Shown: positions 1 through 64,000 of the stretch, piece by piece
Numbering within the stretch: the first letter of the stretch is position 1
Layout: each line of letters starts with the position of its first letter
Origin: Croceibacterium aestuarii
Lineage (GTDB): Bacteria; Pseudomonadota; Alphaproteobacteria; Sphingomonadales; Sphingomonadaceae
Length of the DNA: 64,000 nucleotides
Direction of reading: 5' to 3'
NCBI RefSeq assembly: GCF_030657335.1
Contig: NZ_CP131039.1
Coordinates: 1,054,001 to 1,118,000 of the forward strand
The notes under the pieces: generated by a model
What the model was told of the DNA's origin: nothing
Databases searched by the model: none
What the model saw: the letters and a program-made list of their open reading frames with translations, nothing else
Position numbers and translations under genes: made by a program

Positions 1-1122
<1,122 letters not shown>

Positions 1123-1156
1123 CTAAAGGGCAGCGATTCCGGAGAGGAAGAAAGCG

Positions 1157-1558
1157 ATGAACGTCGAAGCGCTCGACCACGTCAACATCATCACCGACAG
1201 GCTCGATGAAACGGCCGAATTCTACGGCAATTTGCTCGGCCTGGTGCGCAAAGATGCCCCGCCGCCGCTGACGCCGCAGACCGCCACCTGGATGTTCGAC
1301 GAGCAGGATCGGGCGATCATCCACATCAACTCGCTCGATTGCACTCGCACCTACGACCGCGAGGTGACGCCCGGCGAGCTTACCGGTGCGCTTCATCACG
1401 TCGCGCTCAAATGCAAGGGCTACGAAGAGGTCAAGGCCCGGCTCGACGCAATGGAGGCCGATTACCAGGAGAACCTGGTCAGCGCGATCAACCTGCGGCA
1501 GATCTTCACGCCCGACCCTAACAACGTGCTGCTCGAACTCAACTTCTTCGCCGACTGA
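1157..1558 (+). CDS. VOC-superfamily (glyoxalase/extradiol-like) protein
   Basis: 133-residue single vicinal-oxygen-chelate module pair. The opening VEALDHVNIITDRLDETAEFY supplies the usual first metal-binding His, a second His occurs in GALHHVALKC, and the C-terminal NNVLLELNFF supplies the usual Glu. Such small proteins act as glyoxalases, isomerases or dioxygenases; the substrate cannot be read here. A GGAGAGGAAG ribosome site precedes the ATG by 7 nt. It diverges from ligM across a shared palindrome, so co-regulation with aromatic demethylation is likely, but a role in that pathway is inference. Confidence 0.75.
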   Translation: MNVEALDHVNIITDRLDETAEFYGNLLGLVRKDAPPPLTPQTATWMFDEQDRAIIHINSLDCTRTYDREVTPGELTGALHHVALKCKGYEEVKARLDAMEADYQENLVSAINLRQIFTPDPNNVLLELNFFAD

Positions 1559-1582
1559 GTTTCGCTGCCGGTCGGCGTCGCC

Positions 1583-2833
<1,251 letters not shown>

Positions 2834-2894
2834 TCAAAATCGCGGCGATACGGCAATTGCCGACCGACGTCACCGCTGTGAGCGTGATTGCAGG

Positions 2895-4073
2895 TCAGAC
2901 CGCCTGGCCGGCTGCCCAGCCGCTGGCCCAGGCCCATTGGAAATTGTAGCCTCCGAGCCAGCCGGTGACATCGACCGCTTCACCGATCGCGTACAGGCCT
3001 GGCACACGGCGGGCTTCCATGGTCTTTGAGGAGAGTTCGGCAGTGCTTATGCCGCCGACGGTAACTTCGGCCTTCGCGAAGCCCTCGGTTCCGTTGGGCA
3101 TGAAGTGCCAGTCGGCCAGGCGCGCCTCGGCGCCCGCCAGCGCGGCGTCGGTGGCATTGGCCAACGCGCCTTCGATCGCGAGCCGGTCGGCCAGAGCGTC
3201 GCCGAGGCGCTGGGGCAACGCGAAGCGCAGGACGCTGCGCAGCGTTGCCCGCGGATTGACCTGCTTGGCAGCGACCAGCCAGCCAGGGGGCTCGTCCGGC
3301 AGGAAATCGATGCCCACGGGTGTGCCGGGGCGCCAGTAGGACGAGACCTGCAGGATCGCCGGGCCCGAGAGCCCGCGATGGGTGAACAGGGCCGCCTCGC
3401 GGAAGGCCGCTGAGCCGCAGCGCGCCTCGACAGGTGTCGCCACGCCCGACAATTCGCGGAACAGCACGTGCTCTCCGCCCAGCGTCAAAGGCACCAGCGC
3501 CGGGCGCGGCTCGACCACCTTGAGGCCGAACTGGCGCGCCAGGGCGTAGGCGTATCCGGTGGCGCCCATCTTGGGGATCGAGGGGCCGCCGGTGGCGATC
3601 ACCAGCGAAGCGGCCTCGAACGTTTGGCTAGCGGTTGCGACGGTGAAGCGGCCACCGGCATGTCCGACACGGGCGATGTCCGCTCCGCAGGCGATGACGA
3701 CGCCGGCCTTGGCACATTCGTCCAGCAGCAGGTCGACGATTTGCCGCGCGGATCCGTCGCAGAACAGCTGGCCGAGGGTTTTTTCGTGCCACGCGATGCC
3801 GCGCGCCTCGACCAGCGCGAGGAAGTCGTGCGGGGTGTAGCGGTTCAGCGCTGACTTGGCGAAATGGGGGTTGGCCGAGATAAACCGTTCGGGCGCAGCA
3901 TGTATGTTGGTGAAGTTGCAACGCCCGCCGCCAGAAATGAGTATCTTCTTCCCCGGCTTCTCGGCGCGCTCGATCACCAGCACCCGCCTTCCGCGCTTGC
4001 CCGCCTCGGCCGCACACATCAGGCCGGCGGCGCCCGCGCCAAGGACGATTACGTCGAAACTGGGGTCGGGCAC
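2895..4073 (-). CDS. HI0933-family NAD(P)/FAD-dependent flavoprotein
   Basis: 392 residues. The N-terminal dinucleotide-binding loop VLGAGAAGLMCAAEAG and the family-typical GKKILISGGGRCNFTN are clear; the C-terminal GGISTAELSSKTMEARRVPGLYAIGE and GGYNFQWAWASG complete the HI0933-like (BaiN/RdsA-type) signature. These are soluble flavoproteins of poorly defined reductase or hydroxylation roles. The gene is transcribed in the same direction as the downstream esterase but 124 nt away. It probably belongs to the housekeeping genome rather than to aromatic catabolism. Confidence 0.88.
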   Translation of the reverse strand: MPDPSFDVIVLGAGAAGLMCAAEAGKRGRRVLVIERAEKPGKKILISGGGRCNFTNIHAAPERFISANPHFAKSALNRYTPHDFLALVEARGIAWHEKTLGQLFCDGSARQIVDLLLDECAKAGVVIACGADIARVGHAGGRFTVATASQTFEAASLVIATGGPSIPKMGATGYAYALARQFGLKVVEPRPALVPLTLGGEHVLFRELSGVATPVEARCGSAAFREAALFTHRGLSGPAILQVSSYWRPGTPVGIDFLPDEPPGWLVAAKQVNPRATLRSVLRFALPQRLGDALADRLAIEGALANATDAALAGAEARLADWHFMPNGTEGFAKAEVTVGGISTAELSSKTMEARRVPGLYAIGEAVDVTGWLGGYNFQWAWASGWAAGQAV

Positions 4074-4148
4074 GCGGGGACTTCCGGTGAGGGGGGACGG
4101 CGGGTTCGCGGCCTCTTGGACTACCGCATGGCAAATTACGAGTGCCGC

Positions 4149-4784
4149 TCAGTACTCCTGTGCCCCTTTACCGGCGATGATCTTGTCGCGGAACTTCGCA
4201 ATCCTGGCCAGGCGGGTGCTCGATTGCTTGGCTCCGTTGAGGTTGATGACGTAGCTGCGCTGCCGTCCGGGTGTGAGATCCTCGAACGCTTCGGCCAGCT
4301 CCGGATCGGCGTCGAGTGCATCGACCAGCTCCTCCGGCAGTTCGAACTCGGCGATTTCCTTCTTGGGCTTCACGCGCCTGTCCGCATAGCCGATCGCCTC
4401 TTCCAGATAGGCGCGGACGGTCGGCTCGAGTTTCGCGACCTGATCGTCGGCGGTGAAGCGGATCACGCTGGCGTGCTGCGTGTTCGGGCCGTTCTTCTCG
4501 AGCAGGCCTTCGGGGTCCTCGAGCAGCGCGGCATTCATGAAGGTCAGGCGGAAATCCTCGCGAAAGGCGCTGATCAGCGCGATATTGCGATCGCCGCGCA
4601 TGTAGCACGGGTGGCCCCACTTGGCGGTTTCCTCGAGTCCCGCATCGAGGCAGATCTTGCGCAGAGCAATCAATCCGGCGTGCCAGCGCTTCGTCGAGCA
4701 CTCGGCTGTGTCGAACCGGTCGCACCGCCCGCAGCCCTTGTCGAAGAAGTCCTGCGGGTCGGTAATCATCTCGCGGGTCGCCAT
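4149..4784 (-). CDS. YdeI/DUF1801-family protein
   Basis: 211 residues. The N-terminal part (KWGHPCYMRGDRNIALISAF and RLTFMNAALLEDPEG) is a DUF1801 alpha/beta domain; the C-terminal part (EELVDALDADPELAEAFEDL and TPGRQRSYVINLNGAKQ) is the YdeI/OmpD-associated module. The molecular role is unknown. The N-terminus has an extra cluster of cysteines (CGRCDRF..C) that could bind a metal. The ATG at 4784 lies 5 nt after the stop of the TauD-type dioxygenase, so the two are probably cotranscribed. The same frame stays open far upstream, but that part is antisense-free overlap with the dioxygenase gene and is not real. Confidence 0.8.
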   Translation of the reverse strand: MATREMITDPQDFFDKGCGRCDRFDTAECSTKRWHAGLIALRKICLDAGLEETAKWGHPCYMRGDRNIALISAFREDFRLTFMNAALLEDPEGLLEKNGPNTQHASVIRFTADDQVAKLEPTVRAYLEEAIGYADRRVKPKKEIAEFELPEELVDALDADPELAEAFEDLTPGRQRSYVINLNGAKQSSTRLARIAKFRDKIIAGKGAQEY

Positions 4785-4789
4785 GGGGC

Positions 4790-5707
4790 TCAGGCCGCGA
4801 CGCTTTCCTTCACCTGCGATGTGCGCGCCGTGGTGGTGCGGTACATCTCGCGGCGATAGCCGTCGTAATCGTTGGGGCCGAGGTGCATGGTGCAGCGGTT
4901 GTCCCACATGGCGACCATGCCCGGCTCCCAGCGCAGGCGGCAGGTGAAGGCGTGCTGAGTCGCGTGCTGGACGAGGAAGTCGAGCAGCGGCTTGGCCTCG
5001 TGCGTGGTCATGCCTTCGATGCCTGCGGCATAGGTATCGCAGATGTTGAGCGATTCTTCGCCCGTCTCCGGATGGCGCTTGACCAGCGGGTGAATGTGAC
5101 CTCGGATGCCTTCCTCGTGACGTTCCTTGTCGGCGAACTGGATCGCCTTGCCGAGCAGCTTTTCCTGCGTGGCGAAGTTGTTCACCGCGCTCATCCACAC
5201 CTTCAGTGGGCGGATCATCTCGCGGTAGGTCTCGGACAGGTGACGCAGCGCGAGGGCGCAATTGGCCCAGCTCGTGTCGCCGCCGTAGGGCGGGCATTCG
5301 ACGCAGCGCAGGAAGGTCACCGCAGGCGGTTCGGCGAGGAAGGGGCTGTCGGTGTGCCAGCCGCCGCCGAACAGCGATGCCGCCCGGGTGTCGGCTTCCT
5401 TGATGATCGGGTGAACCTCGCGGTGGCCCGGGACGCCCTGCGTATAGGCATCGACCGCGAAGGGGCCGAGCCGAGCGGCGAAGCCCTCATGCTCGGCGTG
5501 GGAGAGGTCCTGCCCACGCAAGTAGAGCATCTTGTGGTGGTAGAGCGCCTGCTTGAAGTCCTCGAGGCCTTCGTCCGACAAGTCCGGCAGGCGCACGCCG
5601 ACGACTTCGGCGCCCATGGCGCTGGTCAGAGGACGGGTCTCGAAATGGCTCGATTCGAACGGGGCGTTGTCGAATTCCCCGCACGGCGTGACGCGGACTT
5701 CCCACAT
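4790..5707 (-). CDS. TauD/TfdA-family Fe(II)/2-oxoglutarate dioxygenase
   Basis: 305 residues. The iron facial triad is visible as H118-x-D120 (GGGWHTDSPF) and H275 (NRCTMHLGPND); R286 is placed to bind 2-oxoglutarate. Length and the opening LTSAMGAEVVGVRLPDLSDE are typical of TauD/TfdA enzymes, which hydroxylate and so split substrates such as taurine or phenoxyacetates. The substrate here is unknown; aryl-ether or alkyl-side-chain cleavage would suit the neighbourhood, which is inference. The start has a strong GGAGAGGAGG site 8 nt upstream. Confidence 0.85.
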   Translation of the reverse strand: MWEVRVTPCGEFDNAPFESSHFETRPLTSAMGAEVVGVRLPDLSDEGLEDFKQALYHHKMLYLRGQDLSHAEHEGFAARLGPFAVDAYTQGVPGHREVHPIIKEADTRAASLFGGGWHTDSPFLAEPPAVTFLRCVECPPYGGDTSWANCALALRHLSETYREMIRPLKVWMSAVNNFATQEKLLGKAIQFADKERHEEGIRGHIHPLVKRHPETGEESLNICDTYAAGIEGMTTHEAKPLLDFLVQHATQHAFTCRLRWEPGMVAMWDNRCTMHLGPNDYDGYRREMYRTTTARTSQVKESVAA

Positions 5708-5731
5708 GGCTCTGGCCTCCTCTCCGGCCCC

Positions 5732-6736
5732 TTATAGCGCAATCACCGTCTTGGCGAAGCTGTCCGATCCCCAGGCATGGGCGTAGGCCTTGTCGGCATC
5801 CTCGAAGGCGAAGACCTTGCCGATCGCCGGCTTGATCGAGTGCCGGTCGATGAAGGCGTTGAGATCGTTCGCCATGGCGACATTGCCGACGAAGATGCCG
5901 CGCAAGCTGCCGCCGGTCATCATCAGGCCGCGCGGGTCGGGCGGATCGCCCTGGGTGAGCACGCCGATCATGGCGATCTCCCCGCCGGGGGCAAGCGCGG
6001 CCATCGACTGGCCGAGCGTGCCGGTGCCGCCGACCTCGACCACGTGGTCCGCACCGCCGAATTTTTCCTTCACGTAAGGACCCCACTCGGGCGTGGTCTC
6101 GTAGTTGACCGTATGGTCGGCGCCGAGCGCCGTGACCTCGACCAGCTTGTCGTCGGAACTCGAGGTGGCGATCACCTCGGCGCCGGCCGCCTTGGCGAGC
6201 TGCAGCGCCAGCATCGAGACGCCGCCCGAGCCGAGCACCAGCACCTTGTCGCCGGGCTTTGTCTTGTGCCCACAGAACAGCGCGTTCCACGCGGTCACGC
6301 CGGCGCAGGGCAGGCAGGCAGCCTGTTTATAGTCCAGCGACTTGGCGAGATGGACCACGCCGGTTTCGGGCAGCACGACCTTCTCGGCCAGCATGCCTGG
6401 ACCCATCCCGTCGCCTAGCGCCATGGACATCTTGGGCGGACCGTCCTGCCAGTCGGTGAAGAAGGCCCCGGCTACGCGGTCGCCGGGCTTGAACTTGGTG
6501 ACGCCCTCGCCAACCGCGAGAACCTCGCCTGCGCCGTCGCTGAGGGGGATAGTGGGCTTTTGCAGCACGCCGCCAAAATACTTGCCACTGGCCACGGCGA
6601 AGTCGCGGTAGTTGATCGACCAAGCCTTCGGCGCAATCAGGACCTCGCCAGGGCCGGGCTCGGGATCGGGCAGGTCGTCGACCATGTAGAGCTTGTCGAA
6701 GCCGTCGGAACCGGCGGGAAGCATCCATGCGCGCAT
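5732..6736 (-). CDS. MDR-superfamily NAD(P)-dependent alcohol dehydrogenase/quinone oxidoreductase
   Basis: 334 residues. GroES-like N-terminal domain (EVLIAPKAWSINYRDFAVASG; GDRVAG) followed by a Rossmann domain with VLVLGSGGVSMLALQLAKAAGA. The four structural-zinc cysteines of classical alcohol dehydrogenases are absent, pointing to the zinc-independent quinone-reductase-like branch. Start supported by GGAGAG 7 nt upstream. It is followed 24 nt later by the TauD-type gene and preceded by the LigF-like GST, forming a co-directional block of aromatic side-chain enzymes. Confidence 0.85.
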   Translation of the reverse strand: MRAWMLPAGSDGFDKLYMVDDLPDPEPGPGEVLIAPKAWSINYRDFAVASGKYFGGVLQKPTIPLSDGAGEVLAVGEGVTKFKPGDRVAGAFFTDWQDGPPKMSMALGDGMGPGMLAEKVVLPETGVVHLAKSLDYKQAACLPCAGVTAWNALFCGHKTKPGDKVLVLGSGGVSMLALQLAKAAGAEVIATSSSDDKLVEVTALGADHTVNYETTPEWGPYVKEKFGGADHVVEVGGTGTLGQSMAALAPGGEIAMIGVLTQGDPPDPRGLMMTGGSLRGIFVGNVAMANDLNAFIDRHSIKPAIGKVFAFEDADKAYAHAWGSDSFAKTVIAL

Positions 6737-6766
6737 TGTTTCTCTCCTTGCTCGTGCCGACTTGCG

Positions 6767-7552
6767 TTAGCTGTGCTCGCGGCCGTCGCCGCTCCAGGTT
6801 CTCAAACCCGGCTGGGTGCGATCCTCGCTCGCCAGCGCGGCCCGCACCGCCGGACGGTCGCTGATCGCCTCGCGCCAGCGCACCAGGTTGGGATAGTTGC
6901 CGTCGACCTCGAACTGGGGGAACATGCGGTTAACGCTCAGCCCGCAGTGGGCGTAAAAATTGATATCGGCGAGGCCGTAGCTATCGCCGGCGAGATAGGC
7001 GGTCTTGCCCAGTTGGGCTTCGACTTTGTCCAGCGCGTAGCCGATCTTCTCGAGCGCATAGTCCAGGTCCTTCTGCTCGAAGCCCGAGCGCGCGGTCATC
7101 CACTTCTTGCGCTGGTCCGGCAGCGGCACGTGGCTCATGAGTTCCTCGAACTTGCCGTCCTCTATGCTGCCGGCGATCACCCGGATCAGCCGGTGCCAAC
7201 CGTGCATCGAGACGTAGTTCATCACGTGCTCGTCGACGAACTTGTTCCAGTAGCGCATCCGCGCTGCGCCGACCGGCGTCGCCGGGCGGAGCGGGCCGCT
7301 GTCCGGCTGGGCGTCGGGAAAGGCGTCTTCGAGGTACTCGTTGATCACCGTGGTATGGGTGACGATCGTCCCGTCGTGATCGAGCACCGGCACCTGGCCT
7401 TCGGGATTGATCGCCACGAACCAGTCGGAATGCTGCTCGAACTTGTGCAGGTCGACGTAGACGCTCTCGTATTCGAGGCCTTTTTCCTTGAGCGGAATCA
7501 TCGACTTGAGCGAATTCGCCATCGGTTCGGCGTGGTAGTATTTCAGAGCCAC
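6767..7552 (-). CDS. ligF: LigF-like beta-etherase, glutathione S-transferase family
   Basis: 261 residues, cytosolic. Glutathione-dependent cleavage of the beta-aryl ether bond of lignin-derived alpha-keto dimers is the known LigF reaction. The N-terminus (ANSLKSM, then EKGLEYESVYVDLHKFEQHS, INPEGQVPVL) closely follows SYK-6 LigF as I remember it, including the Asn-Ser pair at residues 13-14 that holds glutathione in LigF. The C-terminal helical domain is complete. The start is GTG at 7552, 2 nt after the SDR stop, with GGAGGT upstream. Orthology to LigF rather than another beta-etherase GST needs a tree. Confidence 0.75.
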   Translation of the reverse strand: MALKYYHAEPMANSLKSMIPLKEKGLEYESVYVDLHKFEQHSDWFVAINPEGQVPVLDHDGTIVTHTTVINEYLEDAFPDAQPDSGPLRPATPVGAARMRYWNKFVDEHVMNYVSMHGWHRLIRVIAGSIEDGKFEELMSHVPLPDQRKKWMTARSGFEQKDLDYALEKIGYALDKVEAQLGKTAYLAGDSYGLADINFYAHCGLSVNRMFPQFEVDGNYPNLVRWREAISDRPAVRAALASEDRTQPGLRTWSGDGREHS

Positions 7553-7554
7553 CG

Positions 7555-8304
7555 TCAGACCTCCAGGCTTTCGAGGACACCGCCGTCGACCGCCCAGTCC
7601 TGCCCTGTAACATGGCTGGCCGCGTCGCTGAGCAGGAAGGCCGCGACTTCGGCCAGCTCGTGGGGAGTGCCCATGCGGTTCATCGGCACGCGCTGTTCGA
7701 TCAGCCCTTTCTGGTGCTCGGGGATGCGGTCCATCGCCTCGGTGACGATGAAGCCGGGGATCACGCAGTTACAGCGCACGTTGTAGGGTGCCATCTCGAC
7801 CGCCACGGCGCGGCTCAAGCCGAGCAGCCCATGCTTCGAAGAAACGTAGGCCGGGTTCATCGCCATGCCGCGCTTGCTGGCCATGCTGCCGGTGACGAGG
7901 ATGACCCCTTTCTTGGCCTCGATCATCGGCGGCAGGACCTTCTGGATCGCCCAGAAGACCGAGGTGAGATTGACCTTCAGCGTCTTCTCGAACTCGTCGG
8001 GATCGAACGCGGTGAACGGGGTGAAGCCGCCGGTCAGCCCGGCATTGGCGAACAGGCCCTCGATCGGCCCGAAGTGCGCGGCAGCCGCATCGAGCGCGGC
8101 TTCGAGCTGGGCCTTCTCGCCGACATCGGCGGCGAAACCCTTGGCGCGATCGCCGATCGAGCCCGCTTCCTGGTCGAGCACCTCCTGGCGTCGCGCGATC
8201 ATCGACACGTTCGCACCGCGCGAGGCCAGAAGTTTAGCGGTTTCGAGCCCGAGCCCGGTCGATGCACCGGTGACGGCAACATGCATGCCGTTAAAATCAG
8301 TCAC
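7555..8304 (-). CDS. Short-chain dehydrogenase/reductase
   Basis: 249 residues, classical SDR: cofactor loop TGASTGLGLE near residue 12, NAG in LFANAGL, catalytic Ser in VTGSMAS and Tyr-x3-Lys in AYVSSKHG. The C-terminal VTGQDWAVDGG is typical of 3-oxoacyl reductase-like SDRs. The likely start is GTG at 8304, overlapping the upstream gene (GTGACTGA) with GGGAGAGG just before it; a longer ATG version begins at 8322. Substrate unknown; the adjacent LigF-like GST suggests oxidation of a lignin dimer or its C3 product, an inference. Confidence 0.85.
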   Translation of the reverse strand: MTDFNGMHVAVTGASTGLGLETAKLLASRGANVSMIARRQEVLDQEAGSIGDRAKGFAADVGEKAQLEAALDAAAAHFGPIEGLFANAGLTGGFTPFTAFDPDEFEKTLKVNLTSVFWAIQKVLPPMIEAKKGVILVTGSMASKRGMAMNPAYVSSKHGLLGLSRAVAVEMAPYNVRCNCVIPGFIVTEAMDRIPEHQKGLIEQRVPMNRMGTPHELAEVAAFLLSDAASHVTGQDWAVDGGVLESLEV

Positions 8305-8758
8305 TTGCCTCTCCCTTGGCAATCGCGGCCCATTTGTCTGCGTTTGGATAGTCGAAATTCTCGGGATCCCAAATCCTTTGCAGGAGCGCGCGGGCCTCTG
8401 CCTCCGGCATCCCGTTTTCTCGGTTGTACCGGTAGAAGAAGGCCGACACGCGCCAGTTCATGATGCAATGGACGTAGACCGGCCCGTCCTCCCGGTCGAG
8501 CGCATCCCGAAAGGAAGCATAGTGCTGTTCGCGCGGCGCATCGAACGGGATGGGAATGGCCGTGTAGCGCAGCTCGGCCTCGGCCATCGCCCGCTCTGCG
8601 TCGGGGAGAGCTTCGGGGTGATCGGGCATGGCCAGATTGATGACGTGCCGCGCACCCATGGCCGCGAGCCGCACGGGATCGCCGGCGCTGAATTTGCCCG
8701 AGGTGGTGACGCGGTTCGACAGCCGCAGGAAGTTGCGGATGTCGTCCGGATCGCTCAC
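8297..8758 (-). CDS. Protein-tyrosine-phosphatase-like family protein
   Basis: 153 residues. Related to the DUF442/beta-lactamase-hydrolase-like phosphatases. The P-loop-like motif VHCIMNWRVSAFFYRY has the catalytic Cys and Arg separated by four residues instead of the canonical five, as I recall in this bacterial subfamily. The GTG start at 8758 overlaps the amidohydrolase stop (GTGA), and the end overlaps the SDR start, so it is embedded in a coupled amidohydrolase-phosphatase-SDR-GST operon. Substrate unknown; a phosphatase in this setting is unexpected. Confidence 0.65.
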   Translation of the reverse strand: MSDPDDIRNFLRLSNRVTTSGKFSAGDPVRLAAMGARHVINLAMPDHPEALPDAERAMAEAELRYTAIPIPFDAPREQHYASFRDALDREDGPVYVHCIMNWRVSAFFYRYNRENGMPEAEARALLQRIWDPENFDYPNADKWAAIAKGEASD

Positions 8759-9627
8759 GCCAGGCCCAGCACCTTGGCCGCGTTGTCCTTCATGATACCC
8801 GGCATGACCTCGTCGCGGAAGCCCACGTCCTGCGCCGCCTTGATCCACTTGTCGGGGTGGATCAGCGGGAAGTCGCTGCCGAACAGCATCTTATGCTTGA
8901 GCTGAGTGTTGGCGTAGGTGATGACCTGTTTGGGGAAGTACTTCGGGCTCCAGCCTGACAGGTCGATGAACACGTTGTCCTTGTGCAGCGCCATGCTGAG
9001 GCTCTGGTCGACCCAGGGCCAGCTCGGGTGGGCGAGAATGATCTTCATGTCGGGGAAATCGACCGCGACGTCGTCGATCAGCATCGGCTCGCCGTATTTG
9101 AGCCGCATGCCGCCTCCGCCGCGCATCCCGGTGCCCATGCCCGAGTGCCCGGTGTGGAAGATCACCGGCAGCTCGTACTCGTTGATCACCTCGTAGATCG
9201 GGTAGGCCATGCGGTCGGCCGGGTGGGCATTCTGCGCAATGCCGTGGAACTTGAAGCCCTTGACGCCGTGGTTCTCGACCAGGTCGCGCGCCTCGCGGGC
9301 GCCGTACTTGCCCTTGTGTGGATCGATGCTGGCGAAGGGGATGCAGATGTCGTCGTTCTTGTTGGCGAGTTCGGCGACCTCGTAGTTGCTGACCCGCTTG
9401 GCGCCCATGCCGCTCTCCGCATCGACAGTGAACATGCAGAAAGCGATGTTCGTTTCCCGGTAGAGCTCGATGATTTCGGGCATCTTCGGCCGCTCGCGCG
9501 GCGCCTTGAAATAGGCGCTGGCGGCATCGAAGAACTTGCCCATCACCGGGTCTTCGGGATCGTGGCACGAAACCTCGGCGTGAACGTGCACGTCGATGGC
9601 GCGGATTTTGGAAAGATCGATGGGCAA
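8755..9627 (-). CDS. Amidohydrolase-superfamily (ACMSD/LigJ-type TIM-barrel) protein
   Basis: 290 residues. Metal-site signatures in order: DVHVHAE near residue 12, VIFHTGHSG, ILAHPSWPW and a late FGSDFPLIHP. This is the amidohydrolase_2 group that includes decarboxylases (LigW, gamma-resorcylate) and hydratases (LigJ). Which reaction it does cannot be read. Start is TTG at 9627 with AAGGAA 8 nt upstream; no ATG precedes the HVH strand in frame. It heads the coupled operon down to the LigF-like GST. Confidence 0.8.
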   Translation of the reverse strand: MPIDLSKIRAIDVHVHAEVSCHDPEDPVMGKFFDAASAYFKAPRERPKMPEIIELYRETNIAFCMFTVDAESGMGAKRVSNYEVAELANKNDDICIPFASIDPHKGKYGAREARDLVENHGVKGFKFHGIAQNAHPADRMAYPIYEVINEYELPVIFHTGHSGMGTGMRGGGGMRLKYGEPMLIDDVAVDFPDMKIILAHPSWPWVDQSLSMALHKDNVFIDLSGWSPKYFPKQVITYANTQLKHKMLFGSDFPLIHPDKWIKAAQDVGFRDEVMPGIMKDNAAKVLGLA

Positions 9628-9653
9628 AAGTGGTTCCTTGCGTTCCAGAAGGC

Positions 9654-9746
9654 CGTCACCCCGAACTCGTCCCAGGGTTCATTGCGCCTTGCCCGCAGCC
9701 TTCGGACGTGCGGCGGAATGGATGCTGAAACAAGTTCAGCATGACG
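9654..9746. repeat. Pair of inverted 30-bp repeats (REP/BIME-like) with intervening spacer
   Basis: Copy 1 (9654-9683) begins CGTCACCCCGAACT; copy 2 (9717-9746) is its inverse and reads CGTCATGCTGAACTTG on the minus strand. By eye 21 of 30 positions match. The sequence type, CGTCA..GAACT.GT..CAG, is one I recall as a dispersed intergenic repeat in sphingomonads. The pair can fold into a long hairpin between the ALDH end and the amidohydrolase start, where it may act as a transcript-end structure. Confidence 0.6.
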
Positions 9747-9788
9747 AAAGCGGGGTGGGCACCCGTCCCACCCCATTTCATGCGCGGC

Positions 9789-11303
9789 TTACAGCTTCAT
9801 CAGTACCGACTTGGTCTCGAGATAGGCCTCGAGGCCGAGGCGGCCCTGTTCGTGGCCGATGCCGCTTTCCTTGTAGCCGCCGAACGGCAGCGCCGGGTCG
9901 ATCATCGCGTGGCAGTTGACCCACACGGTGCCGGCCTGGAGGCGGCTGGCGATGCGCACGGCAGCCGAAGCATCCTTGGTCCAGACTCCCGCGGCGAGGC
10001 CGTAGTTGGTGTCGTTGGCTTCCTTGACCACTTCGTCGAGGTCTTCGAAGCGCTGCGCCACGACGACGGGCCCGAAAATCTCTTCGCGCACCACGCTCAT
10101 CTGCGGGTTCACGTCGGTGAGGATCGTCGGGTTGACGTAGTAGCCGCCGTCGTTGCTCGGCACGTCGCCGCCCATCAGCACTGAGGCGCCGTCGCGCTTG
10201 CCGGCCTCGATGTAGCCGAGCACGCGCTCATGCTGCTCCTTCGAAACGAGCGGGCCCATGTGTCCTTCGGGGTCGAGCGAGGGGCGCGGGGCCCAGAACG
10301 GCGCGGTCTCGGCCATGCCTTCGACGACCTTGTCGAACACCGACTTGTGAGCATAGAGCCGCGAGCCGGCGACGCAGACCTGACCCGAATTGAAGAAGAT
10401 CGCCTGGCTCACGCCCGGTGCAGCCTCCGCCACGTCGACGTCCGGCATGACCACGACCGGGCTCTTGCCGCCGAGTTCGAGCGTGACATGCTTGAGCGTG
10501 TCGGTCGCATTGCGGTTGATCAGCTTGCCGATCTCGGTCGAACCTGTGAAGGCGACCTTGTCGACGTCGGGGTGCTTGACCATGCGGTCGCCCGCGGTGT
10601 GGCCATAGCCGGTGACGATGTTGACCACGCCGGCGGGCACGCCCGCCTCGTCGATCAGGTCGGCGAGGCGCAGCGCGGTGAGGCTGGTTTGCTCGGCCGG
10701 CTTGAGGACCGTGGTGCAGCCCGCGGCGAGCGCCGGGGCGATCTTGAGGCACGCCATCAGCAGCGGGAAGTTCCACGGCACGATCTGCGCGCAGACGCCA
10801 ACCGGCTCCTTGAGCGTGTAGGCGAACATCGTGCCGCCGGGCATCGAGTAGGGAGCCTGTGTTTCGCCCCCGATCTTGCCGGCCCAGCCGGCCATGTAGC
10901 GGAAATGCGCGGCGGCGCCGGGCACGTCGACCACTGCGGCCATGCCTTTCGGCTTGCCGACGTCGATCGCTTCGAGTTCGGCCAGCTCGTCGGCGTGGGC
11001 CTCGATCAAATCGGCGATCTTGTGCATTGTCTTCTCGCGCACGACCGGCGGAAGGTCGCGCCAGCGGCGGTCGTCGAACGCGGTGCGAGCGGCGGCGACT
11101 GCGCGGTCGATGTCCTTGTCAGTGGCTTCGACGAAGCTGGCGATGACCTTGCCCGATGACGGATCCTCGACGTCGATAGTCTTGTCGCCCGAGCTGTCGA
11201 CCCATTCGCCGTTGATGTAGAGCTGGGGCTTGCGGCCCAGCAGCTTCTTGACGGCATCTGAATATTCCCGCTGCGTGCGGTCGATGGTGGTCACTTCGTT
11301 CAT
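9789..11303 (-). CDS. NAD(P)-dependent aldehyde dehydrogenase
   Basis: 504 residues. All hallmarks are present: PWNFPLLMA with the oxyanion Asn, KPAEQTSLTAL, the catalytic Glu in LELGGKSP, the nucleophile Cys in FNSGQVCVAG, EEIFGPV, and the C-terminal PFGGYKESGIG. It resembles the phenylacetaldehyde/betaine-aldehyde type. In this cluster an aromatic aldehyde or a lignin C3 side-chain aldehyde is a plausible substrate, but I do not recognise it as LigV or any other specific enzyme. Start ATG at 11303 has GAGAGGAC upstream; it is monocistronic or follows the PQQ gene 86 nt away. Confidence 0.9.
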   Translation of the reverse strand: MNEVTTIDRTQREYSDAVKKLLGRKPQLYINGEWVDSSGDKTIDVEDPSSGKVIASFVEATDKDIDRAVAAARTAFDDRRWRDLPPVVREKTMHKIADLIEAHADELAELEAIDVGKPKGMAAVVDVPGAAAHFRYMAGWAGKIGGETQAPYSMPGGTMFAYTLKEPVGVCAQIVPWNFPLLMACLKIAPALAAGCTTVLKPAEQTSLTALRLADLIDEAGVPAGVVNIVTGYGHTAGDRMVKHPDVDKVAFTGSTEIGKLINRNATDTLKHVTLELGGKSPVVVMPDVDVAEAAPGVSQAIFFNSGQVCVAGSRLYAHKSVFDKVVEGMAETAPFWAPRPSLDPEGHMGPLVSKEQHERVLGYIEAGKRDGASVLMGGDVPSNDGGYYVNPTILTDVNPQMSVVREEIFGPVVVAQRFEDLDEVVKEANDTNYGLAAGVWTKDASAAVRIASRLQAGTVWVNCHAMIDPALPFGGYKESGIGHEQGRLGLEAYLETKSVLMKL

Positions 11304-11389
11304 GACTGGTCGTCCTCTCGTGAAATTCGAATCCGGTTTGGTCGTTTACTAGCAAGAATGGGGCTTTTTGACCATGCAAACAGCCCGCC

Positions 11390-13543
11390 TCAGGAACTCT
11401 TGCCGCCCTGCTTTTCGAGTGCCTTGTCTTCGTTGGCGCGCTTGATCAGATATTGCCGCACGGCCTCGGCATCCTCGGCCGTCAGCGCGGCCTTGAACGA
11501 GACCATGCCGTTGTCGTGCAGCGCGCCGTCGATGACGATGGCCTTCACCGCGTCCGGACTGTTGAGCGTCGCCGAATAGCGCAGGTCGGGATTGAGCGCC
11601 CCGGCGACAGCGGCATCGCCGTGGCAGACGCCGCAATAGCGCCCGTAGACGTCCGCACCGTGGGCGATCTGCGCTTCGCTGCCGGTTACCGGGGGCGGAT
11701 CCAGTATCCGCTTGGGGAACTTCGGCGCCTCAGGCAGTTTGGCGGTTCCGCCGAGTTTGAAGACCAACAGGCGGCTGATGTTGCGCGGCGGCCCGTTTAC
11801 CGAGCTGAGGATGCCCGGGGCGATATCCCACACGCCGCCCCAACCGGCCAGAACCGCAACGTGCTGCTCGCCGTCGATGGCATAAGTCATCGGCGCGGCG
11901 ATGACCCCGCTCTGGGTCGGGAACGACCACAGCTTCTTGCCGTCCTTGGCGCCATAGGCGTTGAATTGCTCGGTCGCCGTGCCCTGGAACACGAGGCCGC
12001 CGGCGGTCGCCAGCGTGCCGCCGTTCCACGGCCCCTTGTAGGACACACGCCAAGCCTCCTTCTGCGCCACCGGGTCCCACGCGACGAGCGCGCCCTTGGT
12101 GGCGTCGATGTTCATCTGGCGGAACGCCGGGTCGGCCGGCATCGCGGTCGCTGCGGCATCGATCGCGTGCTGGAAGCCGATGGCGCTCGGCTTGAAGTCC
12201 TTTTTCGCCATGAACGGGAAGGCGGCAAGGTTGGCCGGGATGTAGGTGAGCCCGGTCTGGGGACTGTAGCTCATCGGTTGCCAAGAGTGCGCGCCGCCGG
12301 CTCCTGGCAGGTTGACCCACAGCTTGCCCGTCTTCTCGTACCGCGCCTCGGGATTGATCGTCGGGCGGCCGGTCTTCGGGTCGATACCGGTCGACCAGTT
12401 CATGGCGGTCCAGGCCTTGGCGTCGATGAACTTGCCGCTTGCTGCGTCGAGCACGTAGAAATAGCCGTTCTTGGGCGCGTGCAGCGCCACGTGCCGCTGC
12501 TGGCCGTCTATAGTGAGGTCGGCAAGCATGATCTGCGCGTCGGAATCGTAATCCCAGCGATCTTCCGGGGTTTCCTGGAAGTGCCATTTGTATGCGCCGG
12601 TATCGGCATCCACCGCCACGATCGAGCTGGTGTAGAGGTTGTCCTCGGCCGTTTCGCCGGTGCCGAGCCGGCCGTTCGCGCCCGGGTTCCACGGCTCGGC
12701 ATTGCCCGTACCGAACAGCACGAGGTTGTTGACCGGGTCGTAGGTGATGGCGTCCCACACGGTGCCGCCGCCGCCGAGCTCCCACCACTTTCCGCTCCAG
12801 GTGTCGGCCGCCTTTTTCATGGCGTCGTTCTCGAACCCCTTCGCCGGGTCGCCGGGCACGGTGTGGAAACGCCAGGCCTCCTCGCCGGTCTTCCAGTCGT
12901 AGGCGGCGATGAAGCCGCGCGCCTTGTATTCCGCACCGCCGCTGCCGATGAAGACCTTGCCATGCGCCACGCGCGGGGCGCCGGTGATGGTGTAATTGTC
13001 CTTGTCCGGCACGACCTGCTTGCGCCAGGCAACGGTGCCGTCGGCCTGATTGAGCGCGACGAGGTCTCCGTCGAGCGTCGCGACGTAAACCTTGTCGCCA
13101 TATAGCGCGACGCCGCGGTTGACCGCGTCGCAGCAGGCCACCGGAAGGGTCGAGCGCGGCACTTCTGGATCGTACGTCCACTTCACCGCGCCGGTCTTCG
13201 CGTCGAAGGCCATGACCTTGGACCAGGCGGTGGTGATGTAGAGCACGCCGTCGTGCATCAGCGGGGTGGCTTCCTGCCCGCGCGCGGTGTCGAGGTCGGC
13301 GAACCAGGCGAGGCCGAGATCGCCGACGTTGTCGGCGGTGATCTGGGTCAGCGGGCTGAAGCGCTGCTCGGCATAATCGCGGCCGTAGGTCAGCCATTCG
13401 TTTCCGTCCGCGGCTGCGATCATGGCGTCGGTCACGCCTTCGGTCGGCGCGTCCGACGAGGCGCCGCCGCCGGCAATGCCCGCATCGCAAGCGGCTGCAA
13501 ACATCGACAGCACCGCGGCCGCAGCGAAGCTCCACTTCTTCAT
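11390..13543 (-). CDS. PQQ-dependent alcohol dehydrogenase with C-terminal cytochrome c domain (quinohaemoprotein, lipoprotein)
   Basis: 717 residues. Signal peptide with lipobox (SMFAAAC), so probably a periplasm-facing lipoprotein. Beta-propeller PQQ domain with the vicinal cysteine pair in STLPVACCDAVNRG, then a cytochrome c domain with one haem site (YCGVCHGD) and a likely axial Met in NGMVSF near residue 690. It would oxidise primary alcohols or aldehydes in the periplasm and pass electrons to the respiratory chain. The ATG at 13543 has GGGAGTGG 7 nt upstream; a longer in-frame opening lacks a signal sequence. Close to the paired GSTs and upstream of the ALDH, consistent with aromatic alcohol oxidation. 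Confidence 0.88.
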   Translation of the reverse strand: MKKWSFAAAAVLSMFAAACDAGIAGGGASSDAPTEGVTDAMIAAADGNEWLTYGRDYAEQRFSPLTQITADNVGDLGLAWFADLDTARGQEATPLMHDGVLYITTAWSKVMAFDAKTGAVKWTYDPEVPRSTLPVACCDAVNRGVALYGDKVYVATLDGDLVALNQADGTVAWRKQVVPDKDNYTITGAPRVAHGKVFIGSGGAEYKARGFIAAYDWKTGEEAWRFHTVPGDPAKGFENDAMKKAADTWSGKWWELGGGGTVWDAITYDPVNNLVLFGTGNAEPWNPGANGRLGTGETAEDNLYTSSIVAVDADTGAYKWHFQETPEDRWDYDSDAQIMLADLTIDGQQRHVALHAPKNGYFYVLDAASGKFIDAKAWTAMNWSTGIDPKTGRPTINPEARYEKTGKLWVNLPGAGGAHSWQPMSYSPQTGLTYIPANLAAFPFMAKKDFKPSAIGFQHAIDAAATAMPADPAFRQMNIDATKGALVAWDPVAQKEAWRVSYKGPWNGGTLATAGGLVFQGTATEQFNAYGAKDGKKLWSFPTQSGVIAAPMTYAIDGEQHVAVLAGWGGVWDIAPGILSSVNGPPRNISRLLVFKLGGTAKLPEAPKFPKRILDPPPVTGSEAQIAHGADVYGRYCGVCHGDAAVAGALNPDLRYSATLNSPDAVKAIVIDGALHDNGMVSFKAALTAEDAEAVRQYLIKRANEDKALEKQGGKSS

Positions 13544-13568
13544 TGCCCGTCCACTCCCAAAAAGGCTC

Positions 13569-14369
13569 TCAACCCCAACGATTGATCTCCGGCCCCGGCG
13601 CAAATTTGCGCTCGGGATGTTCCGTTGTAGCGCGCGCCAGCGCCGACTGCACGCTCGGCCGCGCTTCGACGCGATCCATCCACGCGATGCAGCGATTCTT
13701 TCCGGCGAACGCAGCGGCTTCGAGGTCGCGCATCGGGCGCAGCCAGGCAAACGTCTCGAGATCGGCGATGGAGAAATCTTCCATCAGCCAGGGGCGCCCG
13801 TCCGACAGCTGCATTTCGACTCGCTCGGCGAACTGCGTCACCTTGGTCTTGCTATCTTCGACCTTGGCGGCGTCGACGCGGTCGTCGTGCAAATCCTGCC
13901 AGCGCTGGCGCAGGTCTTCGCTCGCGATCGCGGCCAGCAGCGCGTCGAAAGCGGGCTTGTCGAGCTCGGCCAGCGGATGCTGCGAATAGGCAAGGTTGCC
14001 GAGATAGGCCACAGCGGGGGAGAGACGCTCGATCGCCTGGCGGCACCACATAAGCATCTGCCAGCGCTTGTAGGGATCGGCCGGTTGGAGCCCGCACCCG
14101 CACACTGCTTCGTCGAAGTACTGCGCCAGAAACACCGCCTCGCTCATCGCCTCGCCGCCGGCGACCAGAACGGGTCCTTCGCCCTCGACGGCATATTCCA
14201 TCGCGACGCCGTCGGAGATTCCCGGCAATGCGTGGCGTTCTCCAGCCAGCAGATCTATGGGGCGGCATTCGATATCGAGACCGCTCTCCGCCAGCGCCGC
14301 GAGCACCGACAGCGAGGGCCCGTTGGGCTCGCCGTGATAGAGAATTGCCTCCGGCGTCTGCTCGGTCAT
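13569..14369 (-). CDS. Glutathione S-transferase, beta-etherase-like (second gene of GST pair)
   Basis: 266 residues. The opening EAILYHGEPNGPSLSVLAAL fits a GST thioredoxin-like domain, and the C-terminal half (SIADLETFAWLRPM; RCIAWMDRVEARPSVQSALA) a GST helical domain. The segment around residues 45-75, where the partner has NPQGTIPAM, is divergent and shows only a weak equivalent (GEGPVLVAGGEAMSEAV). It starts at ATG 14369 overlapping the partner's stop (TGATG). A tightly coupled pair of unlike GSTs is the arrangement of the heterodimeric BaeAB beta-etherase of Novosphingobium, which I infer here; this would then be the divergent subunit. Confidence 0.7.
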   Translation of the reverse strand: MTEQTPEAILYHGEPNGPSLSVLAALAESGLDIECRPIDLLAGERHALPGISDGVAMEYAVEGEGPVLVAGGEAMSEAVFLAQYFDEAVCGCGLQPADPYKRWQMLMWCRQAIERLSPAVAYLGNLAYSQHPLAELDKPAFDALLAAIASEDLRQRWQDLHDDRVDAAKVEDSKTKVTQFAERVEMQLSDGRPWLMEDFSIADLETFAWLRPMRDLEAAAFAGKNRCIAWMDRVEARPSVQSALARATTEHPERKFAPGPEINRWG

Positions 14370-15136
14370 CACCCGAGATCCTCCATGATCTCGTTGAACC
14401 GGTCGGTGAAGCGTCCGCTACCCATTGCCCAGGTTCGTTTCACGGCCGGGCGGGCGTAAACTGCCTTCAGCCAGCGCCAGATATTGGGCGTGATCTCCGG
14501 CCCGCAAAGGTCGGGATTGCCGACCGGCAGCATGTAGGTCGAATTGAAGATGTTGATGTCAGCCAGCGAATACTGGTTGCTGGCGACGTATTCGCGCTTG
14601 CCCAGTTCCTCTTCGAGCATCTCGACGCCCTGGGCGATGCGGCGGCGGCTTTCGGCCAGCTCGCTCTCGCTGAATTCGGCGAACATCGCCTTGCGCCAGG
14701 CGGCACGCCGTTCGGGCAGCGGGATGCGCGCAATCATCGCCTCCCGCTCGGCTTCCGACTTGTGCGCCAGCGCGGGGCCGATGAACGTGCACCAGCCGAT
14801 CATGGAGAAGCTCGGGCCAAGCCATTGGTCCATGAACTTCATCCACCAGCGCACGCGCCAGCGGTCTTGCGGTTCGTTCGGCATCAGCGCCGGGCCGGCG
14901 AACGCATCGTTGACGTATTCCATGATCGCGGTGCTTTCGGTCAGCACCTTCTCGCCATGGAGCATCGCCGGGATCGTTCCTTGCGGGTTGACCGCGAGGT
15001 ATTCCGGCTGGTGCTGGTCGAATTTCAGCATATCGATGTAATGGCTGTCGAATTCGACACCCTTTTCGGCAAGTGCCAGCATCGGCTTGCCCGAGTTTGC
15101 GTTCGGCTCCCAGTGATAGAGCGTTACGTCAGCCAT
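14369..15136 (-). CDS. Glutathione S-transferase, LigF/Bae-type beta-etherase-like (first gene of GST pair)
   Basis: 255 residues. Residues 5-18 (TLYHWEPNANSGKP) contain the Asn-Ser glutathione pair seen in LigF, followed by DMLKFDQHQPEYLAVNPQGT and the TES motif. The C-terminal helical domain contains YSLADINIFNSTYMLP. Probable role is stereospecific cleavage of beta-aryl ethers, alone or as a heterodimer with the downstream GST. ATG at 15136 with GGAGAGGAC upstream; a 19-bp inverted repeat shared with the ligM and ligJ/K promoters is centred 45 nt before the start. Confidence 0.75.
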   Translation of the reverse strand: MADVTLYHWEPNANSGKPMLALAEKGVEFDSHYIDMLKFDQHQPEYLAVNPQGTIPAMLHGEKVLTESTAIMEYVNDAFAGPALMPNEPQDRWRVRWWMKFMDQWLGPSFSMIGWCTFIGPALAHKSEAEREAMIARIPLPERRAAWRKAMFAEFSESELAESRRRIAQGVEMLEEELGKREYVASNQYSLADINIFNSTYMLPVGNPDLCGPEITPNIWRWLKAVYARPAVKRTWAMGSGRFTDRFNEIMEDLG

Positions 15137-15171
15137 GTCCTCTCCGCACGGCCAGATAATCACGGCCGTTA

Positions 15172-15190
15172 TTGTAAGCATCGCTTACAA
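15172..15190. promoter_or_regulatory. 19-bp operator-like inverted repeat before the GST pair
   Basis: TTGTAAGC-ATC-GCTTACAA: perfect 8-bp arms, 3-nt spacer, ending 36 nt before the GST start at 15136. Same architecture as the sites at 1082, 23393 and 36676. Position close to the start suggests repression that is lifted by an aromatic inducer. Confidence 0.7.
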
Positions 15191-15274
15191 AACGCGCGCG
15201 AGTCCGGTCAAGCTTCGCCGCACCTGCGAAGGTAACTCTTGCAAGTGGGTGCGCAAATGTCCTATTTGTCGTGC

Positions 15275-15356
15275 GTCAGCAGAGCGCGAGCCCGCGCCAC
15301 GACTCTGGCCCAACCGTCAGCCGAGCGCGAGCCCGCGCCATGACTCTGGCCCCACG
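15275..15356. repeat. Two tandem 41-bp direct repeats
   Basis: Units 15275-15315 and 15316-15356 both begin GTCAGC and contain GAGCGCGAGCCCGCGCCA followed by GACTCTGGCCC; I count four differences. A third fragment (ACTCTGGTC) follows. The array ends 26 nt before the MetE-like start, in its 5' leader, so copy number could affect expression of that gene. Confidence 0.75.
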
Positions 15357-15382
15357 TAAAACTCTGGTCTGACAGGATACCC

Positions 15383-16504
15383 ATGAGCACCAAGCTGCCT
15401 TCGCGCGCCGACCACGTCGGCTCCTTCTTGCGCCCCAAGTCCGTCATCGAGGCCCGCCAGCACCGCGCCGCCGAGAACATTTCCTACGAGGAGCTTCGCG
15501 CCGTCGAGGACGAAGCCATCGCCGAGCTGGCCAAGTGGCAGGAAGCGCTGGGCCTCAAGGCGATCACCGACGGCGAATTTCGCCGCATGTTCTTCCACAC
15601 CGATTTCCTGCTGCAATTGGCCGGCGTCGAAGAGACTGGCGGCATCAAGAAGGCGTTCAAGAACGACAAGGGCGTCGACGTCGAGTTCGCCCCGCCCAAG
15701 ATCGTCATCACTGGTAAAGTTGAGCATGTGAAGCCGATCCAACGCGCCGACTACGAGTTCCTCGCGCGGCACGTCACCGAAACCCCCAAGGTGGCGATCC
15801 CCAGTCCGACGATGCTGCACTTCCGCGCCGGGCGGGCAGGGATTCCCGAAGACGTCTATCCGGAGATGGAAGACTTCTATGCCGATGTCGCCGCGGCCTA
15901 CCGCGCCGAAGTGGCCGACCTGGCGGACGCCGGTTGCCGCTATATCCAGTTCGACGACACGAATCTCGCCTACCTCTGCGACACCGGCCACCGGACCGAT
16001 GCGGAAAACCGCGGCATGGATCCCGACGCGATCACCCATGACTATGCCAAGTTGATCAACGCCAGCTTTCGCGATGCGCCCGCCGACATGATCAAGACCA
16101 TGCACCTGTGCCGCGGCAATTTCCGCTCGAGTTGGGCGGCCGAAGGCGGTTACGATCCCGTTGCCGAGGTGATGTTCGCCGAGTGCGACATCGACGCCTT
16201 CTTCCTCGAATACGACGACGCTCGCTCGGGCGACTTTGCCCCGCTGCGCTTCCTGCCCAAGGGCAAGACCGTGGTGCTCGGTCTGGTCTCGACCAAGCTC
16301 GGTGACCTCGAGACCCGCGACGAAATCATGCGGCGGATCGAAGAGGCGGCGAAGTTCGCCGACATCGACCAGCTTGCGCTCAGTCCGCAATGCGGTTTCG
16401 CCAGCACCGTGCACGGCAACGACATCACCACCGAACAACAGGCCGACAAGATCCGCCTGTGCGTCGATGTTGCCGAAGAGGTGTGGGGCAAGGTAATGGC
16501 CTAA
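15383..16504 (+). CDS. MetE-like cobalamin-independent methyltransferase (catalytic-domain-only)
   Basis: 373 residues, equal to the C-terminal catalytic half of MetE only. Zinc-ligand motifs are visible: H-x-C in KTMHLCRGN and a later Cys in SPQCGFAS; YIQFDDTNLAY matches the substrate pocket. Full MetE moves a methyl group from 5-methyl-THF-polyglutamate to homocysteine; stand-alone forms can use other methyl donors. Because LigM loads THF with methyl groups, a role in draining 5-methyl-THF is attractive but unproven. ATG at 15383 follows a pair of tandem repeats. Confidence 0.8.
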   Translation: MSTKLPSRADHVGSFLRPKSVIEARQHRAAENISYEELRAVEDEAIAELAKWQEALGLKAITDGEFRRMFFHTDFLLQLAGVEETGGIKKAFKNDKGVDVEFAPPKIVITGKVEHVKPIQRADYEFLARHVTETPKVAIPSPTMLHFRAGRAGIPEDVYPEMEDFYADVAAAYRAEVADLADAGCRYIQFDDTNLAYLCDTGHRTDAENRGMDPDAITHDYAKLINASFRDAPADMIKTMHLCRGNFRSSWAAEGGYDPVAEVMFAECDIDAFFLEYDDARSGDFAPLRFLPKGKTVVLGLVSTKLGDLETRDEIMRRIEEAAKFADIDQLALSPQCGFASTVHGNDITTEQQADKIRLCVDVAEEVWGKVMA

Positions 16505-16525
16505 TCTTCGCCGGGAGGGTGAGGA

Positions 16526-17710
16526 TTGGCCGCACGACGGATCGACCTGGTTGACGCACTGCGCGGCTATGCCCTGCTCGGGCTGCTGCTGGTGCATAGC
16601 TTCGAACGGTTCGAGCTCTACTGGCTCGACCCACGTCCCGACGCCTGGGTCGATACGATATTGGCTCTGTTCGCCGGTAAAGCGTTTGCCATCTTTGCGC
16701 TGCTGTTCGGTTTCAGCTTTGCCACCATCATGGCCAACGAGCGCGCGCGGGGCGGGGATTTCACTCTCCGCTTCGCGTGGCGGCTCGTCTTGCTTCTGGC
16801 GATCGGGACCGTGCACGCGCTGGTCTACCGCGGCGACATCCTGCAGGTTCTCGCCCTTGTCGGGCTGGTGATGATCCCGTTCGACCGAGTCACGTCGAAC
16901 CGCTGGCTGCTGGCTGGCGCGATGCTGGCTTTCCTGCAGGTCCCCTTGCTCGTGCAGGCCTGGGCCGCCGGATCGGGCGCGGCGTGGGCGACCGCAATGC
17001 CTTTCTTCTTCGCTGATCCCAGCCTTCAGCGGCTCGCCGACGGATCGCTGGCGGACGTGATCGCTGCCAATGCGGGACCGGGCATGCATGGCAAGTGGTC
17101 GTTCTATCTCGCCACCGGGCGGATCATGGAAATTGCCGGTCTGTTCCTGGTCGGCATGGTGCTCCAGCGCGGGGGCTTGTTCGCCGCTGCCAGACCGGCG
17201 ACCTGGGCGGCGATTCTCGCCGCTGCAACCGTGCTGTGGTTGCTGGTCGTTCTCCTTACACCGGCGCTGCTCCCGCCGGGGCCGGGCGAGGGAGGGGCGC
17301 CGATGCAGCAGCAGGCGGTGGTGTGGCTTCTCGACCAGTGGCGCGCGCTGGCCGCGATGGCTGCGCAAGTCGCGGCGTTCGTCCTGCTCTGGCATACCCC
17401 TGTGCGCCGCGTCCTGGCGCCTCTCGCCTCACCGGGGCGCCTGACGCTGACGCTCTATGTCGGCCAGTCCCTGGTCGCCGTGCCGCTGCTCTATGGCTTC
17501 GGCGCCGGGCTCTACGACGATTTCTCGAACGCTGGCATCGTGCTACTCGGCTTGGCCTTCTTCCTTCTGCAGGTGGTGGCGGCAAACTGGTGGCTGCGGC
17601 ACTATCGCTACGGTCCGCTCGAATGGCTCTGGCGCGCCGCCACCCGCACCACTCTCGACGTGCCCTTCAGAGGTGGCGTGATAATTAACGAGACACCCAC
17701 GGCCCGTTAA
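16526..17710 (+). CDS. DUF418-family integral membrane protein
   Basis: 394 residues, strongly hydrophobic with roughly ten membrane segments. The N-terminal RIDLVDALRGYALLGLLLVHS and the C-terminal domain (GRLTLTLYVGQSL; RYGPLEWLWRAAT) define the DUF418 family, thought to be transporter- or acyltransferase-like, function unknown. The start is TTG at 16526 with GGGAGGGTGAGGA directly upstream. It lies 21 nt after the MetE-like gene and may be cotranscribed. Confidence 0.85.
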   Translation: MAARRIDLVDALRGYALLGLLLVHSFERFELYWLDPRPDAWVDTILALFAGKAFAIFALLFGFSFATIMANERARGGDFTLRFAWRLVLLLAIGTVHALVYRGDILQVLALVGLVMIPFDRVTSNRWLLAGAMLAFLQVPLLVQAWAAGSGAAWATAMPFFFADPSLQRLADGSLADVIAANAGPGMHGKWSFYLATGRIMEIAGLFLVGMVLQRGGLFAAARPATWAAILAAATVLWLLVVLLTPALLPPGPGEGGAPMQQQAVVWLLDQWRALAAMAAQVAAFVLLWHTPVRRVLAPLASPGRLTLTLYVGQSLVAVPLLYGFGAGLYDDFSNAGIVLLGLAFFLLQVVAANWWLRHYRYGPLEWLWRAATRTTLDVPFRGGVIINETPTAR

Positions 17711-17754
17711 CCCGCTCTGGCTAGTCTGCGGCTTCAATCGACGCGGAGGGCCTG

Positions 17755-18039
17755 ATGTCTGCACGCAAATCTGTCAGAGGAAGCACCCAAATCGGCGCGC
17801 TGTGCGCTCTCGATGCGCGGTCCTTCCCTATCGCCATTTCCGACATCACGCCCGAGGGCTGTTCGTGCGAAGCGGACTGCGAATGGGGCGAGGATTGCGA
17901 ATTCCTTCACCTGAAGATCGCTGACAGCGTCGAAATCAACGGCCGCGTGCTGGCCTGCAAAGGACGCCGCGCGCAGATCGGTTTCTTCGGCCAGATCCAC
18001 CCGGCGGTCATCGACCAGTGGAAGCGCCTCGCGGCCTGA
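17755..18039 (+). CDS. Small PilZ-like domain protein
   Basis: 94 residues covering a single beta-barrel-like domain: TQIGALCALDAR..PIAISDITPEGCSCEAD..INGRVLACKGRRAQIGFFG. The D-x3-EG(C) turn is placed like the D/N-x-S-x2-G of PilZ c-di-GMP receptors, but the RxxxR arm at the N-terminus is not convincing, so c-di-GMP binding may be lost. Terminated by a strong hairpin 16 nt downstream. Confidence 0.55.
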   Translation: MSARKSVRGSTQIGALCALDARSFPIAISDITPEGCSCEADCEWGEDCEFLHLKIADSVEINGRVLACKGRRAQIGFFGQIHPAVIDQWKRLAA

Positions 18040-18054
18040 TCAACCGGAAACGGA

Positions 18055-18082
18055 AAAGGGCGACCCCGCGAGGCCGCCCTTT
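18055..18082. terminator. Bidirectional rho-independent terminator
   Basis: Stem AAAGGGCG / CGCCCTTT with a GC-rich loop, between the convergent PilZ-like gene and first TonB receptor. A-rich and T-rich ends on both sides make it usable in both directions. Almost identical to the hairpin behind the second TonB receptor. Confidence 0.85.
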
Positions 18083-18104
18083 CACGTTCAAGAAGCCGAA
18101 ACGG

Positions 18105-20606
18105 TCAGAAGTTCTTCTTGACCGTCACCGCCCACTCGCGCGGCCGCCCTGGCTGGGCCTTGTCGAGCCCGGCTCCGGCAGCGCGCAGGTCGAAAACCGT
18201 GAGGTAGTAGTACTTGTCGAACAGGTTGGTCACCTCAAGCGAAGCCGACAGGTCCCGATCCTCGTTGCGCCAGGTGATCCGCGCATTGGCGATCGTGTAG
18301 GCCGGAATGTACTGCGGATCGCCGAGGTACTTGGCGCCGGTATAGACCTTGTCCTGGTAGCTGACGTCGATGCGCGGGGTGATCGAGCCGATGGTGTCGA
18401 GCGGGATCTCATACTGCGCGCCGATGGTCCACTTCCACTCGGGCAGGCCGGCCCGGGGATCGGTCAGGGCAGTCGTCGAACCGGCAATCAGGCTGGTGTA
18501 CTTGAAGTTGATGTAGCTGATCGAACCGTCAATCGAGAAACCTTCGACGGGCCGGATGCTCGTCTCGGCCTCCACGCCCCATTCGCGGGCGTTGCCGCCG
18601 TTGACCAGCGCGGCGCACGGCGTCGAGCCGTCGGGACAGACCGAGGTGCCGATCTGCGCGTTGGTCAGCTTGCCGTAGAAGCCCGTGAGATTGAACCGCA
18701 GGCGCCGGTCCCACAGATCGGACTTGAAGCCGGCTTCCCAGTTCTTCAGCACTTCGGGGTCGAAACTGATGACCTGACTTGCGTAGAACGGCCGCGGGTT
18801 GGTGCCGCCTCCCTTGAAACCGGTCGAATATGAGGCATAGACCATTAGCGCATCGTTGATCCGGTAGTTGAGCGCAGCCCGGTAATCCCAGCGGTTGCCG
18901 TTGTAAGTCGCTACTGCGCCGGTCAGCGCGCCCGGTGTTCCCGCCCCGTTGGCCGCGCCGACCGGATCGAGATAGGGATTGATCGTACCGTCCGGATAGA
19001 GGCGGTAGTAGTGGTATTCCTTGCTCTCGTCGGTGTAGCGCAGGCCGCCATCGAAGGTCAGGCCCGGAACGATCTCCCAACTGACGTTGGCAAAGCCTGC
19101 CTTGCTTTCCGCCGGGGTTTCGTCCGGCTGAATGAACTGCAGCGGGAACACACCAAGGCCCGGCGTCGTGTAAGTCCCGTTGGTGGTGTTGATGTAGCGC
19201 AGGTCCTGATACGAGAAGTAGTCCGTGCGCTGCTTGAAGTAGTATGCGCCCACGACAAGCGTCGCGGTATCGGTCAGCTCGGCGTTGAGCCGCAGTTCCT
19301 CGCTCCAGTTCCAGTGCGTCAGGTGATTGGAACCGCCCGACAGCGGAATCGGCGAAATGTCGTCATCGACGCCGAAGTCGGAGATCCAGCTCTGGTAGGC
19401 GAGGATGTTGTCGATGCTCAGTCGGTCGGTGAGCCCGAAGTGGCCGTTCGCGGCCAGGTTGTAGCCCTTGTAAAGGCTGCGGTTGCTGCGCTGGGTGGCG
19501 AGGAGCGGTTCGCCCGAAGTGGGGAAGCCCGGCACCGCCACGCCGTAATAGGTGATCGCCGGCGAGGAATAGCCCGAGAACGAGCAGAACTTCCCGCAGA
19601 TGAAGCGGTTGTCGTAGGGTACGCCGCCGATGTTGGTGTTGGCGTTGTTAATCAGGTCGGTGGCGATCAGAACTTCGCCGGTCGCGGTGTGCTCGTCGTG
19701 CGTATACTCGGCCGTCAGGTTAATATCGATGTCGGAGGTGGGGTTGTAGCGCAGCGCGCCGCGGACCGCCTGATAACCGACGCCGCCGAGCTTGGCGACG
19801 CGGCAGTCGCCTTCCGGCTGAAGGCGCGGAATGCCGCCCGCCGGGTTGACCAGCCTGGTGTTGCCGTCGTTGTCGGTAAACGTGGCGCTGCCGCCGGCCG
19901 GAAACACGCAGCCGAAATCGAGCTGGTCGACGTAGCCTTCCTGCTGCTTGAACACGCCCGAAACTCGAGCGGAAATGTCCTGAGTGATCGGGAAGTCGAT
20001 CCCGGCGCGCAGACCGATGCGATTGCGGCTGCCATAGGTGGCTTCGACATAGCCTTCGCCCGAGCCGGTCGGTTTCTTGGTGAACATCTTGATCGAGCCA
20101 CCTTCGGAATTGCGTCCGGAAAGCGTGCCCTGCGGGCCGCGGAGGATCTCGACCCGGTCGAGGTCGAGGAGATCGAACACCGCACCGATCAGCTGCGGAT
20201 AGTATACGTCGTCGATGTAGATGCCGACGCCGGGCTCGTAGGCCGGGTTGAAGTCGGCCTGGCCGATGCCGCGGATGGAGGCGCTGATCGAAGGGCCGAA
20301 CGATGCGCCCTGCGGCTTCAGCGTGACGTTGGGCGCGCTGTCGGCCACTTGCACCAGGTTGGTCTGGCTCTTGGCTTCCATCGTCTCGGAATTCACGGCG
20401 GTGATCGCCAGCGGTGTGTCCTGCAGGTTCTGTTCGCGGAACTGCGCGGTTACGATGATCTCGTTGCCTGATGCCGCGTTGGCGCCGCTCGTGTTCGTAG
20501 TCTCTGCAGCGTTATCATCCTGCGCGAATGCAGGCTGAGCGGCGGCAATGACGATGAGCGACGCGCCCGCGGTAAGAGCGCGGCGCAATACTGGCTGACG
20601 ATCCAT
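18105..20606 (-). CDS. TonB-dependent outer-membrane receptor (paralogue 1)
   Basis: 833 residues. Signal peptide ending QPAFAQ, TonB-box-like EIIVTAQ, plug domain (DTPLAITAVN; SIRGIGQADFNPAYEPGVG; LDRVEILRGPQGTLSGRN) and a 22-strand barrel ending RPREWAVTVKKNF with terminal Phe. Imports a ligand across the outer membrane with TonB energy. A DNRFICGKFC loop with two cysteines is shared with the next receptor. The ATG at 20606 has GGGAGGAT 7 nt upstream. Substrate unknown; the setting suggests lignin-derived aromatics, and receptors of this type (DdvT, for example) are known for that in sphingobia. Confidence 0.92.
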   Translation of the reverse strand: MDRQPVLRRALTAGASLIVIAAAQPAFAQDDNAAETTNTSGANAASGNEIIVTAQFREQNLQDTPLAITAVNSETMEAKSQTNLVQVADSAPNVTLKPQGASFGPSISASIRGIGQADFNPAYEPGVGIYIDDVYYPQLIGAVFDLLDLDRVEILRGPQGTLSGRNSEGGSIKMFTKKPTGSGEGYVEATYGSRNRIGLRAGIDFPITQDISARVSGVFKQQEGYVDQLDFGCVFPAGGSATFTDNDGNTRLVNPAGGIPRLQPEGDCRVAKLGGVGYQAVRGALRYNPTSDIDINLTAEYTHDEHTATGEVLIATDLINNANTNIGGVPYDNRFICGKFCSFSGYSSPAITYYGVAVPGFPTSGEPLLATQRSNRSLYKGYNLAANGHFGLTDRLSIDNILAYQSWISDFGVDDDISPIPLSGGSNHLTHWNWSEELRLNAELTDTATLVVGAYYFKQRTDYFSYQDLRYINTTNGTYTTPGLGVFPLQFIQPDETPAESKAGFANVSWEIVPGLTFDGGLRYTDESKEYHYYRLYPDGTINPYLDPVGAANGAGTPGALTGAVATYNGNRWDYRAALNYRINDALMVYASYSTGFKGGGTNPRPFYASQVISFDPEVLKNWEAGFKSDLWDRRLRFNLTGFYGKLTNAQIGTSVCPDGSTPCAALVNGGNAREWGVEAETSIRPVEGFSIDGSISYINFKYTSLIAGSTTALTDPRAGLPEWKWTIGAQYEIPLDTIGSITPRIDVSYQDKVYTGAKYLGDPQYIPAYTIANARITWRNEDRDLSASLEVTNLFDKYYYLTVFDLRAAGAGLDKAQPGRPREWAVTVKKNF

Positions 20607-20699
20607 GACTTCTATCCTCCCAGATCCGTTCGTCGGCCCCTGTTGCCCTGCCGCGAACTGCACGTTGGATAATCCTGCGCGTGAATCTGACCAAGCTGA

Positions 20700-20719
20700 T
20701 TGTATCGGTCGTTAGGATT
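20700..20719. promoter_or_regulatory. 20-bp motif shared with the 26.7-kb divergent promoter
   Basis: TTGTATCGGTCGTTAGGATT, 94 nt upstream of TonB receptor 1. Its close match, TCGTATCGTTCGTTAGGGTT, lies on the minus strand at 26703-26722; by eye 17 of 20 positions agree. It may be a second operator type or a degenerate form of the 19-bp repeat. Confidence 0.4.
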
Positions 20720-20745
20720 TTTGGCCGATGTGTTGCGGACATGCA

Positions 20746-20774
20746 AAAAGGGCGACCCTGCGGGCCGCCCTTTT
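20746..20774. terminator. Rho-independent terminator after TonB receptor 2
   Basis: Stem AAAAGGGCG / CGCCCTTTT around ACCCTGCGGGC, 27 nt after the receptor 2 stop on the minus strand, followed by a T-run there. Its sequence repeats the terminator at 18055 with few changes. Confidence 0.85.
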
Positions 20775-20800
20775 CGGTTCGACGGGTGACTGCTTAACCG

Positions 20801-23347
20801 TCAGAATTCCTTCTTGACGGTCAGAGCCCACTCGCGCGGACGGGCCGGAGCAACGATACGACCGCCGTTGTTGTTGCGCTGATCGAAGACCGAGTAGAAG
20901 TAGTACTCGTCGGTCAGGTTTGTCACCTCGAGCGCGACCGAGAGGTCCCGCTCCTCGTTCCGCCAGGTCAGGCGGGCGTTCACCGTGGTGAAACTCGGCA
21001 GGTATTGGGCGAGGCGGTTCACACCGGTTCCGTCGAAGCCGGAGAAGGTCTCGTCCTGATAGGCGACGTCGACGCGCGGCGTCAGCGACCCAGCGCTGGC
21101 CAAGTCGATGTCGTACTGGATGCCGGCCGAGGCTTTCCACTTGGGCATGCCGGTGCCCGGATCGGTCGGAAGGATGCCCGTACCTGGAACCACGTAGGTG
21201 TACTTGAAATCGAGATAGCTGATCGCACCGTCGAGGCGCAGCCCGTCGACCGGCTCTGCATTCATTTCGGCTTCGAGGCCCCGGATCCGGGCATCGCCTC
21301 CGTTGATCCGGCAGGCTGACGGAGTCGCGTAGGCCGAAAGTTCAGGCGGCAGCGGACAGGGGCTGACGGACTGCTGGATCGATTTGTATTCGTTTTGGAA
21401 GGCCGAAACGTTCAGGCGCAGCCGGCGATCGAAGAGGTCCGATTTCACGCCGACTTCGTAAGCGGTAAGCGTTTCCGGGTCGAACGACAGCAGCTGGAAG
21501 GCGTTGAAGGGCCGCGGGTTGGAGCCGCCCCCTTTGAAGCCCGTCGCCACGGAGGCGTAAACCAGGAACTGTTCGTTGATGCGATAGTCGAGCGCGACAC
21601 GCCAGTCGACCTTGTCGCCCTTGTACTTGGCGACGCTCCCGGTCAGAGCTTTGACGATCTCGGTGGTGTCGCCGTCGCCGTCGGAGTCGTTTGTATCCGG
21701 CCCTTCGTAACCCGCGCCATACGCCACGCCGACCGGATCGAGGAAGCCGTTGATCGTGCCATCCAGGTTGTAGCGGAAATAGTTCTGATCTTTGGTTTCC
21801 TTGGTGTAGCGGACGCCGGCGTTCAGGTTCAGGTCGGGAACGATTTCCCAGCCGATGTTCGCGAAGACCGCCTTGGCATCGGCGTTGATGTGATCGGGCT
21901 GCCGGAACTGCAGCGGATAGGGCGGGATATAGCGCAGATCCTGGATCGAATCGTACACCGAGCCCTGTTCGAAGTAGTAGCCGCCCACCGTCACGAAGAC
22001 GGTGTCGGTGGCTTCCCAGTTGGCCCGCAGTTCCTGGCTGAAGCTCCAGTTCGACAGGTTGTTGATGCCGAAGCCGGTGCGGGCGGGCGACAGGTCCCCA
22101 TCGGCCGTGAAATGCGTATCGAACTCGCGGTAGCCGGTGATCGAAGTCACCTGGACGGTGTCGCTCAGCTCGAGGTTGGCCTGCCCCGAGACGCCCCACC
22201 CGCGGTATTTGGTGCGGTTGGAGTCTTCGACCGCCGCCAGTGCAAGGCCGTTGGCACCCGGGATGCCGCCCACGAATACTCCGGCCGCCTGGCCATCGAC
22301 CTGGAAGTTGCACCATTTGCCGCAGATGAAGCGGTTGTCGAACGGCAGGCCGCTCGGCGTCGCCACGTTCGGGCTGCTCTTGGTACGGGTCGCCTGAAGG
22401 ACCTGGCCCGCGCCGGTGCGGTCGTCGTCGGTATAATCGCCGATGATGGTGAAATCGAACTTGTCCGAAGGCTCGAAGCGCAGGATCGCCCGGCCGGCCT
22501 GGTAGTTCACGCCGCCGAGCTTGGCGACGCGGCAGCTGTCGTTGAAGACCCGGGCCGGCTCACCGCCGGCCGGGTTGACCGGCATGGTGACGCCGGTATC
22601 GCTGTTGACGAACGTGGCGCTACCGCCGGCGGGATAAACGCAGCCGAAATCGAGCTGGTCGATATAGCCATCCTGCCGCTTGGCCACGCCCGAAATGCGC
22701 GCGAAGATCTTGTCGGTCAGCGCGAAGTCGGCAGCGGCACGCACCGAGATCTTGTTGCGCGAGCCGTAACTCCCTTCGACGAACCCGCTGTTGGTCCCGT
22801 TTGGCATTTTCGAATACATCTTGATCGCGCCGCCGATCGAGTTGCGCCCGGACAAGGTCCCCTGCGGGCCGCGCAGGATTTCGACCCGGTCGAGGTCGAG
22901 CGTGTCGAAGATCGCCCCGGTTAGCGAAGGATAGTAGATGTCGTCGATGTAGATGCCGACGCCGGGCTCGTAAGCGGGGTTGAAGTCGTTCTGGCCGATG
23001 CCGCGGATCGACGCCGTGACCGAAGGCCCGTAGGCGGCGGTTTGCGGCCTGATCTGCACGTTCGGTGCCTGGTCGGCGACTTGCGCCAGATCGGTCTGGC
23101 TCTTGGCCTCCATCGTCGCAGCGTTGACGGCGGTGATCGCCAGCGGCGTGTCTTGCAGGTTCTGTTCGCGGAACTGGGCGGTAACGATGATTTCGCCGCC
23201 GGCCACAGCCGGCTGGGACGATTCTGTATTCTGATTGTCGGCCTCGTCCTGCGCCGCGGCCGGCTGGGCCACGAGCGCCAGCGTCGATGCGCTGAGCGCA
23301 AGAAGTGCTCGTGCGGACGAGCTGCGTCGATTGAAAAAGCGCGCCAT
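20801..23347 (-). CDS. TonB-dependent outer-membrane receptor (paralogue 2)
   Basis: 848 residues. Signal peptide ending QPAAAQ, EIIVTAQFREQNLQDTP, a plug near-identical to receptor 1, and a barrel ending RPREWALTVKKEF. A DNRFICGKWC loop and a second Cys pair (LDFGCVYPAGG / DSCRVAKLGG) are shared with receptor 1. An acidic NDSDGDGD loop near 21.7 kb looks metal-binding. ATG at 23347 has AGGGAGAG upstream; the shared 19-bp inverted repeat lies 46 nt before the start, so it is likely in the aromatic regulon. Divergent LysR gene upstream. Confidence 0.92.
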   Translation of the reverse strand: MARFFNRRSSSARALLALSASTLALVAQPAAAQDEADNQNTESSQPAVAGGEIIVTAQFREQNLQDTPLAITAVNAATMEAKSQTDLAQVADQAPNVQIRPQTAAYGPSVTASIRGIGQNDFNPAYEPGVGIYIDDIYYPSLTGAIFDTLDLDRVEILRGPQGTLSGRNSIGGAIKMYSKMPNGTNSGFVEGSYGSRNKISVRAAADFALTDKIFARISGVAKRQDGYIDQLDFGCVYPAGGSATFVNSDTGVTMPVNPAGGEPARVFNDSCRVAKLGGVNYQAGRAILRFEPSDKFDFTIIGDYTDDDRTGAGQVLQATRTKSSPNVATPSGLPFDNRFICGKWCNFQVDGQAAGVFVGGIPGANGLALAAVEDSNRTKYRGWGVSGQANLELSDTVQVTSITGYREFDTHFTADGDLSPARTGFGINNLSNWSFSQELRANWEATDTVFVTVGGYYFEQGSVYDSIQDLRYIPPYPLQFRQPDHINADAKAVFANIGWEIVPDLNLNAGVRYTKETKDQNYFRYNLDGTINGFLDPVGVAYGAGYEGPDTNDSDGDGDTTEIVKALTGSVAKYKGDKVDWRVALDYRINEQFLVYASVATGFKGGGSNPRPFNAFQLLSFDPETLTAYEVGVKSDLFDRRLRLNVSAFQNEYKSIQQSVSPCPLPPELSAYATPSACRINGGDARIRGLEAEMNAEPVDGLRLDGAISYLDFKYTYVVPGTGILPTDPGTGMPKWKASAGIQYDIDLASAGSLTPRVDVAYQDETFSGFDGTGVNRLAQYLPSFTTVNARLTWRNEERDLSVALEVTNLTDEYYFYSVFDQRNNNGGRIVAPARPREWALTVKKEF

Positions 23348-23392
23348 AATTCCCTCTCCCTTGAGCCGCAGCAGTATGATTCCGCCGCTAGT

Positions 23393-23411
23393 TCGTATGT
23401 ATTGCTTACAG
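23393..23411. promoter_or_regulatory. 19-bp operator-like inverted repeat before TonB receptor 2
   Basis: TCGTATGT-ATT-GCTTACAG: matches the 8-3-8 architecture of the sites at 1082, 15172 and 36676 with imperfect outer positions. Lies between the receptor start (46 nt away) and the LysR gene. Confidence 0.6.
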
Positions 23412-23459
23412 TCTCGGTTTTGCGGCGCATCGAGGGTGAAAAGCAACGCCACTACAGGC

Positions 23460-23472
23460 TATCACAGTGATA
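23460..23472. promoter_or_regulatory. 13-bp palindrome immediately before LysR gene
   Basis: TATCAC-A-GTGATA, perfect 6-bp arms, extended outward by GG/CC. It ends 22 nt before the LysR GTG start. This is the usual position of an autoregulatory site. Confidence 0.5.
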
Positions 23473-23494
23473 ACCATTCGGCTATCGTCGGTCC

Positions 23495-24397
23495 GTGCCC
23501 ACGACTCGCCAACTCGAGCTTTTCATCACAGTAGCCGATGCCGGCAGCATGCGACGCGCAGCTGACAGGCTGGGCATCTCCCAACCATCGATAAGCAAGC
23601 AAATCAAGGCGCTCGAACGGGATGTCGGCGCTGAGCTGATCGTGCGCACGCGGGGCGGGCGTGCCGTCCTGTCGCGCTTTGGCGAGGAGTTGCTGGAGGA
23701 CGCCCGCAAGAGCGTCGATATGAACAGGCGAATCCGCAACCGCTCGCGCAACAGCCAGGTCGACAAGCCGCGCATCTTCTTGCGCGACTATTTGCTCAGC
23801 GTGATAAAGGCCCGCTTCGCAGAATTCGTCGCGGCGGGTCTGGCGCGCGACACCCAATTCATTGTCAGCGAAGATCCTGCGCAATCGATGGCTCGCGACG
23901 GCAGCGGCGGCGACGCTTTTGCAGTCTTCGGCTCGCTGCATCTTCCCGCGGAACGAAACCAGGTCAGCCATGTCGTGCTAGAACAATCGTGTTCGATCTA
24001 CGCCGCGCCCCACGTGGCCCGCGACCTCGCAAGCGGCCGCCTGGCGATAACCGAATTAAAGACACTGTTTCCAGCCGAGGAATTCAAACTTACGCCGTGG
24101 TTGGAGAGGATGTTCGAGCGCGCCGGCGCGAAGCAGGACAATTACGAATATGGCAGCCACTTCATCGATCTGGTGATGGACCGGGTTGCGGCGGGCGAGG
24201 GCATTTCGATCTTCATGGACATGCATGCTCACCACATGGTCGAGGCGGGCAAACTGGTGGCGGTGCAGCCCTGTCAGGAATCGCTCCTGCTGGTGATTCT
24301 CGCCGACCAAGCGGTGCAGGCCGCGACCTTTGCTCAGGTCTGCCGCGCCATGCAGCCGCTTCGAACCACGCGCTTCGATCCCTGGTCTAAGTCTTGA
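23495..24397 (+). CDS. LysR-family transcriptional regulator
   Basis: 300 residues. N-terminal winged helix (RQLELFITVADAGSMRRAADRLGISQ, then PSISKQIKALERDVGAELIV) and a PBP-like effector domain. Starts with GTG at 23495. It is divergent from TonB receptor 2 and convergent, with 11 nt overlap, with the LigW-like gene, so it probably controls one or both. LigR of SYK-6 is a LysR activator of the PCA operons; I cannot tell whether this is its orthologue. Confidence 0.9.
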   Translation: MPTTRQLELFITVADAGSMRRAADRLGISQPSISKQIKALERDVGAELIVRTRGGRAVLSRFGEELLEDARKSVDMNRRIRNRSRNSQVDKPRIFLRDYLLSVIKARFAEFVAAGLARDTQFIVSEDPAQSMARDGSGGDAFAVFGSLHLPAERNQVSHVVLEQSCSIYAAPHVARDLASGRLAITELKTLFPAEEFKLTPWLERMFERAGAKQDNYEYGSHFIDLVMDRVAAGEGISIFMDMHAHHMVEAGKLVAVQPCQESLLLVILADQAVQAATFAQVCRAMQPLRTTRFDPWSKS

Positions 24398-25520
24398 TGC
24401 GGAAGACGCGCCGCGCGTTGTCCTCCATCAGCAATTTCTTGTCCTCCGCGCTCATCTGCATGCGATCGTAGGCCGCCACCTCGTCGGAGGATTGCTGGTA
24501 CGGATAATCCATGGCGTAGAGCACACGATCGGCGCCCATCACCTCCTGGCAGAACCTGATCGCCGGCTCCCATCCCACGCCGCTGGTGGTGATCCATATG
24601 TTGTTATGAAAGTAATAGCTGACCGGGTGCTTCAGCTTCACCGGCGGCTGGCCGCCCCGCAGGCCTGCACGGTTGTCGGCGTTTCCTTGCATCCAGTCGA
24701 AGCGGTAGAGGTGCAGCGGCATGCATTCGCCGAGGTGGCCGATGACCAGCCGCAGCTTGGGGAAGCGGTCGAAGGCGCCGGAAAAGATCAGCCCCATCGT
24801 GTGCAGCCAGACATCGTGCGGAAAGCCGCCGAGTGCACCGAAGAACCCGCGAGTCTCGTAGTGCGGCGCGTTGAACGGCGCTGTGGGGTGGATATAGAGC
24901 GCGCCGTCGTTCGCCTCGATCGCCTCGAGGATCGGCCAGTAATCCTGCTCGTCGATGTAATGGCCCTGCCAGTGCGAGTTGAGTACCGCGCCGCTCAGGC
25001 CGAGCGTGGCCATCGCCCGGTCGATCTCCCTGACCGAACCGGCGACGTCGCGCGGATCGAAGGCGGCCAGCGCGCTGAACCGGTCGGGATGGTTGCGGCA
25101 GGCCTCGGCAGCGATGTCGTTGGCTTCGCGCGCCAGCGCCGTGCCTTCGCCGGGCCGAACTACCTGCACCCCCGGCGCGGTCAGCAGCAGGAGCTGCCGG
25201 TCGATGCCGTATTCGTCCATGTGCGATAAGCGCAGATCGCCGAGGTCCTGCAGCATCTCCTGCAGGCTCGGCATGCGGCTGAACATGCCGGCCATCTTGA
25301 GCGAATCGTCGCCCGGCGCATCGCCGCTCTCGAAGTAGTCGACTTGCGCCTTGACCAGAGCCGGGAAGGTCCAGGCTTCTTCCGTGGCGATGCGTTTGTA
25401 GGGGGCTCCGCGATCGACGTGGCCGGCGCGCGGGGCGAGGCCGACGCGGGTGCGCACCGAGAAGTCTTCCTTGAAGTGGCCCTTGAGGCCGAATTCGCTG
25501 CCGTCTTCGAGCTTGGGCAT
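24387..25520 (-). CDS. LigW-like aromatic acid decarboxylase (amidohydrolase superfamily)
   Basis: 377 residues. Metal-site motifs follow 5-carboxyvanillate decarboxylase LigW: RIATEEAW, LYIHPTAPF, VIGHLGECMP and VLYAMDYPYQ; the stretch SGVGWEPAIRFCQEVMG is very close to LigW as I recall it. Predicted: non-oxidative, Mn/Zn-dependent decarboxylation of an ortho-hydroxylated aromatic acid. The substrate may differ from 5-carboxyvanillate, because the N-terminus is extended by about 45 residues. ATG at 25520 overlaps the upstream SnoaL-like stop (TGATG), so three genes are coupled. Confidence 0.75.
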   Translation of the reverse strand: MPKLEDGSEFGLKGHFKEDFSVRTRVGLAPRAGHVDRGAPYKRIATEEAWTFPALVKAQVDYFESGDAPGDDSLKMAGMFSRMPSLQEMLQDLGDLRLSHMDEYGIDRQLLLLTAPGVQVVRPGEGTALAREANDIAAEACRNHPDRFSALAAFDPRDVAGSVREIDRAMATLGLSGAVLNSHWQGHYIDEQDYWPILEAIEANDGALYIHPTAPFNAPHYETRGFFGALGGFPHDVWLHTMGLIFSGAFDRFPKLRLVIGHLGECMPLHLYRFDWMQGNADNRAGLRGGQPPVKLKHPVSYYFHNNIWITTSGVGWEPAIRFCQEVMGADRVLYAMDYPYQQSSDEVAAYDRMQMSAEDKKLLMEDNARRVFRIKT

Positions 25521-25981
25521 CAGAACATTCCGTTTTGGTTCTTGCACTTCGCCGGGTCGGGCACCTCCTGCATCACGTCCCAGTGCTCGACGACGTAGCC
25601 GTTCTCGATGCGCAGCAGGTCGACGATGGCGTAGCCGCGCGTGCCCGCCTCGCGCATGAAGTGGAAGTGGACCGCGACCAGGTCGGCATCGCCCCAGACC
25701 ACGCGCTTCACCTCGTGGCTGAGGTCGGGCAGACGCGCCATGCTCGCCTGCATCATCGCCAGCGTCGCGTCGCGTCCGGTCGGGGCGTTCGGGTTATGCT
25801 GGATGTAGTCGGGGTGCATCCAGCAGGTGAACGCGTCGGTCGGATTGTCCTCGACGTAAAACAGCTGGATGAACCGCTCGGCCACCTGGCGGGTGGTCAG
25901 CTTATCGCGGCCATTCGTGTCGCGGGGGTCGAAGGGGGGCGAGTCGATGTCCCAAGGCAGCGCCCCCGCCGCAGGTTTCAC
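25520..25981 (-). CDS. SnoaL/NTF2-like protein
   Basis: 153 residues; one alpha+beta cone with DYIQHNPNAPTGRDATLAMM and VVWGDADLVAVHFHF, typical of SnoaL-like cyclase/isomerase folds. GTG start at 25981 overlaps the previous stop (GTGA), and its own stop overlaps the LigW-like start. No catalytic role can be assigned; it could be an isomerase or lactonase acting beside the decarboxylase. Confidence 0.78.
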   Translation of the reverse strand: MKPAAGALPWDIDSPPFDPRDTNGRDKLTTRQVAERFIQLFYVEDNPTDAFTCWMHPDYIQHNPNAPTGRDATLAMMQASMARLPDLSHEVKRVVWGDADLVAVHFHFMREAGTRGYAIVDLLRIENGYVVEHWDVMQEVPDPAKCKNQNGMF

Positions 25982-26673
25982 TTTTCCTGGCCCGCCAGCA
26001 TTGCGCCGAACTTGGGATGCGCGAAATGCATCGGCACGTCCTGGCGATAGGGCCAGGTCTTGCGGTGCTCGCTTTCGGGCAGCAGCCGGTCAGGGCCGAG
26101 CGGATCTTCGGGCCAGGTCTTTTCCGCCGGCTGCAGGTGCGCGGTGGTGTGCGCCCAACCTTCCTCGTAATTCGCCTGCCACTGCATCATGTAGTCGAGC
26201 CGCTTGATCTTCCAGACGCCGTTTTCGCGGACGTAGTCGTTCTCGTAGATGCCCGCTTCGAGGAACTGCTGCGGCATCATCTCCTCGCGGGTTTCCTGGA
26301 AATCGTCGTGCCAGCCGCCGAGTAGGATGCCGTGGAAGCGCCCCTTGGCGGTCTGCCGGTCCGGCGCGACGGTGATGATGTCCTGCATCTGGAAGTGGTC
26401 GAGAAGCAGGCCGTTCACCGGACCCGGGCGGCCCCCGGTGAATCGTCCGGCGATCCAATCGCCGTAGAGCCGCTTGACGCCCTTGTGACCGACGTATTCG
26501 CCCGAGAGGAACACCACTGCGCCATCCTCGGCGAAGAGCTCGGCGACCTCGTCCGGGCGGTTGAAATCGATGTAGTAGCCGTAGGCCCAGTGCAGGCGGC
26601 GAATGGCCTGGATATCCTCCAACACGCCGACCTTCTGCTCCAGCTCCGCGAGGCGGGCTTCGACGTCACTCAT
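25978..26673 (-). CDS. SnoaL/NTF2-like protein with N-terminal coiled segment
   Basis: 231 residues. A short heptad-like helix (VEARLAELEQKVGVLEDIQAIRRL) precedes a SnoaL_4-type domain (YYIDFNRPDEVAELFAEDGA; GRFHGILLGGWHDDF; NDYVRENGVWKIKRLDYM). This subgroup is common in sphingomonad aromatic clusters, role unclear. ATG at 26673. First gene of the SnoaL-SnoaL-LigW-like operon, divergent from the LigD-like dehydrogenase. Confidence 0.8.
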   Translation of the reverse strand: MSDVEARLAELEQKVGVLEDIQAIRRLHWAYGYYIDFNRPDEVAELFAEDGAVVFLSGEYVGHKGVKRLYGDWIAGRFTGGRPGPVNGLLLDHFQMQDIITVAPDRQTAKGRFHGILLGGWHDDFQETREEMMPQQFLEAGIYENDYVRENGVWKIKRLDYMMQWQANYEEGWAHTTAHLQPAEKTWPEDPLGPDRLLPESEHRKTWPYRQDVPMHFAHPKFGAMLAGQEK

Positions 26674-26702
26674 TCTCGACTCTCCCAACAAACTTTGTAT
26701 GC

Positions 26703-26722
26703 AACCCTAACGAACGATACGA
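26703..26722. promoter_or_regulatory. 20-bp shared motif in divergent SnoaL/LigD-like promoter
   Basis: On the minus strand TCGTATCGTTCGTTAGGGTT, matching 20700-20719 at about 17 of 20 positions. The preceding bases TTTGTATGC resemble a half-site of the 19-bp operator. Located 29 nt from the minus-strand gene and 24 nt from the plus-strand gene. Confidence 0.4.
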
Positions 26723-26746
26723 TTTTGGGTAGAGGAAAGTCCGGAC

Positions 26747-27676
26747 ATGAGCGAGCAACCGAGCGGCTGGGAAGGGCGTGTCGCCTTCATCACCGGGGCG
26801 GTCACGGGTATCGGGCTGGGCACGGCGCAGGCCTTCGCCGACGCGGGCATGAAGCTGGCGCTGAGCTATCGCAACGAGGACGACAGGGCAGCGACCGAGG
26901 CGTGGTTCGAGAGCAAGGGTTACGACCAGCCGCTCTACCTCAAGCTCGACGTGACCGACCGCGCGCGCTTTGCCGAAGTCGCCGACGAGGTGGTCGACCG
27001 CTATGGCGAGGCCCACGTGCTGGTGAACAATGCCGGAGTCTCGGTGTTCGGGCCGACCGACGAGGCCACCTACGACGACTACGACTGGATCATGGGCGTC
27101 AACTTCGGCGGAGTGGTCAACGGGCTTGTCAGTTTCCTGCCAAAGATCAAGGCGAGCAGCGGCCGTCGCCACGTCACCAACGTTGCCAGCATGGCCGCCT
27201 TCCTGCCGGGGCCGCAGGCGGGCATCTACACGGCCAGCAAGTTCGCCGTTCGCGGGCTGACCGAAAGCCTGCGCTACAACCTCGTGCCGCAGGGAATCGG
27301 CTGCTCGCTATGTTGTCCGGCGCTGACCCGCACCAACGCCTGGACCAGCGCGCTCAAGCGCCCCGACAGCTTCAAGGACACTGGCTTTGCCGAGGCGCGC
27401 GAGGGCGAACTCAAGCAGTTCGGCACGGCTTTCGAAGAGGGCATGGATCCTTATGTCGTCGGCTCGAAAATCCTGAAGGGAATGACCAACCAGGACGGCC
27501 TCATCCTGACTCACCCCGAGCACGGTCCCGACTTCGAGGAAATCCACGAAAAGCTCATGGCTGCACTGCCGATCGAAGAGGCGCCTCCGGGCCGGCTGCG
27601 GATCGAGGAGCTGCGCCGCAAGGCCATGCGCGACGCCGAAGCGGGCCTCAAGATGAAGATGGACGACCTGACCTAG
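26747..27676 (+). CDS. LigD/LigL/LigN-like C-alpha-dehydrogenase (SDR)
   Basis: 309 residues, SDR fold: TGAVTGIGLG cofactor loop, NNAG, and YTASK catalytic site. Beyond the generic motifs, YDDYDWIMGVNFGGVVNGLV closely follows the C-alpha-dehydrogenases LigD, LigL and LigN of SYK-6, which oxidise the benzylic alcohol of beta-aryl ether dimers with NAD before LigF/LigE cleavage. Length also fits. Which stereoisomer it uses cannot be read. It starts the plus-strand transcript facing the decarboxylase operon; the dienelactone hydrolase-like gene follows 54 nt later. Confidence 0.75.
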   Translation: MSEQPSGWEGRVAFITGAVTGIGLGTAQAFADAGMKLALSYRNEDDRAATEAWFESKGYDQPLYLKLDVTDRARFAEVADEVVDRYGEAHVLVNNAGVSVFGPTDEATYDDYDWIMGVNFGGVVNGLVSFLPKIKASSGRRHVTNVASMAAFLPGPQAGIYTASKFAVRGLTESLRYNLVPQGIGCSLCCPALTRTNAWTSALKRPDSFKDTGFAEAREGELKQFGTAFEEGMDPYVVGSKILKGMTNQDGLILTHPEHGPDFEEIHEKLMAALPIEEAPPGRLRIEELRRKAMRDAEAGLKMKMDDLT

Positions 27677-27730
27677 ACTCGCGCCCGGCTTGCGCTATCC
27701 TCGCCGCGAAACGGGTAGAGGAGACAGGCG

Positions 27731-28606
27731 ATGTGTGAACTCGATCAACTCGACGCAATGGGCCCGAAGCGCGGCCTCAGCCGCCGCCAGTTCACGGCGA
27801 TGGGGGCGGCCGGCGTGGCCGCGGCTGCCTGCGCGCCGACCGGCGGCGTGAAGGCGCAGGACGGGCTGGTCGAAAACATGGTCACCTTCGATGCGCCTGG
27901 CGGCACGATGGACGGCTTCTTCGTTCACCCGGCGCAGGGCAAGCATCCCGGTGTAATCATGTGGCCCGACATCGCCGGCCTGCGCGATGCCAAGAAGGCC
28001 ATGGCGCGGCGGCTCGCCGATGCCGGCTATGCGGTCTTCGTAGCCAATCCCTATTACCGAAGCGTCGCGGGCGAGCAATTTGCCGACTTCGAGGCTTTCC
28101 GCGCCGCCGATGGCTTTAAGAAGGTCGGGCCGTGGATGGCCAAGAACACGCCCGACGCCGCCATGGAAACTGCCAAGGCGGTGGTTGCTTGGCTCGACGC
28201 GCAGGACGCCGTCGATACCGCCAAGGGCGTCGGCAACCAGGGTTACTGCATGACTGGCGGATGGACCATCATGACCGCGGCGGCCGTGCCGGAGCGGGTC
28301 AAGGCCGCCTGCAGCTTCCACGGTGCAGGTCTGGTGAGCGACGAACCGCATGCGCCGGTCAACTTGCTCGACGACATGGCGGCGGACTCCAAGGCGCTCA
28401 TCTGCATCGCCAAGAACGACGACGCGCGCGCGCCGACCGACAAGGAAAAGCTGAAGGAAGCCGGCGAGAAGGCGGCCGCCGAGGTCTCGGTCGAAGTGTA
28501 CGGCGGCGATCATGGTTGGACCGTGCTCGACAGCCCGGTCTACGATCGGGCCGAGGCGGAGCGCGCCTGGGCCAACATGCTGGAGACCTACAAGACCTTC
28601 CTCTGA
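27731..28606 (+). CDS. Tat-exported dienelactone-hydrolase-family protein
   Basis: 291 residues. Twin-arginine motif (LSRRQFTAMG) with a following AAAC that could be a lipobox, so exported and possibly lipid-anchored. Hydrolase domain with the Cys nucleophile in GNQGYCMTGG, typical of dienelactone hydrolases (Cys-Asp-His triad; His in GGDHGWTV). An exported dienelactone hydrolase would act on an extracytoplasmic ester or lactone. A strong hairpin lies 70 nt downstream. Confidence 0.85.
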   Translation: MCELDQLDAMGPKRGLSRRQFTAMGAAGVAAAACAPTGGVKAQDGLVENMVTFDAPGGTMDGFFVHPAQGKHPGVIMWPDIAGLRDAKKAMARRLADAGYAVFVANPYYRSVAGEQFADFEAFRAADGFKKVGPWMAKNTPDAAMETAKAVVAWLDAQDAVDTAKGVGNQGYCMTGGWTIMTAAAVPERVKAACSFHGAGLVSDEPHAPVNLLDDMAADSKALICIAKNDDARAPTDKEKLKEAGEKAAAEVSVEVYGGDHGWTVLDSPVYDRAEAERAWANMLETYKTFL

Positions 28607-28675
28607 GCGCTCGCAGTGCCGCAGGCGCGGCTGTCTACGGCACTGACCACCCCGAAACCAAGCCCGGACGCAAAA

Positions 28676-28700
28676 GGGGCGGCCCTTTCAGGGCCGCCCC
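28676..28700. terminator. GC-rich hairpin terminator
   Basis: Perfect 11-bp stem GGGGCGGCCCT / AGGGCCGCCCC with a 3-nt loop. A-run on the left gives a U-run on the minus strand, so it is best read as bidirectional, or as a terminator for the convergent hydrolase gene ending at 28892. The remaining bases to 28891 show nothing else I can support. Confidence 0.75.
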
Positions 28701-28891
28701 GCTTGAAATCGTGCGATCGGCCACCGAGGGGCCGGAACCGAGGGACCTATTGGCCCCGAGCCTCCGGTGACAGGGCGAGAATCGTGCGGCGCTGGTTAAA
28801 ACCGCCATACCATTCATGGTTACCATGGGGTTACCCATCGATTCGCGCGGCTGGAGCGCGAAAGCGGGGTGAAACGAATCTCCCGCCTCTC

Positions 28892-29830
28892 TTAGAGTCC
28901 GTTCTTGCGCTCGATGGTCACGTCCGAATCGCGGCACCATTTGCCCTGCGGGCAAGCAAAGGCGGCCTTTGCCGCAGAGTCGCCGCGCAACTGCCAAAGC
29001 AGCCAGTCCACTACGATCGCCGCCCCCTTGCCGCCGTTCGGCTGGTTATAGGTGCCGCCGTGGCCGGTCGGGATGTTGACGAGCATCGCCGGGACGTTTT
29101 CGATCCGGGCGAAGTCGTCGGTGCCGTTGCCATAGGCGATGTCGCTCGGTCCGCCGAGGAGATAGAGCACCGGGGAATGCAGCACTCTGAGCTGGTCCTT
29201 CGACATGTTCATTTCCATGAACGGGCTGGGCTCCGAGAAGATGCCGCTGTTCTGCACGATCATCGTGTCGACCCGCGGATCGTCCGCCAGCCGAAGAGCC
29301 TGGATGCCGCCGCAGCTATAGCCGGCCAGTGCGATCGCATCGGGGTCGATGAGGCCAACGTAACGGCTGCCCGAGCGGCCGTTCTCGGCCATCGCCCAGT
29401 CGAGTGCATAGGCTAGGTCGGTCGCGCTGGTCGGCGAATCGGTCGAATCCTTGGGCCGAACGGCCGTGCGCGCGACCTTCGCGTTGGGACCGCTCTGCCA
29501 GGTGCCCGGCGCTATGGCGAGGAACCCGTGGCTGGCGATCTCGGCCAATTGCTGCCGGGCGCTGGTCGCGTCCGCGGCGCAGGCGCCGTTACCCCACACG
29601 AACACGCCGAGCTTCTCCGAGGAAAACGGCGTCAGGTCCGCGGGGCGATAGACCACGTACCCAGGCAGGTCGGGATCGATTTCCATGATTGCGGGGTAAG
29701 GGCCGGTTCCAGGCGTGTCCGGCACCTTGTCCGCCGCGGCCATCATTTTCGCGGCGTCCGATTGCGGCCCCGTAGCGCAGCCGCCGGCGGCAAGGACCAG
29801 TGCGGCGCCGAGTGCGAGGCGTTTCAGCAT
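28892..29830 (-). CDS. Lipoprotein alpha/beta hydrolase
   Basis: 312 residues. Lipobox LAAGGC at residues 13-18 marks a lipoprotein. Hydrolase domain with nucleophile elbow GYSCGG (Ser), and NGACAADATSARQQLAEIASHG resembling the oxyanion region of platelet-activating-factor acetylhydrolase-like esterases; TGHGGTYNQPNGGKG provides the His. Start has GGGAGGG 8 nt upstream. Substrate unknown. Confidence 0.8.
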   Translation of the reverse strand: MLKRLALGAALVLAAGGCATGPQSDAAKMMAAADKVPDTPGTGPYPAIMEIDPDLPGYVVYRPADLTPFSSEKLGVFVWGNGACAADATSARQQLAEIASHGFLAIAPGTWQSGPNAKVARTAVRPKDSTDSPTSATDLAYALDWAMAENGRSGSRYVGLIDPDAIALAGYSCGGIQALRLADDPRVDTMIVQNSGIFSEPSPFMEMNMSKDQLRVLHSPVLYLLGGPSDIAYGNGTDDFARIENVPAMLVNIPTGHGGTYNQPNGGKGAAIVVDWLLWQLRGDSAAKAAFACPQGKWCRDSDVTIERKNGL

Positions 29831-29852
29831 CGTTTTCCCTCCCAGGTTCGGC

Positions 29853-30656
29853 TCATTCGTACCAGTAGCACGTGCCGCGCATTTCCAGGCTCACGCGCGG
29901 CGGGGCATCGGGCCCGGCGAGCGGATTGTCGAAGGCCCCGTGCGGCATCAGCTGGGCGCGCGCCGGGTCGCTTTCGCTGGTCTTGAAAACGATCGCCTCG
30001 TCGGGCCGCATGTCGGAATAGTAGAACCACTCGTGCGTCGGATTGGCGGCCAGCAGGTAGTTGCCGAAGCTCCATTCGGGGCTCCCGTCGAGCGGGTCGA
30101 AAATCGCGTCGCACTCTATGAGGTCCTCCTCGGCGACGCTGGGGTAGGCGCACAGGCCGAGCGGCACGTCCTGCGTCCCGCCGGCGAGCGAGCGCCACAC
30201 GTTATACTGGGCGCTGCGGACCGGCGTCTTGCCCTCCGGCGCACCGCGGTCGCGCATCGCCCTAGCGGCCTCCTTCGACATGTCGACATGGACGAAGCGC
30301 GCCGGATGCGAATTGTCGTGTTCGGCATTGGCGCCGCTCTTTTCGGAGAAGCGCAGAATGCCCATCGGCGTCATCACCACTTCGTCGCATCCCGTCAATC
30401 GCTCGAGCAAGTCGGCTATCTCGCTGCGGTGCACATTGGCCACCTGATCGAGATCGGTCAGGTCGGCCACCGCGCTCTTGTGCTCCACCAGCGCGAAACC
30501 CTCACGGTCGAGACCGGCATCGATGTCGCGCGCGTCGCGGATCGTCACCTCTGCCGGCTTCAGCGGCACGAAGTCCTTCTCGTGCGCGTTGGCGTAGAAG
30601 TACGGCTTCTGCTCGGTGCGTTCGGAATATCCGATCGCCGCCTTCACGTCTTTCAT
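29853..30656 (-). CDS. CmcJ/NvfI (AsaB)-family oxidoreductase-like protein
   Basis: 267 residues. The pattern of HNRSEI-like LTDLDQVANVHRSE, FVHVDMSKEAARAM, NVWRSL and a late YYSDMRPDEAIVFKT is that of the fungal/bacterial CmcJ-AsaB-NvfI family, distant 2-oxoglutarate/Fe(II) enzymes, some of them isomerases. The HxD pair in VHVD may bind iron. ATG at 30656 overlaps the aldo/keto reductase stop (ATGA), indicating coupling. Substrate unknown. Confidence 0.7.
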   Translation of the reverse strand: MKDVKAAIGYSERTEQKPYFYANAHEKDFVPLKPAEVTIRDARDIDAGLDREGFALVEHKSAVADLTDLDQVANVHRSEIADLLERLTGCDEVVMTPMGILRFSEKSGANAEHDNSHPARFVHVDMSKEAARAMRDRGAPEGKTPVRSAQYNVWRSLAGGTQDVPLGLCAYPSVAEEDLIECDAIFDPLDGSPEWSFGNYLLAANPTHEWFYYSDMRPDEAIVFKTSESDPARAQLMPHGAFDNPLAGPDAPPRVSLEMRGTCYWYE

Positions 30657-31645
30657 GCGTCCTCGAACTCCTCGGTGTCGATCGTCGGCCTGATCGCTTC
30701 GTGATAGCGATGCCCGCGCACCGTGTCGTGATTGATAATGCACCCGGCCTCCGCGATCGCCTCGGCGGGTATCGCCAGGTCGGCGGCGGCATAGTTTTCT
30801 TCGAGGTGCGCGACGCTTGTCGTGCCCGGAATGACGTGACAGTTGCTGCCCTGCTCGAGCACCCAGCGGAGCGCCAGCTGCGCCGGGGTCACGCCGTGAT
30901 CCGCAGCGAGTGCGGCGAGCCGCTCGACGAGCTTGAGGTTGTGCGGCCAGTTGTCGGCGTCGAATCGCGGCATCTTGGTGCGCAGATCCTTGTCCTCCAG
31001 CCTCGATGGGTCCTTGAGAACGCCGCCAAATGCGCCGCGGCCGGTCGGGCTGAAGGCAACCAGGGCGATGCCGAGTTCCTTCGTCGCCTCGAGCACTCCT
31101 ATCTCGACGTTGCGGGTCCATAGCGAGTATTCTGGCTGCACCGCAGCCATGGGATGCACCGCGTGCGCTTCGCGCAGATGCCCCGCGCTCCACTCGCTGA
31201 CCCCGTAAGCGCCGATCTTGCCCGCCTCGATCGCCCGGACCATCGCGCCGACGCTGTCGGCGATCGGGACTTTGGGATCGAAGCGGTGCATGTAGAAGAG
31301 GTCGATGTGATCGGTGCCGAGCCGCTCGAGGCTCGCATCGAGCGAAGCGGCGATCGCAGCCGGGCTGCAATCGACACCGCGTTTCGCCCCATCGACGACG
31401 ATACCGACCTTGCTGGCAAGGAAGAACTCCCGGCGCCGGTGCATCACCGCCTTCTTCAGCAGAGTCTCGTTCTTGCCGCCGCCGTAGATGTTGGCGGTGT
31501 CGAGGTGGTTGTAGCCGATGTCGAGCGCGCGGTTCAGCAGCGCGATGCAGCCGTCTTCGCCGGGCGGGGTGCCGTACGCCCAGGACAAGTTCATGCAGCC
31601 GAGTCCGACAGGGTGAAGCGGTCGTCCGGCGATCGTGCGCTGCAT
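30653..31645 (-). CDS. Aldo/keto reductase
   Basis: 330 residues, (beta/alpha)8 barrel. Catalytic Asp-Tyr appear in HLDTANIYGGGKNE, Lys in FFLASKVG and His in LFYMHRFD. Close to the AKR family acting on aldehydes and quinone-like carbonyls (YajO/Tas group). The ATG at 31645 has AGGAA upstream; the frame continues upstream without a convincing start. It is coupled to the CmcJ-family gene. Confidence 0.88.
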   Translation of the reverse strand: MQRTIAGRPLHPVGLGCMNLSWAYGTPPGEDGCIALLNRALDIGYNHLDTANIYGGGKNETLLKKAVMHRRREFFLASKVGIVVDGAKRGVDCSPAAIAASLDASLERLGTDHIDLFYMHRFDPKVPIADSVGAMVRAIEAGKIGAYGVSEWSAGHLREAHAVHPMAAVQPEYSLWTRNVEIGVLEATKELGIALVAFSPTGRGAFGGVLKDPSRLEDKDLRTKMPRFDADNWPHNLKLVERLAALAADHGVTPAQLALRWVLEQGSNCHVIPGTTSVAHLEENYAAADLAIPAEAIAEAGCIINHDTVRGHRYHEAIRPTIDTEEFEDA

Positions 31646-31662
31646 GTTCGATAATTCCTTCG

Positions 31663-32031
31663 TCAGTGGAGTGAAAAGCTCGTCCCGACCCACCGATAGA
31701 AGTCGTCCTGCACCGAGTTCAAGCCCTGCGCCGAACGCATGTAGCCCTCGACGTCGTCGTCGATCGACTGCAGACGCCATTTCGCCTGATGGTCCGCCAG
31801 GGCCTGGCGCAAGGCGAAGAAGCGCGCGGAAAAATCGTCCCTCAGCGCCGGATCGGTCTGCAGCCGTTCGTCGGTCTTCACGTCCTGCAAGATTTCGAGC
31901 ATGAGCATCGCATAGCGGCTGCGCAGCCTGACGATCTCGTTCTTGCCATCGGCGTCGCCGGCTTCGGCGAGCGCGCGCATCTTGCGATACATCGTCTCGG
32001 CTTCGGCCAGCGTGGAATCCAGCTTCCCCAT
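31663..32031 (-). CDS. Helical protein of unknown function, 122 residues
   Basis: All predicted alpha-helical and charged: MGKLDSTLAEAETMYRKM, EIVRLRSRYAMLMLEILQDV, FFALRQALADHQAKWRLQ. No signal peptide, no known domain recognised. GGGGAGAGGG precedes the ATG, so it is well expressed by appearance. Sits 17 nt before the aldo/keto reductase and 77 nt after ligC, in the same direction, so it may be part of the lig operon transcript. Confidence 0.6.
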   Translation of the reverse strand: MGKLDSTLAEAETMYRKMRALAEAGDADGKNEIVRLRSRYAMLMLEILQDVKTDERLQTDPALRDDFSARFFALRQALADHQAKWRLQSIDDDVEGYMRSAQGLNSVQDDFYRWVGTSFSLH

Positions 32032-32108
32032 CGGTCCCTCTCCCCTGATCGACCCCCTTTTCGGAGGTTCTCTCCCGCTATTATGCGGGAATCAAGGTTG
32101 GGAAATGG

Positions 32109-33068
32109 TTACGACCATCCATCCTGCGCTTCGAGGCTCGCCGCCAGCTCGCCGATGACCCGGTAGCAATCCAGCACCTGCGAAACGGAGGAATTGGGTT
32201 CGCGCCCTTCGCGGATCGCGGCGATAAACTCGCGGTCTTGCAGTTCGATGCCGTTGTTTGACACCGCTACGCCGGAAAGGTCGATCGGCTCCTCGCGCCC
32301 GGTGACGAGATCGTCGTAGCGGGCGATATAGGTCGCGGTGTCGCCGATGTAACGGAAGAAGGTGCCGAGAGGCCCGTCGTTGTTGAAGGACAGCGCGAGC
32401 GTGAGGATCTGCCCCGCTTCGGTCTTGAGCTGGATCGACATGTCCATGGCAATGCCGAGTTCCGGATGGCGCGGGCCCTGGATCGCGTTGGCGGTGATGA
32501 CCTTGCTACCGGTCATGTACTGGAAGATGTCGATGGAGTGCGCCGAGTGATGCCACAGCAGGTGGTCGGTCCAGCTCCGCGGCTCGCCCTTGGCGTTCAT
32601 GTTCTTGCGGCGGAAGAAGAAGGTCTCGATGTCCATCGCCTGGATGGTGAACTCGCCCGCGTCGATCCTGTTCTTCACATACTGGTGGCTCGGGTTGAAG
32701 CGGCGGGTGTGGCCGACCATGCAGACGAGCCCGGTTTCCTTCTGCTTGGCCTCGACGGCCTGAGCGTCGGCCCAGCTGTCGGACAGCGGTATCTCGACCT
32801 GCACATGCTTGCCCGCGTCCATGCACTGGATCGCCTGTTCGGCGTGCATCTGGGTCGGCGTGCACAGGATCACCGCATCGACGTCGTCGCGCTCGAGCGC
32901 TTCGGCAAGGTCGGTGCCCGAATGCTTCGCGCCGTATTTCTTTGCCACGTCGGCCGCCTGTTCGGCGCGGCGCGAGATGATCGAGGTGATTTCCACCCCG
33001 TCGATGTTCTTGAGGCCGTCGAGGTGCTTTTCGCCGAAGGCGCCGGCGCCGGCGAGTGCGATACGCAT
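32109..33068 (-). CDS. ligC: 4-carboxy-2-hydroxymuconate-6-semialdehyde dehydrogenase
   Basis: 319 residues, Gfo/Idh/MocA fold with AGAGAFGEKHLDGLKNIDG at the N-terminus. Oxidises the LigAB ring-cleavage product (as hemiacetal) with NADP to 2-pyrone-4,6-dicarboxylate. HTRRFNPSHQY, RRKNMNAKGEPRSW and NNDGPLGTFFRYI match SYK-6 LigC from memory at very high identity. Last clear lig gene of ligJ-DUF2218-ligA-ligB-ligC, 79 nt after ligB. Confidence 0.95.
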   Translation of the reverse strand: MRIALAGAGAFGEKHLDGLKNIDGVEITSIISRRAEQAADVAKKYGAKHSGTDLAEALERDDVDAVILCTPTQMHAEQAIQCMDAGKHVQVEIPLSDSWADAQAVEAKQKETGLVCMVGHTRRFNPSHQYVKNRIDAGEFTIQAMDIETFFFRRKNMNAKGEPRSWTDHLLWHHSAHSIDIFQYMTGSKVITANAIQGPRHPELGIAMDMSIQLKTEAGQILTLALSFNNDGPLGTFFRYIGDTATYIARYDDLVTGREEPIDLSGVAVSNNGIELQDREFIAAIREGREPNSSVSQVLDCYRVIGELAASLEAQDGWS

Positions 33069-33147
33069 GGGGTGTCTCCTGTAGCGGTCGTCGTTGGCTG
33101 GCCGGGCGCGCGGATCTGCGGCGCCCGACCGGATTTGCGAATGTGGC

Positions 33148-34479
<1,332 letters not shown>

Positions 34480-34483
<4 letters not shown>

Positions 34484-34782
34484 GACTGGTCTTTCCATTC
34501 GTATGCCAGCGGGGCCTCGCGGAAGGCGAAGCGGTCGATGTGGCGTTCGATAACGCCGCGCATGCGTTCGTTTTCTTCCGCGTCTGCCGTGGTCAGCGTG
34601 ATTCCGATCCCGTCCTTGTGCGCGGTCATTACGGCATTGGTGTGCTCGCTGAACGGGAACAGGCCCATCCCGTCTCCCTCGTCGTAGCTGGTGGCGAACT
34701 TGTGGCCCCAGTGACTGACAAGCTGCTGGATGTAGCGCTCGGGCTTCTCGCAGGGTGCAAACCCGGTGGCGGTGGCGCTCAT
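34480..34782 (-). CDS. DUF2218-family protein inserted between ligJ and ligA
   Basis: 100 residues. PERYIQQLVSHWGHKFATSY and DGIGITLTTADAEENERMRGVIERHIDRFAFRE are diagnostic of DUF2218, small proteins of unknown function with a conserved HWxHK and an RFAFRE end. It is joined by ATGA overlaps at both ends (ligJ before, ligA after), so it is translated as part of the PCA operon. In SYK-6, ligJ is followed directly by ligA as I remember, so this is an insertion. Confidence 0.85.
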
Positions 34783-35819
34783 GGACGCTGCTCCTTCAGT
34801 CCTCGTGTGTTGAGGATCGCGTCGAGCCTCGGGTAAACCCGGCGCGCATTGCCCTCGAAGATCATGTGCCGATCGAGGTCGGAGATATCGAGAGCGTCGA
34901 CATAGCGCTTGGTGTCATCGAAATAGTAGCCGGTTTGCGGGTCGATGCCGCGCACCGCTCCCACCATTTCGCTGCCGAACAGGATATTCTTGTTGTCGAT
35001 CACATCGGCCAACAGGTCGATACCCGGCTGATGGTAGACGCAGGTATCGAAGAACACGTTGTTCATCAGGTGCTGTTCGATGTCCGGCTGCTTGAGCATG
35101 TCGGCCAGGCCCCGGTAACGGCCCCAGTGATAGGGCACCGCGCCGCCGCCGTGCGGGATGATGAGCTTGAGGTCGGGGAAACGGCTGAACAGATCGCCCT
35201 GCAGCAATTGCATGAAGGCGACAGTGTCTGCCGCAAGATAGTATCCGCCTGTGGCGTGCATCGCCGGGTTGCAACTGCCCGAGACGTGGATCATCGCCGG
35301 GACGCCGAGGTCGCACATCGCCTCGTAGATCGGGAACCAGTACTCGTCCGTGAGCGGCGGGTGCTGGAAATAGCCGCCGCCCGGATCGGGGTTGAGGTTG
35401 CAGACGACGAAGTTCAACTCCTCGACGCAGCGGCGCAGTTCGCGCACGCTTTCCGACATGTCCGATTTCGGACTCTGCGGGAGCATGCAGCCGCCGATGA
35501 AGGTATCGGGGAAGAGCTGGGTGACGCGGTAGATCAGATCGTTGCAGCGCATCGCCCATTCGCTTGCCACCTTCTGGTCGCCGACATGCGGCGCCATGGC
35601 CGATGCGCGCGGGCTGAAGATGGTGAAGTCGGCTCCGCGTTCCTTGATCAGGCGGAGCTGGTTTGCCTCGATCGTCTCGCGAATCTCGTCGTCGGAGATC
35701 TCAGGGTAGGGCGGCGGCTCGGTGCCGTTTTTGTACGCCGCCTTCTGCTCCTCGCGCCATGCGTCATGGCCCTTGGGGAGCACCGTGTAGTGGCCGTGGC
35801 AGTCGATGATTAGGCTCAT
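34779..35819 (-). CDS. ligJ: 4-oxalomesaconate hydratase
   Basis: 346 residues, amidohydrolase superfamily, zinc enzyme. DCHGHYTVLP, CNPAMHATG, LIIPHGGGAVPYHWGR and FGSEMVGAVRGID (the catalytic Glu replaces the usual Asp) match LigJ. Hydrates 4-oxalomesaconate (after LigU isomerisation) to 4-carboxy-4-hydroxy-2-oxoadipate. ATG overlaps the upstream gene's stop (ATGA) and its own stop overlaps the DUF2218 start. Confidence 0.95.
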   Translation of the reverse strand: MSLIIDCHGHYTVLPKGHDAWREEQKAAYKNGTEPPPYPEISDDEIRETIEANQLRLIKERGADFTIFSPRASAMAPHVGDQKVASEWAMRCNDLIYRVTQLFPDTFIGGCMLPQSPKSDMSESVRELRRCVEELNFVVCNLNPDPGGGYFQHPPLTDEYWFPIYEAMCDLGVPAMIHVSGSCNPAMHATGGYYLAADTVAFMQLLQGDLFSRFPDLKLIIPHGGGAVPYHWGRYRGLADMLKQPDIEQHLMNNVFFDTCVYHQPGIDLLADVIDNKNILFGSEMVGAVRGIDPQTGYYFDDTKRYVDALDISDLDRHMIFEGNARRVYPRLDAILNTRGLKEQRP

Positions 35820-36652
35820 GCCGCTTGGTCTTTCCTTGTTCTGGCGTTCTCACCCGCGCGGCGCTGCAACGCCACCGCGCCTTCGCTCATCACCGGCTCG
35901 ACGCCGAGCCCGGCGAGAGTCTTGCACACTTCTTCCATTTCCGCCGCGCGGCGCAAGCCATGCGTGTCCATTCGCTCGCGGTTGTAGGCGACCTTGTCGG
36001 CCCAGCCGGTGGCTTTCTCGCTCGCGTCGAGCGAGGCCATGACTTCGTCGAACACGCCCGCCGCCTCGGCCGCTGCGGCGCATTCGCTGGTCAGCGCCTC
36101 GAGGCCCTTGACCATGACCGAGCGGATCATCTTGATCGCGCTCGCCCGCCCAACCTCGTCGCCGACAATGCGGGTCTTGCCGAAGCCGAGCGCGTTCAAA
36201 GCCGCTTCCGCGTCTCCGGCGCAGGGCCCCGCCAGCAGCAGCGGCACATCGAGCGCAGCCGGGTCGACCGGGGCCATGACGGCGACGTCGACGTAGCGTC
36301 CGCCCGCGCTCTCGATCGCTTCGGCCGCAGAACGCTTGGTCTGTGGCGCGACTGAGTTCATATCACACCACAGCGTGCCCTCGGGCACCAGCGCAGCATA
36401 GTCCCGCGCGGCCGGAAGGGCGGCATCCGCGGTGACGAGGCAAAGCGCGATGTCGGCGTCCACCAGCGCGGATGCCGGGTCGCCGGCAGCATTGATCCCG
36501 CATTCGGCCATAAGAGCGCGGCGCTCGGGCAGCAGGTCCCAGCCCCTGGCCCGGCCGCTCCAGCCGCCTGCGCGCGCAAAGGTGGAACCAGCCTCGCCGA
36601 AGCCGATCAGCGCCACATGCGGGGGCGTTTGGGGTGGAATCGTTGTTGGCAT
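35816..36652 (-). CDS. NAD(P)-binding 6PGDH-like protein with DUF1932 C-terminus
   Basis: 278 residues. Rossmann N-terminal domain (HVALIGFGEAGSTFARAGG) and a helical C-terminal DUF1932 part (DTHGLRRAAEMEEVCKTLAGLG). Resembles beta-hydroxyacid dehydrogenases; a Lys at SAIKMIRSVMVKGLEAL fits the catalytic site. First gene of the ligJABC operon here. Function in PCA degradation is not known to me; it may act on an enol/keto form of an intermediate. The start at 36652 is 24 nt from a shared operator. Confidence 0.8.
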   Translation of the reverse strand: MPTTIPPQTPPHVALIGFGEAGSTFARAGGWSGRARGWDLLPERRALMAECGINAAGDPASALVDADIALCLVTADAALPAARDYAALVPEGTLWCDMNSVAPQTKRSAAEAIESAGGRYVDVAVMAPVDPAALDVPLLLAGPCAGDAEAALNALGFGKTRIVGDEVGRASAIKMIRSVMVKGLEALTSECAAAAEAAGVFDEVMASLDASEKATGWADKVAYNRERMDTHGLRRAAEMEEVCKTLAGLGVEPVMSEGAVALQRRAGENARTRKDQAA

Positions 36653-36675
36653 CCTCTTCGCGTTCGTCTTACAGA

Positions 36676-36694
36676 CTGTATGTGTTACTTACAA
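36676..36694. promoter_or_regulatory. 19-bp operator in divergent ligJ-operon / ligK-operon promoter
   Basis: CTGTATGT-GTT-ACTTACAA, one mismatch in the arms, same 8-3-8 layout as the sites at 1082, 15172 and 23393. A further half-site, CTTACAG, precedes it and forms TACAG-A-CTGTA with its left arm. Between the two PCA operons, 24 nt from one start and 87 nt from the other, so it can govern both. Confidence 0.65.
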
Positions 36695-36780
36695 GTTTGC
36701 GGACCGGTTCCGAGCACCCTTGACGGAGCCGGGGGAGGCAGTCCACCGCAGCAAAAATTTTGCCCAGGAGAGTCGAGCTT

Positions 36781-37455
36781 ATGGCAGGCGTTGTCGTCCA
36801 GAACATCGAGCGTGCGGATCCCGAGGTCGTTTCCGCCCTTGGCAGGTGCGGGGTGGCGACAGTACACGAGGCACAGGGCCGCACCGGCCTGCTCGCCAGC
36901 TACATGCGGCCGATCTACCCGGGCGCGCGGATCGGCGCTTCGGCTGTGACCATCTCCGTACCGCCGGGCGACAATTACATGGTTCACGCCGCAATCGAGC
37001 AGTGCCGCGAAGGTGACGTGCTGGTCATCGCACCGACTAGTCCATGCGAAGACGGCTATTTCGGCGACCTGCTGGCGACCAGCGCGCAAGCGCGCGGGGT
37101 GAAGGGCCTGATCATCGATGCCGGGGTACGCGACGTGCGCGACCTGCACGAGATGGACTTCCCGGTCTGGTCGAAGCGGGTGTTCGCGCAGGGCACGATC
37201 AAGGCGAGCCTCGGCAGCGTGAACGTCGACGTCGTCTGCGCCGGCGCTTTCATCCGCCCGGGCGATATCATCGTCGCCGACGACGACGGCGTCTGTGTGA
37301 CCCGGCGCGAGGATGCCGAGGCGGTGCTCAAGAAGGCGCAGGCGCGCGAGGCGAACGAGGAAGAGAAGCGCCAGAAGCTCGCCGACGGCGTGCTCGGTCT
37401 CGACATGTACGGCTTCCGCCAGAAGTTGACCGACATGGGGCTGAAGTGGGTCTGA
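36781..37455 (+). CDS. ligK: 4-carboxy-4-hydroxy-2-oxoadipate aldolase / oxaloacetate decarboxylase
   Basis: 224 residues, class II pyruvate aldolase of the RraA-like fold. The D-x20-R-D signature is intact: [22 protein letters not shown]. Cleaves the LigJ product to pyruvate and oxaloacetate. The ATG at 36781 has GGAGAG about 8 nt upstream. First gene of ligK-ligU-ligI. Confidence 0.95.
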
Positions 37456-37456
37456 G

Positions 37457-39392
<1,936 letters not shown>

Positions 39393-39496
39393 ATCTGCGT
39401 CGACGACGCGGAACACTACCATCGTCCGCTGGTTTCCACGTTTGAAGCGACGCTGCCGACCGGATCGAGCGCGCGCGAAAACAGGGAGTCCGCCTT

Positions 39497-40291
39497 CTGT
39501 ACAAGCTAAAACTCCGCCACCTGCTCCTCGCTGCGGGTACCGGCGCAATCGTCTCCGCACCTGCCAATGCGCAGGACAAGGACCCATGGCGCTACCGCGT
39601 CGCTGCCGGTGCGCAGGTCAAGCCGCAATACCCTGGCGCCGACGGCGTTGCGCTGAAACCGATGATCGACGTGGACCGCGCCCGCGGCGATGCGCCTTTC
39701 GAGTTCGAAGCGGCCGATGACAGTTTCGGCTTCAACCTCGTCGAGGCGGGCGGGCTCGAAATCGGTCCGGCGGTGACGATGGTCAGCCCGCGCAAGGCCA
39801 AGGATGTCGGCGCCGCGGTTCCGAAGGTCGCTCGCACTTTCGAAGTGGGCGCCTATGCCAACTTCTGGCTGAGCGACAATGTCCGGCTGCACAGCGAAGC
39901 ACGCCGAGCGGTCAACGGGCACGATGGCTGGGTGGCAGATGGCGGTGCGGACGTAGTCATGCGCGACGGCGATGCCTGGTTGTTTGCGATCGGCCCCCGG
40001 GTGACCTGGGCCGACGGCTCCTACCACGACGCCTATTACAGCGTGACCCCGGCGACGTCGCTCGCCACCGGCCTTACGGTATACGACGCCAGGGCGGGGA
40101 TCGAATCCTACGGCGCGACCGCCAGCGCGGACTTCGCCTTCACCTCGCGATGGGGCGTCTCGCTCTACGGCAAGTACGACCGGCTCACCGGCGATGCGGC
40201 GGCTTCGCCGATTGTTCGGCAGTACGGTTCGCGCGACCAGTTCTCGGCCGGCCTCGCACTAAGCTACACCTTCGGGGGCGGCACGCGCTGA
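39497..40291 (+). CDS. MipA/OmpV-family outer-membrane protein (probable CTG start)
   Basis: 264 residues from a likely CTG start. Frame analysis gives (L/M)YKLKLRHLLLAAGTGAIVS with signal cleavage at APANA-QD, then a MipA barrel (AAGAQVKPQYPGADG; VEAGGLEIGPAVTM; RTFEVGAYANFWLSDN) ending FSAGLALSYTFGGG. No ATG, GTG or TTG precedes the signal peptide in this frame down to an in-frame stop near 39440; the CTG at 39497 has GGGAG 8 nt upstream. The first ATG (39662) would remove the signal peptide and first strand. Function: outer-membrane scaffold or antigen family, possibly porin-like. Confidence 0.75.
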   Translation: MYKLKLRHLLLAAGTGAIVSAPANAQDKDPWRYRVAAGAQVKPQYPGADGVALKPMIDVDRARGDAPFEFEAADDSFGFNLVEAGGLEIGPAVTMVSPRKAKDVGAAVPKVARTFEVGAYANFWLSDNVRLHSEARRAVNGHDGWVADGGADVVMRDGDAWLFAIGPRVTWADGSYHDAYYSVTPATSLATGLTVYDARAGIESYGATASADFAFTSRWGVSLYGKYDRLTGDAAASPIVRQYGSRDQFSAGLALSYTFGGGTR

Positions 40292-40347
40292 CCGCCCAGG
40301 GGCATAAGGTCTTTGGCTTGCATCACCGGTGGGCTAAGCTGCGGTCC

Positions 40348-40367
40348 GTGACGTCGCAGAACGTCAC
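40348..40367. promoter_or_regulatory. Inverted repeat before leader ORF and acyl-CoA ligase
   Basis: GTGACGT-6 nt-ACGTCAC, perfect 7-bp arms, ending 12 nt before the leader ORF start. Position near a ribosome site suggests repressor binding or an mRNA hairpin; unlike the 19-bp lig operator. Confidence 0.5.
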
Positions 40368-40379
40368 TGGAGAGAGGCA

Positions 40380-40526
40380 ATGGCAGACATGGGCCGCAGG
40401 GAGATCCTTGCAACCAATCCGGGCGACACCACGGCTCTGACAGCGATCTCGCCGGCTGCCGGTGGCCGCGCCGTCGGCAATTGCAGATCGGGTGCCGAGG
40501 GCGGCTGCGCGAGCAAAACGAAATGA
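40380..40526 (+). CDS. 48-codon leader ORF coupled to acyl-CoA ligase
   Basis: ATG at 40380 preceded by GGAGAGAGG, encoding 48 residues that start MADMGRREILATNPGDTTAL and end CASKTK. Its stop overlaps the ligase ATG (ATGA). The ligase itself has no good ribosome site of its own, so translation may depend on this ORF. No similarity recognised. A small regulatory/coupling peptide is one reading; a chance ORF is possible. Confidence 0.55.
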   Translation: MADMGRREILATNPGDTTALTAISPAAGGRAVGNCRSGAEGGCASKTK

Positions 40527-42121
40527 GCGGCAAGCTCGAGAGGGCGCTCGCCAATTCTTTCGAAGGCCACGCGGTCCGCGACGTCACTATCGGCGACCTG
40601 CTGCGCGAGGCGGCGGCGGCCTGGTCCGAACGAGAGGGTCTGATCGAGGGCAAAGCCGAAGGCACCGCCGGACGGCGCTGGACCTTTGCCGAGATGCTCG
40701 ACGATGCTGAACGAATCGCCGGTTCGCTCGCCGGACGCTACCGGCCGGGAGAGCGGATCGCGATCTGGGCGCCCAACATGCCCGAGTGGGTCCTGCTCGA
40801 ATATGCGGCGGCGCTCGCGGGGCTCGCCCTTGTCACCGTCAATCCCGCCTACCAGGCGCGCGAGCTCGACTATGTGTTGCGCCAGTCGCGCAGCGTCGCC
40901 CTTTTCCTCGTGCGCGAGCACCGCGGCAATCTTATGCGCGAGATCGCCGAGCAGGTCGCCACCGAAATCCCGGCTCTGCGCGAAATCGTGGACATCGAAG
41001 ACCAACAGGCCCTGTTCGGGAGGGGATCGAGTGCTTCATTGCCCGAGGTCGGCACCAACGAACCGGCGCAGATCCAGTATACCAGCGGAACGACAGGCTT
41101 TCCCAAGGGCGTGGTGCTGTCGCACCGCAATCTCGCCAACAACGCCCGGATGTTTTCGATCATGGGGAAGCTGGAGGAGGGCTCGAAGATGATCGGCCTG
41201 ACGCCGCTTTTCCATACAATGGGTTGCTCGATGGGCGTGCTGGGCACGGTCCAGCTCGGTGCCGCCTACGTGCCCTTGCGGGTATTCGATCCCGACGCCG
41301 CACTCGACCTGATCGAAAGCGAAAGGATTGGCTGGACGTTGTGCGTCCCGACGATGGCCCAGGCCCTGGTCGAGGCGCAGCGGCGCAAACCCCGAGATCT
41401 TTCACATTTCGCTTACCTCGGCGCTGGTGGGGCGATGGTGCCGCCCGAGCTGGTCCGCGCCATCAAGCAGGTTATCGGTGCCGACATTCGGGTCGCTTAT
41501 GGCCAGACCGAGAGCAGCCCGCTGATCACCGCCTGCCGCCGCGAGGACGATTTCGAGGACGTGTGCAGCACCATCGGTCGACCCTCGCTCGAATGCGAGG
41601 TCGGCATCTTCGATCCGGCAACCGGCGAGATCCTGCCCTGCGACACGGTGGGTGAAATCCGCTGCCGTTCCTATGCGACAATGATCGGCTACAACGACAA
41701 TCCCCAAGCGACTGCCGAGGCCGTGGACGCCCAGGGCTGGCTCCACACCGGCGACCTCGGTACGATGGACAACCGCGGCTTCGTGCGCATCACCGGGCGG
41801 GTCAAGGAGATGATCATCCGTGGTGGTGAGAACCTGTTTCCCGCGGAAATCGAAAACGTCCTGCTCGAACATCCAGACGTCGCCGAAGCGGCCGTTGTAG
41901 GCGTGCCGTGCCCGCGGCTGGGCGAGGCTGTCGCCGCCTTCGTTCGTCTTGAGGATGGTGCTGCGCTCGACGTCGAGGCGCTGCGCCAGCACTGCCGCTC
42001 GCAAATCAGCCCGCAGAAATGCCCGGCGCACTGGCAGGCGGTGGAAAGCTGGCCGCTCACGGGCAGCGGCAAGATCAAGAAGTTCGAGCTGCGTGACAGG
42101 TGGCTGGCGGAAAACGCCTAG
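40523..42121 (+). CDS. AMP-forming acyl-CoA/aryl-CoA ligase
   Basis: 532 residues, ANL superfamily. ATP-grasping P-loop YTSGTTGFPKGVVLSH, adenine motif VAYGQTESSP, WLHTGDLG, hinge GRVKEMIIRGGEN and the C-terminal catalytic Lys in SGKIKKFELR are all present. Substrate class (medium-chain acid, cinnamate-like) cannot be settled. Start ATG 40523 overlaps the leader stop; a longer frame opens 42 nt earlier without support. Confidence 0.9.
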   Translation: MSGKLERALANSFEGHAVRDVTIGDLLREAAAAWSEREGLIEGKAEGTAGRRWTFAEMLDDAERIAGSLAGRYRPGERIAIWAPNMPEWVLLEYAAALAGLALVTVNPAYQARELDYVLRQSRSVALFLVREHRGNLMREIAEQVATEIPALREIVDIEDQQALFGRGSSASLPEVGTNEPAQIQYTSGTTGFPKGVVLSHRNLANNARMFSIMGKLEEGSKMIGLTPLFHTMGCSMGVLGTVQLGAAYVPLRVFDPDAALDLIESERIGWTLCVPTMAQALVEAQRRKPRDLSHFAYLGAGGAMVPPELVRAIKQVIGADIRVAYGQTESSPLITACRREDDFEDVCSTIGRPSLECEVGIFDPATGEILPCDTVGEIRCRSYATMIGYNDNPQATAEAVDAQGWLHTGDLGTMDNRGFVRITGRVKEMIIRGGENLFPAEIENVLLEHPDVAEAAVVGVPCPRLGEAVAAFVRLEDGAALDVEALRQHCRSQISPQKCPAHWQAVESWPLTGSGKIKKFELRDRWLAENA

Positions 42122-42285
42122 CGGCGCTCGCTGCGTCGCGCCCGCCGGCGGCGCCACCACCAGGTGCAGCCGCAGGCGGTGCAGCCGAGAAGGAACGCGC
42201 TCCCCCCGACAACGAACGCTCCGACCGCCAGAGCTCCGGTAATCGTCAGGACGAGCTCGGTCAGAAAGTGAAGCAACCCGCGCAT
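42118..42285 (-). CDS. 55-residue membrane micro-protein
   Basis: Too short for usual gene finders. One long hydrophobic segment (LVLTITGALAVGAFVVGG) then a Cys-rich turn CTACGCTWWWRRRR and a basic tail. AGGGA precedes its ATG. It overlaps the ligase stop by 4 nt on the opposite strand. Cys-x2-Cys-x-Cys next to Trp-rich and Arg-rich membrane-interface residues fits a small inner-membrane protein. Coding status is inferred from structure, not homology. Confidence 0.5.
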   Translation of the reverse strand: MRGLLHFLTELVLTITGALAVGAFVVGGSAFLLGCTACGCTWWWRRRRARRSERR

Positions 42286-42333
42286 GGCGTCCCTGCCTAG
42301 CGGACGCGGCCTGGCCGCGCTACGCCGCTAACC

Positions 42334-43185
42334 ATGTCCCTGCTCTTCATCGGCCGCAGCACGTTCGATCTCGGTTACGTTTGCCCGGCGTTCCCGGAGG
42401 AGAATTCGAAGCTTTCGGCCGCGAATTTCTGGACCGGAGCCGGCGGCTGCGCGCTCAACGCTGCGGTCACCGCGCGGGCGCTGGGCAGCGAAGTGCGGCT
42501 GCTAACCCTGCTCGGCGGGGGGCCTTTCGCTACAGCCGTGCACGAGGAACTGGTGCGCTACGAGGTTCCGGCGGAGGATTTCGCGCGCCCGGGGGATGAG
42601 GTCCTTCCGGTGTCCAGCATCGTGGTCGTACCGGCCCATGGCTCGCGCACGATCATCAACCAACAGCCACCGCAGGGCATCGTCCGCGAGCCAGACATCG
42701 CCGCTTTGCTCGACGGGGTGGCGATGGTGCTTGTCGACGGCCACCTGCCCGATCTCGCGGTGCCCTTGTGCCGCGAGGCGCGCTCGCGCCGAATCCCGGT
42801 GGTTCTCGACGGCGGATCGTGGAAGTCATGGACCGGTGAGATCATGCCGCATGTCGACTGCGCCATCGTCTCCGCCGGGTTTCATCCGGGCGGCGTGCAG
42901 GCGAGCGATCTGCTTGCTGCGGTCCACGCGCTGGGTCCGGGCGAAGCGGCGGTGACCCGCGGCGCGCGACCGCTCGAATGGAGTGATGGCAAGCAGCGGG
43001 GCGAAATCGCTCCGCCGCAGGTCGAGGCGATCGACACCCTCGGTGCGGGCGATATTTTCCACGGCGCCTTCTGCCATTTCCGCGCGAGCGGCGACGATTT
43101 TCCGACGGCTCTGGAGCGGGCAAGCGATGTCGCCGCGGAAAGCTGCCGCCATTTCGGCACGCGCGCCTGGATCGACGCGCTCTAA
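42334..43185 (+). CDS. PfkB-family carbohydrate/nucleoside kinase
   Basis: 283 residues. Ribokinase fold with GAGGCALNAAVTARALG near residue 35 and the PfkB signature DTLGAGDIFHGAF (catalytic Asp) near residue 235. Phosphorylates a sugar; which one is unknown. Convergent with the transaldolase gene 4 nt away, so the two may belong to a common sugar-phosphate step even though on opposite strands. Confidence 0.88.
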   Translation: MSLLFIGRSTFDLGYVCPAFPEENSKLSAANFWTGAGGCALNAAVTARALGSEVRLLTLLGGGPFATAVHEELVRYEVPAEDFARPGDEVLPVSSIVVVPAHGSRTIINQQPPQGIVREPDIAALLDGVAMVLVDGHLPDLAVPLCREARSRRIPVVLDGGSWKSWTGEIMPHVDCAIVSAGFHPGGVQASDLLAAVHALGPGEAAVTRGARPLEWSDGKQRGEIAPPQVEAIDTLGAGDIFHGAFCHFRASGDDFPTALERASDVAAESCRHFGTRAWIDAL

Positions 43186-43189
43186 GGGC

Positions 43190-44389
43190 TCACCCCTCGA
43201 GCGTCATCCGAACGAAGTCGACCGTGCCGCGGGTCGCCTTGGCGAACTCCGTCGCGGTGGCCTGGAAGCTGCCATAGTGGCTGAATTCGATTGGCTCCAT
43301 GCCGTCGTATTCGTAGGCCTGGCGGAAACTGGGCAGCTTCATCAGCTTCTCGAGGCTCGCCGCGTTGGGCTCGCGCTCGATCGCCTCTGGGTCGAACGGC
43401 GCGAGTTCGTCCTCGACTTCCATCAGCTGCAAGATGTAACCCGGCGGACAGGTGTAGACCATGTCGCTGCCGGCGAAATCGGAGATGTGGCGGCTGACCG
43501 TGTTGCCTGCATCGTCCTTCTCCACCCGCATCGAACACTGCAGCATCGTGGAGGGGTGGTCGTTCTCCTTGCCCCACCAGTAGGCGCGCTTGAGCACGGC
43601 TTCCTCGCCGTCGCGAATTTCCATCAGCGAGAGATCGATGCCGCGAGCCTTGGCCTCGGTCTGCCAGTCGCTGAGTTGGCCGAGCCGGCTCGACATGTGG
43701 GTGACGACGCTGCGCCATTTCGACAGGTCGACCCCGTCGGCCTTGGCGCGTTCGATCCCCCGGCTGACGGCATTCATGCAGGCGAGGTACTGCGGCACGG
43801 TGAAGCTGGTGGTGTTGTTGGTGCTGATTCCCCGTGCCGTCAGCTCTTCGATGATCTCATAACCCTGCGCCGAGCCGGGAATCTTGACCATTACGTTGGC
43901 GCCCTGTTCGGCGATCGACAGGCCCTGTTCGAGCATGGCCTCGCCATCGGTGACGAACCTTGGATCGACCTGGCCCGAAAGGAAACCGTACTTGCCGCCG
44001 GACTTGTCCCAGACCGGGCGGATCGCTTCGGCGCCGCGCTTCACCAGATCGAGATACATTGCCCAGTAGACGCCCTCGACGTCGAGCGACGGATCGGCCT
44101 TGGCGATGCCGAGGATGGCGTTGCGCCAGCCTTCGGGATCGACCTGAATCGCCTGCAGAGAGAGCGGCGGATTGGTGGTGACCCCGCGGAAACCCATCGT
44201 GCCTTCGCTGGCGACCGTCTCGGCGTCGTAGAAGCGAGACAGCTGCGATTCCCAATCGGCGCGCTTGTTCGCGGGCGCCTTCGCCAGCGTTTCGGCTTCC
44301 CAGCTCGGATAGATGAGCGGAGACGAATCCCACCAGATCTCGGCATCGGGATTGGTGGCGGCGAGCTTTTCGAGCGGATGTTGTGTCAT
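43190..44389 (-). CDS. Transaldolase-family protein
   Basis: 399 residues, long for transaldolase. GFRGVTTNPPLSLQA, VMVKIPGSAQGYEIIEEL (Schiff-base Lys candidate) and GISTNNTTSFTVPQYLACMN are transaldolase-like. N- and C-terminal extensions and HISDFAGSDMVYTCPPGYI distinguish it from TalA/TalB. Substrate may be a non-pentose-phosphate aldol donor. ATG 44389 chosen because the upstream in-frame codons lack a ribosome site. Confidence 0.8.
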   Translation of the reverse strand: MTQHPLEKLAATNPDAEIWWDSSPLIYPSWEAETLAKAPANKRADWESQLSRFYDAETVASEGTMGFRGVTTNPPLSLQAIQVDPEGWRNAILGIAKADPSLDVEGVYWAMYLDLVKRGAEAIRPVWDKSGGKYGFLSGQVDPRFVTDGEAMLEQGLSIAEQGANVMVKIPGSAQGYEIIEELTARGISTNNTTSFTVPQYLACMNAVSRGIERAKADGVDLSKWRSVVTHMSSRLGQLSDWQTEAKARGIDLSLMEIRDGEEAVLKRAYWWGKENDHPSTMLQCSMRVEKDDAGNTVSRHISDFAGSDMVYTCPPGYILQLMEVEDELAPFDPEAIEREPNAASLEKLMKLPSFRQAYEYDGMEPIEFSHYGSFQATATEFAKATRGTVDFVRMTLEG

Positions 44390-44502
44390 GGTCTCTCCAA
44401 TGCACAACTCGGCCGGGTATGGTCCAGCCATTTCCGGCCATGGTCGGCGAAAGCTGCGCTTGTGCGGCCAATCGTGTCAAAGTGTCACGGTGTTACTCCG
44501 CG

Positions 44503-44523
44503 GCTTGCCCGCTGCGGGCAAGC
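44503..44523. promoter_or_regulatory. Hairpin upstream of a secreted protein gene
   Basis: GCTTGCCC-GCTGC-GGGCAAGC, perfect 8-bp stem, ending 17 nt before the start of the gene at 44540. Could be an mRNA structure in the leader or an operator. Confidence 0.35.
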
Positions 44524-44539
44524 GGCTAGAACCGGCTTC

Positions 44540-45451
44540 ATGACGATCGTTCTGCCGCGCCTTGCCTTTTCGCTTGTCTTGCTCGCCGCCGCACCGCTCA
44601 GCGCGCAGGGGGCGGTGCCGGCGGAGAAGACAGGCGATGTCTGGGGCGGAGCTGAGATCGTCGTCACGGGGCGCAATTCCGGTGAAGTCGACGGGCGCGA
44701 GGTGACCCGGCAGGCTCGCGCCATCACTCGCGAAACCAATCTCCGTCACGAGCCGATCGCGCGCTTCGCCGATCGCGCTTGTCCCGGCGTTATCGGCATG
44801 AAGCTGGCTCACGCACAGACGGTTGTGGCGCGCTTCCGCTTGGTCGCCGGCGAACTCAATATCCCGCTGGCCGACGAAACCACCTGTCGGCCCAACATCA
44901 TTATCGGCCTGAGCAAGGACCCCGCCGCCTACATGAAGGCTTACAACGCGCGTACCCTCAAGCTGTCGCGCAACCTGACAGCCGCCGAGCGGCGCGAGCT
45001 TACCGAGACCGCACAGCCGGTGAAGGTGTTCTCGATCGTCGACGACCGGATGCGCAACGGTCAGACGCTCGCGCGCAAGCAGAACCTCGCCGAAGTGCCT
45101 GTCGGGCTGCAGGAAGGGGGACAGTCGCTCATTTCGAACGGTATAAGGCGCGCTATCACCTCGGCGATGGTGATTTTCGACACCGATGCAGTCGAGGGCA
45201 CGAGTCTGCGCCAGATCGCCGATTACGCAGTGATGCGTGTCTTCGCCCGAACCCGCGACGCCAGCGGCGCGAAGGCGCCGGATTCGATCCTCAGCCTGTT
45301 CGACCCGAACGCTTCGCCGCCGGACGGCCTGACCGACTTCGATCGGGCCTTTCTGTCGGCAATCTACGAAGGCAGCCCCTACGGAGACGGGCAGCACAGC
45401 GTGCAACGCGTGGCGCAGGTCCTAAAGCGGCAGCTCAGCGCAAACGACTAG
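44540..45451 (+). CDS. Secreted protein of unknown function
   Basis: 303 residues. Signal peptide (PRLAFSLVLLAAAPLSAQG). EIVVTGRN resembles the TonB-box-like N-terminal segments of sphingomonad envelope proteins. Middle part RPNIIIGLSKDPAAYMKAYN and FARTRDASGAKAPDSILSLF suggests a globular domain; no known family recognised. ATG at 44540 was chosen since the signal peptide begins there; the frame is open far upstream as overlap with the kinase gene. Confidence 0.7.
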   Translation: MTIVLPRLAFSLVLLAAAPLSAQGAVPAEKTGDVWGGAEIVVTGRNSGEVDGREVTRQARAITRETNLRHEPIARFADRACPGVIGMKLAHAQTVVARFRLVAGELNIPLADETTCRPNIIIGLSKDPAAYMKAYNARTLKLSRNLTAAERRELTETAQPVKVFSIVDDRMRNGQTLARKQNLAEVPVGLQEGGQSLISNGIRRAITSAMVIFDTDAVEGTSLRQIADYAVMRVFARTRDASGAKAPDSILSLFDPNASPPDGLTDFDRAFLSAIYEGSPYGDGQHSVQRVAQVLKRQLSAND

Positions 45452-45472
45452 GCGCGGCGCAACCGCCGCGCC
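45451..45472. terminator. Bidirectional GC-hairpin between convergent genes
   Basis: GGCGCGGC-GCAACC-GCCGCGCC, perfect 8-bp stem that begins in the stop codon of the plus-strand gene and ends 8 nt before the stop of the minus-strand gene. No long U-run, so weak as an intrinsic terminator. Confidence 0.5.
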
Positions 45473-45480
45473 CGGTTTGC

Positions 45481-46482
45481 TCAGATGTCGTCCTTTGCCC
45501 CCACGTTGCGGTACTTGATCAGCCATTTGCCGTCGACCTTGACGAGGTCGTCGACCCCGTTGCCGGCGGCTACGATCTTGGGGGCGTCCTTGTCGCCCGG
45601 ACGGCCGAAATCGCCAAACACCGATTGGTGGTAATAGTGATACTTGGCCGTCGTCGGCCCGGTGAACTCGATGTACTGGTTCATGGTGAAGTGACGCATC
45701 GTTCCGAGCGAGGTCCCGTCGGTGTCCTGCTTGGCGCGGCTGGCGACCAGGTCGGTGATCATCTTTTTCAGCGCTTCGTGCCCCTTGGTTTGGCCGAACG
45801 CGCCGTCCTCGGTGAAGTGCGCGGCGTACTTGTCGGCATCGTACATGTCGAGACTGCGGTCGTAGGTCCACATCAGGTTCTCGATCGCCTCACGGTCGGC
45901 GACCCGCTCGGCGGCCTGCTCGGGCGTCAGCGGTTTGACGGCGTTCGACGCCTGTGGCTTGGCCGGCGGCAGCGTGGCCGGGTCCCAGTGCTCATCGGCT
46001 TTGCCATCGACGAAGCGCCAGGTGTCGAACCATGTCGTGGTGTAGGTGTCCTTGGGGTCGCTGCCGTAGGGCACGACACGCCGGGTCAGAACCGTGACAT
46101 AATCGCCTTCCGCGTTGACCGCGACGACACCGTTGGGATCGTCGGCGCTGAGCGCCGGGCACGGGTCGAGCGGCTTGCGCTTGGCGACTTCGGTGAAGTA
46201 ATAGATCACGCCCTTCAGCCCGCTGGCGGCCATCGGGTTGTGCTGGATATACTTGTCGGTCAGCCATTCGCCGGCCCGGTTCCACTCGTTGCACTTGAGC
46301 AGTTCGCGCATGATGTGCAGCGCGGCCTGCTTGTTGCGGTTGAGCGTGGGATCCTTGCTGGTGAACAGCGCTTCCGGGTTCGGCGCCGGCACGACCGGGT
46401 CGGACAGCGCGCGCATCTGCGCGGCGGCGGGTGTCCCAGCGAGCACGGCAAGCGCGGCAGCGGCGGCGAAAAGGCGTCTCAT
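45481..46482 (-). CDS. Secreted protein with two tandem SnoaL/NTF2-like domains
   Basis: 333 residues. Signal peptide ending AGTPAAAQ. First domain (residues ~50-180: TDKYIQHNPMAASGLKG, TTWFDTWRFVDGKADEHWD) is a predicted SnoaL/aldol-cyclase-like cone. Second (~200-333: NLMWTYDRSLDMYDADKYAA, KVDGKWLIKYRNVG) is SnoaL_4-like. Fusion of two such domains in a periplasmic protein is unusual. ATG at 46482; an upstream in-frame ATG lacks a signal peptide. Confidence 0.8.
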   Translation of the reverse strand: MRRLFAAAAALAVLAGTPAAAQMRALSDPVVPAPNPEALFTSKDPTLNRNKQAALHIMRELLKCNEWNRAGEWLTDKYIQHNPMAASGLKGVIYYFTEVAKRKPLDPCPALSADDPNGVVAVNAEGDYVTVLTRRVVPYGSDPKDTYTTTWFDTWRFVDGKADEHWDPATLPPAKPQASNAVKPLTPEQAAERVADREAIENLMWTYDRSLDMYDADKYAAHFTEDGAFGQTKGHEALKKMITDLVASRAKQDTDGTSLGTMRHFTMNQYIEFTGPTTAKYHYYHQSVFGDFGRPGDKDAPKIVAAGNGVDDLVKVDGKWLIKYRNVGAKDDI

Positions 46483-46613
46483 CGAATCTCTCCCTCGAAC
46501 GATTTGTCGCCCATGATGCATGAGCCGGCCGCTTTGTCCATCGCCCGCACTTGTTGCATCGCAGCAATGGCGCTATGGGCGCCAGCGAAACCTCGCTCCC
46601 GAAAGCACCTGAA

Positions 46614-48446
46614 ATGACTTCGCTCCGCAACGTGGCGATTATCGCCCACGTCGATCATGGTAAGACGACCCTCGTCGACCAGCTGTTCCGCCAATCCGGC
46701 ACCTTCCGCGACAACCAGCGTGTCGAGGAAAGGGCTATGGATTCCAATGACTTGGAGAAGGAGCGGGGGATCACGATCCTGGCCAAGCCGACTTCGGTCG
46801 AGTGGGCGCCCGAGGGCGGGCACGAAACCTACCACATCAACATCGTCGACACGCCCGGCCACGCCGACTTCGGCGCCGAGGTCGAGCGAATCCTCTCCAT
46901 GGTCGACGGGGTGATCCTGCTGGTCGACGCCGCCGAAGGGCCGATGCCGCAGACCAAGTTCGTCACCGGCAAGGCGCTCGGCCTCGGGCTCAAGCCGATC
47001 GTCGTGGTCAACAAGATCGACCGCCAGGACGCCCGCGCCAGCGAAGTGCTCGACGAGGTGTTCGACCTCTTCGTCGCGCTCGAAGCGAACGACGAACAGC
47101 TTGATTTCCCGGTGCTTTACGCCTCAGGCCGCGCCGGCTTCGCCAGCGAGGACATCGACGCGCGCGAGGGCGACCTGACGCCGATGTTCAAGCTCATCGT
47201 CAGCCACGTCCCGCCGCCGGACCTCGACGAGGACGGCGAGTTCGCCATGCTCGCCACCCTGCTCGACCGCGATCCGTTCCTGGGGCGCATCCTCACCGGG
47301 CGCATCGAATCCGGGCGGCTCGAGGTCGGCATGCCGATCAAGGCGCTCGACGTCGCCGGCAACCAGGTCGAGGCCGGCCGCGCCACCAAGGTCTTCGCCT
47401 ACAACGGGCTCGACCGCGTCCCCGTGCTCCACGCCAAGGCCGGCGACATCGTCGCCATCGCCGGGCTGACCGAGGCGACCGTCTCCAACACGCTGTGCGC
47501 GCCGCAAGTCTCCGCCCCGATCCACGCCCAGGAAATCGACCCCCCGACCCTCGCCATGAGCTTCGCGGTCAACGACAGCCCCTATGCCGGGCGCGAGGGC
47601 GACAAGGTGCAGAGCCGGGTGATCCGCGAACGGCTCGAGCGCGAGGCCGAAGGCAACGTCGCCATCCGCCTGACCGAGAGCGCCGAGAAGGACGCCTTCG
47701 AGGTCGCCGGCCGCGGCGAACTGCAATTGGGCGTGCTGATCGAGACCATGCGCCGCGAAGGCTTCGAGCTCTCCATCAGCCGCCCGCGCGTGCTGTTCCG
47801 CGACGGCCCCAGCGGCCGCGAGGAGCCTTACGAAACGGTCGTCATCGACGTCGACGACGAGCACTCGGGCACGGTCGTCGAGAAGATGGCCCAGCGCAAG
47901 GGCGAGATGACCGACATGCGCCCGAGCGGCGGCGGCAAGACCCGCCTCACGTTCAGCGCGCCGAGCCGCGGCCTGATCGGCTACCACGGCGAGTTCCTCT
48001 CCGACACCCGCGGCACCGGGGTGATGAACCGCCTGTTCGACCGCTACGGCCCCTACAAGGGCCCGATCCAGGGCCGCCAGAACGGCGTGCTCATCTCGAT
48101 GGAGCAGGGCGAGGCCGTGCCCTACGCGCTCAACGCGCTCGAAGACCGCGGCGTGCTGTTCATCAAGCCGGGCGAGAAGCTCTACGAAGGCATGATCATC
48201 GGCGAGAACGCCAAGCCGCAGGATCTCGAGGTCAACCCGCTCAAGTCCAAGCAGCTGACCAACTTCCGCAGCACCGGCAAGGACGACGCCGTCCGCCTCA
48301 CCCCGCCGCGCAAGATGACGCTCGAACAGGCGATCGCCTACATCCAGGACGACGAACTGGTCGAAGTGACGCCGGAGAGCATCCGGCTGCGCAAGCGGTA
48401 CCTCGATCCGCACGAGCGGAAAAAGGCGTCGCGGTCGGCGGCTTGA
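46614..48446 (+). CDS. typA: Translational GTPase TypA/BipA
   Basis: 610 residues. G1 [13 protein letters not shown]2 RGITILAK, G3 DTPGHADFG and G4 NKIDRQDAR are clear, followed by EF-G-like domains and a TypA-specific C-terminus ([32 protein letters not shown]). Ribosome-associated GTPase used in stress and cold growth. The gene is strongly GC-rich, contrasting with the next 5 kb. Start ATG 46614 chosen by the conserved [17 protein letters not shown]. Confidence 0.97.
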
Positions 48447-48563
48447 TTTGGGCCGTTAGCAGAACGTCCGGTTTCGGCATATCTGAGACAGATGCAGACA
48501 TCTTCTTGGAATAGCCGCAGCGGAAAGGCGGATCAGGAATGCCCGCACCAATCAGCGACAGAT

Positions 48564-49703
48564 TCAAGGTGTCGGCAGCTGCTCCCAGAGTTTCCTGCGC
48601 GTTTCTATCATGCGGATACGATCCGCCTCCGGCATCACACTTAGGAAGTCTTTGAGGAGAGCATCGACCGCGTCCATCACGCGGGCGCTCGTGCCGCGAA
48701 ACCCCTTTAGCGTGCGGAACGCGATCGGTTCGACCGCAGCGACTGAGTCGAAGCGAGCGATGCGCTCATCAGCTGAGGGATGTGTGTCGCCAGTCGGCAT
48801 TGCAGCCCCAAGCGCGTGTTCAAACCGACGCAGCATCTCAAGCGCCTTGAGCATGATTACGCCGCCCGCACCAGAGGCCAGATACGGGTTCCATATCGGA
48901 GTGCGATCGCGTTCCCCCATCGGCCTACAAAGTCTCAGCGCGAACTGGTCGGCCTCAAACTCTTCTGCGCGAGCGTCTGCAGCCATGTCTCGGCCATGCC
49001 CATGATGATGGTGTCCGTATTCGTGCGCTATGACAAATATTTCCATCGCACGGGCTACTTGTTCGACAAGTGGAAGCAGAGCGGGTTCCGATGGTTCGAA
49101 CGGCACTGTGCCGTTAGTTCCAGTCATCGCGAACGACATGAAGGTGCGGTTCCAATAAAGTGCGAGAGGCATATTCGTCCGCAGGAGCAGTTTGGCCTCT
49201 GAGAGCGCGAAAGAATCCGACTGCCAATAAACTGGATCAAGCATAATCGTGCGATAGAAAGCCTTTGCGACAATGCCGCAAAAGCGGAAGGTGAATGCAC
49301 CAACCGAGACAATGCTTTGCTCGGTCATTATCACGCCTGCTTTCGATGCAAAGGGCCCGGTGATTGGCTCGATGCCTCGTGCGACACTACGATAGGTGTC
49401 TAGGCCTTGTCGCGCCATCTCGGCCTCGACGTCGTCGCAAAGCGATGCGTGGAAGGCTTCGGCCGAGCGATTGACGCCGGGGCTTGTAGACGGAGCAGCC
49501 TCATCTCGTCGTGAGCTTAACGCAAGAAGCTCATCGGCTTGCTGCTCACTCCAACCAGCTGCTTTGAAGCTTGCTCGTGCATGCTCCTCGTCGCCGCGAG
49601 GATCATATTCTGGGTCCATCACAGCGGCGCCAGGGTGGGCGGCTGCACGCTCAAACATTTGCGACCAAAGGTCCGTTGCAGCTTCGTTGCTTTCTTCATC
49701 CAT
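48564..49703 (-). CDS. HExxH zinc metallopeptidase (M48-like)
   Basis: 379 residues from ATG 49703. Zinc site IAHEYGHHHHGH near residue 255 followed by a downstream Glu in AEEFEADQFALRL, as in M48-type peptidases, but no transmembrane anchors. N-terminal 100 residues are acidic and low-complexity. Base composition is lower in GC than typA next door. It is divergent from the ImmA/macrodomain gene, so it may be part of the same acquired unit or a separate passenger. Confidence 0.7.
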   Translation of the reverse strand: MDEESNEAATDLWSQMFERAAAHPGAAVMDPEYDPRGDEEHARASFKAAGWSEQQADELLALSSRRDEAAPSTSPGVNRSAEAFHASLCDDVEAEMARQGLDTYRSVARGIEPITGPFASKAGVIMTEQSIVSVGAFTFRFCGIVAKAFYRTIMLDPVYWQSDSFALSEAKLLLRTNMPLALYWNRTFMSFAMTGTNGTVPFEPSEPALLPLVEQVARAMEIFVIAHEYGHHHHGHGRDMAADARAEEFEADQFALRLCRPMGERDRTPIWNPYLASGAGGVIMLKALEMLRRFEHALGAAMPTGDTHPSADERIARFDSVAAVEPIAFRTLKGFRGTSARVMDAVDALLKDFLSVMPEADRIRMIETRRKLWEQLPTP

Positions 49704-49830
49704 AGTGTTGGAATAGCACCGCGCGGTGGCAGGCAAAATGCATAGTCGGAAATCTATTCTCCTTCGGTTGTGATACTCGAAGGACTTGAGAGTCTGGAGA
49801 CATGCCGATCGATCGTTACGTAAGTCCTGC

Positions 49831-49852
49831 CATCTCAAGGTCATTTGAGATG
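49831..49852. promoter_or_regulatory. Inverted repeat in the promoter of the acquired operon
   Basis: CATCTCAA-6 nt-TTGAGATG, perfect 8-bp arms, ending 63 nt before the ImmA-macrodomain start in a 212-nt AT-richer divergent gap. Candidate operator; no HTH gene sits in the operon. Confidence 0.5.
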
Positions 49853-49915
49853 TTGATTTACGTTTTTCGGCACTTTGCAACCTAAAGAAATTGGAGCACT
49901 GTCAGCTTTGGAAAA

Positions 49916-51250
49916 ATGACAAGCGCACCCTCCATTAACTGGACTAACTCCTCGGTTCGGGCCTTCGCCAAGAACAGTGATCCACGCATAGCTATTGAAA
50001 AGGCGGCGCGAGAGCTCGTTTTGAAAGCACGCGAGAAGGGTTGGGAAGGCCCGCCATTTAACCCCCTACACATCGCTGAAATGCTCGGGGTCCAGATGGA
50101 AGCTAATTCAAGCGTGGCCGATGCCCGACTGTTGGCAACCGATGTGGGACCTAAGATTCAGTTCAATCCTCAACAACCGAGAGAGCGAGTGCGTTTCTCG
50201 ATCGCTCACGAAATCGCACACCTTCTCTTCCCTGACTGGTCGGAGCAGATTCGCAATCGAGGCGGGGATACAACACCTGACGATTGGCAGTTGGAAATGC
50301 TGTGCAATCTGGCCGCTTCTGAGTTCGTGCTTCCAATCGGCAGCCTATCAGCCACAGAAAACATTCTTCCAATCGAAGATTTGATGCTCCAGCGCCGAGA
50401 ATTTGACGTTTCCGCTGAGGCCTTTCTTATCCGATTGGCAAAGATATCTAGTCGACCGATAGGAGTTTTCGTCTCGTCGCCTACGGTTCTTGAGGACGGG
50501 ACCCGCCACTACAAAATCGACTATTTCGTCAGCTCGCCCACCGCGCCAAGGGTGCGATTGTCGGGGATGACTATCCCGGACGATAGCATCGTGCATCGGT
50601 GCACTGCCATAGGGCACACGGATCGCTCGGTTGAATATTGGGTGACCGATGCTCCAATCCAGATCGAATGTGTTGGCCTAACGGCATATCCGGGAAGCAT
50701 CTACCCAAGAGTGGCTGGTCTGCTCAGATTTGACCGGACCCAAGAGAACCATCTTCCGATACGTTTGCTGCATGGAGATGTTCTTGAACCTCGCAATGGT
50801 GGCAAGAAGATCATTTGTCAGCTGGTCAATGACAAGGCCATCAAATGGGGAGGTGGCGTCGCGCGGAAGATTGCGAAACGCTTCGCTGGCGCGGAAGAGG
50901 CATACTCCGAGCAAGTCAAACAAATCCGGCAGCGCGATCGTTTGGGAAGAACGATATTTTCAGAAGCCAATGACAACCTAACCATCGCAAGTCTGATAGG
51001 GCAGGAGGGATTCGGACCATCCCTTTTCCCCCGAATTAGGTATTCCGCACTACAATCCTGTCTTGAACAAGTTGCCGATCGTGCTGCAACCATTGGGGCG
51101 AGCATTCATATGCCTAAGATCGGGACGGGCTCGGCGGGCGGCGACTGGTCCACTATTGAAGAAATACTTGATGATGTAATGGTTCGGGCAGGTCTGTTTG
51201 TGACCGTATATGATGTCCCACCGAAGCGCGTGCAGCTGGAGTTGTTATAG
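49916..51250 (+). CDS. ImmA/IrrE zinc peptidase fused to a TARG1/DarG-like macrodomain
   Basis: 444 residues. Residues 40-210: ImmA/IrrE domain with FSIAHEIAHLLFPDW (H98, E99, H102) and a third ligand in NLAASEFVLP (E136). Residues 285-440: macrodomain with HGDVL, ICQLVNDKAIKWGGGVARKI and SIHMPKIGTGSAGGDWSTIE, ending VTVYDV, which closely resembles TARG1/ALC1 and the DarG antitoxin, enzymes that remove ADP-ribose from protein or DNA. Stop is directly followed by the GTG of the next gene. I know no characterised protein with this pairing. Confidence 0.8.
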   Translation: MTSAPSINWTNSSVRAFAKNSDPRIAIEKAARELVLKAREKGWEGPPFNPLHIAEMLGVQMEANSSVADARLLATDVGPKIQFNPQQPRERVRFSIAHEIAHLLFPDWSEQIRNRGGDTTPDDWQLEMLCNLAASEFVLPIGSLSATENILPIEDLMLQRREFDVSAEAFLIRLAKISSRPIGVFVSSPTVLEDGTRHYKIDYFVSSPTAPRVRLSGMTIPDDSIVHRCTAIGHTDRSVEYWVTDAPIQIECVGLTAYPGSIYPRVAGLLRFDRTQENHLPIRLLHGDVLEPRNGGKKIICQLVNDKAIKWGGGVARKIAKRFAGAEEAYSEQVKQIRQRDRLGRTIFSEANDNLTIASLIGQEGFGPSLFPRIRYSALQSCLEQVADRAATIGASIHMPKIGTGSAGGDWSTIEEILDDVMVRAGLFVTVYDVPPKRVQLELL

Positions 51251-52882
51251 GTGGCTGTGGGGGGCGCAAATCTTCGCATCGTCTTACTTTCTGGGCCAAT
51301 CTGTTCCGGCAAGTCGGCCTTGGTACGGCTCCTAGAGAAAAAGCATGGTGCCAAGATCATTAAGACACGAGAGCTCATACTTAAGAAGGCTCCTAGAACT
51401 AAACGAGAGCGCAAATCCCTTCAGCGGGCGGGTCAGAAGCTCGACCGAGCGGACGGCGGTGCGTGGGTCGGTGAGGCACTGCAGCGTACCATCGACAGCT
51501 CTGCGACAGGACGGACGCCTAAGGGCCTCTATGTCGTCGACTCTGTCCGCATCTTAGGTCAAATAGAGGCTATTCGGCGCGCATACGGTGCCGAAGTTCA
51601 TCACATTCATCTAACCGCTACGGAAGAGGAACTTCGCAAGCGCTACGAGGATCGTAGCAGGGAAGACGATGAGGCGGTCGAGTATGACGACCTGAAGCGA
51701 AATCAGACCGAACGTCAAATCGAGAGTCTCGCGGAAGTCGCGGACATCGTCGTCTCGACGGATCGCTGCAGTGAAGAAGCCGTCCTTGTTCGGGCAACCG
51801 CGCTTCTAAACCTCTATCCGCGGTCAAATGATGCCCTCGTTGACGTGCTGATTGGAGGTCAATTCGGCAGTGAAGGCAAGGGAAACATCGTGGGGCACAT
51901 TGCGCCGGAATACGATCTTCTTGTGCGGGTCGGCGGCCCTAACGCAGGGCATCAGGTTTACGCAGAGCCTAAGCCGGAAAAATACTATCATTTGCCTTCG
52001 GGCACGCAGCGGGCGCCGAACGCGAAGCTGCTACTCGGCCCTGGTGCCGTAATCTACCCGAAAAAGCTTCTCGCAGAGATTGTAGAGCACAAAATCAATA
52101 CTGAGAGGCTGACGATCGATCCGCGAGCCATGATTATCACTGACGCGGACCGCGAAGAGGAGGAGGAGCGGTTTGGCAGCATTAGCTCGACCGCACAGGG
52201 CGTTGGGATCGCTTCAGCGCGAAAAATGACAGGTCGGTCGGACTATAAAGACAAGAAGGCCGCGTTCCTCGCCCGCGACTGCGAAGATCTTCAGCCTTTT
52301 TTGGGAAGCGCGCGTCAACTTTTGGCAGACGCTATCGTGGCCGGCCAACGCATCCTGTTGGAGGGCACCCAAGGCACGGGACTAAGTCTTCACCACGGTG
52401 ACTATCCCCATGTCACTACGAGGGATACGACGGTGTCGGGATGTCTCGCTGATGCCGGTATTGCACCTTCAAACGTACGGAAGATCATTATGGTCTGCCG
52501 CACATATCCAATTCGAGTGGGTGGGCCGTCTGGTCCGATGGCACATGAGGTAGATATGGCGGAAATCCATCGGCGCAGCGGCATTCCGCTCGAGGAACTC
52601 GAGAAAAACGAACGGACGACCACTACTGACAGGCCACGTCGAATCGCCGAATTCGACTGGCTACAGTTTCGCGACTCAGTCCAGCTTAATGGTCCGACCG
52701 ACATCGCGTTGACATTTGTCGACTATTTCGACGTGAAGAATCGAAAGGCATATCGTTTTGAGCAGCTCTCAGATGAGACAATTAGCTTCGTGGAAGAGAT
52801 TGAGAGGATATCAGGTCGGCCCGTCTCTCTCCTCTCTACGGATTTCAACTGGCGAAACGTCATTGATCGGAGGGCGTGGTGA
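51251..52882 (+). CDS. P-loop kinase domain fused to a divergent adenylosuccinate synthetase
   Basis: 543 residues. Residues 1-190: nucleotide/nucleoside kinase-like P-loop domain, GPICSGKS at 15-22 and VVDSVRILGQIEAIRRAYG. Residues 197-543: PurA fold. IGGQFGSEGKG replaces GDEGKGK, so the catalytic Asp13 of E. coli PurA is Ser207; NAGH retains H41; TTTTDRPRR retains the aspartate-binding loop; LTFVDYFD has Phe489 where Lys331 stacks guanine, while Asp491 (D333) remains. Phage PurZ shows related changes as I recall. GTG start abuts the previous stop; next gene overlaps by 4 nt. Confidence 0.8.
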   Translation: MAVGGANLRIVLLSGPICSGKSALVRLLEKKHGAKIIKTRELILKKAPRTKRERKSLQRAGQKLDRADGGAWVGEALQRTIDSSATGRTPKGLYVVDSVRILGQIEAIRRAYGAEVHHIHLTATEEELRKRYEDRSREDDEAVEYDDLKRNQTERQIESLAEVADIVVSTDRCSEEAVLVRATALLNLYPRSNDALVDVLIGGQFGSEGKGNIVGHIAPEYDLLVRVGGPNAGHQVYAEPKPEKYYHLPSGTQRAPNAKLLLGPGAVIYPKKLLAEIVEHKINTERLTIDPRAMIITDADREEEEERFGSISSTAQGVGIASARKMTGRSDYKDKKAAFLARDCEDLQPFLGSARQLLADAIVAGQRILLEGTQGTGLSLHHGDYPHVTTRDTTVSGCLADAGIAPSNVRKIIMVCRTYPIRVGGPSGPMAHEVDMAEIHRRSGIPLEELEKNERTTTTDRPRRIAEFDWLQFRDSVQLNGPTDIALTFVDYFDVKNRKAYRFEQLSDETISFVEEIERISGRPVSLLSTDFNWRNVIDRRAW

Positions 52883-53547
52883 CCGAAGCAGAGCTTGAAG
52901 AGCTGATCAATGAATGCCCTACGCTTTATCACATGGCGGAGCGAGGCTCATGGGATTCGATACAGCAATTCGGTCTTATGAGTACCAGCGCTCTCTTGGA
53001 CCACTATTCCGTCAACCCGCCGAAGCGCACCGAGATCGAAAGTCAACATCGCCCCGAAAGCGTCGAAGTGACAGGTAATGGCCTGCCACGCGCCGTCGTG
53101 CGTGACCAAATTCCGATGAGCGACGCGGGTCTGAGACGGGCCTTGCCCGACCGGCTCTCTCCAGCGGATTGGTATGAGCTACTGAACGCGAAAGCATTTT
53201 TTTGGCTTTCGGAGAAGAGGCTTCACAAGCTCACAAATGCCAAGGCGTACCGTGACCAAGAGCACGATGTCCTTGAAGTTGATACACGATCGCTAATTGA
53301 GGCTCATCGAGATGCAATTTGGCTTTGCCCGATCAACAGCGGGTGCACCAAACCGATGCCGCATCCCAGAGATGAAACTATTTTCGCGCGCATATCAGAC
53401 TATCCCTATTCTCACTGGCGGGAAAGACGTGGCCGTCAAGAGCGCGTAGTCGAATTGGCCGTTGATCATTCGGTCGAGGACATTCGCAACCACGTGAAGC
53501 GCGTCGTCGTTAAGCGAGGCACCGAGGTCTTGAGAGTCGTTCAATGA
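52879..53547 (+). CDS. DUF7002-family protein (possible ADP-ribosyltransferase-like toxin)
   Basis: 222 residues. TLYHMAERGSWDSIQQFGLM, then SQHRPESVEV, VRDQIPMSD, WYELLNAKAFFWLSEKRLHK, YRDQEHDVLEVDTRSL and VELAVDHSVEDI. The YH-x-GL start is like that of ART-fold proteins (DarT, RES), with the possible third catalytic residue E192; this resemblance is weak and I mark it as inference. GTG at 52879 overlaps the previous stop (GTGA) with GGAGGG 5 nt upstream. Closes the operon. Confidence 0.65.
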   Translation: MTEAELEELINECPTLYHMAERGSWDSIQQFGLMSTSALLDHYSVNPPKRTEIESQHRPESVEVTGNGLPRAVVRDQIPMSDAGLRRALPDRLSPADWYELLNAKAFFWLSEKRLHKLTNAKAYRDQEHDVLEVDTRSLIEAHRDAIWLCPINSGCTKPMPHPRDETIFARISDYPYSHWRERRGRQERVVELAVDHSVEDIRNHVKRVVVKRGTEVLRVVQ

Positions 53548-53776
53548 ATTAAGATGAATGAAACCATGGAGGAGAGCTCCTGATGCAGGCGAAGGTGTCC
53601 GCTTTCGGGTTGCAGCGATTTTGGCACGAACGTCGGACATGGGGCGCAAAGCGGTCGGAAGGGGTTCGCCACTAACTTTAAGAAACCATTTTCCTACAGC
53701 CCCCCATTTGTGCCTTACCCTGTTCGATTGGCTCGCGCCGATCCGCGATTCTCGCCATCGATCAGGAGACCCGCCC

Positions 53777-54814
53777 ATGCGCAAACGCGGCACCGCCCTT
53801 CGCGAAGTTCAGGCCGCGATCGGCCGTTGTGCCGACGACACAGCTTCGCTTCCGACAGGCTCAGGACAGTCGGACGTAGCGAAGCCCCCGCTCCCCGAGT
53901 TCGAGCCCGTCCCGCGCCGCTATCGCCATGACGGGTGGACGCCCGAGCGGCAGAAGGCGTTTATCGAGGCGCTGGCGGATTGCGGCTCGGTCACGCGGGC
54001 GGCGGCGATGGTCAACATGGCGCAGGCCAATTGCTACACCCTGCGCCGCGCGCCCGGGGCCGAGGGGTTTCGCGCGGCGTGGGACGCGGCGCTCGATTTC
54101 GGGGTCGCGCGGCTCAAGGACATCGCCTTCGAACGGGCGATCGAGGGCCAGCTCCACCCGGTGATCCGCGGCGGCAAGCTGGTCGGCTATCACCGCAAGA
54201 CCAACGACGCGCTGCTGATGTTCTGCCTGCGCCACTACGGCAAGGACGCGAGCGGCAAGCGCACGACGATCAACTACTTCTCGACCAAGGCGGTGGCGGG
54301 GGCGAGCGCGGGCGGCGAGGACCGTGCGGCCTCCGGTACCGAGGCGAGCACGACCACCGTGCGCACGGTGATCGCCGGCGACGGGGCGGCGGGCGCGGGG
54401 CGGTCGGTCGAGGCGGCGGCGGGGGCGCTGGCGGGGTTCGAGGGGCTGCCGCTCGACGCCGAGGCCCATGCGGCGATCGCCGCCGCGCTCGAGGCCTGCG
54501 CGGCGCGGACGCGGGCGGCGGGAGAGGCGCGTGGCGAGGAGGCGGCGGACTTCGCCGCGGACGATCCGGACGAGCCCTTCGTCCCGCTGCTGCCCGGCGG
54601 GAACGCGTTTCGCGGCACGCTCGAACCGCCGGTCATGACGCAGGAGTGGGTGCGCTTCGCCGAAGGAGAATCGCCGTGGGAGCTGGCCGGGGCCGCGCTG
54701 CCCGACTGGGCGGCGGAGTCGCCTGAGTCAGTCCTCGACCCAGCCGCGCCGGAGGCTGGGGCCGGCGAGGGCCATGAGCAGGGCGGCGAGGGCGTAGAGC
54801 GAGAGCGCGAATAG
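53777..54814 (+). CDS. Helix-turn-helix-containing protein of unknown function
   Basis: 345 residues. The HTH-like core is PERQKAFIEALADCGSVTRAAAMVNM; the DNA-facing segment is followed by a conserved middle domain (AAWDAALDFGVARLKDIAF; GGKLVGYHRKTNDALLMFCLRHYG) and a disordered Ala/Gly/Glu-rich tail. Common in Erythrobacter-type sphingomonads; resembles terminase small-subunit HTHs but no phage context. AGGAG precedes ATG 53777. Its 3' end overlaps the MFS gene by 87 nt on the other strand. A REP-like palindrome is inside it. The 229 nt between the DUF7002 stop and this start show only a small palindrome (AGGAGAGCTCCT). Confidence 0.75.
   Translation: MRKRGTALREVQAAIGRCADDTASLPTGSGQSDVAKPPLPEFEPVPRRYRHDGWTPERQKAFIEALADCGSVTRAAAMVNMAQANCYTLRRAPGAEGFRAAWDAALDFGVARLKDIAFERAIEGQLHPVIRGGKLVGYHRKTNDALLMFCLRHYGKDASGKRTTINYFSTKAVAGASAGGEDRAASGTEASTTTVRTVIAGDGAAGAGRSVEAAAGALAGFEGLPLDAEAHAAIAAALEACAARTRAAGEARGEEAADFAADDPDEPFVPLLPGGNAFRGTLEPPVMTQEWVRFAEGESPWELAGAALPDWAAESPESVLDPAAPEAGAGEGHEQGGEGVERERE
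53843..53885. repeat. REP-like palindrome inside a coding region
   Basis: Outer arms GCTTCGCT / AGCGAAGC and inner arms TCCGAC / GTCGGA, 43 bp in all, around CAGGCTCAGGACA. It encodes about 14 residues in frame (TASLPTGSGQSD region). The inner core GACAGGCTCAGGAC is like a dispersed repeat I recall from sphingomonads. Confidence 0.65.
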
Positions 54815-55981
54815 CATCGACATGCGCAGCGCTTCCGCCCCGTAGACCGGAGTCAGCGCGTCGGACAGCGCGCCGAGCGCGTAGATGCCCGCGCCGAGGC
54901 CGATCAGGTTGTTGATCAGCAGGAACAGCGCCGAGGCCATCGAGCGCGCCGGCGGCGCTACGAGATGCTGCACGGCCGAGAGCACCGGGCCGAGCCAGAC
55001 GTAGGCGAGCGCCTGGGGGACGAGCAGGAGCAGGAACGCGGCGGTCACGCTCGAAGTCGAGATGCCGAGCGCGAAGAGCGGGGCGCCGAGCAGGAAGGCG
55101 GCGCCCGGCAGCCAGGCGAAGGCGGCGCGGTCGCGCTGGCCGAGCCTGTCGCCGAGCCAGCCGCCGGCGAGGATCCCCGCGACCCCGCCGAGCAGCAGCA
55201 GCGCGCCGAAGAACTGCGAGGCGCCGACGAGGTCGAGCGCGAAGCTGCGCTGCAGCAGGCTCGGCAGCCAGAAGGCGATGCCGTAGCCGCACATCGAGCT
55301 GGCCGAGGCGCCGAAGGCGAGCAGCCAGAACGCGGGCTTGCGGGCGAGGACCCTCGCGGTTGCGCCGAGGGTGGGGGCGGCGGGGCGCTCGGCGGCGCGC
55401 GCCTTGTCCTTGACCAGCAGCTTGAAGGGCAGGGCGATGAGCACGCCGGCGAGGCCGACCGCGAGGAACGCGAGCCGCCAGTCGACTTTCGCGGCGATGT
55501 AGCCGCCCGCCAGCACCCCGGCGGCCGAGCCGAGCGGGATGCCGAGCGAATAGATCGAGAGGGCGAAGGCGCGCTTCTCGCTGGGGAAATAGTCGCCGAT
55601 CACCGCGTAGGAGGGGGCGACCCCGCCGGCCTCGCCGATGCCGACGCCGAGGCGGGCGAGGAAGATGTGCCAGAAGCCCTGCGCCAGGGCGCACAGCGCG
55701 GTGAAGCCGCTCCATGCCACCAGCGAGACGGTGATGACCCAGCTGCGGCTGGTGCGGTCGGCGAGCACGGCGAGCGGGACGGCGAGGGTCGAATAGAGCA
55801 GCGCGAAGGCGACCCCGCCGAGGAGGCCCATCTGCGCGTCGGTCAGGTGCAGGTCGGCCTGGATCGGCGCGGCGAGGATCGAGAGGATCTGGCGGTCGAC
55901 GAAGTTGAACACGTAGACCAGCATGAGCATGGCCAGGACCACGCCCGAGCGCGGCTGCCGCGTCGGGAAGGGCGTGCTCAC
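54728..55981 (-). CDS. MFS transporter
   Basis: 417 residues, 12 predicted membrane segments. Opening VVLAMLMLVYVFNFVDRQIL and LADRTSRSW are the N-terminal MFS motif A region, of the spinster/anion-cation symporter type common in sphingomonads. GTG start at 55981 overlaps the hydrolase stop (GTGA); coupled. Substrate unknown. Confidence 0.9.
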   Translation of the reverse strand: MSTPFPTRQPRSGVVLAMLMLVYVFNFVDRQILSILAAPIQADLHLTDAQMGLLGGVAFALLYSTLAVPLAVLADRTSRSWVITVSLVAWSGFTALCALAQGFWHIFLARLGVGIGEAGGVAPSYAVIGDYFPSEKRAFALSIYSLGIPLGSAAGVLAGGYIAAKVDWRLAFLAVGLAGVLIALPFKLLVKDKARAAERPAAPTLGATARVLARKPAFWLLAFGASASSMCGYGIAFWLPSLLQRSFALDLVGASQFFGALLLLGGVAGILAGGWLGDRLGQRDRAAFAWLPGAAFLLGAPLFALGISTSSVTAAFLLLLVPQALAYVWLGPVLSAVQHLVAPPARSMASALFLLINNLIGLGAGIYALGALSDALTPVYGAEALRMSMLFALSLYALAALLMALAGPSLRRGWVED

Positions 55982-56838
55982 GCCGGCCAGTACCCGGCGA
56001 GGAACGCCTCGATCGCCGCGACCGCTGCGGGCTCGTCGAGCAGCGGCGCATGGCCGCGCTCCGGCACTTCGGCGTGCTCGAACGGTCCTGCGTGGCGCTG
56101 TTCCATCTCGGCCACCGTAGCAGCCGAAAGCAGATCCGACAGCGCCCCGCGTATCGCCAGCACCGGCGTGGCGGAAATCGCCTCCCACAGCGGCCAGAGG
56201 TCGGGCGGGGCGACTTCGCCCTGACCCTCGAACCCCCGGGCGATCGCCGGGTCGTAGGCGAACGCGACGCGGCCGCCCGCATCCTCGCGGCAGGTCCGCC
56301 GGGCGAAGGCGAGCCAGTCGTCGCGGCCGAAACCGGGAAAGGCGACGGCGTTGCTCGCCGCACAGGCCTGCGCCGCTTCGTCCCACGAGGCGAAGGCGGA
56401 GCCCGCGCCGACGTAGCCGGCGATGCGCGCGAGCCCCGCGGGGTCGAGCGCCGGGCCGACGTCGTTGAGCACGATGGCGGGAATCCGCGCCGGGTCGGTC
56501 GCGGCCATGATCATCGCCATCAGCCCGCCCATCGAGGTGCCGATCACGCCGCAGCGCCCGATGCCGAGGCCGCCGAGCAGTGCGGCCATGTCCTGCGCAT
56601 AGACGTCGGGCCGGTAGCTGGCCGGCTGCGGATCGTGGTCCGACAGCCCGCGCCCGCGCTGGTCGGGCACGATCAGCCGGTAGCGCGGGGCGAGGTGCGC
56701 GGCGAGCGGTTCGAAATCGGCGCTGTTGCGGGTCAGCCCGTGGAGCAGCAGCAGCGGCGGCCCTTCGCCCCCGTAATCGCGGGCAAAGAGCCGCAGCCTG
56801 CCGTCGGCGGAGGCGTAGCGGTGTTCGCGGTACGTCAT
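55978..56838 (-). CDS. Alpha/beta hydrolase
   Basis: 286 residues. Oxyanion strand LLLLHGLTRNS, nucleophile GTSMGG (Ser), and His in VPERGHAPLLDEP. Haloalkane-dehalogenase/esterase-like fold; actual substrate unknown. Starts 31 nt after the TonB receptor region and is followed by the coupled MFS gene, suggesting uptake and hydrolysis of an ester. Confidence 0.87.
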   Translation of the reverse strand: MTYREHRYASADGRLRLFARDYGGEGPPLLLLHGLTRNSADFEPLAAHLAPRYRLIVPDQRGRGLSDHDPQPASYRPDVYAQDMAALLGGLGIGRCGVIGTSMGGLMAMIMAATDPARIPAIVLNDVGPALDPAGLARIAGYVGAGSAFASWDEAAQACAASNAVAFPGFGRDDWLAFARRTCREDAGGRVAFAYDPAIARGFEGQGEVAPPDLWPLWEAISATPVLAIRGALSDLLSAATVAEMEQRHAGPFEHAEVPERGHAPLLDEPAAVAAIEAFLAGYWPA

Positions 56839-56869
56839 GCGCCGCCGGACCTTCTGACCGGGAGGAGGG

Positions 56870-59248
56870 TCAGAACCGGTAGGTCGCGGTGACGAAGACC
56901 TGGCGCGGATTGCCGTAGAACGCGGTCAGCACCCCTTCCTTGCCCAGCGCCGAAGTCGGGTAGCCGTTGCTGCCGTAGGCGAGGTCGCCGGTCACCGGGT
57001 CGGCGAGGTTCATGAAGGTGTAGCCCGAAGTCTTGTACTGCTTGTCGCTCAGGTTCTTGCCGTAGAGCCCCAGGCTCCAGCGGTCGCCCGGCGCGTTATA
57101 GACGATGCTCGCATCGACCAGCGCGTAGCCGTTCTGGTCGAAGTAGGGGTTCGGGATTTCGAACTGATAGGTCTTCGACTTGTAGGACAGCGAGGTGCCG
57201 ACGTAGAGATCGCCCTCACCCACAGGGGTGGTGTAGCTCAGCGTGCCGCTGGCGGTCCACTTGGGCGTATTCTGCACCTTGCGGTACTGCGCCACGTCGG
57301 TGGGCACGCCGCCGATGAGGGTGACGTATTCGCGGTATTCGGCATCGATGTAGCCGACCGAGCCCGCAAAGTTGACACGGTCGCCGGGCGTACCGATGTC
57401 GCGCGCGAGCCGGGCGTTGGTTTCGAATTCGAAGCCCTTGAACCGGGCCTTGCCGGCGTTGGACACGACGCCGCAGAATCCGGGCAGCCCGCCGATCGTA
57501 CAGGCGACCGAACCGGGAATCTGCACGTCGGTGTAGTCGGCATAGAAGCCGGCCAGCGCGACATAGAGCGCGCCACCTGCGAGGTTGCCCTTGTAGCCGA
57601 CTTCGTAGCTATCGACCGATTCCGGGTCGAAGCTGAGGAAATCGGCGATCTCGGCGTCGCTGAGCGAGCCGTTGCCGTCGAGATCGGGCGCGTTGACGCC
57701 GGTCCCGCGCGGATCGAAGCCGCCGCCCTTGAAGCCCTGCGAATAGCTTGCGTAGATGTTGTGGTCCGGATTGGGCTGATAGCTCAGCGAGACGCGCGGG
57801 GTGAACTTCTTGAAATCGGCCGAGCCGTCGAAGTCGGTGGCCGCGCCGCCGAGCGGGACGCCCGCACCGCCGAACACCGGCGAACCGCCGCCGAGGTAGT
57901 TCTGTTTGAGGATCGAGGCGGTACGCTTGTCCCAGGTGTACCGGCCGCCGGCCGACACGCTCCACTGCTCGGTCAGATCGTAAGTGAAGTCGGCGAAGAC
58001 GGCATAAGTTTCGGTATCGACGTCGGCCTCGGTGAAGCCGGTGAGGCCGGCCAGGCTGGTGAACAACCGCACGTCGAAGGCGGTGTCGGCCTTGGCGTTG
58101 AGGTAGTAGGCGCCGACCAGACCCTTGAGCGGCCCGCCGTCGTCATAGAGTGCCTGGAATTCCTGGCTGAACTGCTTGTTCCTGTAGATCGCGGGGACGT
58201 CGAAATCGACCGGGGCGAGGGCATCGAAGTCGATGGGCGAGGCGCTGTCGTCCTTGCGCCAGCCGGTGATCGAGCGCAGCGTGATGCCCGAGCCGACCTC
58301 GACCGAGGCGTTGAGGCCCATGCCGTAGGCTTCGACGTACTGCTTGGGATCGACCAGCCCGCCGCGCGTGTCGTAGACGTCCTTGAGCACCGGAGCGTCC
58401 GACTGCAGGCCTGGAATGAGGCGGTGCCCACCGCGCGGGTTGGAATTGTCCTTGGTGTAATCGCCCGACAGGCGGATCGAATAGGGCGCGCCGTGGCCGC
58501 CGGCCTCGATGGTGCCGCGCGCGGCCCAGACATCCTTGTTGTAGTTGTCTTGGCCGGTGGTCAGGTTGGTGCCGAACCCGCCGCGCGAGAGCCGGGCGGC
58601 CGAGGCCCCGACGCGCACGTCGCCGCCAACGGGGGTCGAGGCAGTGATGACGCCTTCCGCCTGGTCGTAAGTCCCATAGGTGGCCTTGACCTTGACCGAA
58701 GGCTCGTCGGGCAGTTCGCGGGTCACGTACTTGACCGCGCCGCCGATCGTGTTGCGGCCGTAGAGCGTGCCCTGCGGCCCGCGCAGCACTTCGATACGCT
58801 CGACGTCGTAGATGTCGAGCACCGCGGCCTGCGGCCGGTTCAGATAGACGTCGTCGAGATAGATGCCGACGCCCTGCTCGAAGCCGGAGACCGGGTCCTG
58901 CTGGCCGATGCCGCGGATGAAGGCCGAGAGGGTCGAATTGGTGCCGCGCGAGGTTTCGAGCGTGGTGTTGGGCGCGAACTGCGCGATGTCGGTGATGTCC
59001 TGCGCGCCGCGCTCGGCGAGCTGCGCCTCGCTGAAGCTCGAAACGGCGATCGGCACGTCGACCAGGCGTTCCTCGCGGCGCCGGGCGGTGACGATGATCG
59101 CGCCTTCGCTCGCATCGCTGCCCGAATCGGCCTGCTGGTTGGCGGCAGCATCGTCCTGCGCGGCGGCCGGAGCAGCGGCGAGGGTGCAAAGGAGCACGGT
59201 GGCGATGGGGGCGAATGCGGTGGAATGCCGCAGCACTGCGAGGTTCAT
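56870..59248 (-). CDS. TonB-dependent outer-membrane receptor (paralogue 3) with EF-hand-like loop
   Basis: 792 residues. Signal ending APAAAQ, TonB box GAIIVTA, plug with RVEVLRGPQGTLYGRNTIGG, barrel ending RQVFVTATYRF. A canonical EF-hand calcium loop, DLDGNGSLSDAE, occurs in an extracellular loop (57650-57685), suggesting calcium-dependent ligand binding. ATG at 59248 preferred over 59254, since GGGAG is directly before the latter. Divergent from the TetR gene and probably controlled by it. Confidence 0.92.
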   Translation of the reverse strand: MNLAVLRHSTAFAPIATVLLCTLAAAPAAAQDDAAANQQADSGSDASEGAIIVTARRREERLVDVPIAVSSFSEAQLAERGAQDITDIAQFAPNTTLETSRGTNSTLSAFIRGIGQQDPVSGFEQGVGIYLDDVYLNRPQAAVLDIYDVERIEVLRGPQGTLYGRNTIGGAVKYVTRELPDEPSVKVKATYGTYDQAEGVITASTPVGGDVRVGASAARLSRGGFGTNLTTGQDNYNKDVWAARGTIEAGGHGAPYSIRLSGDYTKDNSNPRGGHRLIPGLQSDAPVLKDVYDTRGGLVDPKQYVEAYGMGLNASVEVGSGITLRSITGWRKDDSASPIDFDALAPVDFDVPAIYRNKQFSQEFQALYDDGGPLKGLVGAYYLNAKADTAFDVRLFTSLAGLTGFTEADVDTETYAVFADFTYDLTEQWSVSAGGRYTWDKRTASILKQNYLGGGSPVFGGAGVPLGGAATDFDGSADFKKFTPRVSLSYQPNPDHNIYASYSQGFKGGGFDPRGTGVNAPDLDGNGSLSDAEIADFLSFDPESVDSYEVGYKGNLAGGALYVALAGFYADYTDVQIPGSVACTIGGLPGFCGVVSNAGKARFKGFEFETNARLARDIGTPGDRVNFAGSVGYIDAEYREYVTLIGGVPTDVAQYRKVQNTPKWTASGTLSYTTPVGEGDLYVGTSLSYKSKTYQFEIPNPYFDQNGYALVDASIVYNAPGDRWSLGLYGKNLSDKQYKTSGYTFMNLADPVTGDLAYGSNGYPTSALGKEGVLTAFYGNPRQVFVTATYRF

Positions 59249-59351
59249 TGTCATCTCCCGACCTATTGTCTTGTTGCCCGGGGCCAATAATGAAACATGA
59301 ACCGACTTTCAACTTTAATCTTTTGCCACGAGGCGTGCAGCGCGGTAGCTC

Positions 59352-59984
59352 ATGCCGATGGCAAGTGACCAAGAGCCGATCGCAGGCGCCGGCGAGGGCA
59401 AGCAACCGCGCACCGAGCGCGGCCGCAAGACGATGCGCAAGCTGCTCGATGCGGCTGCCGCCGAGTTCGGCGAAAAGGGTTTCCACGACGGCTCGATCAG
59501 CGCCATCACGCGCCGCGCGGGAACCGCGCTGGGCACGTTCTACACCTACTTCGATTCGAAGGACGAAATCTTCCGCGCGCTGGTCAACGATCTCAGCGGG
59601 CAGGTCGGCGCGCGCGCCGCGGCGGCGCTGGCGAGCGAGACCGAAGCGCTGGAAAAGGAACGCGCCGCACTTGCCGCCTTCCTCCGCTTCGCCCGCGAAC
59701 ATCAGGAAATCTATCGCATCATCGACGAGTCCGAATTCGTCGACCCGCAGGGCTTTCGCCACCACTATGAGACAACCGCAAGCCGCATCCTCGCCCGCCT
59801 GCAGCAGGGCATCGCAGCGGGCGAACTGCGCGACGACCTCGGCGAGCCGGAGGCCTGGGCGATCATGGGTATGAACGTGTTCCTGGGCCTGCGCTTCGCC
59901 ATCTGGAGCGACGAGATCGCTCCCGAAACCGTGTCCGCCGCCGTCAATCGCCTGTTGCGCGAAGGAATCGGGAAGAAAGCCTGA
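59352..59984 (+). CDS. TetR/AcrR-family transcriptional regulator
   Basis: 210 residues. N-terminal HTH: RTERGRKTMRKLLDAAAAEF and GSISAITRRAGTALGTFYTYF. The ligand-binding helical C-terminus has no known signature. Divergent from TonB receptor 3 across 103 nt, so likely its repressor. ATG at 59352; another ATG two codons later is also possible. Confidence 0.9.
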   Translation: MPMASDQEPIAGAGEGKQPRTERGRKTMRKLLDAAAAEFGEKGFHDGSISAITRRAGTALGTFYTYFDSKDEIFRALVNDLSGQVGARAAAALASETEALEKERAALAAFLRFAREHQEIYRIIDESEFVDPQGFRHHYETTASRILARLQQGIAAGELRDDLGEPEAWAIMGMNVFLGLRFAIWSDEIAPETVSAAVNRLLREGIGKKA

Positions 59985-59987
59985 GGG

Positions 59988-61382
59988 CTAGCCCGCCAGG
60001 TCGCGGGTGAAGTTCTCGGTCCAGCGCTGCACGTTCTCGTCGCGCACGCATTCGAACATCGGCTGCCAGCGCGCCTTGCGCTCTTCGAGCGGCATCTCGA
60101 GCGCGTCGCGAATCCCGGCGGCGATGTCGTCGGGGCTGTGCGGGTTGACCAGGATTGCCCCTTCCGTCTCCCCCTTCCCGCCCAGCTGCTGTGCGGCGCC
60201 GGCGAAGCGGCTCAGGATCAGCACGCCCGGATCCTCCGGGTCCTGCGCGGCGACGTATTCCTTGGCCACCAGGTTCATCCCGTCGCGCAAGGGCGTGACC
60301 AGGCCGATCTTGCAGGCCCGGTAGACGCCGTAGAGCTCGGCGGTGGTGTGCCCCTGATTGACGTAGCGGATCGGCACCAGGTCGATCCTGCTGCGCGCAC
60401 CGTTGATTTGCCCGGTCTTCTGCTCGAGCTCGGCGCGGATCTTCTTGTAAGAACCGATATCGGCGCGGCTCGGCGGGGCGATCTGGATGAAGACGAGATC
60501 CTTCACCCGCTCGGGATAACGATCGAAGAACCGGCCGAGGCCGTCGATCCGCTCGGGCAGGCCCTTCGAATAGTCGAGCCGGTCGACACCGATCATGGCG
60601 GTGCGCCGGCGCGTGCTGGAAATGACCCGCTGCTGCGCCTGCCGCGCCTCGCCGGTCTCGCCCTGGGCGGTGAAGTGCTCGAAATCGATACCGATGGGAT
60701 AGGCCCGGGCGATCGTCGTTCTGCCTTCGAACGTAATCCGGCCGCTCTCGGTGTCGACCTCGGCCCCCAGTTCCTTGCGGCAATAGTGCAGGAAGCTTTC
60801 GAGCCACTCGTCGCACTGGAAGCCGATGAGGTCGTAGGCCAGGAGCGACTGGACCAGCCGCTCGTGGTAGGGCAGCGAGACGAACAGCCGGGTCGGCGGC
60901 CAGGGAATGTGCAGGAAGAAGCCCATCCGGTTCTTGACCCCGCGCCGGCGCAGCCCGTCGCCGAGCGGCATGAGGTGGTAATCGTGCACCCAGACCAGGT
61001 CGTCGGGCTCGATCAGCGGGGTCACCCGGTCGGCGAACAGCTCGTTGACCCGTTCGTAGCCGCGTCCGGTCTCGCGTTCGTATTCGGTCAGATCGAGGCG
61101 GTAGTGGAACAGCGGCCACAGCGTCGAGTTGGCGTAGCCGTTGTAGTATTCGTCGACATCGTGGGGCTCGAGGTCGATGGTCGCCATGGTCACGCCGTCG
61201 TAGATCCCGACGGTGGGTTCGGGCGACGGCTTCTCCGCCTCTTCGCCCGACCAGCCGAACCACAGCCCGCCGGTCTTCTTGAGCGCGGCGTTGAGCGCGC
61301 CGGCCAGCCCTCCTTGGGCGCCAGCGGCGCCGCGCGCCTTGGGCACCGCGACCCGGTTTGATATGACGACGAGACGGCTCAC
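59988..61382 (-). CDS. otsA: Trehalose-6-phosphate synthase
   Basis: 464 residues, GT20. VVISNRVAVPK, WVHDYHLMPLG, GFFLHIPWPP and VDRLDYSKGLPERI are hallmarks. Makes trehalose-6-phosphate from UDP-glucose and glucose-6-phosphate. GTG start 1 nt after the GH15 stop; last of otsB-GH15-otsA. Confidence 0.96.
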   Translation of the reverse strand: MSRLVVISNRVAVPKARGAAGAQGGLAGALNAALKKTGGLWFGWSGEEAEKPSPEPTVGIYDGVTMATIDLEPHDVDEYYNGYANSTLWPLFHYRLDLTEYERETGRGYERVNELFADRVTPLIEPDDLVWVHDYHLMPLGDGLRRRGVKNRMGFFLHIPWPPTRLFVSLPYHERLVQSLLAYDLIGFQCDEWLESFLHYCRKELGAEVDTESGRITFEGRTTIARAYPIGIDFEHFTAQGETGEARQAQQRVISSTRRRTAMIGVDRLDYSKGLPERIDGLGRFFDRYPERVKDLVFIQIAPPSRADIGSYKKIRAELEQKTGQINGARSRIDLVPIRYVNQGHTTAELYGVYRACKIGLVTPLRDGMNLVAKEYVAAQDPEDPGVLILSRFAGAAQQLGGKGETEGAILVNPHSPDDIAAGIRDALEMPLEERKARWQPMFECVRDENVQRWTENFTRDLAG

Positions 61383-61383
61383 G

Positions 61384-63186
61384 TCAGCGAATTGTACTCC
61401 AGCTCTTGGACAGAAGTCCGGCGCAGTTGATCACTCCAACCAGCGAATATGTCTGGGGGAAGTTCCCCCACAGCTCGCCCGTCTCGAAGTCCATGTCCTC
61501 GGACAGGAGGCCCGACGCGGTGCGGTGATCGAGCATGGTCACGAACAGCTCGCGCGCCTCGTCCTCGCGGCCGCAACGGGCCAGGGCGTCGATCAGCCAG
61601 AAGGTGCAGATGTTGAACGCGGTCTCCGGCGCGCCGAAATCGTCTTCCTGGGCGTAGCGCAGCATGTGCTCGCCGCGGCGGAGCGCCTTTTCGACCTGTT
61701 CGAAGGTGGAGAGGAAGCGCGGATCGTCGGGCGCAAGGTATCGCAATTCGACCATCTGCAGCAGGCTGGCGTCGAGGTAGTCGCTCTCGAAGCTGGCGCC
61801 GTAATGGCCGCCCGCGCCGTTCTCGACCCAGGCCTCGGCATCGATCTTCTCGCGGATCGCCGCGGCGCGTTCGGCCCAGGCCGCGGCGCGGTCTTCCTTG
61901 CCGAGGTGCCGCGCGACATTGGCTAGCCGGTCGCAGGCCGCCCAGCTCATCACCGCCGAATAGGTGTGCACTTCCTGGCGGGTGCGGAATTCCCACAGCC
62001 CGGCGTCGGGCTGATCGTGCATTCGCCAGGCCATCTCGCCGACTTGCTCGAGGCTGGCGAAGTCGCGCTCGTCGGCCATCCGCAGCAGCCGCCGGTCGAG
62101 AAATCCCTGCACCGTGGGCAGCACGATCTGACCGTAGCAATCGTGCTGGACCTGCATGTAGGCGGCGTTGCCGACGCGGACCGGCCCCATGCCGCGATAT
62201 CCGGCGAGGTGGGGTGCGGTCGTCTCGCCCAGCTCGCCCTGGCCCATCACCGAATAGAGCGGCTGGATCTGCCCGCCGGCGGCTTCGTCGACGATGTTGC
62301 GCAGGTAGGCGAGGTACTTCTCGAGCACGTCGAGCGCGCCGAGGCGGTTGAGCGCCTGCACCGTGTAGTAGGAATCGCGGATCCAGCAGTAGCGGTAGTC
62401 CCAGTTGCGCTGGCTGCCCGGCGCCTCGGGGATCGAGGTGGTCAGCGCGGCGACGATGGCGCCGGTTTCCTCGTGCTGGCACAGCTTGAGGTTGATGGCG
62501 CAGCGGATGACCTCGTCCTGCCACTCGTAAGGCGTGGCGAGCCCGCGCGCCCACAGCTTCCAGTACTTGCGCGTGTCGGCCTCCATGCGCCGCAACTCGG
62601 AGCGGATGTTGCCGCTGAACGGCTCGTCGGGGCCAAGGAAGAAGTGCTGATCGCTCTCGACCCGGTAGGTGCGGCTTTCGAGCAGGTAACCGACCGGCGC
62701 ATCGGTCGAGAGGCGCATCGCCTGCGCGCCCAGGAGGTAGCGGATGTGATTGGTGCCGCTGGTCGTCTCCGGCGCTTCGGCGCCATAGTCGCGCATCGGC
62801 TGCAGCGTCACCTTGAGACGCGGCGAGCCGGCCACGGGGCGCACGATGCGCGTGTAGGCGACGGGGCGGTACATGCGGCCCGAGCGCTCGAAGCGGGGGC
62901 AAAAATCGGTGATCTCGACCGCGCTGCCGTCGATGGCCTCGAGCCGGGTGACGAGGATAGGGGTGTTGCGTTCGTAATGCTGGGTGGCGGAGACCTGGCC
63001 TTCGATCTCGAAGCGCCACACGCCCCGGTCCTGCCGCTCGCCGTTGAGCAGCGCGCAGAACACCGGGTCGCCGTCGACCCGCGGCACGCAGCCCCAGACG
63101 AGCCCCGCCGCCTCGTCGATCAGGCCGGAAACCTGACAGTTGCCGATCGTCCAGAGTTCGAGGCCGGGCTGTGCGGGTACGCTCAC
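61384..63186 (-). CDS. Glycoside hydrolase family 15 protein
   Basis: 600 residues. Catalytic (alpha/alpha)6 barrel with RNWDYRYCWIRDSYY (general acid region) and a second carboxylate region near WEFRTRQEVHTYSAVMSW. Glucoamylase/trehalase-type GH15; between otsA and otsB, so acts on trehalose or a storage glucan. GTG start overlaps otsB stop (GTGA). Confidence 0.9.
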   Translation of the reverse strand: MSVPAQPGLELWTIGNCQVSGLIDEAAGLVWGCVPRVDGDPVFCALLNGERQDRGVWRFEIEGQVSATQHYERNTPILVTRLEAIDGSAVEITDFCPRFERSGRMYRPVAYTRIVRPVAGSPRLKVTLQPMRDYGAEAPETTSGTNHIRYLLGAQAMRLSTDAPVGYLLESRTYRVESDQHFFLGPDEPFSGNIRSELRRMEADTRKYWKLWARGLATPYEWQDEVIRCAINLKLCQHEETGAIVAALTTSIPEAPGSQRNWDYRYCWIRDSYYTVQALNRLGALDVLEKYLAYLRNIVDEAAGGQIQPLYSVMGQGELGETTAPHLAGYRGMGPVRVGNAAYMQVQHDCYGQIVLPTVQGFLDRRLLRMADERDFASLEQVGEMAWRMHDQPDAGLWEFRTRQEVHTYSAVMSWAACDRLANVARHLGKEDRAAAWAERAAAIREKIDAEAWVENGAGGHYGASFESDYLDASLLQMVELRYLAPDDPRFLSTFEQVEKALRRGEHMLRYAQEDDFGAPETAFNICTFWLIDALARCGREDEARELFVTMLDHRTASGLLSEDMDFETGELWGNFPQTYSLVGVINCAGLLSKSWSTIR

Positions 63187-63926
63187 AGCTCCAACCAATG
63201 GTGCACTGCAGCAGGATCGGCAAGCCCGTAGCGCGCATTTTCGGTTGCGCGCGGGCCGACCGCGACGGCGAACCCGCCGAGCGCGGCGCAGGCGGCAAAG
63301 CCGTCCTCGTCGGTGACGTCGTCGCCCACGAACACCGGGATCGCCCCGGCGAAGGGCTCTTCGGCCATCATCGCCTGCACCGCGCCGCCCTTGTCGGCAC
63401 CGGGCCGGACCAGCTCGGCCACCCGCTTGCCGCGCTTGACCGCGAGGCCGTGGCGCCGTGCCACTTCGTCCAGGAACAGGGCGCAGGCCTCCTCGCGTTC
63501 GGGCGTCTCGCGCGAATGCAAGGCCGCGCCGTGGGCCTTGGTCTCGTAGCGGACTCCATTGGCGGCGGCGAAACGTTCGACTTCGGCAATGGCCGCGCCG
63601 GGAAGCGCCAGCGCCGCTTCGCCCAGAACGGTGCCGTCGGCCGCGCGCCGCGCCGCGCCATGCGACCCGGCGCAGGCGACGCGCAGCGGGCCGCAATGCG
63701 CCTCGAGATCGTCGATCGCCCGTCCGCTGATCAGCGCCAGGCGACCGCCGAGGCGCTCGGACAGCGCCGCGAGCCGCTCGCCCAACCCGGCGGGGACCGC
63801 TATCGCGCCGGGAGTGGGGGCGATCTCGACCAGCGTGCCGTCGAAGTCCAGGAACAGCGCCAGCGGTCCGGCGGACAGCAGCGTTTTCAGCGGGGGCGGC
63901 GGGGGAAGATCGGGTTCAACGCTCAT
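63183..63926 (-). CDS. otsB: Trehalose-6-phosphate phosphatase
   Basis: 247 residues, HAD superfamily. Nucleophile motif LFLDFDGTLVEIAPTP (two Asp), ALISGRAIDDL, GADKGGAV and FVGDDVTDEDGF. Dephosphorylates trehalose-6-phosphate. First gene of otsB-GH15-otsA; the 74 nt beyond its start to the window end show nothing. Confidence 0.95.
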   Translation of the reverse strand: MSVEPDLPPPPPLKTLLSAGPLALFLDFDGTLVEIAPTPGAIAVPAGLGERLAALSERLGGRLALISGRAIDDLEAHCGPLRVACAGSHGAARRAADGTVLGEAALALPGAAIAEVERFAAANGVRYETKAHGAALHSRETPEREEACALFLDEVARRHGLAVKRGKRVAELVRPGADKGGAVQAMMAEEPFAGAIPVFVGDDVTDEDGFAACAALGGFAVAVGPRATENARYGLADPAAVHHWLEL

Positions 63927-64000
63927 GCGCGGCCCGACATAGGCGGGCAGGCGTGTGGGTCAACGCCTGGCAAGGCGAGCGCGGCCTTTGCGCCGGGCGA

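Follow-up and report, generated by a model that had tools for sequence, protein, structure and literature searches.

The open reading frame at 49916–51250 of the window, the 64,000-nucleotide stretch of Croceibacterium aestuarii DNA that was analysed, encodes a fused peptidase–macrodomain protein. On balance, this protein (gene 1) is best explained as the part that controls a mobile system of three genes and acts as its antidote, the other two being a kinase–synthase fusion (gene 2) and a DUF7002 protein (gene 3). The system would combine reversible ADP-ribosylation with the synthesis of 2-aminoadenine nucleotides, and its function is probably anti-phage. The operon context, with genes 2 and 3, was absent from the preliminary description of this DNA. 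The features are as follows.

48564–49703, minus strand: divergent zincin peptidase gene, M48-like; start near 49703 placed from its relatives
49831–49852, no strand: perfect 8-base inverted repeat CATCTCAA-N6-TTGAGATG between the M48-like gene and the operon
49916–51250, plus strand: gene 1, CapP/IrrE-type M78 metallopeptidase with a sensor-like region (residues ~17–277) fused to an SCO6735-type macrodomain (~278–435)
50207–50221, plus strand: HEIAH zinc-binding motif, residues 98–102; HExxH whole in 18 of 20 aligned rows
50825–50857, plus strand: macrodomain VNDKAIKWGGG, residues 304–314
51002–51004, plus strand: Gln363 codon, equivalent of the SCO6735 catalytic Gln85; Gln in 20 of 20 aligned rows
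51110–51148, plus strand: macrodomain MPKIGTGSAGGDW, residues 399–411
51251–52882, plus strand: gene 2, GTG start, P-loop kinase (~9–180) fused to a PurZ-type synthase (~197–541)
51869–51871, plus strand: Ser207 codon (motif GGQFGSEGKG), where PurA has its essential Asp13
52876–53547, plus strand: gene 3 (DUF7002), a predicted DarT-like ADP-ribosyltransferase sharing 7 bases with the end of gene 2

Gene 1 reads through 444 amino acids on the plus strand without an internal stop. Pfam placed Peptidase_M78 at residues 77–174 (30.7 bits against a curated cut-off of 22, E = 3.1e-7) and Macro at residues 307–417 (28.3 bits, curated cut-off 22, E = 1.8e-6). The AlphaFold model was built from 20 aligned rows, the window and 19 of the 24 related loci described below (L050, L052, L061, L067, and L069 were left out), and reached a pLDDT of 87.8 and a pTM of 0.86. 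Since the same fused frame was found in other genomes at 39–86% identity, the fusion is not an assembly artefact but real. The preliminary description had named an ImmA/IrrE peptidase fused to a macrodomain, with both motif sets complete. This held: both domains exceed their cut-offs, the fold is modelled, the fused frame recurs, and HEIAH, the invariant E127 and E136, VNDKAIKWGGG, and MPKIGTGSAGGDW are all in place.

Structure comparison of the model matched residues 17–277 with CapP (Z = 15.4 over 225 residues), followed by a M. tuberculosis regulator (Z = 14.3) and PprI/IrrE (Z = 13.8). In the model, the N-terminal region takes up the fold of a peptidase with its sensor region. E127 and E136 were invariant in 20/20 aligned rows, and we take these two residues to be the candidates for the third zinc-ligand Glu. 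The HExxH motif was altered in two rows: H98 is replaced by Arg in L058, where the second gene is broken as well, and E99 by Asp in L063. Gene 1 resembles CapP, PprI (IrrE), and ImmA in its HExxH peptidase and sensor-like region. It differs from these proteins by the added macrodomain and by the lack of an HTH domain or a recognised adjoining HTH repressor gene; no HTH family exceeded its Pfam cut-off in gene 1 or the four neighbouring open reading frames of the window. CapP, like PprI, responds to single-stranded DNA. PDB entry 8sln contains PprI with ssDNA, according to its title.

The macrodomain half is, by sequence and model comparison, an ALC1-class domain of the SCO6735/BT1257 type rather than TARG1 or DarG proper. 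In the structure prediction suggested earlier as a check, the macrodomain fold was kept. Residues 278–434 yielded Z values of 24.8 for BT1257 and 21.8 for SCO6735, with lower values for DarG (18.3), TARG1 (18.1), and Poa1p (18.0). Searching the PDB sequences with gene 1 gave E values of 7.8e-24 for BT1257 (2fg1) and 1.7e-23 for SCO6735 (5e3b); with the family profile, they improved to 2.1e-42 and 4.5e-40, ahead of ALC1, Poa1p, TARG1, and DarG. The identity to the best structure match (SCO6735/BT1257) was 36%. Residue 407, which we take to be the TARG1 Asp125 site, is Ala or Gly in the aligned rows. The catalytic Lys of TARG1 and DarG, as placed by the portion of PMC9411070 used here, is absent from gene 1, and Gln363 occupies its site in 20/20 rows. 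SCO6735 itself, as described in that portion, lacks TARG1 Lys84/Asp125 and DarG Lys80, and carries an essential Gln85 at the Lys position; it takes off the thymidine mark of DarT and inhibits DarT by interaction. The pairing of Gln85 with Gln363 comes from an alignment with the SCO6735 sequence that takes account of a 20-residue tag in the numbering of the chain. From the label 'TARG1/DarG-type' given to the domain earlier, the ALC1-like class can be retained, and the subgroup has to be changed to SCO6735/BT1257. Gene 1 shares with these two proteins the best sequence and structure match, the catalytic Gln, and the ALC1 class. The solved proteins are macrodomain-only chains, whereas the gene 1 domain is fused to a peptidase and lies in an operon with a predicted ADP-ribosyltransferase.

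This predicted transferase is gene 3, which has GGAGG ahead of its start. The sole family it matched was DUF7002 (PF22531, E = 2.6e-74), for which Pfam gives no function; Pfam DarT (PF14487) did not match, and a search of open-access papers, with preprints outside its scope, found no literature on DUF7002. The structure model of gene 3 (pLDDT 94) returned DarT proteins in all seven top PDB rows, with Z values from 10.7 to 8.3. DarT1 (8baq) led with Z = 10.7 at an rmsd of 3.3 over 162 aligned residues, followed by DarTG (7omu, Z = 9.9) and the remaining five DarT rows (Z = 8.9–8.3). Tpt1 tied with the lower DarT rows (Z = 8.2 over 92 residues), and other ADP-ribosyltransferases were below. Foldseek also ranked DarT1 best (E = 3.6e-4), with modest TM values of 0.36–0.38. 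DUF7002 had no meaningful match among PDB sequences, and its profile comparison with DarT was weak (26% probability, E = 7e-4 with the wider alignment; 5.7% probability in an earlier, narrower comparison). This weak alignment pairs the NAD-binding His stretch and sets R59 against an invariant DarT Arg. DUF7002 is therefore linked to DarT through structure, and a DarT-like ADP-ribosyltransferase fold is predicted from the model. H19, R51, R59, N154, and E193 were invariant in all 27 rows selected for the DUF7002 alignment. The key residues of DarT1 are H17, R52, N104, and E152, according to the section of PMC11543638 used here. When residues are paired by their order and by the weak alignment, H19, R51/R59, N154, and E193 would form the pattern expected from DarT1.

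With a DarT-like protein encoded two genes downstream as the likely ADP-ribose donor, the macrodomain more probably reverses its partner's modification than simply senses it. The earlier idea of a sensor protease linked to ADP-ribose recognition is plausible. The arrangement resembles DarTG (DarT1–NADAR and DarT2–DarG) in that a DarT-fold ADP-ribosyltransferase, here a predicted one, is encoded with a macrodomain in a small mobile operon. It differs in several points. DUF7002 falls outside Pfam DarT. The DarG macrodomain is N-terminal and uses Lys80, as far as the part of the literature used here describes it, whereas that of gene 1 is C-terminal on an M78 peptidase and carries Gln363. Here, the kinase–PurZ gene lies between the macrodomain and transferase genes, and we know of no DarTG counterpart of it.

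The GTG start of gene 2 is the first base past the gene 1 stop. Residues 9–180 were nearest to AdkA-like proteins in the PDB (6.9e-8), and this kinase domain matched the kinase part only of the PADLOC dCTPase model (E = 7.5e-11). Residues 197–541 matched adenylosuccinate synthetase. General scores placed this domain closer to PurA: among PDB sequences, archaeal PurA (5k7x, 9.7e-52) came ahead of PurZ (7odx, 1.1e-26), and PRK04293 adenylosuccinate synthetase (263.9 bits) exceeded the NCBIfam PurZ model, which reached 197.5 bits, below its cut-off of 300. The diagnostic residue pointed to PurZ. In the gene 2 alignment, which comprised the window, 19 of the 24 loci, and 8 other loci (L010, L011, L013, L050, L052, L058, L061, and L067 were left out), Ser replaced Asp13 of PurA in 28/28 rows. 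Asp13 is 99% conserved in the PurA group and Ser is found in all 147 phage PurZ-group sequences, according to the portion of PMC12884076 used here. A 40-row tree put the synthase domains of the system and seven phage PurZ on one side of a 100/100 split, and four PurA and one deazapurine-cluster synthase on the opposite side. In a 51-row tree, from which L016 and L069 were dropped, the PurZ–PurA split was supported at 100/99, and all kinase-fused forms fell into one group of 34 (100/100) with cellular and IMG/VR copies mixed. Both trees are unrooted, have a small comparison set (the four PurA and the one deazapurine-cluster row), and contain some long branches. The Ser residue, the trees, a separate ordinary PurA elsewhere in the host genome, and the gene neighbours of some IMG/VR copies described below favour a PurZ-type synthase with 2-aminoadenine-type chemistry, the putative substrate following from kinship.

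Gene 2 thus shares with PurZ of the phage Z-cluster (PurZ, DatZ, MazZ, DmtZ) the Asp13-to-Ser exchange and the grouping on trees. It differs by its N-terminal kinase fusion, its cellular and transferase-linked setting, its score under the NCBIfam PurZ cut-off, and archaeal PurA as the nearest solved sequence. PurZ chemistry has so far been known from phages and a few archaea, as stated in the section of PMC12884076 cited here. Gene 2 is also like AvcD, the anti-phage dCTP deaminase, in joining a P-loop kinase-like domain to a nucleotide-altering enzyme; it has a PurZ-type synthase instead of the deaminase, and Pfam found no cytidine deaminase domain in gene 2.

A gene 1 profile scan of an 84,980-species collection found at least 24 loci, a lower bound because the search depends on short peptide patterns. 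The full order of peptidase–macrodomain, kinase–synthase, and DUF7002 on one strand was present at 20/24 loci, counting L065 (by Pfam), L050 (at a contig edge, where the gene 1 start is missing and the gene 2 match is interrupted), and L061 (broken frames). The four exceptions were L052, where the gene 2 match ends near the contig end, L058, with gene 2 broken and the first His of HExxH lost, L067, with a shortened macrodomain, and L069, where the fusion gene is split and genes 2 and 3 are present. The junctions between genes 1 and 2 and between genes 2 and 3 recur in L038, L047, L048, L049, L051, L053, and L054. The loci are partly non-independent: L050 agrees with L039 in length and matches, identical accessory proteins are found in L035 and L046, and L097 and L099 look alike. 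Operon-bearing records came from Alphaproteobacteria, Deltaproteobacteria, Acidobacteria, Verrucomicrobia, and Planctomycetota, many of them metagenome assemblies.

No full-length gene 1 match was found among 97 relatives, and none at E = 1e-15 or better in the 397 other genomes of the phylum sample. Six relatives from the family and order had partial matches at 28–31% identity, five to the peptidase part and one to the macrodomain part. DUF7002 matched in 11 of 385 class-sample genomes, a count that starts from DUF7002 and would miss gene 1 genomes lacking it. Three of these had gene 1 (G000, G183, G162), two a plasmid-like form (G256, G420), three decayed or fragmentary copies (G409, G444, G174), and three distant ones (G430, G274, G282). 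The operon is rare, patchy, and mobile. An ordinary housekeeping or stress operon, in which ADP-ribosylated DNA is repaired and nucleotides are salvaged outside any conflict system, would fit the DNA-damage induction of SCO6735 (reported in the part of PMC11833690 used here) and the ordinary-looking neighbours at some loci. This explanation is nonetheless very unlikely given the patchiness among relatives, the spread over distant phyla, the conserved transferase partner, and the decayed copies.

Plasmids carry a second form of the system. There, DUF7002 followed a gene 2 relative (45–49% identity) in 8/8 full-length cases, five of them on conjugative plasmids. Another partner was an HD protein (PHROG dNMP phosphatase, 6.5e-63; PDB Atu1052, 1.6e-26), which adds a further likeness to the phage Z-cluster. 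This form also carries a highly conserved protein of ~455 residues, p455 (L008–L015, L043, L044). It matched no known family, and by eye we suspect a PEP-synthase-like fold. No macrodomain was found within the 6-kb flanks. In the class sample, the plasmid-like form was located on a 163-kb contig (L043) and a 3.2-Mb contig (L044). At L017 and L018, DUF7002 stood without gene 2 nearby, and no macrodomain was found at lone DUF7002 loci. The plasmid form and the lone DUF7002 loci suggest that the macrodomain is not an obligatory antidote. The plasmid form points to kinase–PurZ plus DUF7002 as the cellular core, with the protease–macrodomain as one of at least two control modules. Apart from these forms, a Sinorhizobium medicae plasmid (L016, 5296–9937) encodes a kinase-free PurZ-like gene, a relative of the HD phosphatase, a dCTP-deaminase-like protein under the Pfam cut-off, and a weakly ThiF-like protein. 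A plasmid cluster at L077 (4438–10692), annotated with FolE, PurA-like, PurB, QueE, IMP dehydrogenase, nitrile hydratase, and QueC, looks like deazapurine biosynthesis. At L090 (1417–3516), a DarT-family gene is followed by an apparent ADP-ribosylglycohydrolase, recognised by eye, in the place of DarG.

At L063 and L064, a deoxynucleoside kinase directly follows DUF7002. This kinase and the dNMP phosphatase of the plasmid form point to deoxynucleotides. AvcD and dGTPases halt phage DNA synthesis by nucleotide depletion. A comparable starvation defence, in which gene 2 drains dGMP/dGTP or builds toxic 2-aminoadenine nucleotides while DUF7002 and the fusion mainly regulate, would account for both partners and for the dCTPase-like match of the kinase domain. 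The phage Z-cluster proved toxic in E. coli, where Z took the place of 12.1% of the adenine in plasmid and 3.9% in chromosomal DNA, according to the part of PMC8342488 cited here. We regard this explanation as unlikely, as it does not account for the DarT-like enzyme, which accompanies the cellular copies more constantly than any other partner (8/8 plasmids and 20/24 macrodomain loci).

Kinase-fused synthases were also found in 11 IMG/VR contigs, that is, 10 full-length loci and one contig whose two halves appear as L101 and L112, with 80 of 108 loci kept. In the fetched stretches, DUF7002 was present in three (L092, L093, L098) and not in eight. L095, L096, and L097 adjoin genes for DNA polymerase A, DnaB helicase, or dNMP kinase. 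Near the copies in L094 and L100, a gene joins a DmtZ-like nucleoside-deoxyribosyltransferase to a MazG-like pyrophosphatase, another likeness to the Z-cluster. Enzymes of this sort have been reported in Z-phages in the section of PMC12884076 used here. The contigs in which DUF7002 was not found include L094–L097, L099, L100, and L103; some of them have Pol I, a UDG–Pol I fusion, DnaB, or DmtZ/MazG-like genes nearby, and these seven possibly represent undescribed Z-DNA phages. In L098 (4989–7884), an additional lone kinase gene lies ahead of kinase–PurZ and DUF7002.

The replication modules around the IMG/VR homologues, the PurZ kinship, and the conjugative plasmids would also suit a self-marking function, in which modified bases protect the DNA of the element or the host from nucleases while DUF7002 and the macrodomain edit the modification. 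A modification of the free pool would, however, spread over the entire chromosome, and Z synthesis is toxic to E. coli in the cited part of PMC8342488. Inspection of cellular copies by eye revealed no dedicated DNA polymerase next to those looked at. These points make self-marking distinctly improbable.

Several cellular copies have defence genes nearby, according to PADLOC models. L038 lies near a CBASS effector and cyclase and type I restriction, and L066 near type I restriction and AbiEii. L036, L047, and L062 have type I restriction next to them, L054 has a methyltransferase, and L064 has a candidate defence protein. The plasmid copies L012 and L011 adjoin SIR2 and a candidate defence protein. 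These proteins were hand-picked as defence-like without a background set, and no rate can be read from their number; the genes around L048 and L051 look ordinary. In the window, the M48-like gene has its longest open reading frame reaching 49880 from a TTG. Its relatives (37–40% identical) directly follow DUF7002 at L046/L035, L049, and L053, and in broken frames at L061, so the window copy is likely an accessory gene.

Three ideas about the control and location of the operon were dropped. In the 21 relatives examined, the perfect repeats found upstream did not include the palindrome at 49831–49852, which also has a terminator-like score, and a shared operator was rejected on this ground. LexA/SOS control was likewise rejected, as matches to GTTC-N7-GTTC were scattered only (L049, L058). 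Promoter-like sites in the region numbered 0, against 2.2 in shuffles. A defence hotspot beside typA was also rejected: the relatives G001–G004 have other genes there, and no clean empty site was found. In G004, typA and the flanking transporter are ~15 kb apart, and no part of the operon was recognised by eye. In the same genome, which belongs to the same genus, a duplicated typA 3′ fragment lies ~2 kb past the intact gene (L184, 2158–2559), a sign of an earlier insertion at that site.

In the preferred explanation, a reversible ADP-ribosylation module with a PurZ arm, DUF7002 would use NAD+ to ADP-ribosylate a nucleobase or nucleotide. The gene 1 macrodomain would take the ADP-ribose off again, as its SCO6735 kinship suggests. 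A signal of damage or infection, possibly single-stranded DNA, would switch on the CapP/PprI-like peptidase, which would then cleave a partner that sets the activity of the system. PurZ kinship and the phage context suggest that gene 2 encodes an enzyme for a purine nucleotide of the 2-aminoadenine type, with dGMP and aspartate as the most likely starting compounds; its kinase domain would either supply this pathway or complete it. DarT1 attaches ADP-ribose to the 2-amino group of guanine, according to the section of PMC11543638 used here. 2-Aminoadenine keeps this group, so DUF7002 and gene 2 could share a product; alternatively, the nucleotide and ADP-ribose arms may hit the invader separately. 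Given the toxicity of the phage Z-cluster in E. coli, making Z could also serve as a weapon in its own right. The most likely purpose would be defence against phages or other mobile DNA. A more specific version, which we consider a long shot, is a cellular defence in which 2-aminoadenine nucleotides are made and ADP-ribosylated at the 2-amino group, in DNA or free. Replicating invader DNA would be Z-marked and then blocked, and the protease–macrodomain would sense damage and clean host DNA.

A reversible-ADP-ribosylation operon with a PurZ arm is apparently undescribed. The open-access literature without preprints held no relevant precedent for a macrodomain with ImmA and adenylosuccinate synthetase in defence, and no AvcD-related precedent for the system. 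Queries in open-access literature for DarT with IrrE gave, among the matches listed, general ADP-ribosylation papers only, and those for PurZ with ADP-ribosylation or bacterial immunity gave papers unrelated by title. If our explanation is true, reversible nucleic-acid ADP-ribosylation extends to the DUF7002 family, and a macrodomain antidote is hard-wired to a sensor protease. PurZ chemistry would gain a cellular home, joined to ADP-ribosylation in one mobile operon. The role of 2-aminoadenine or its precursors in bacterial immunity becomes a testable question, and should the Z-marking defence be true, the Z-base trick of the phage would have been turned into an immune weapon.
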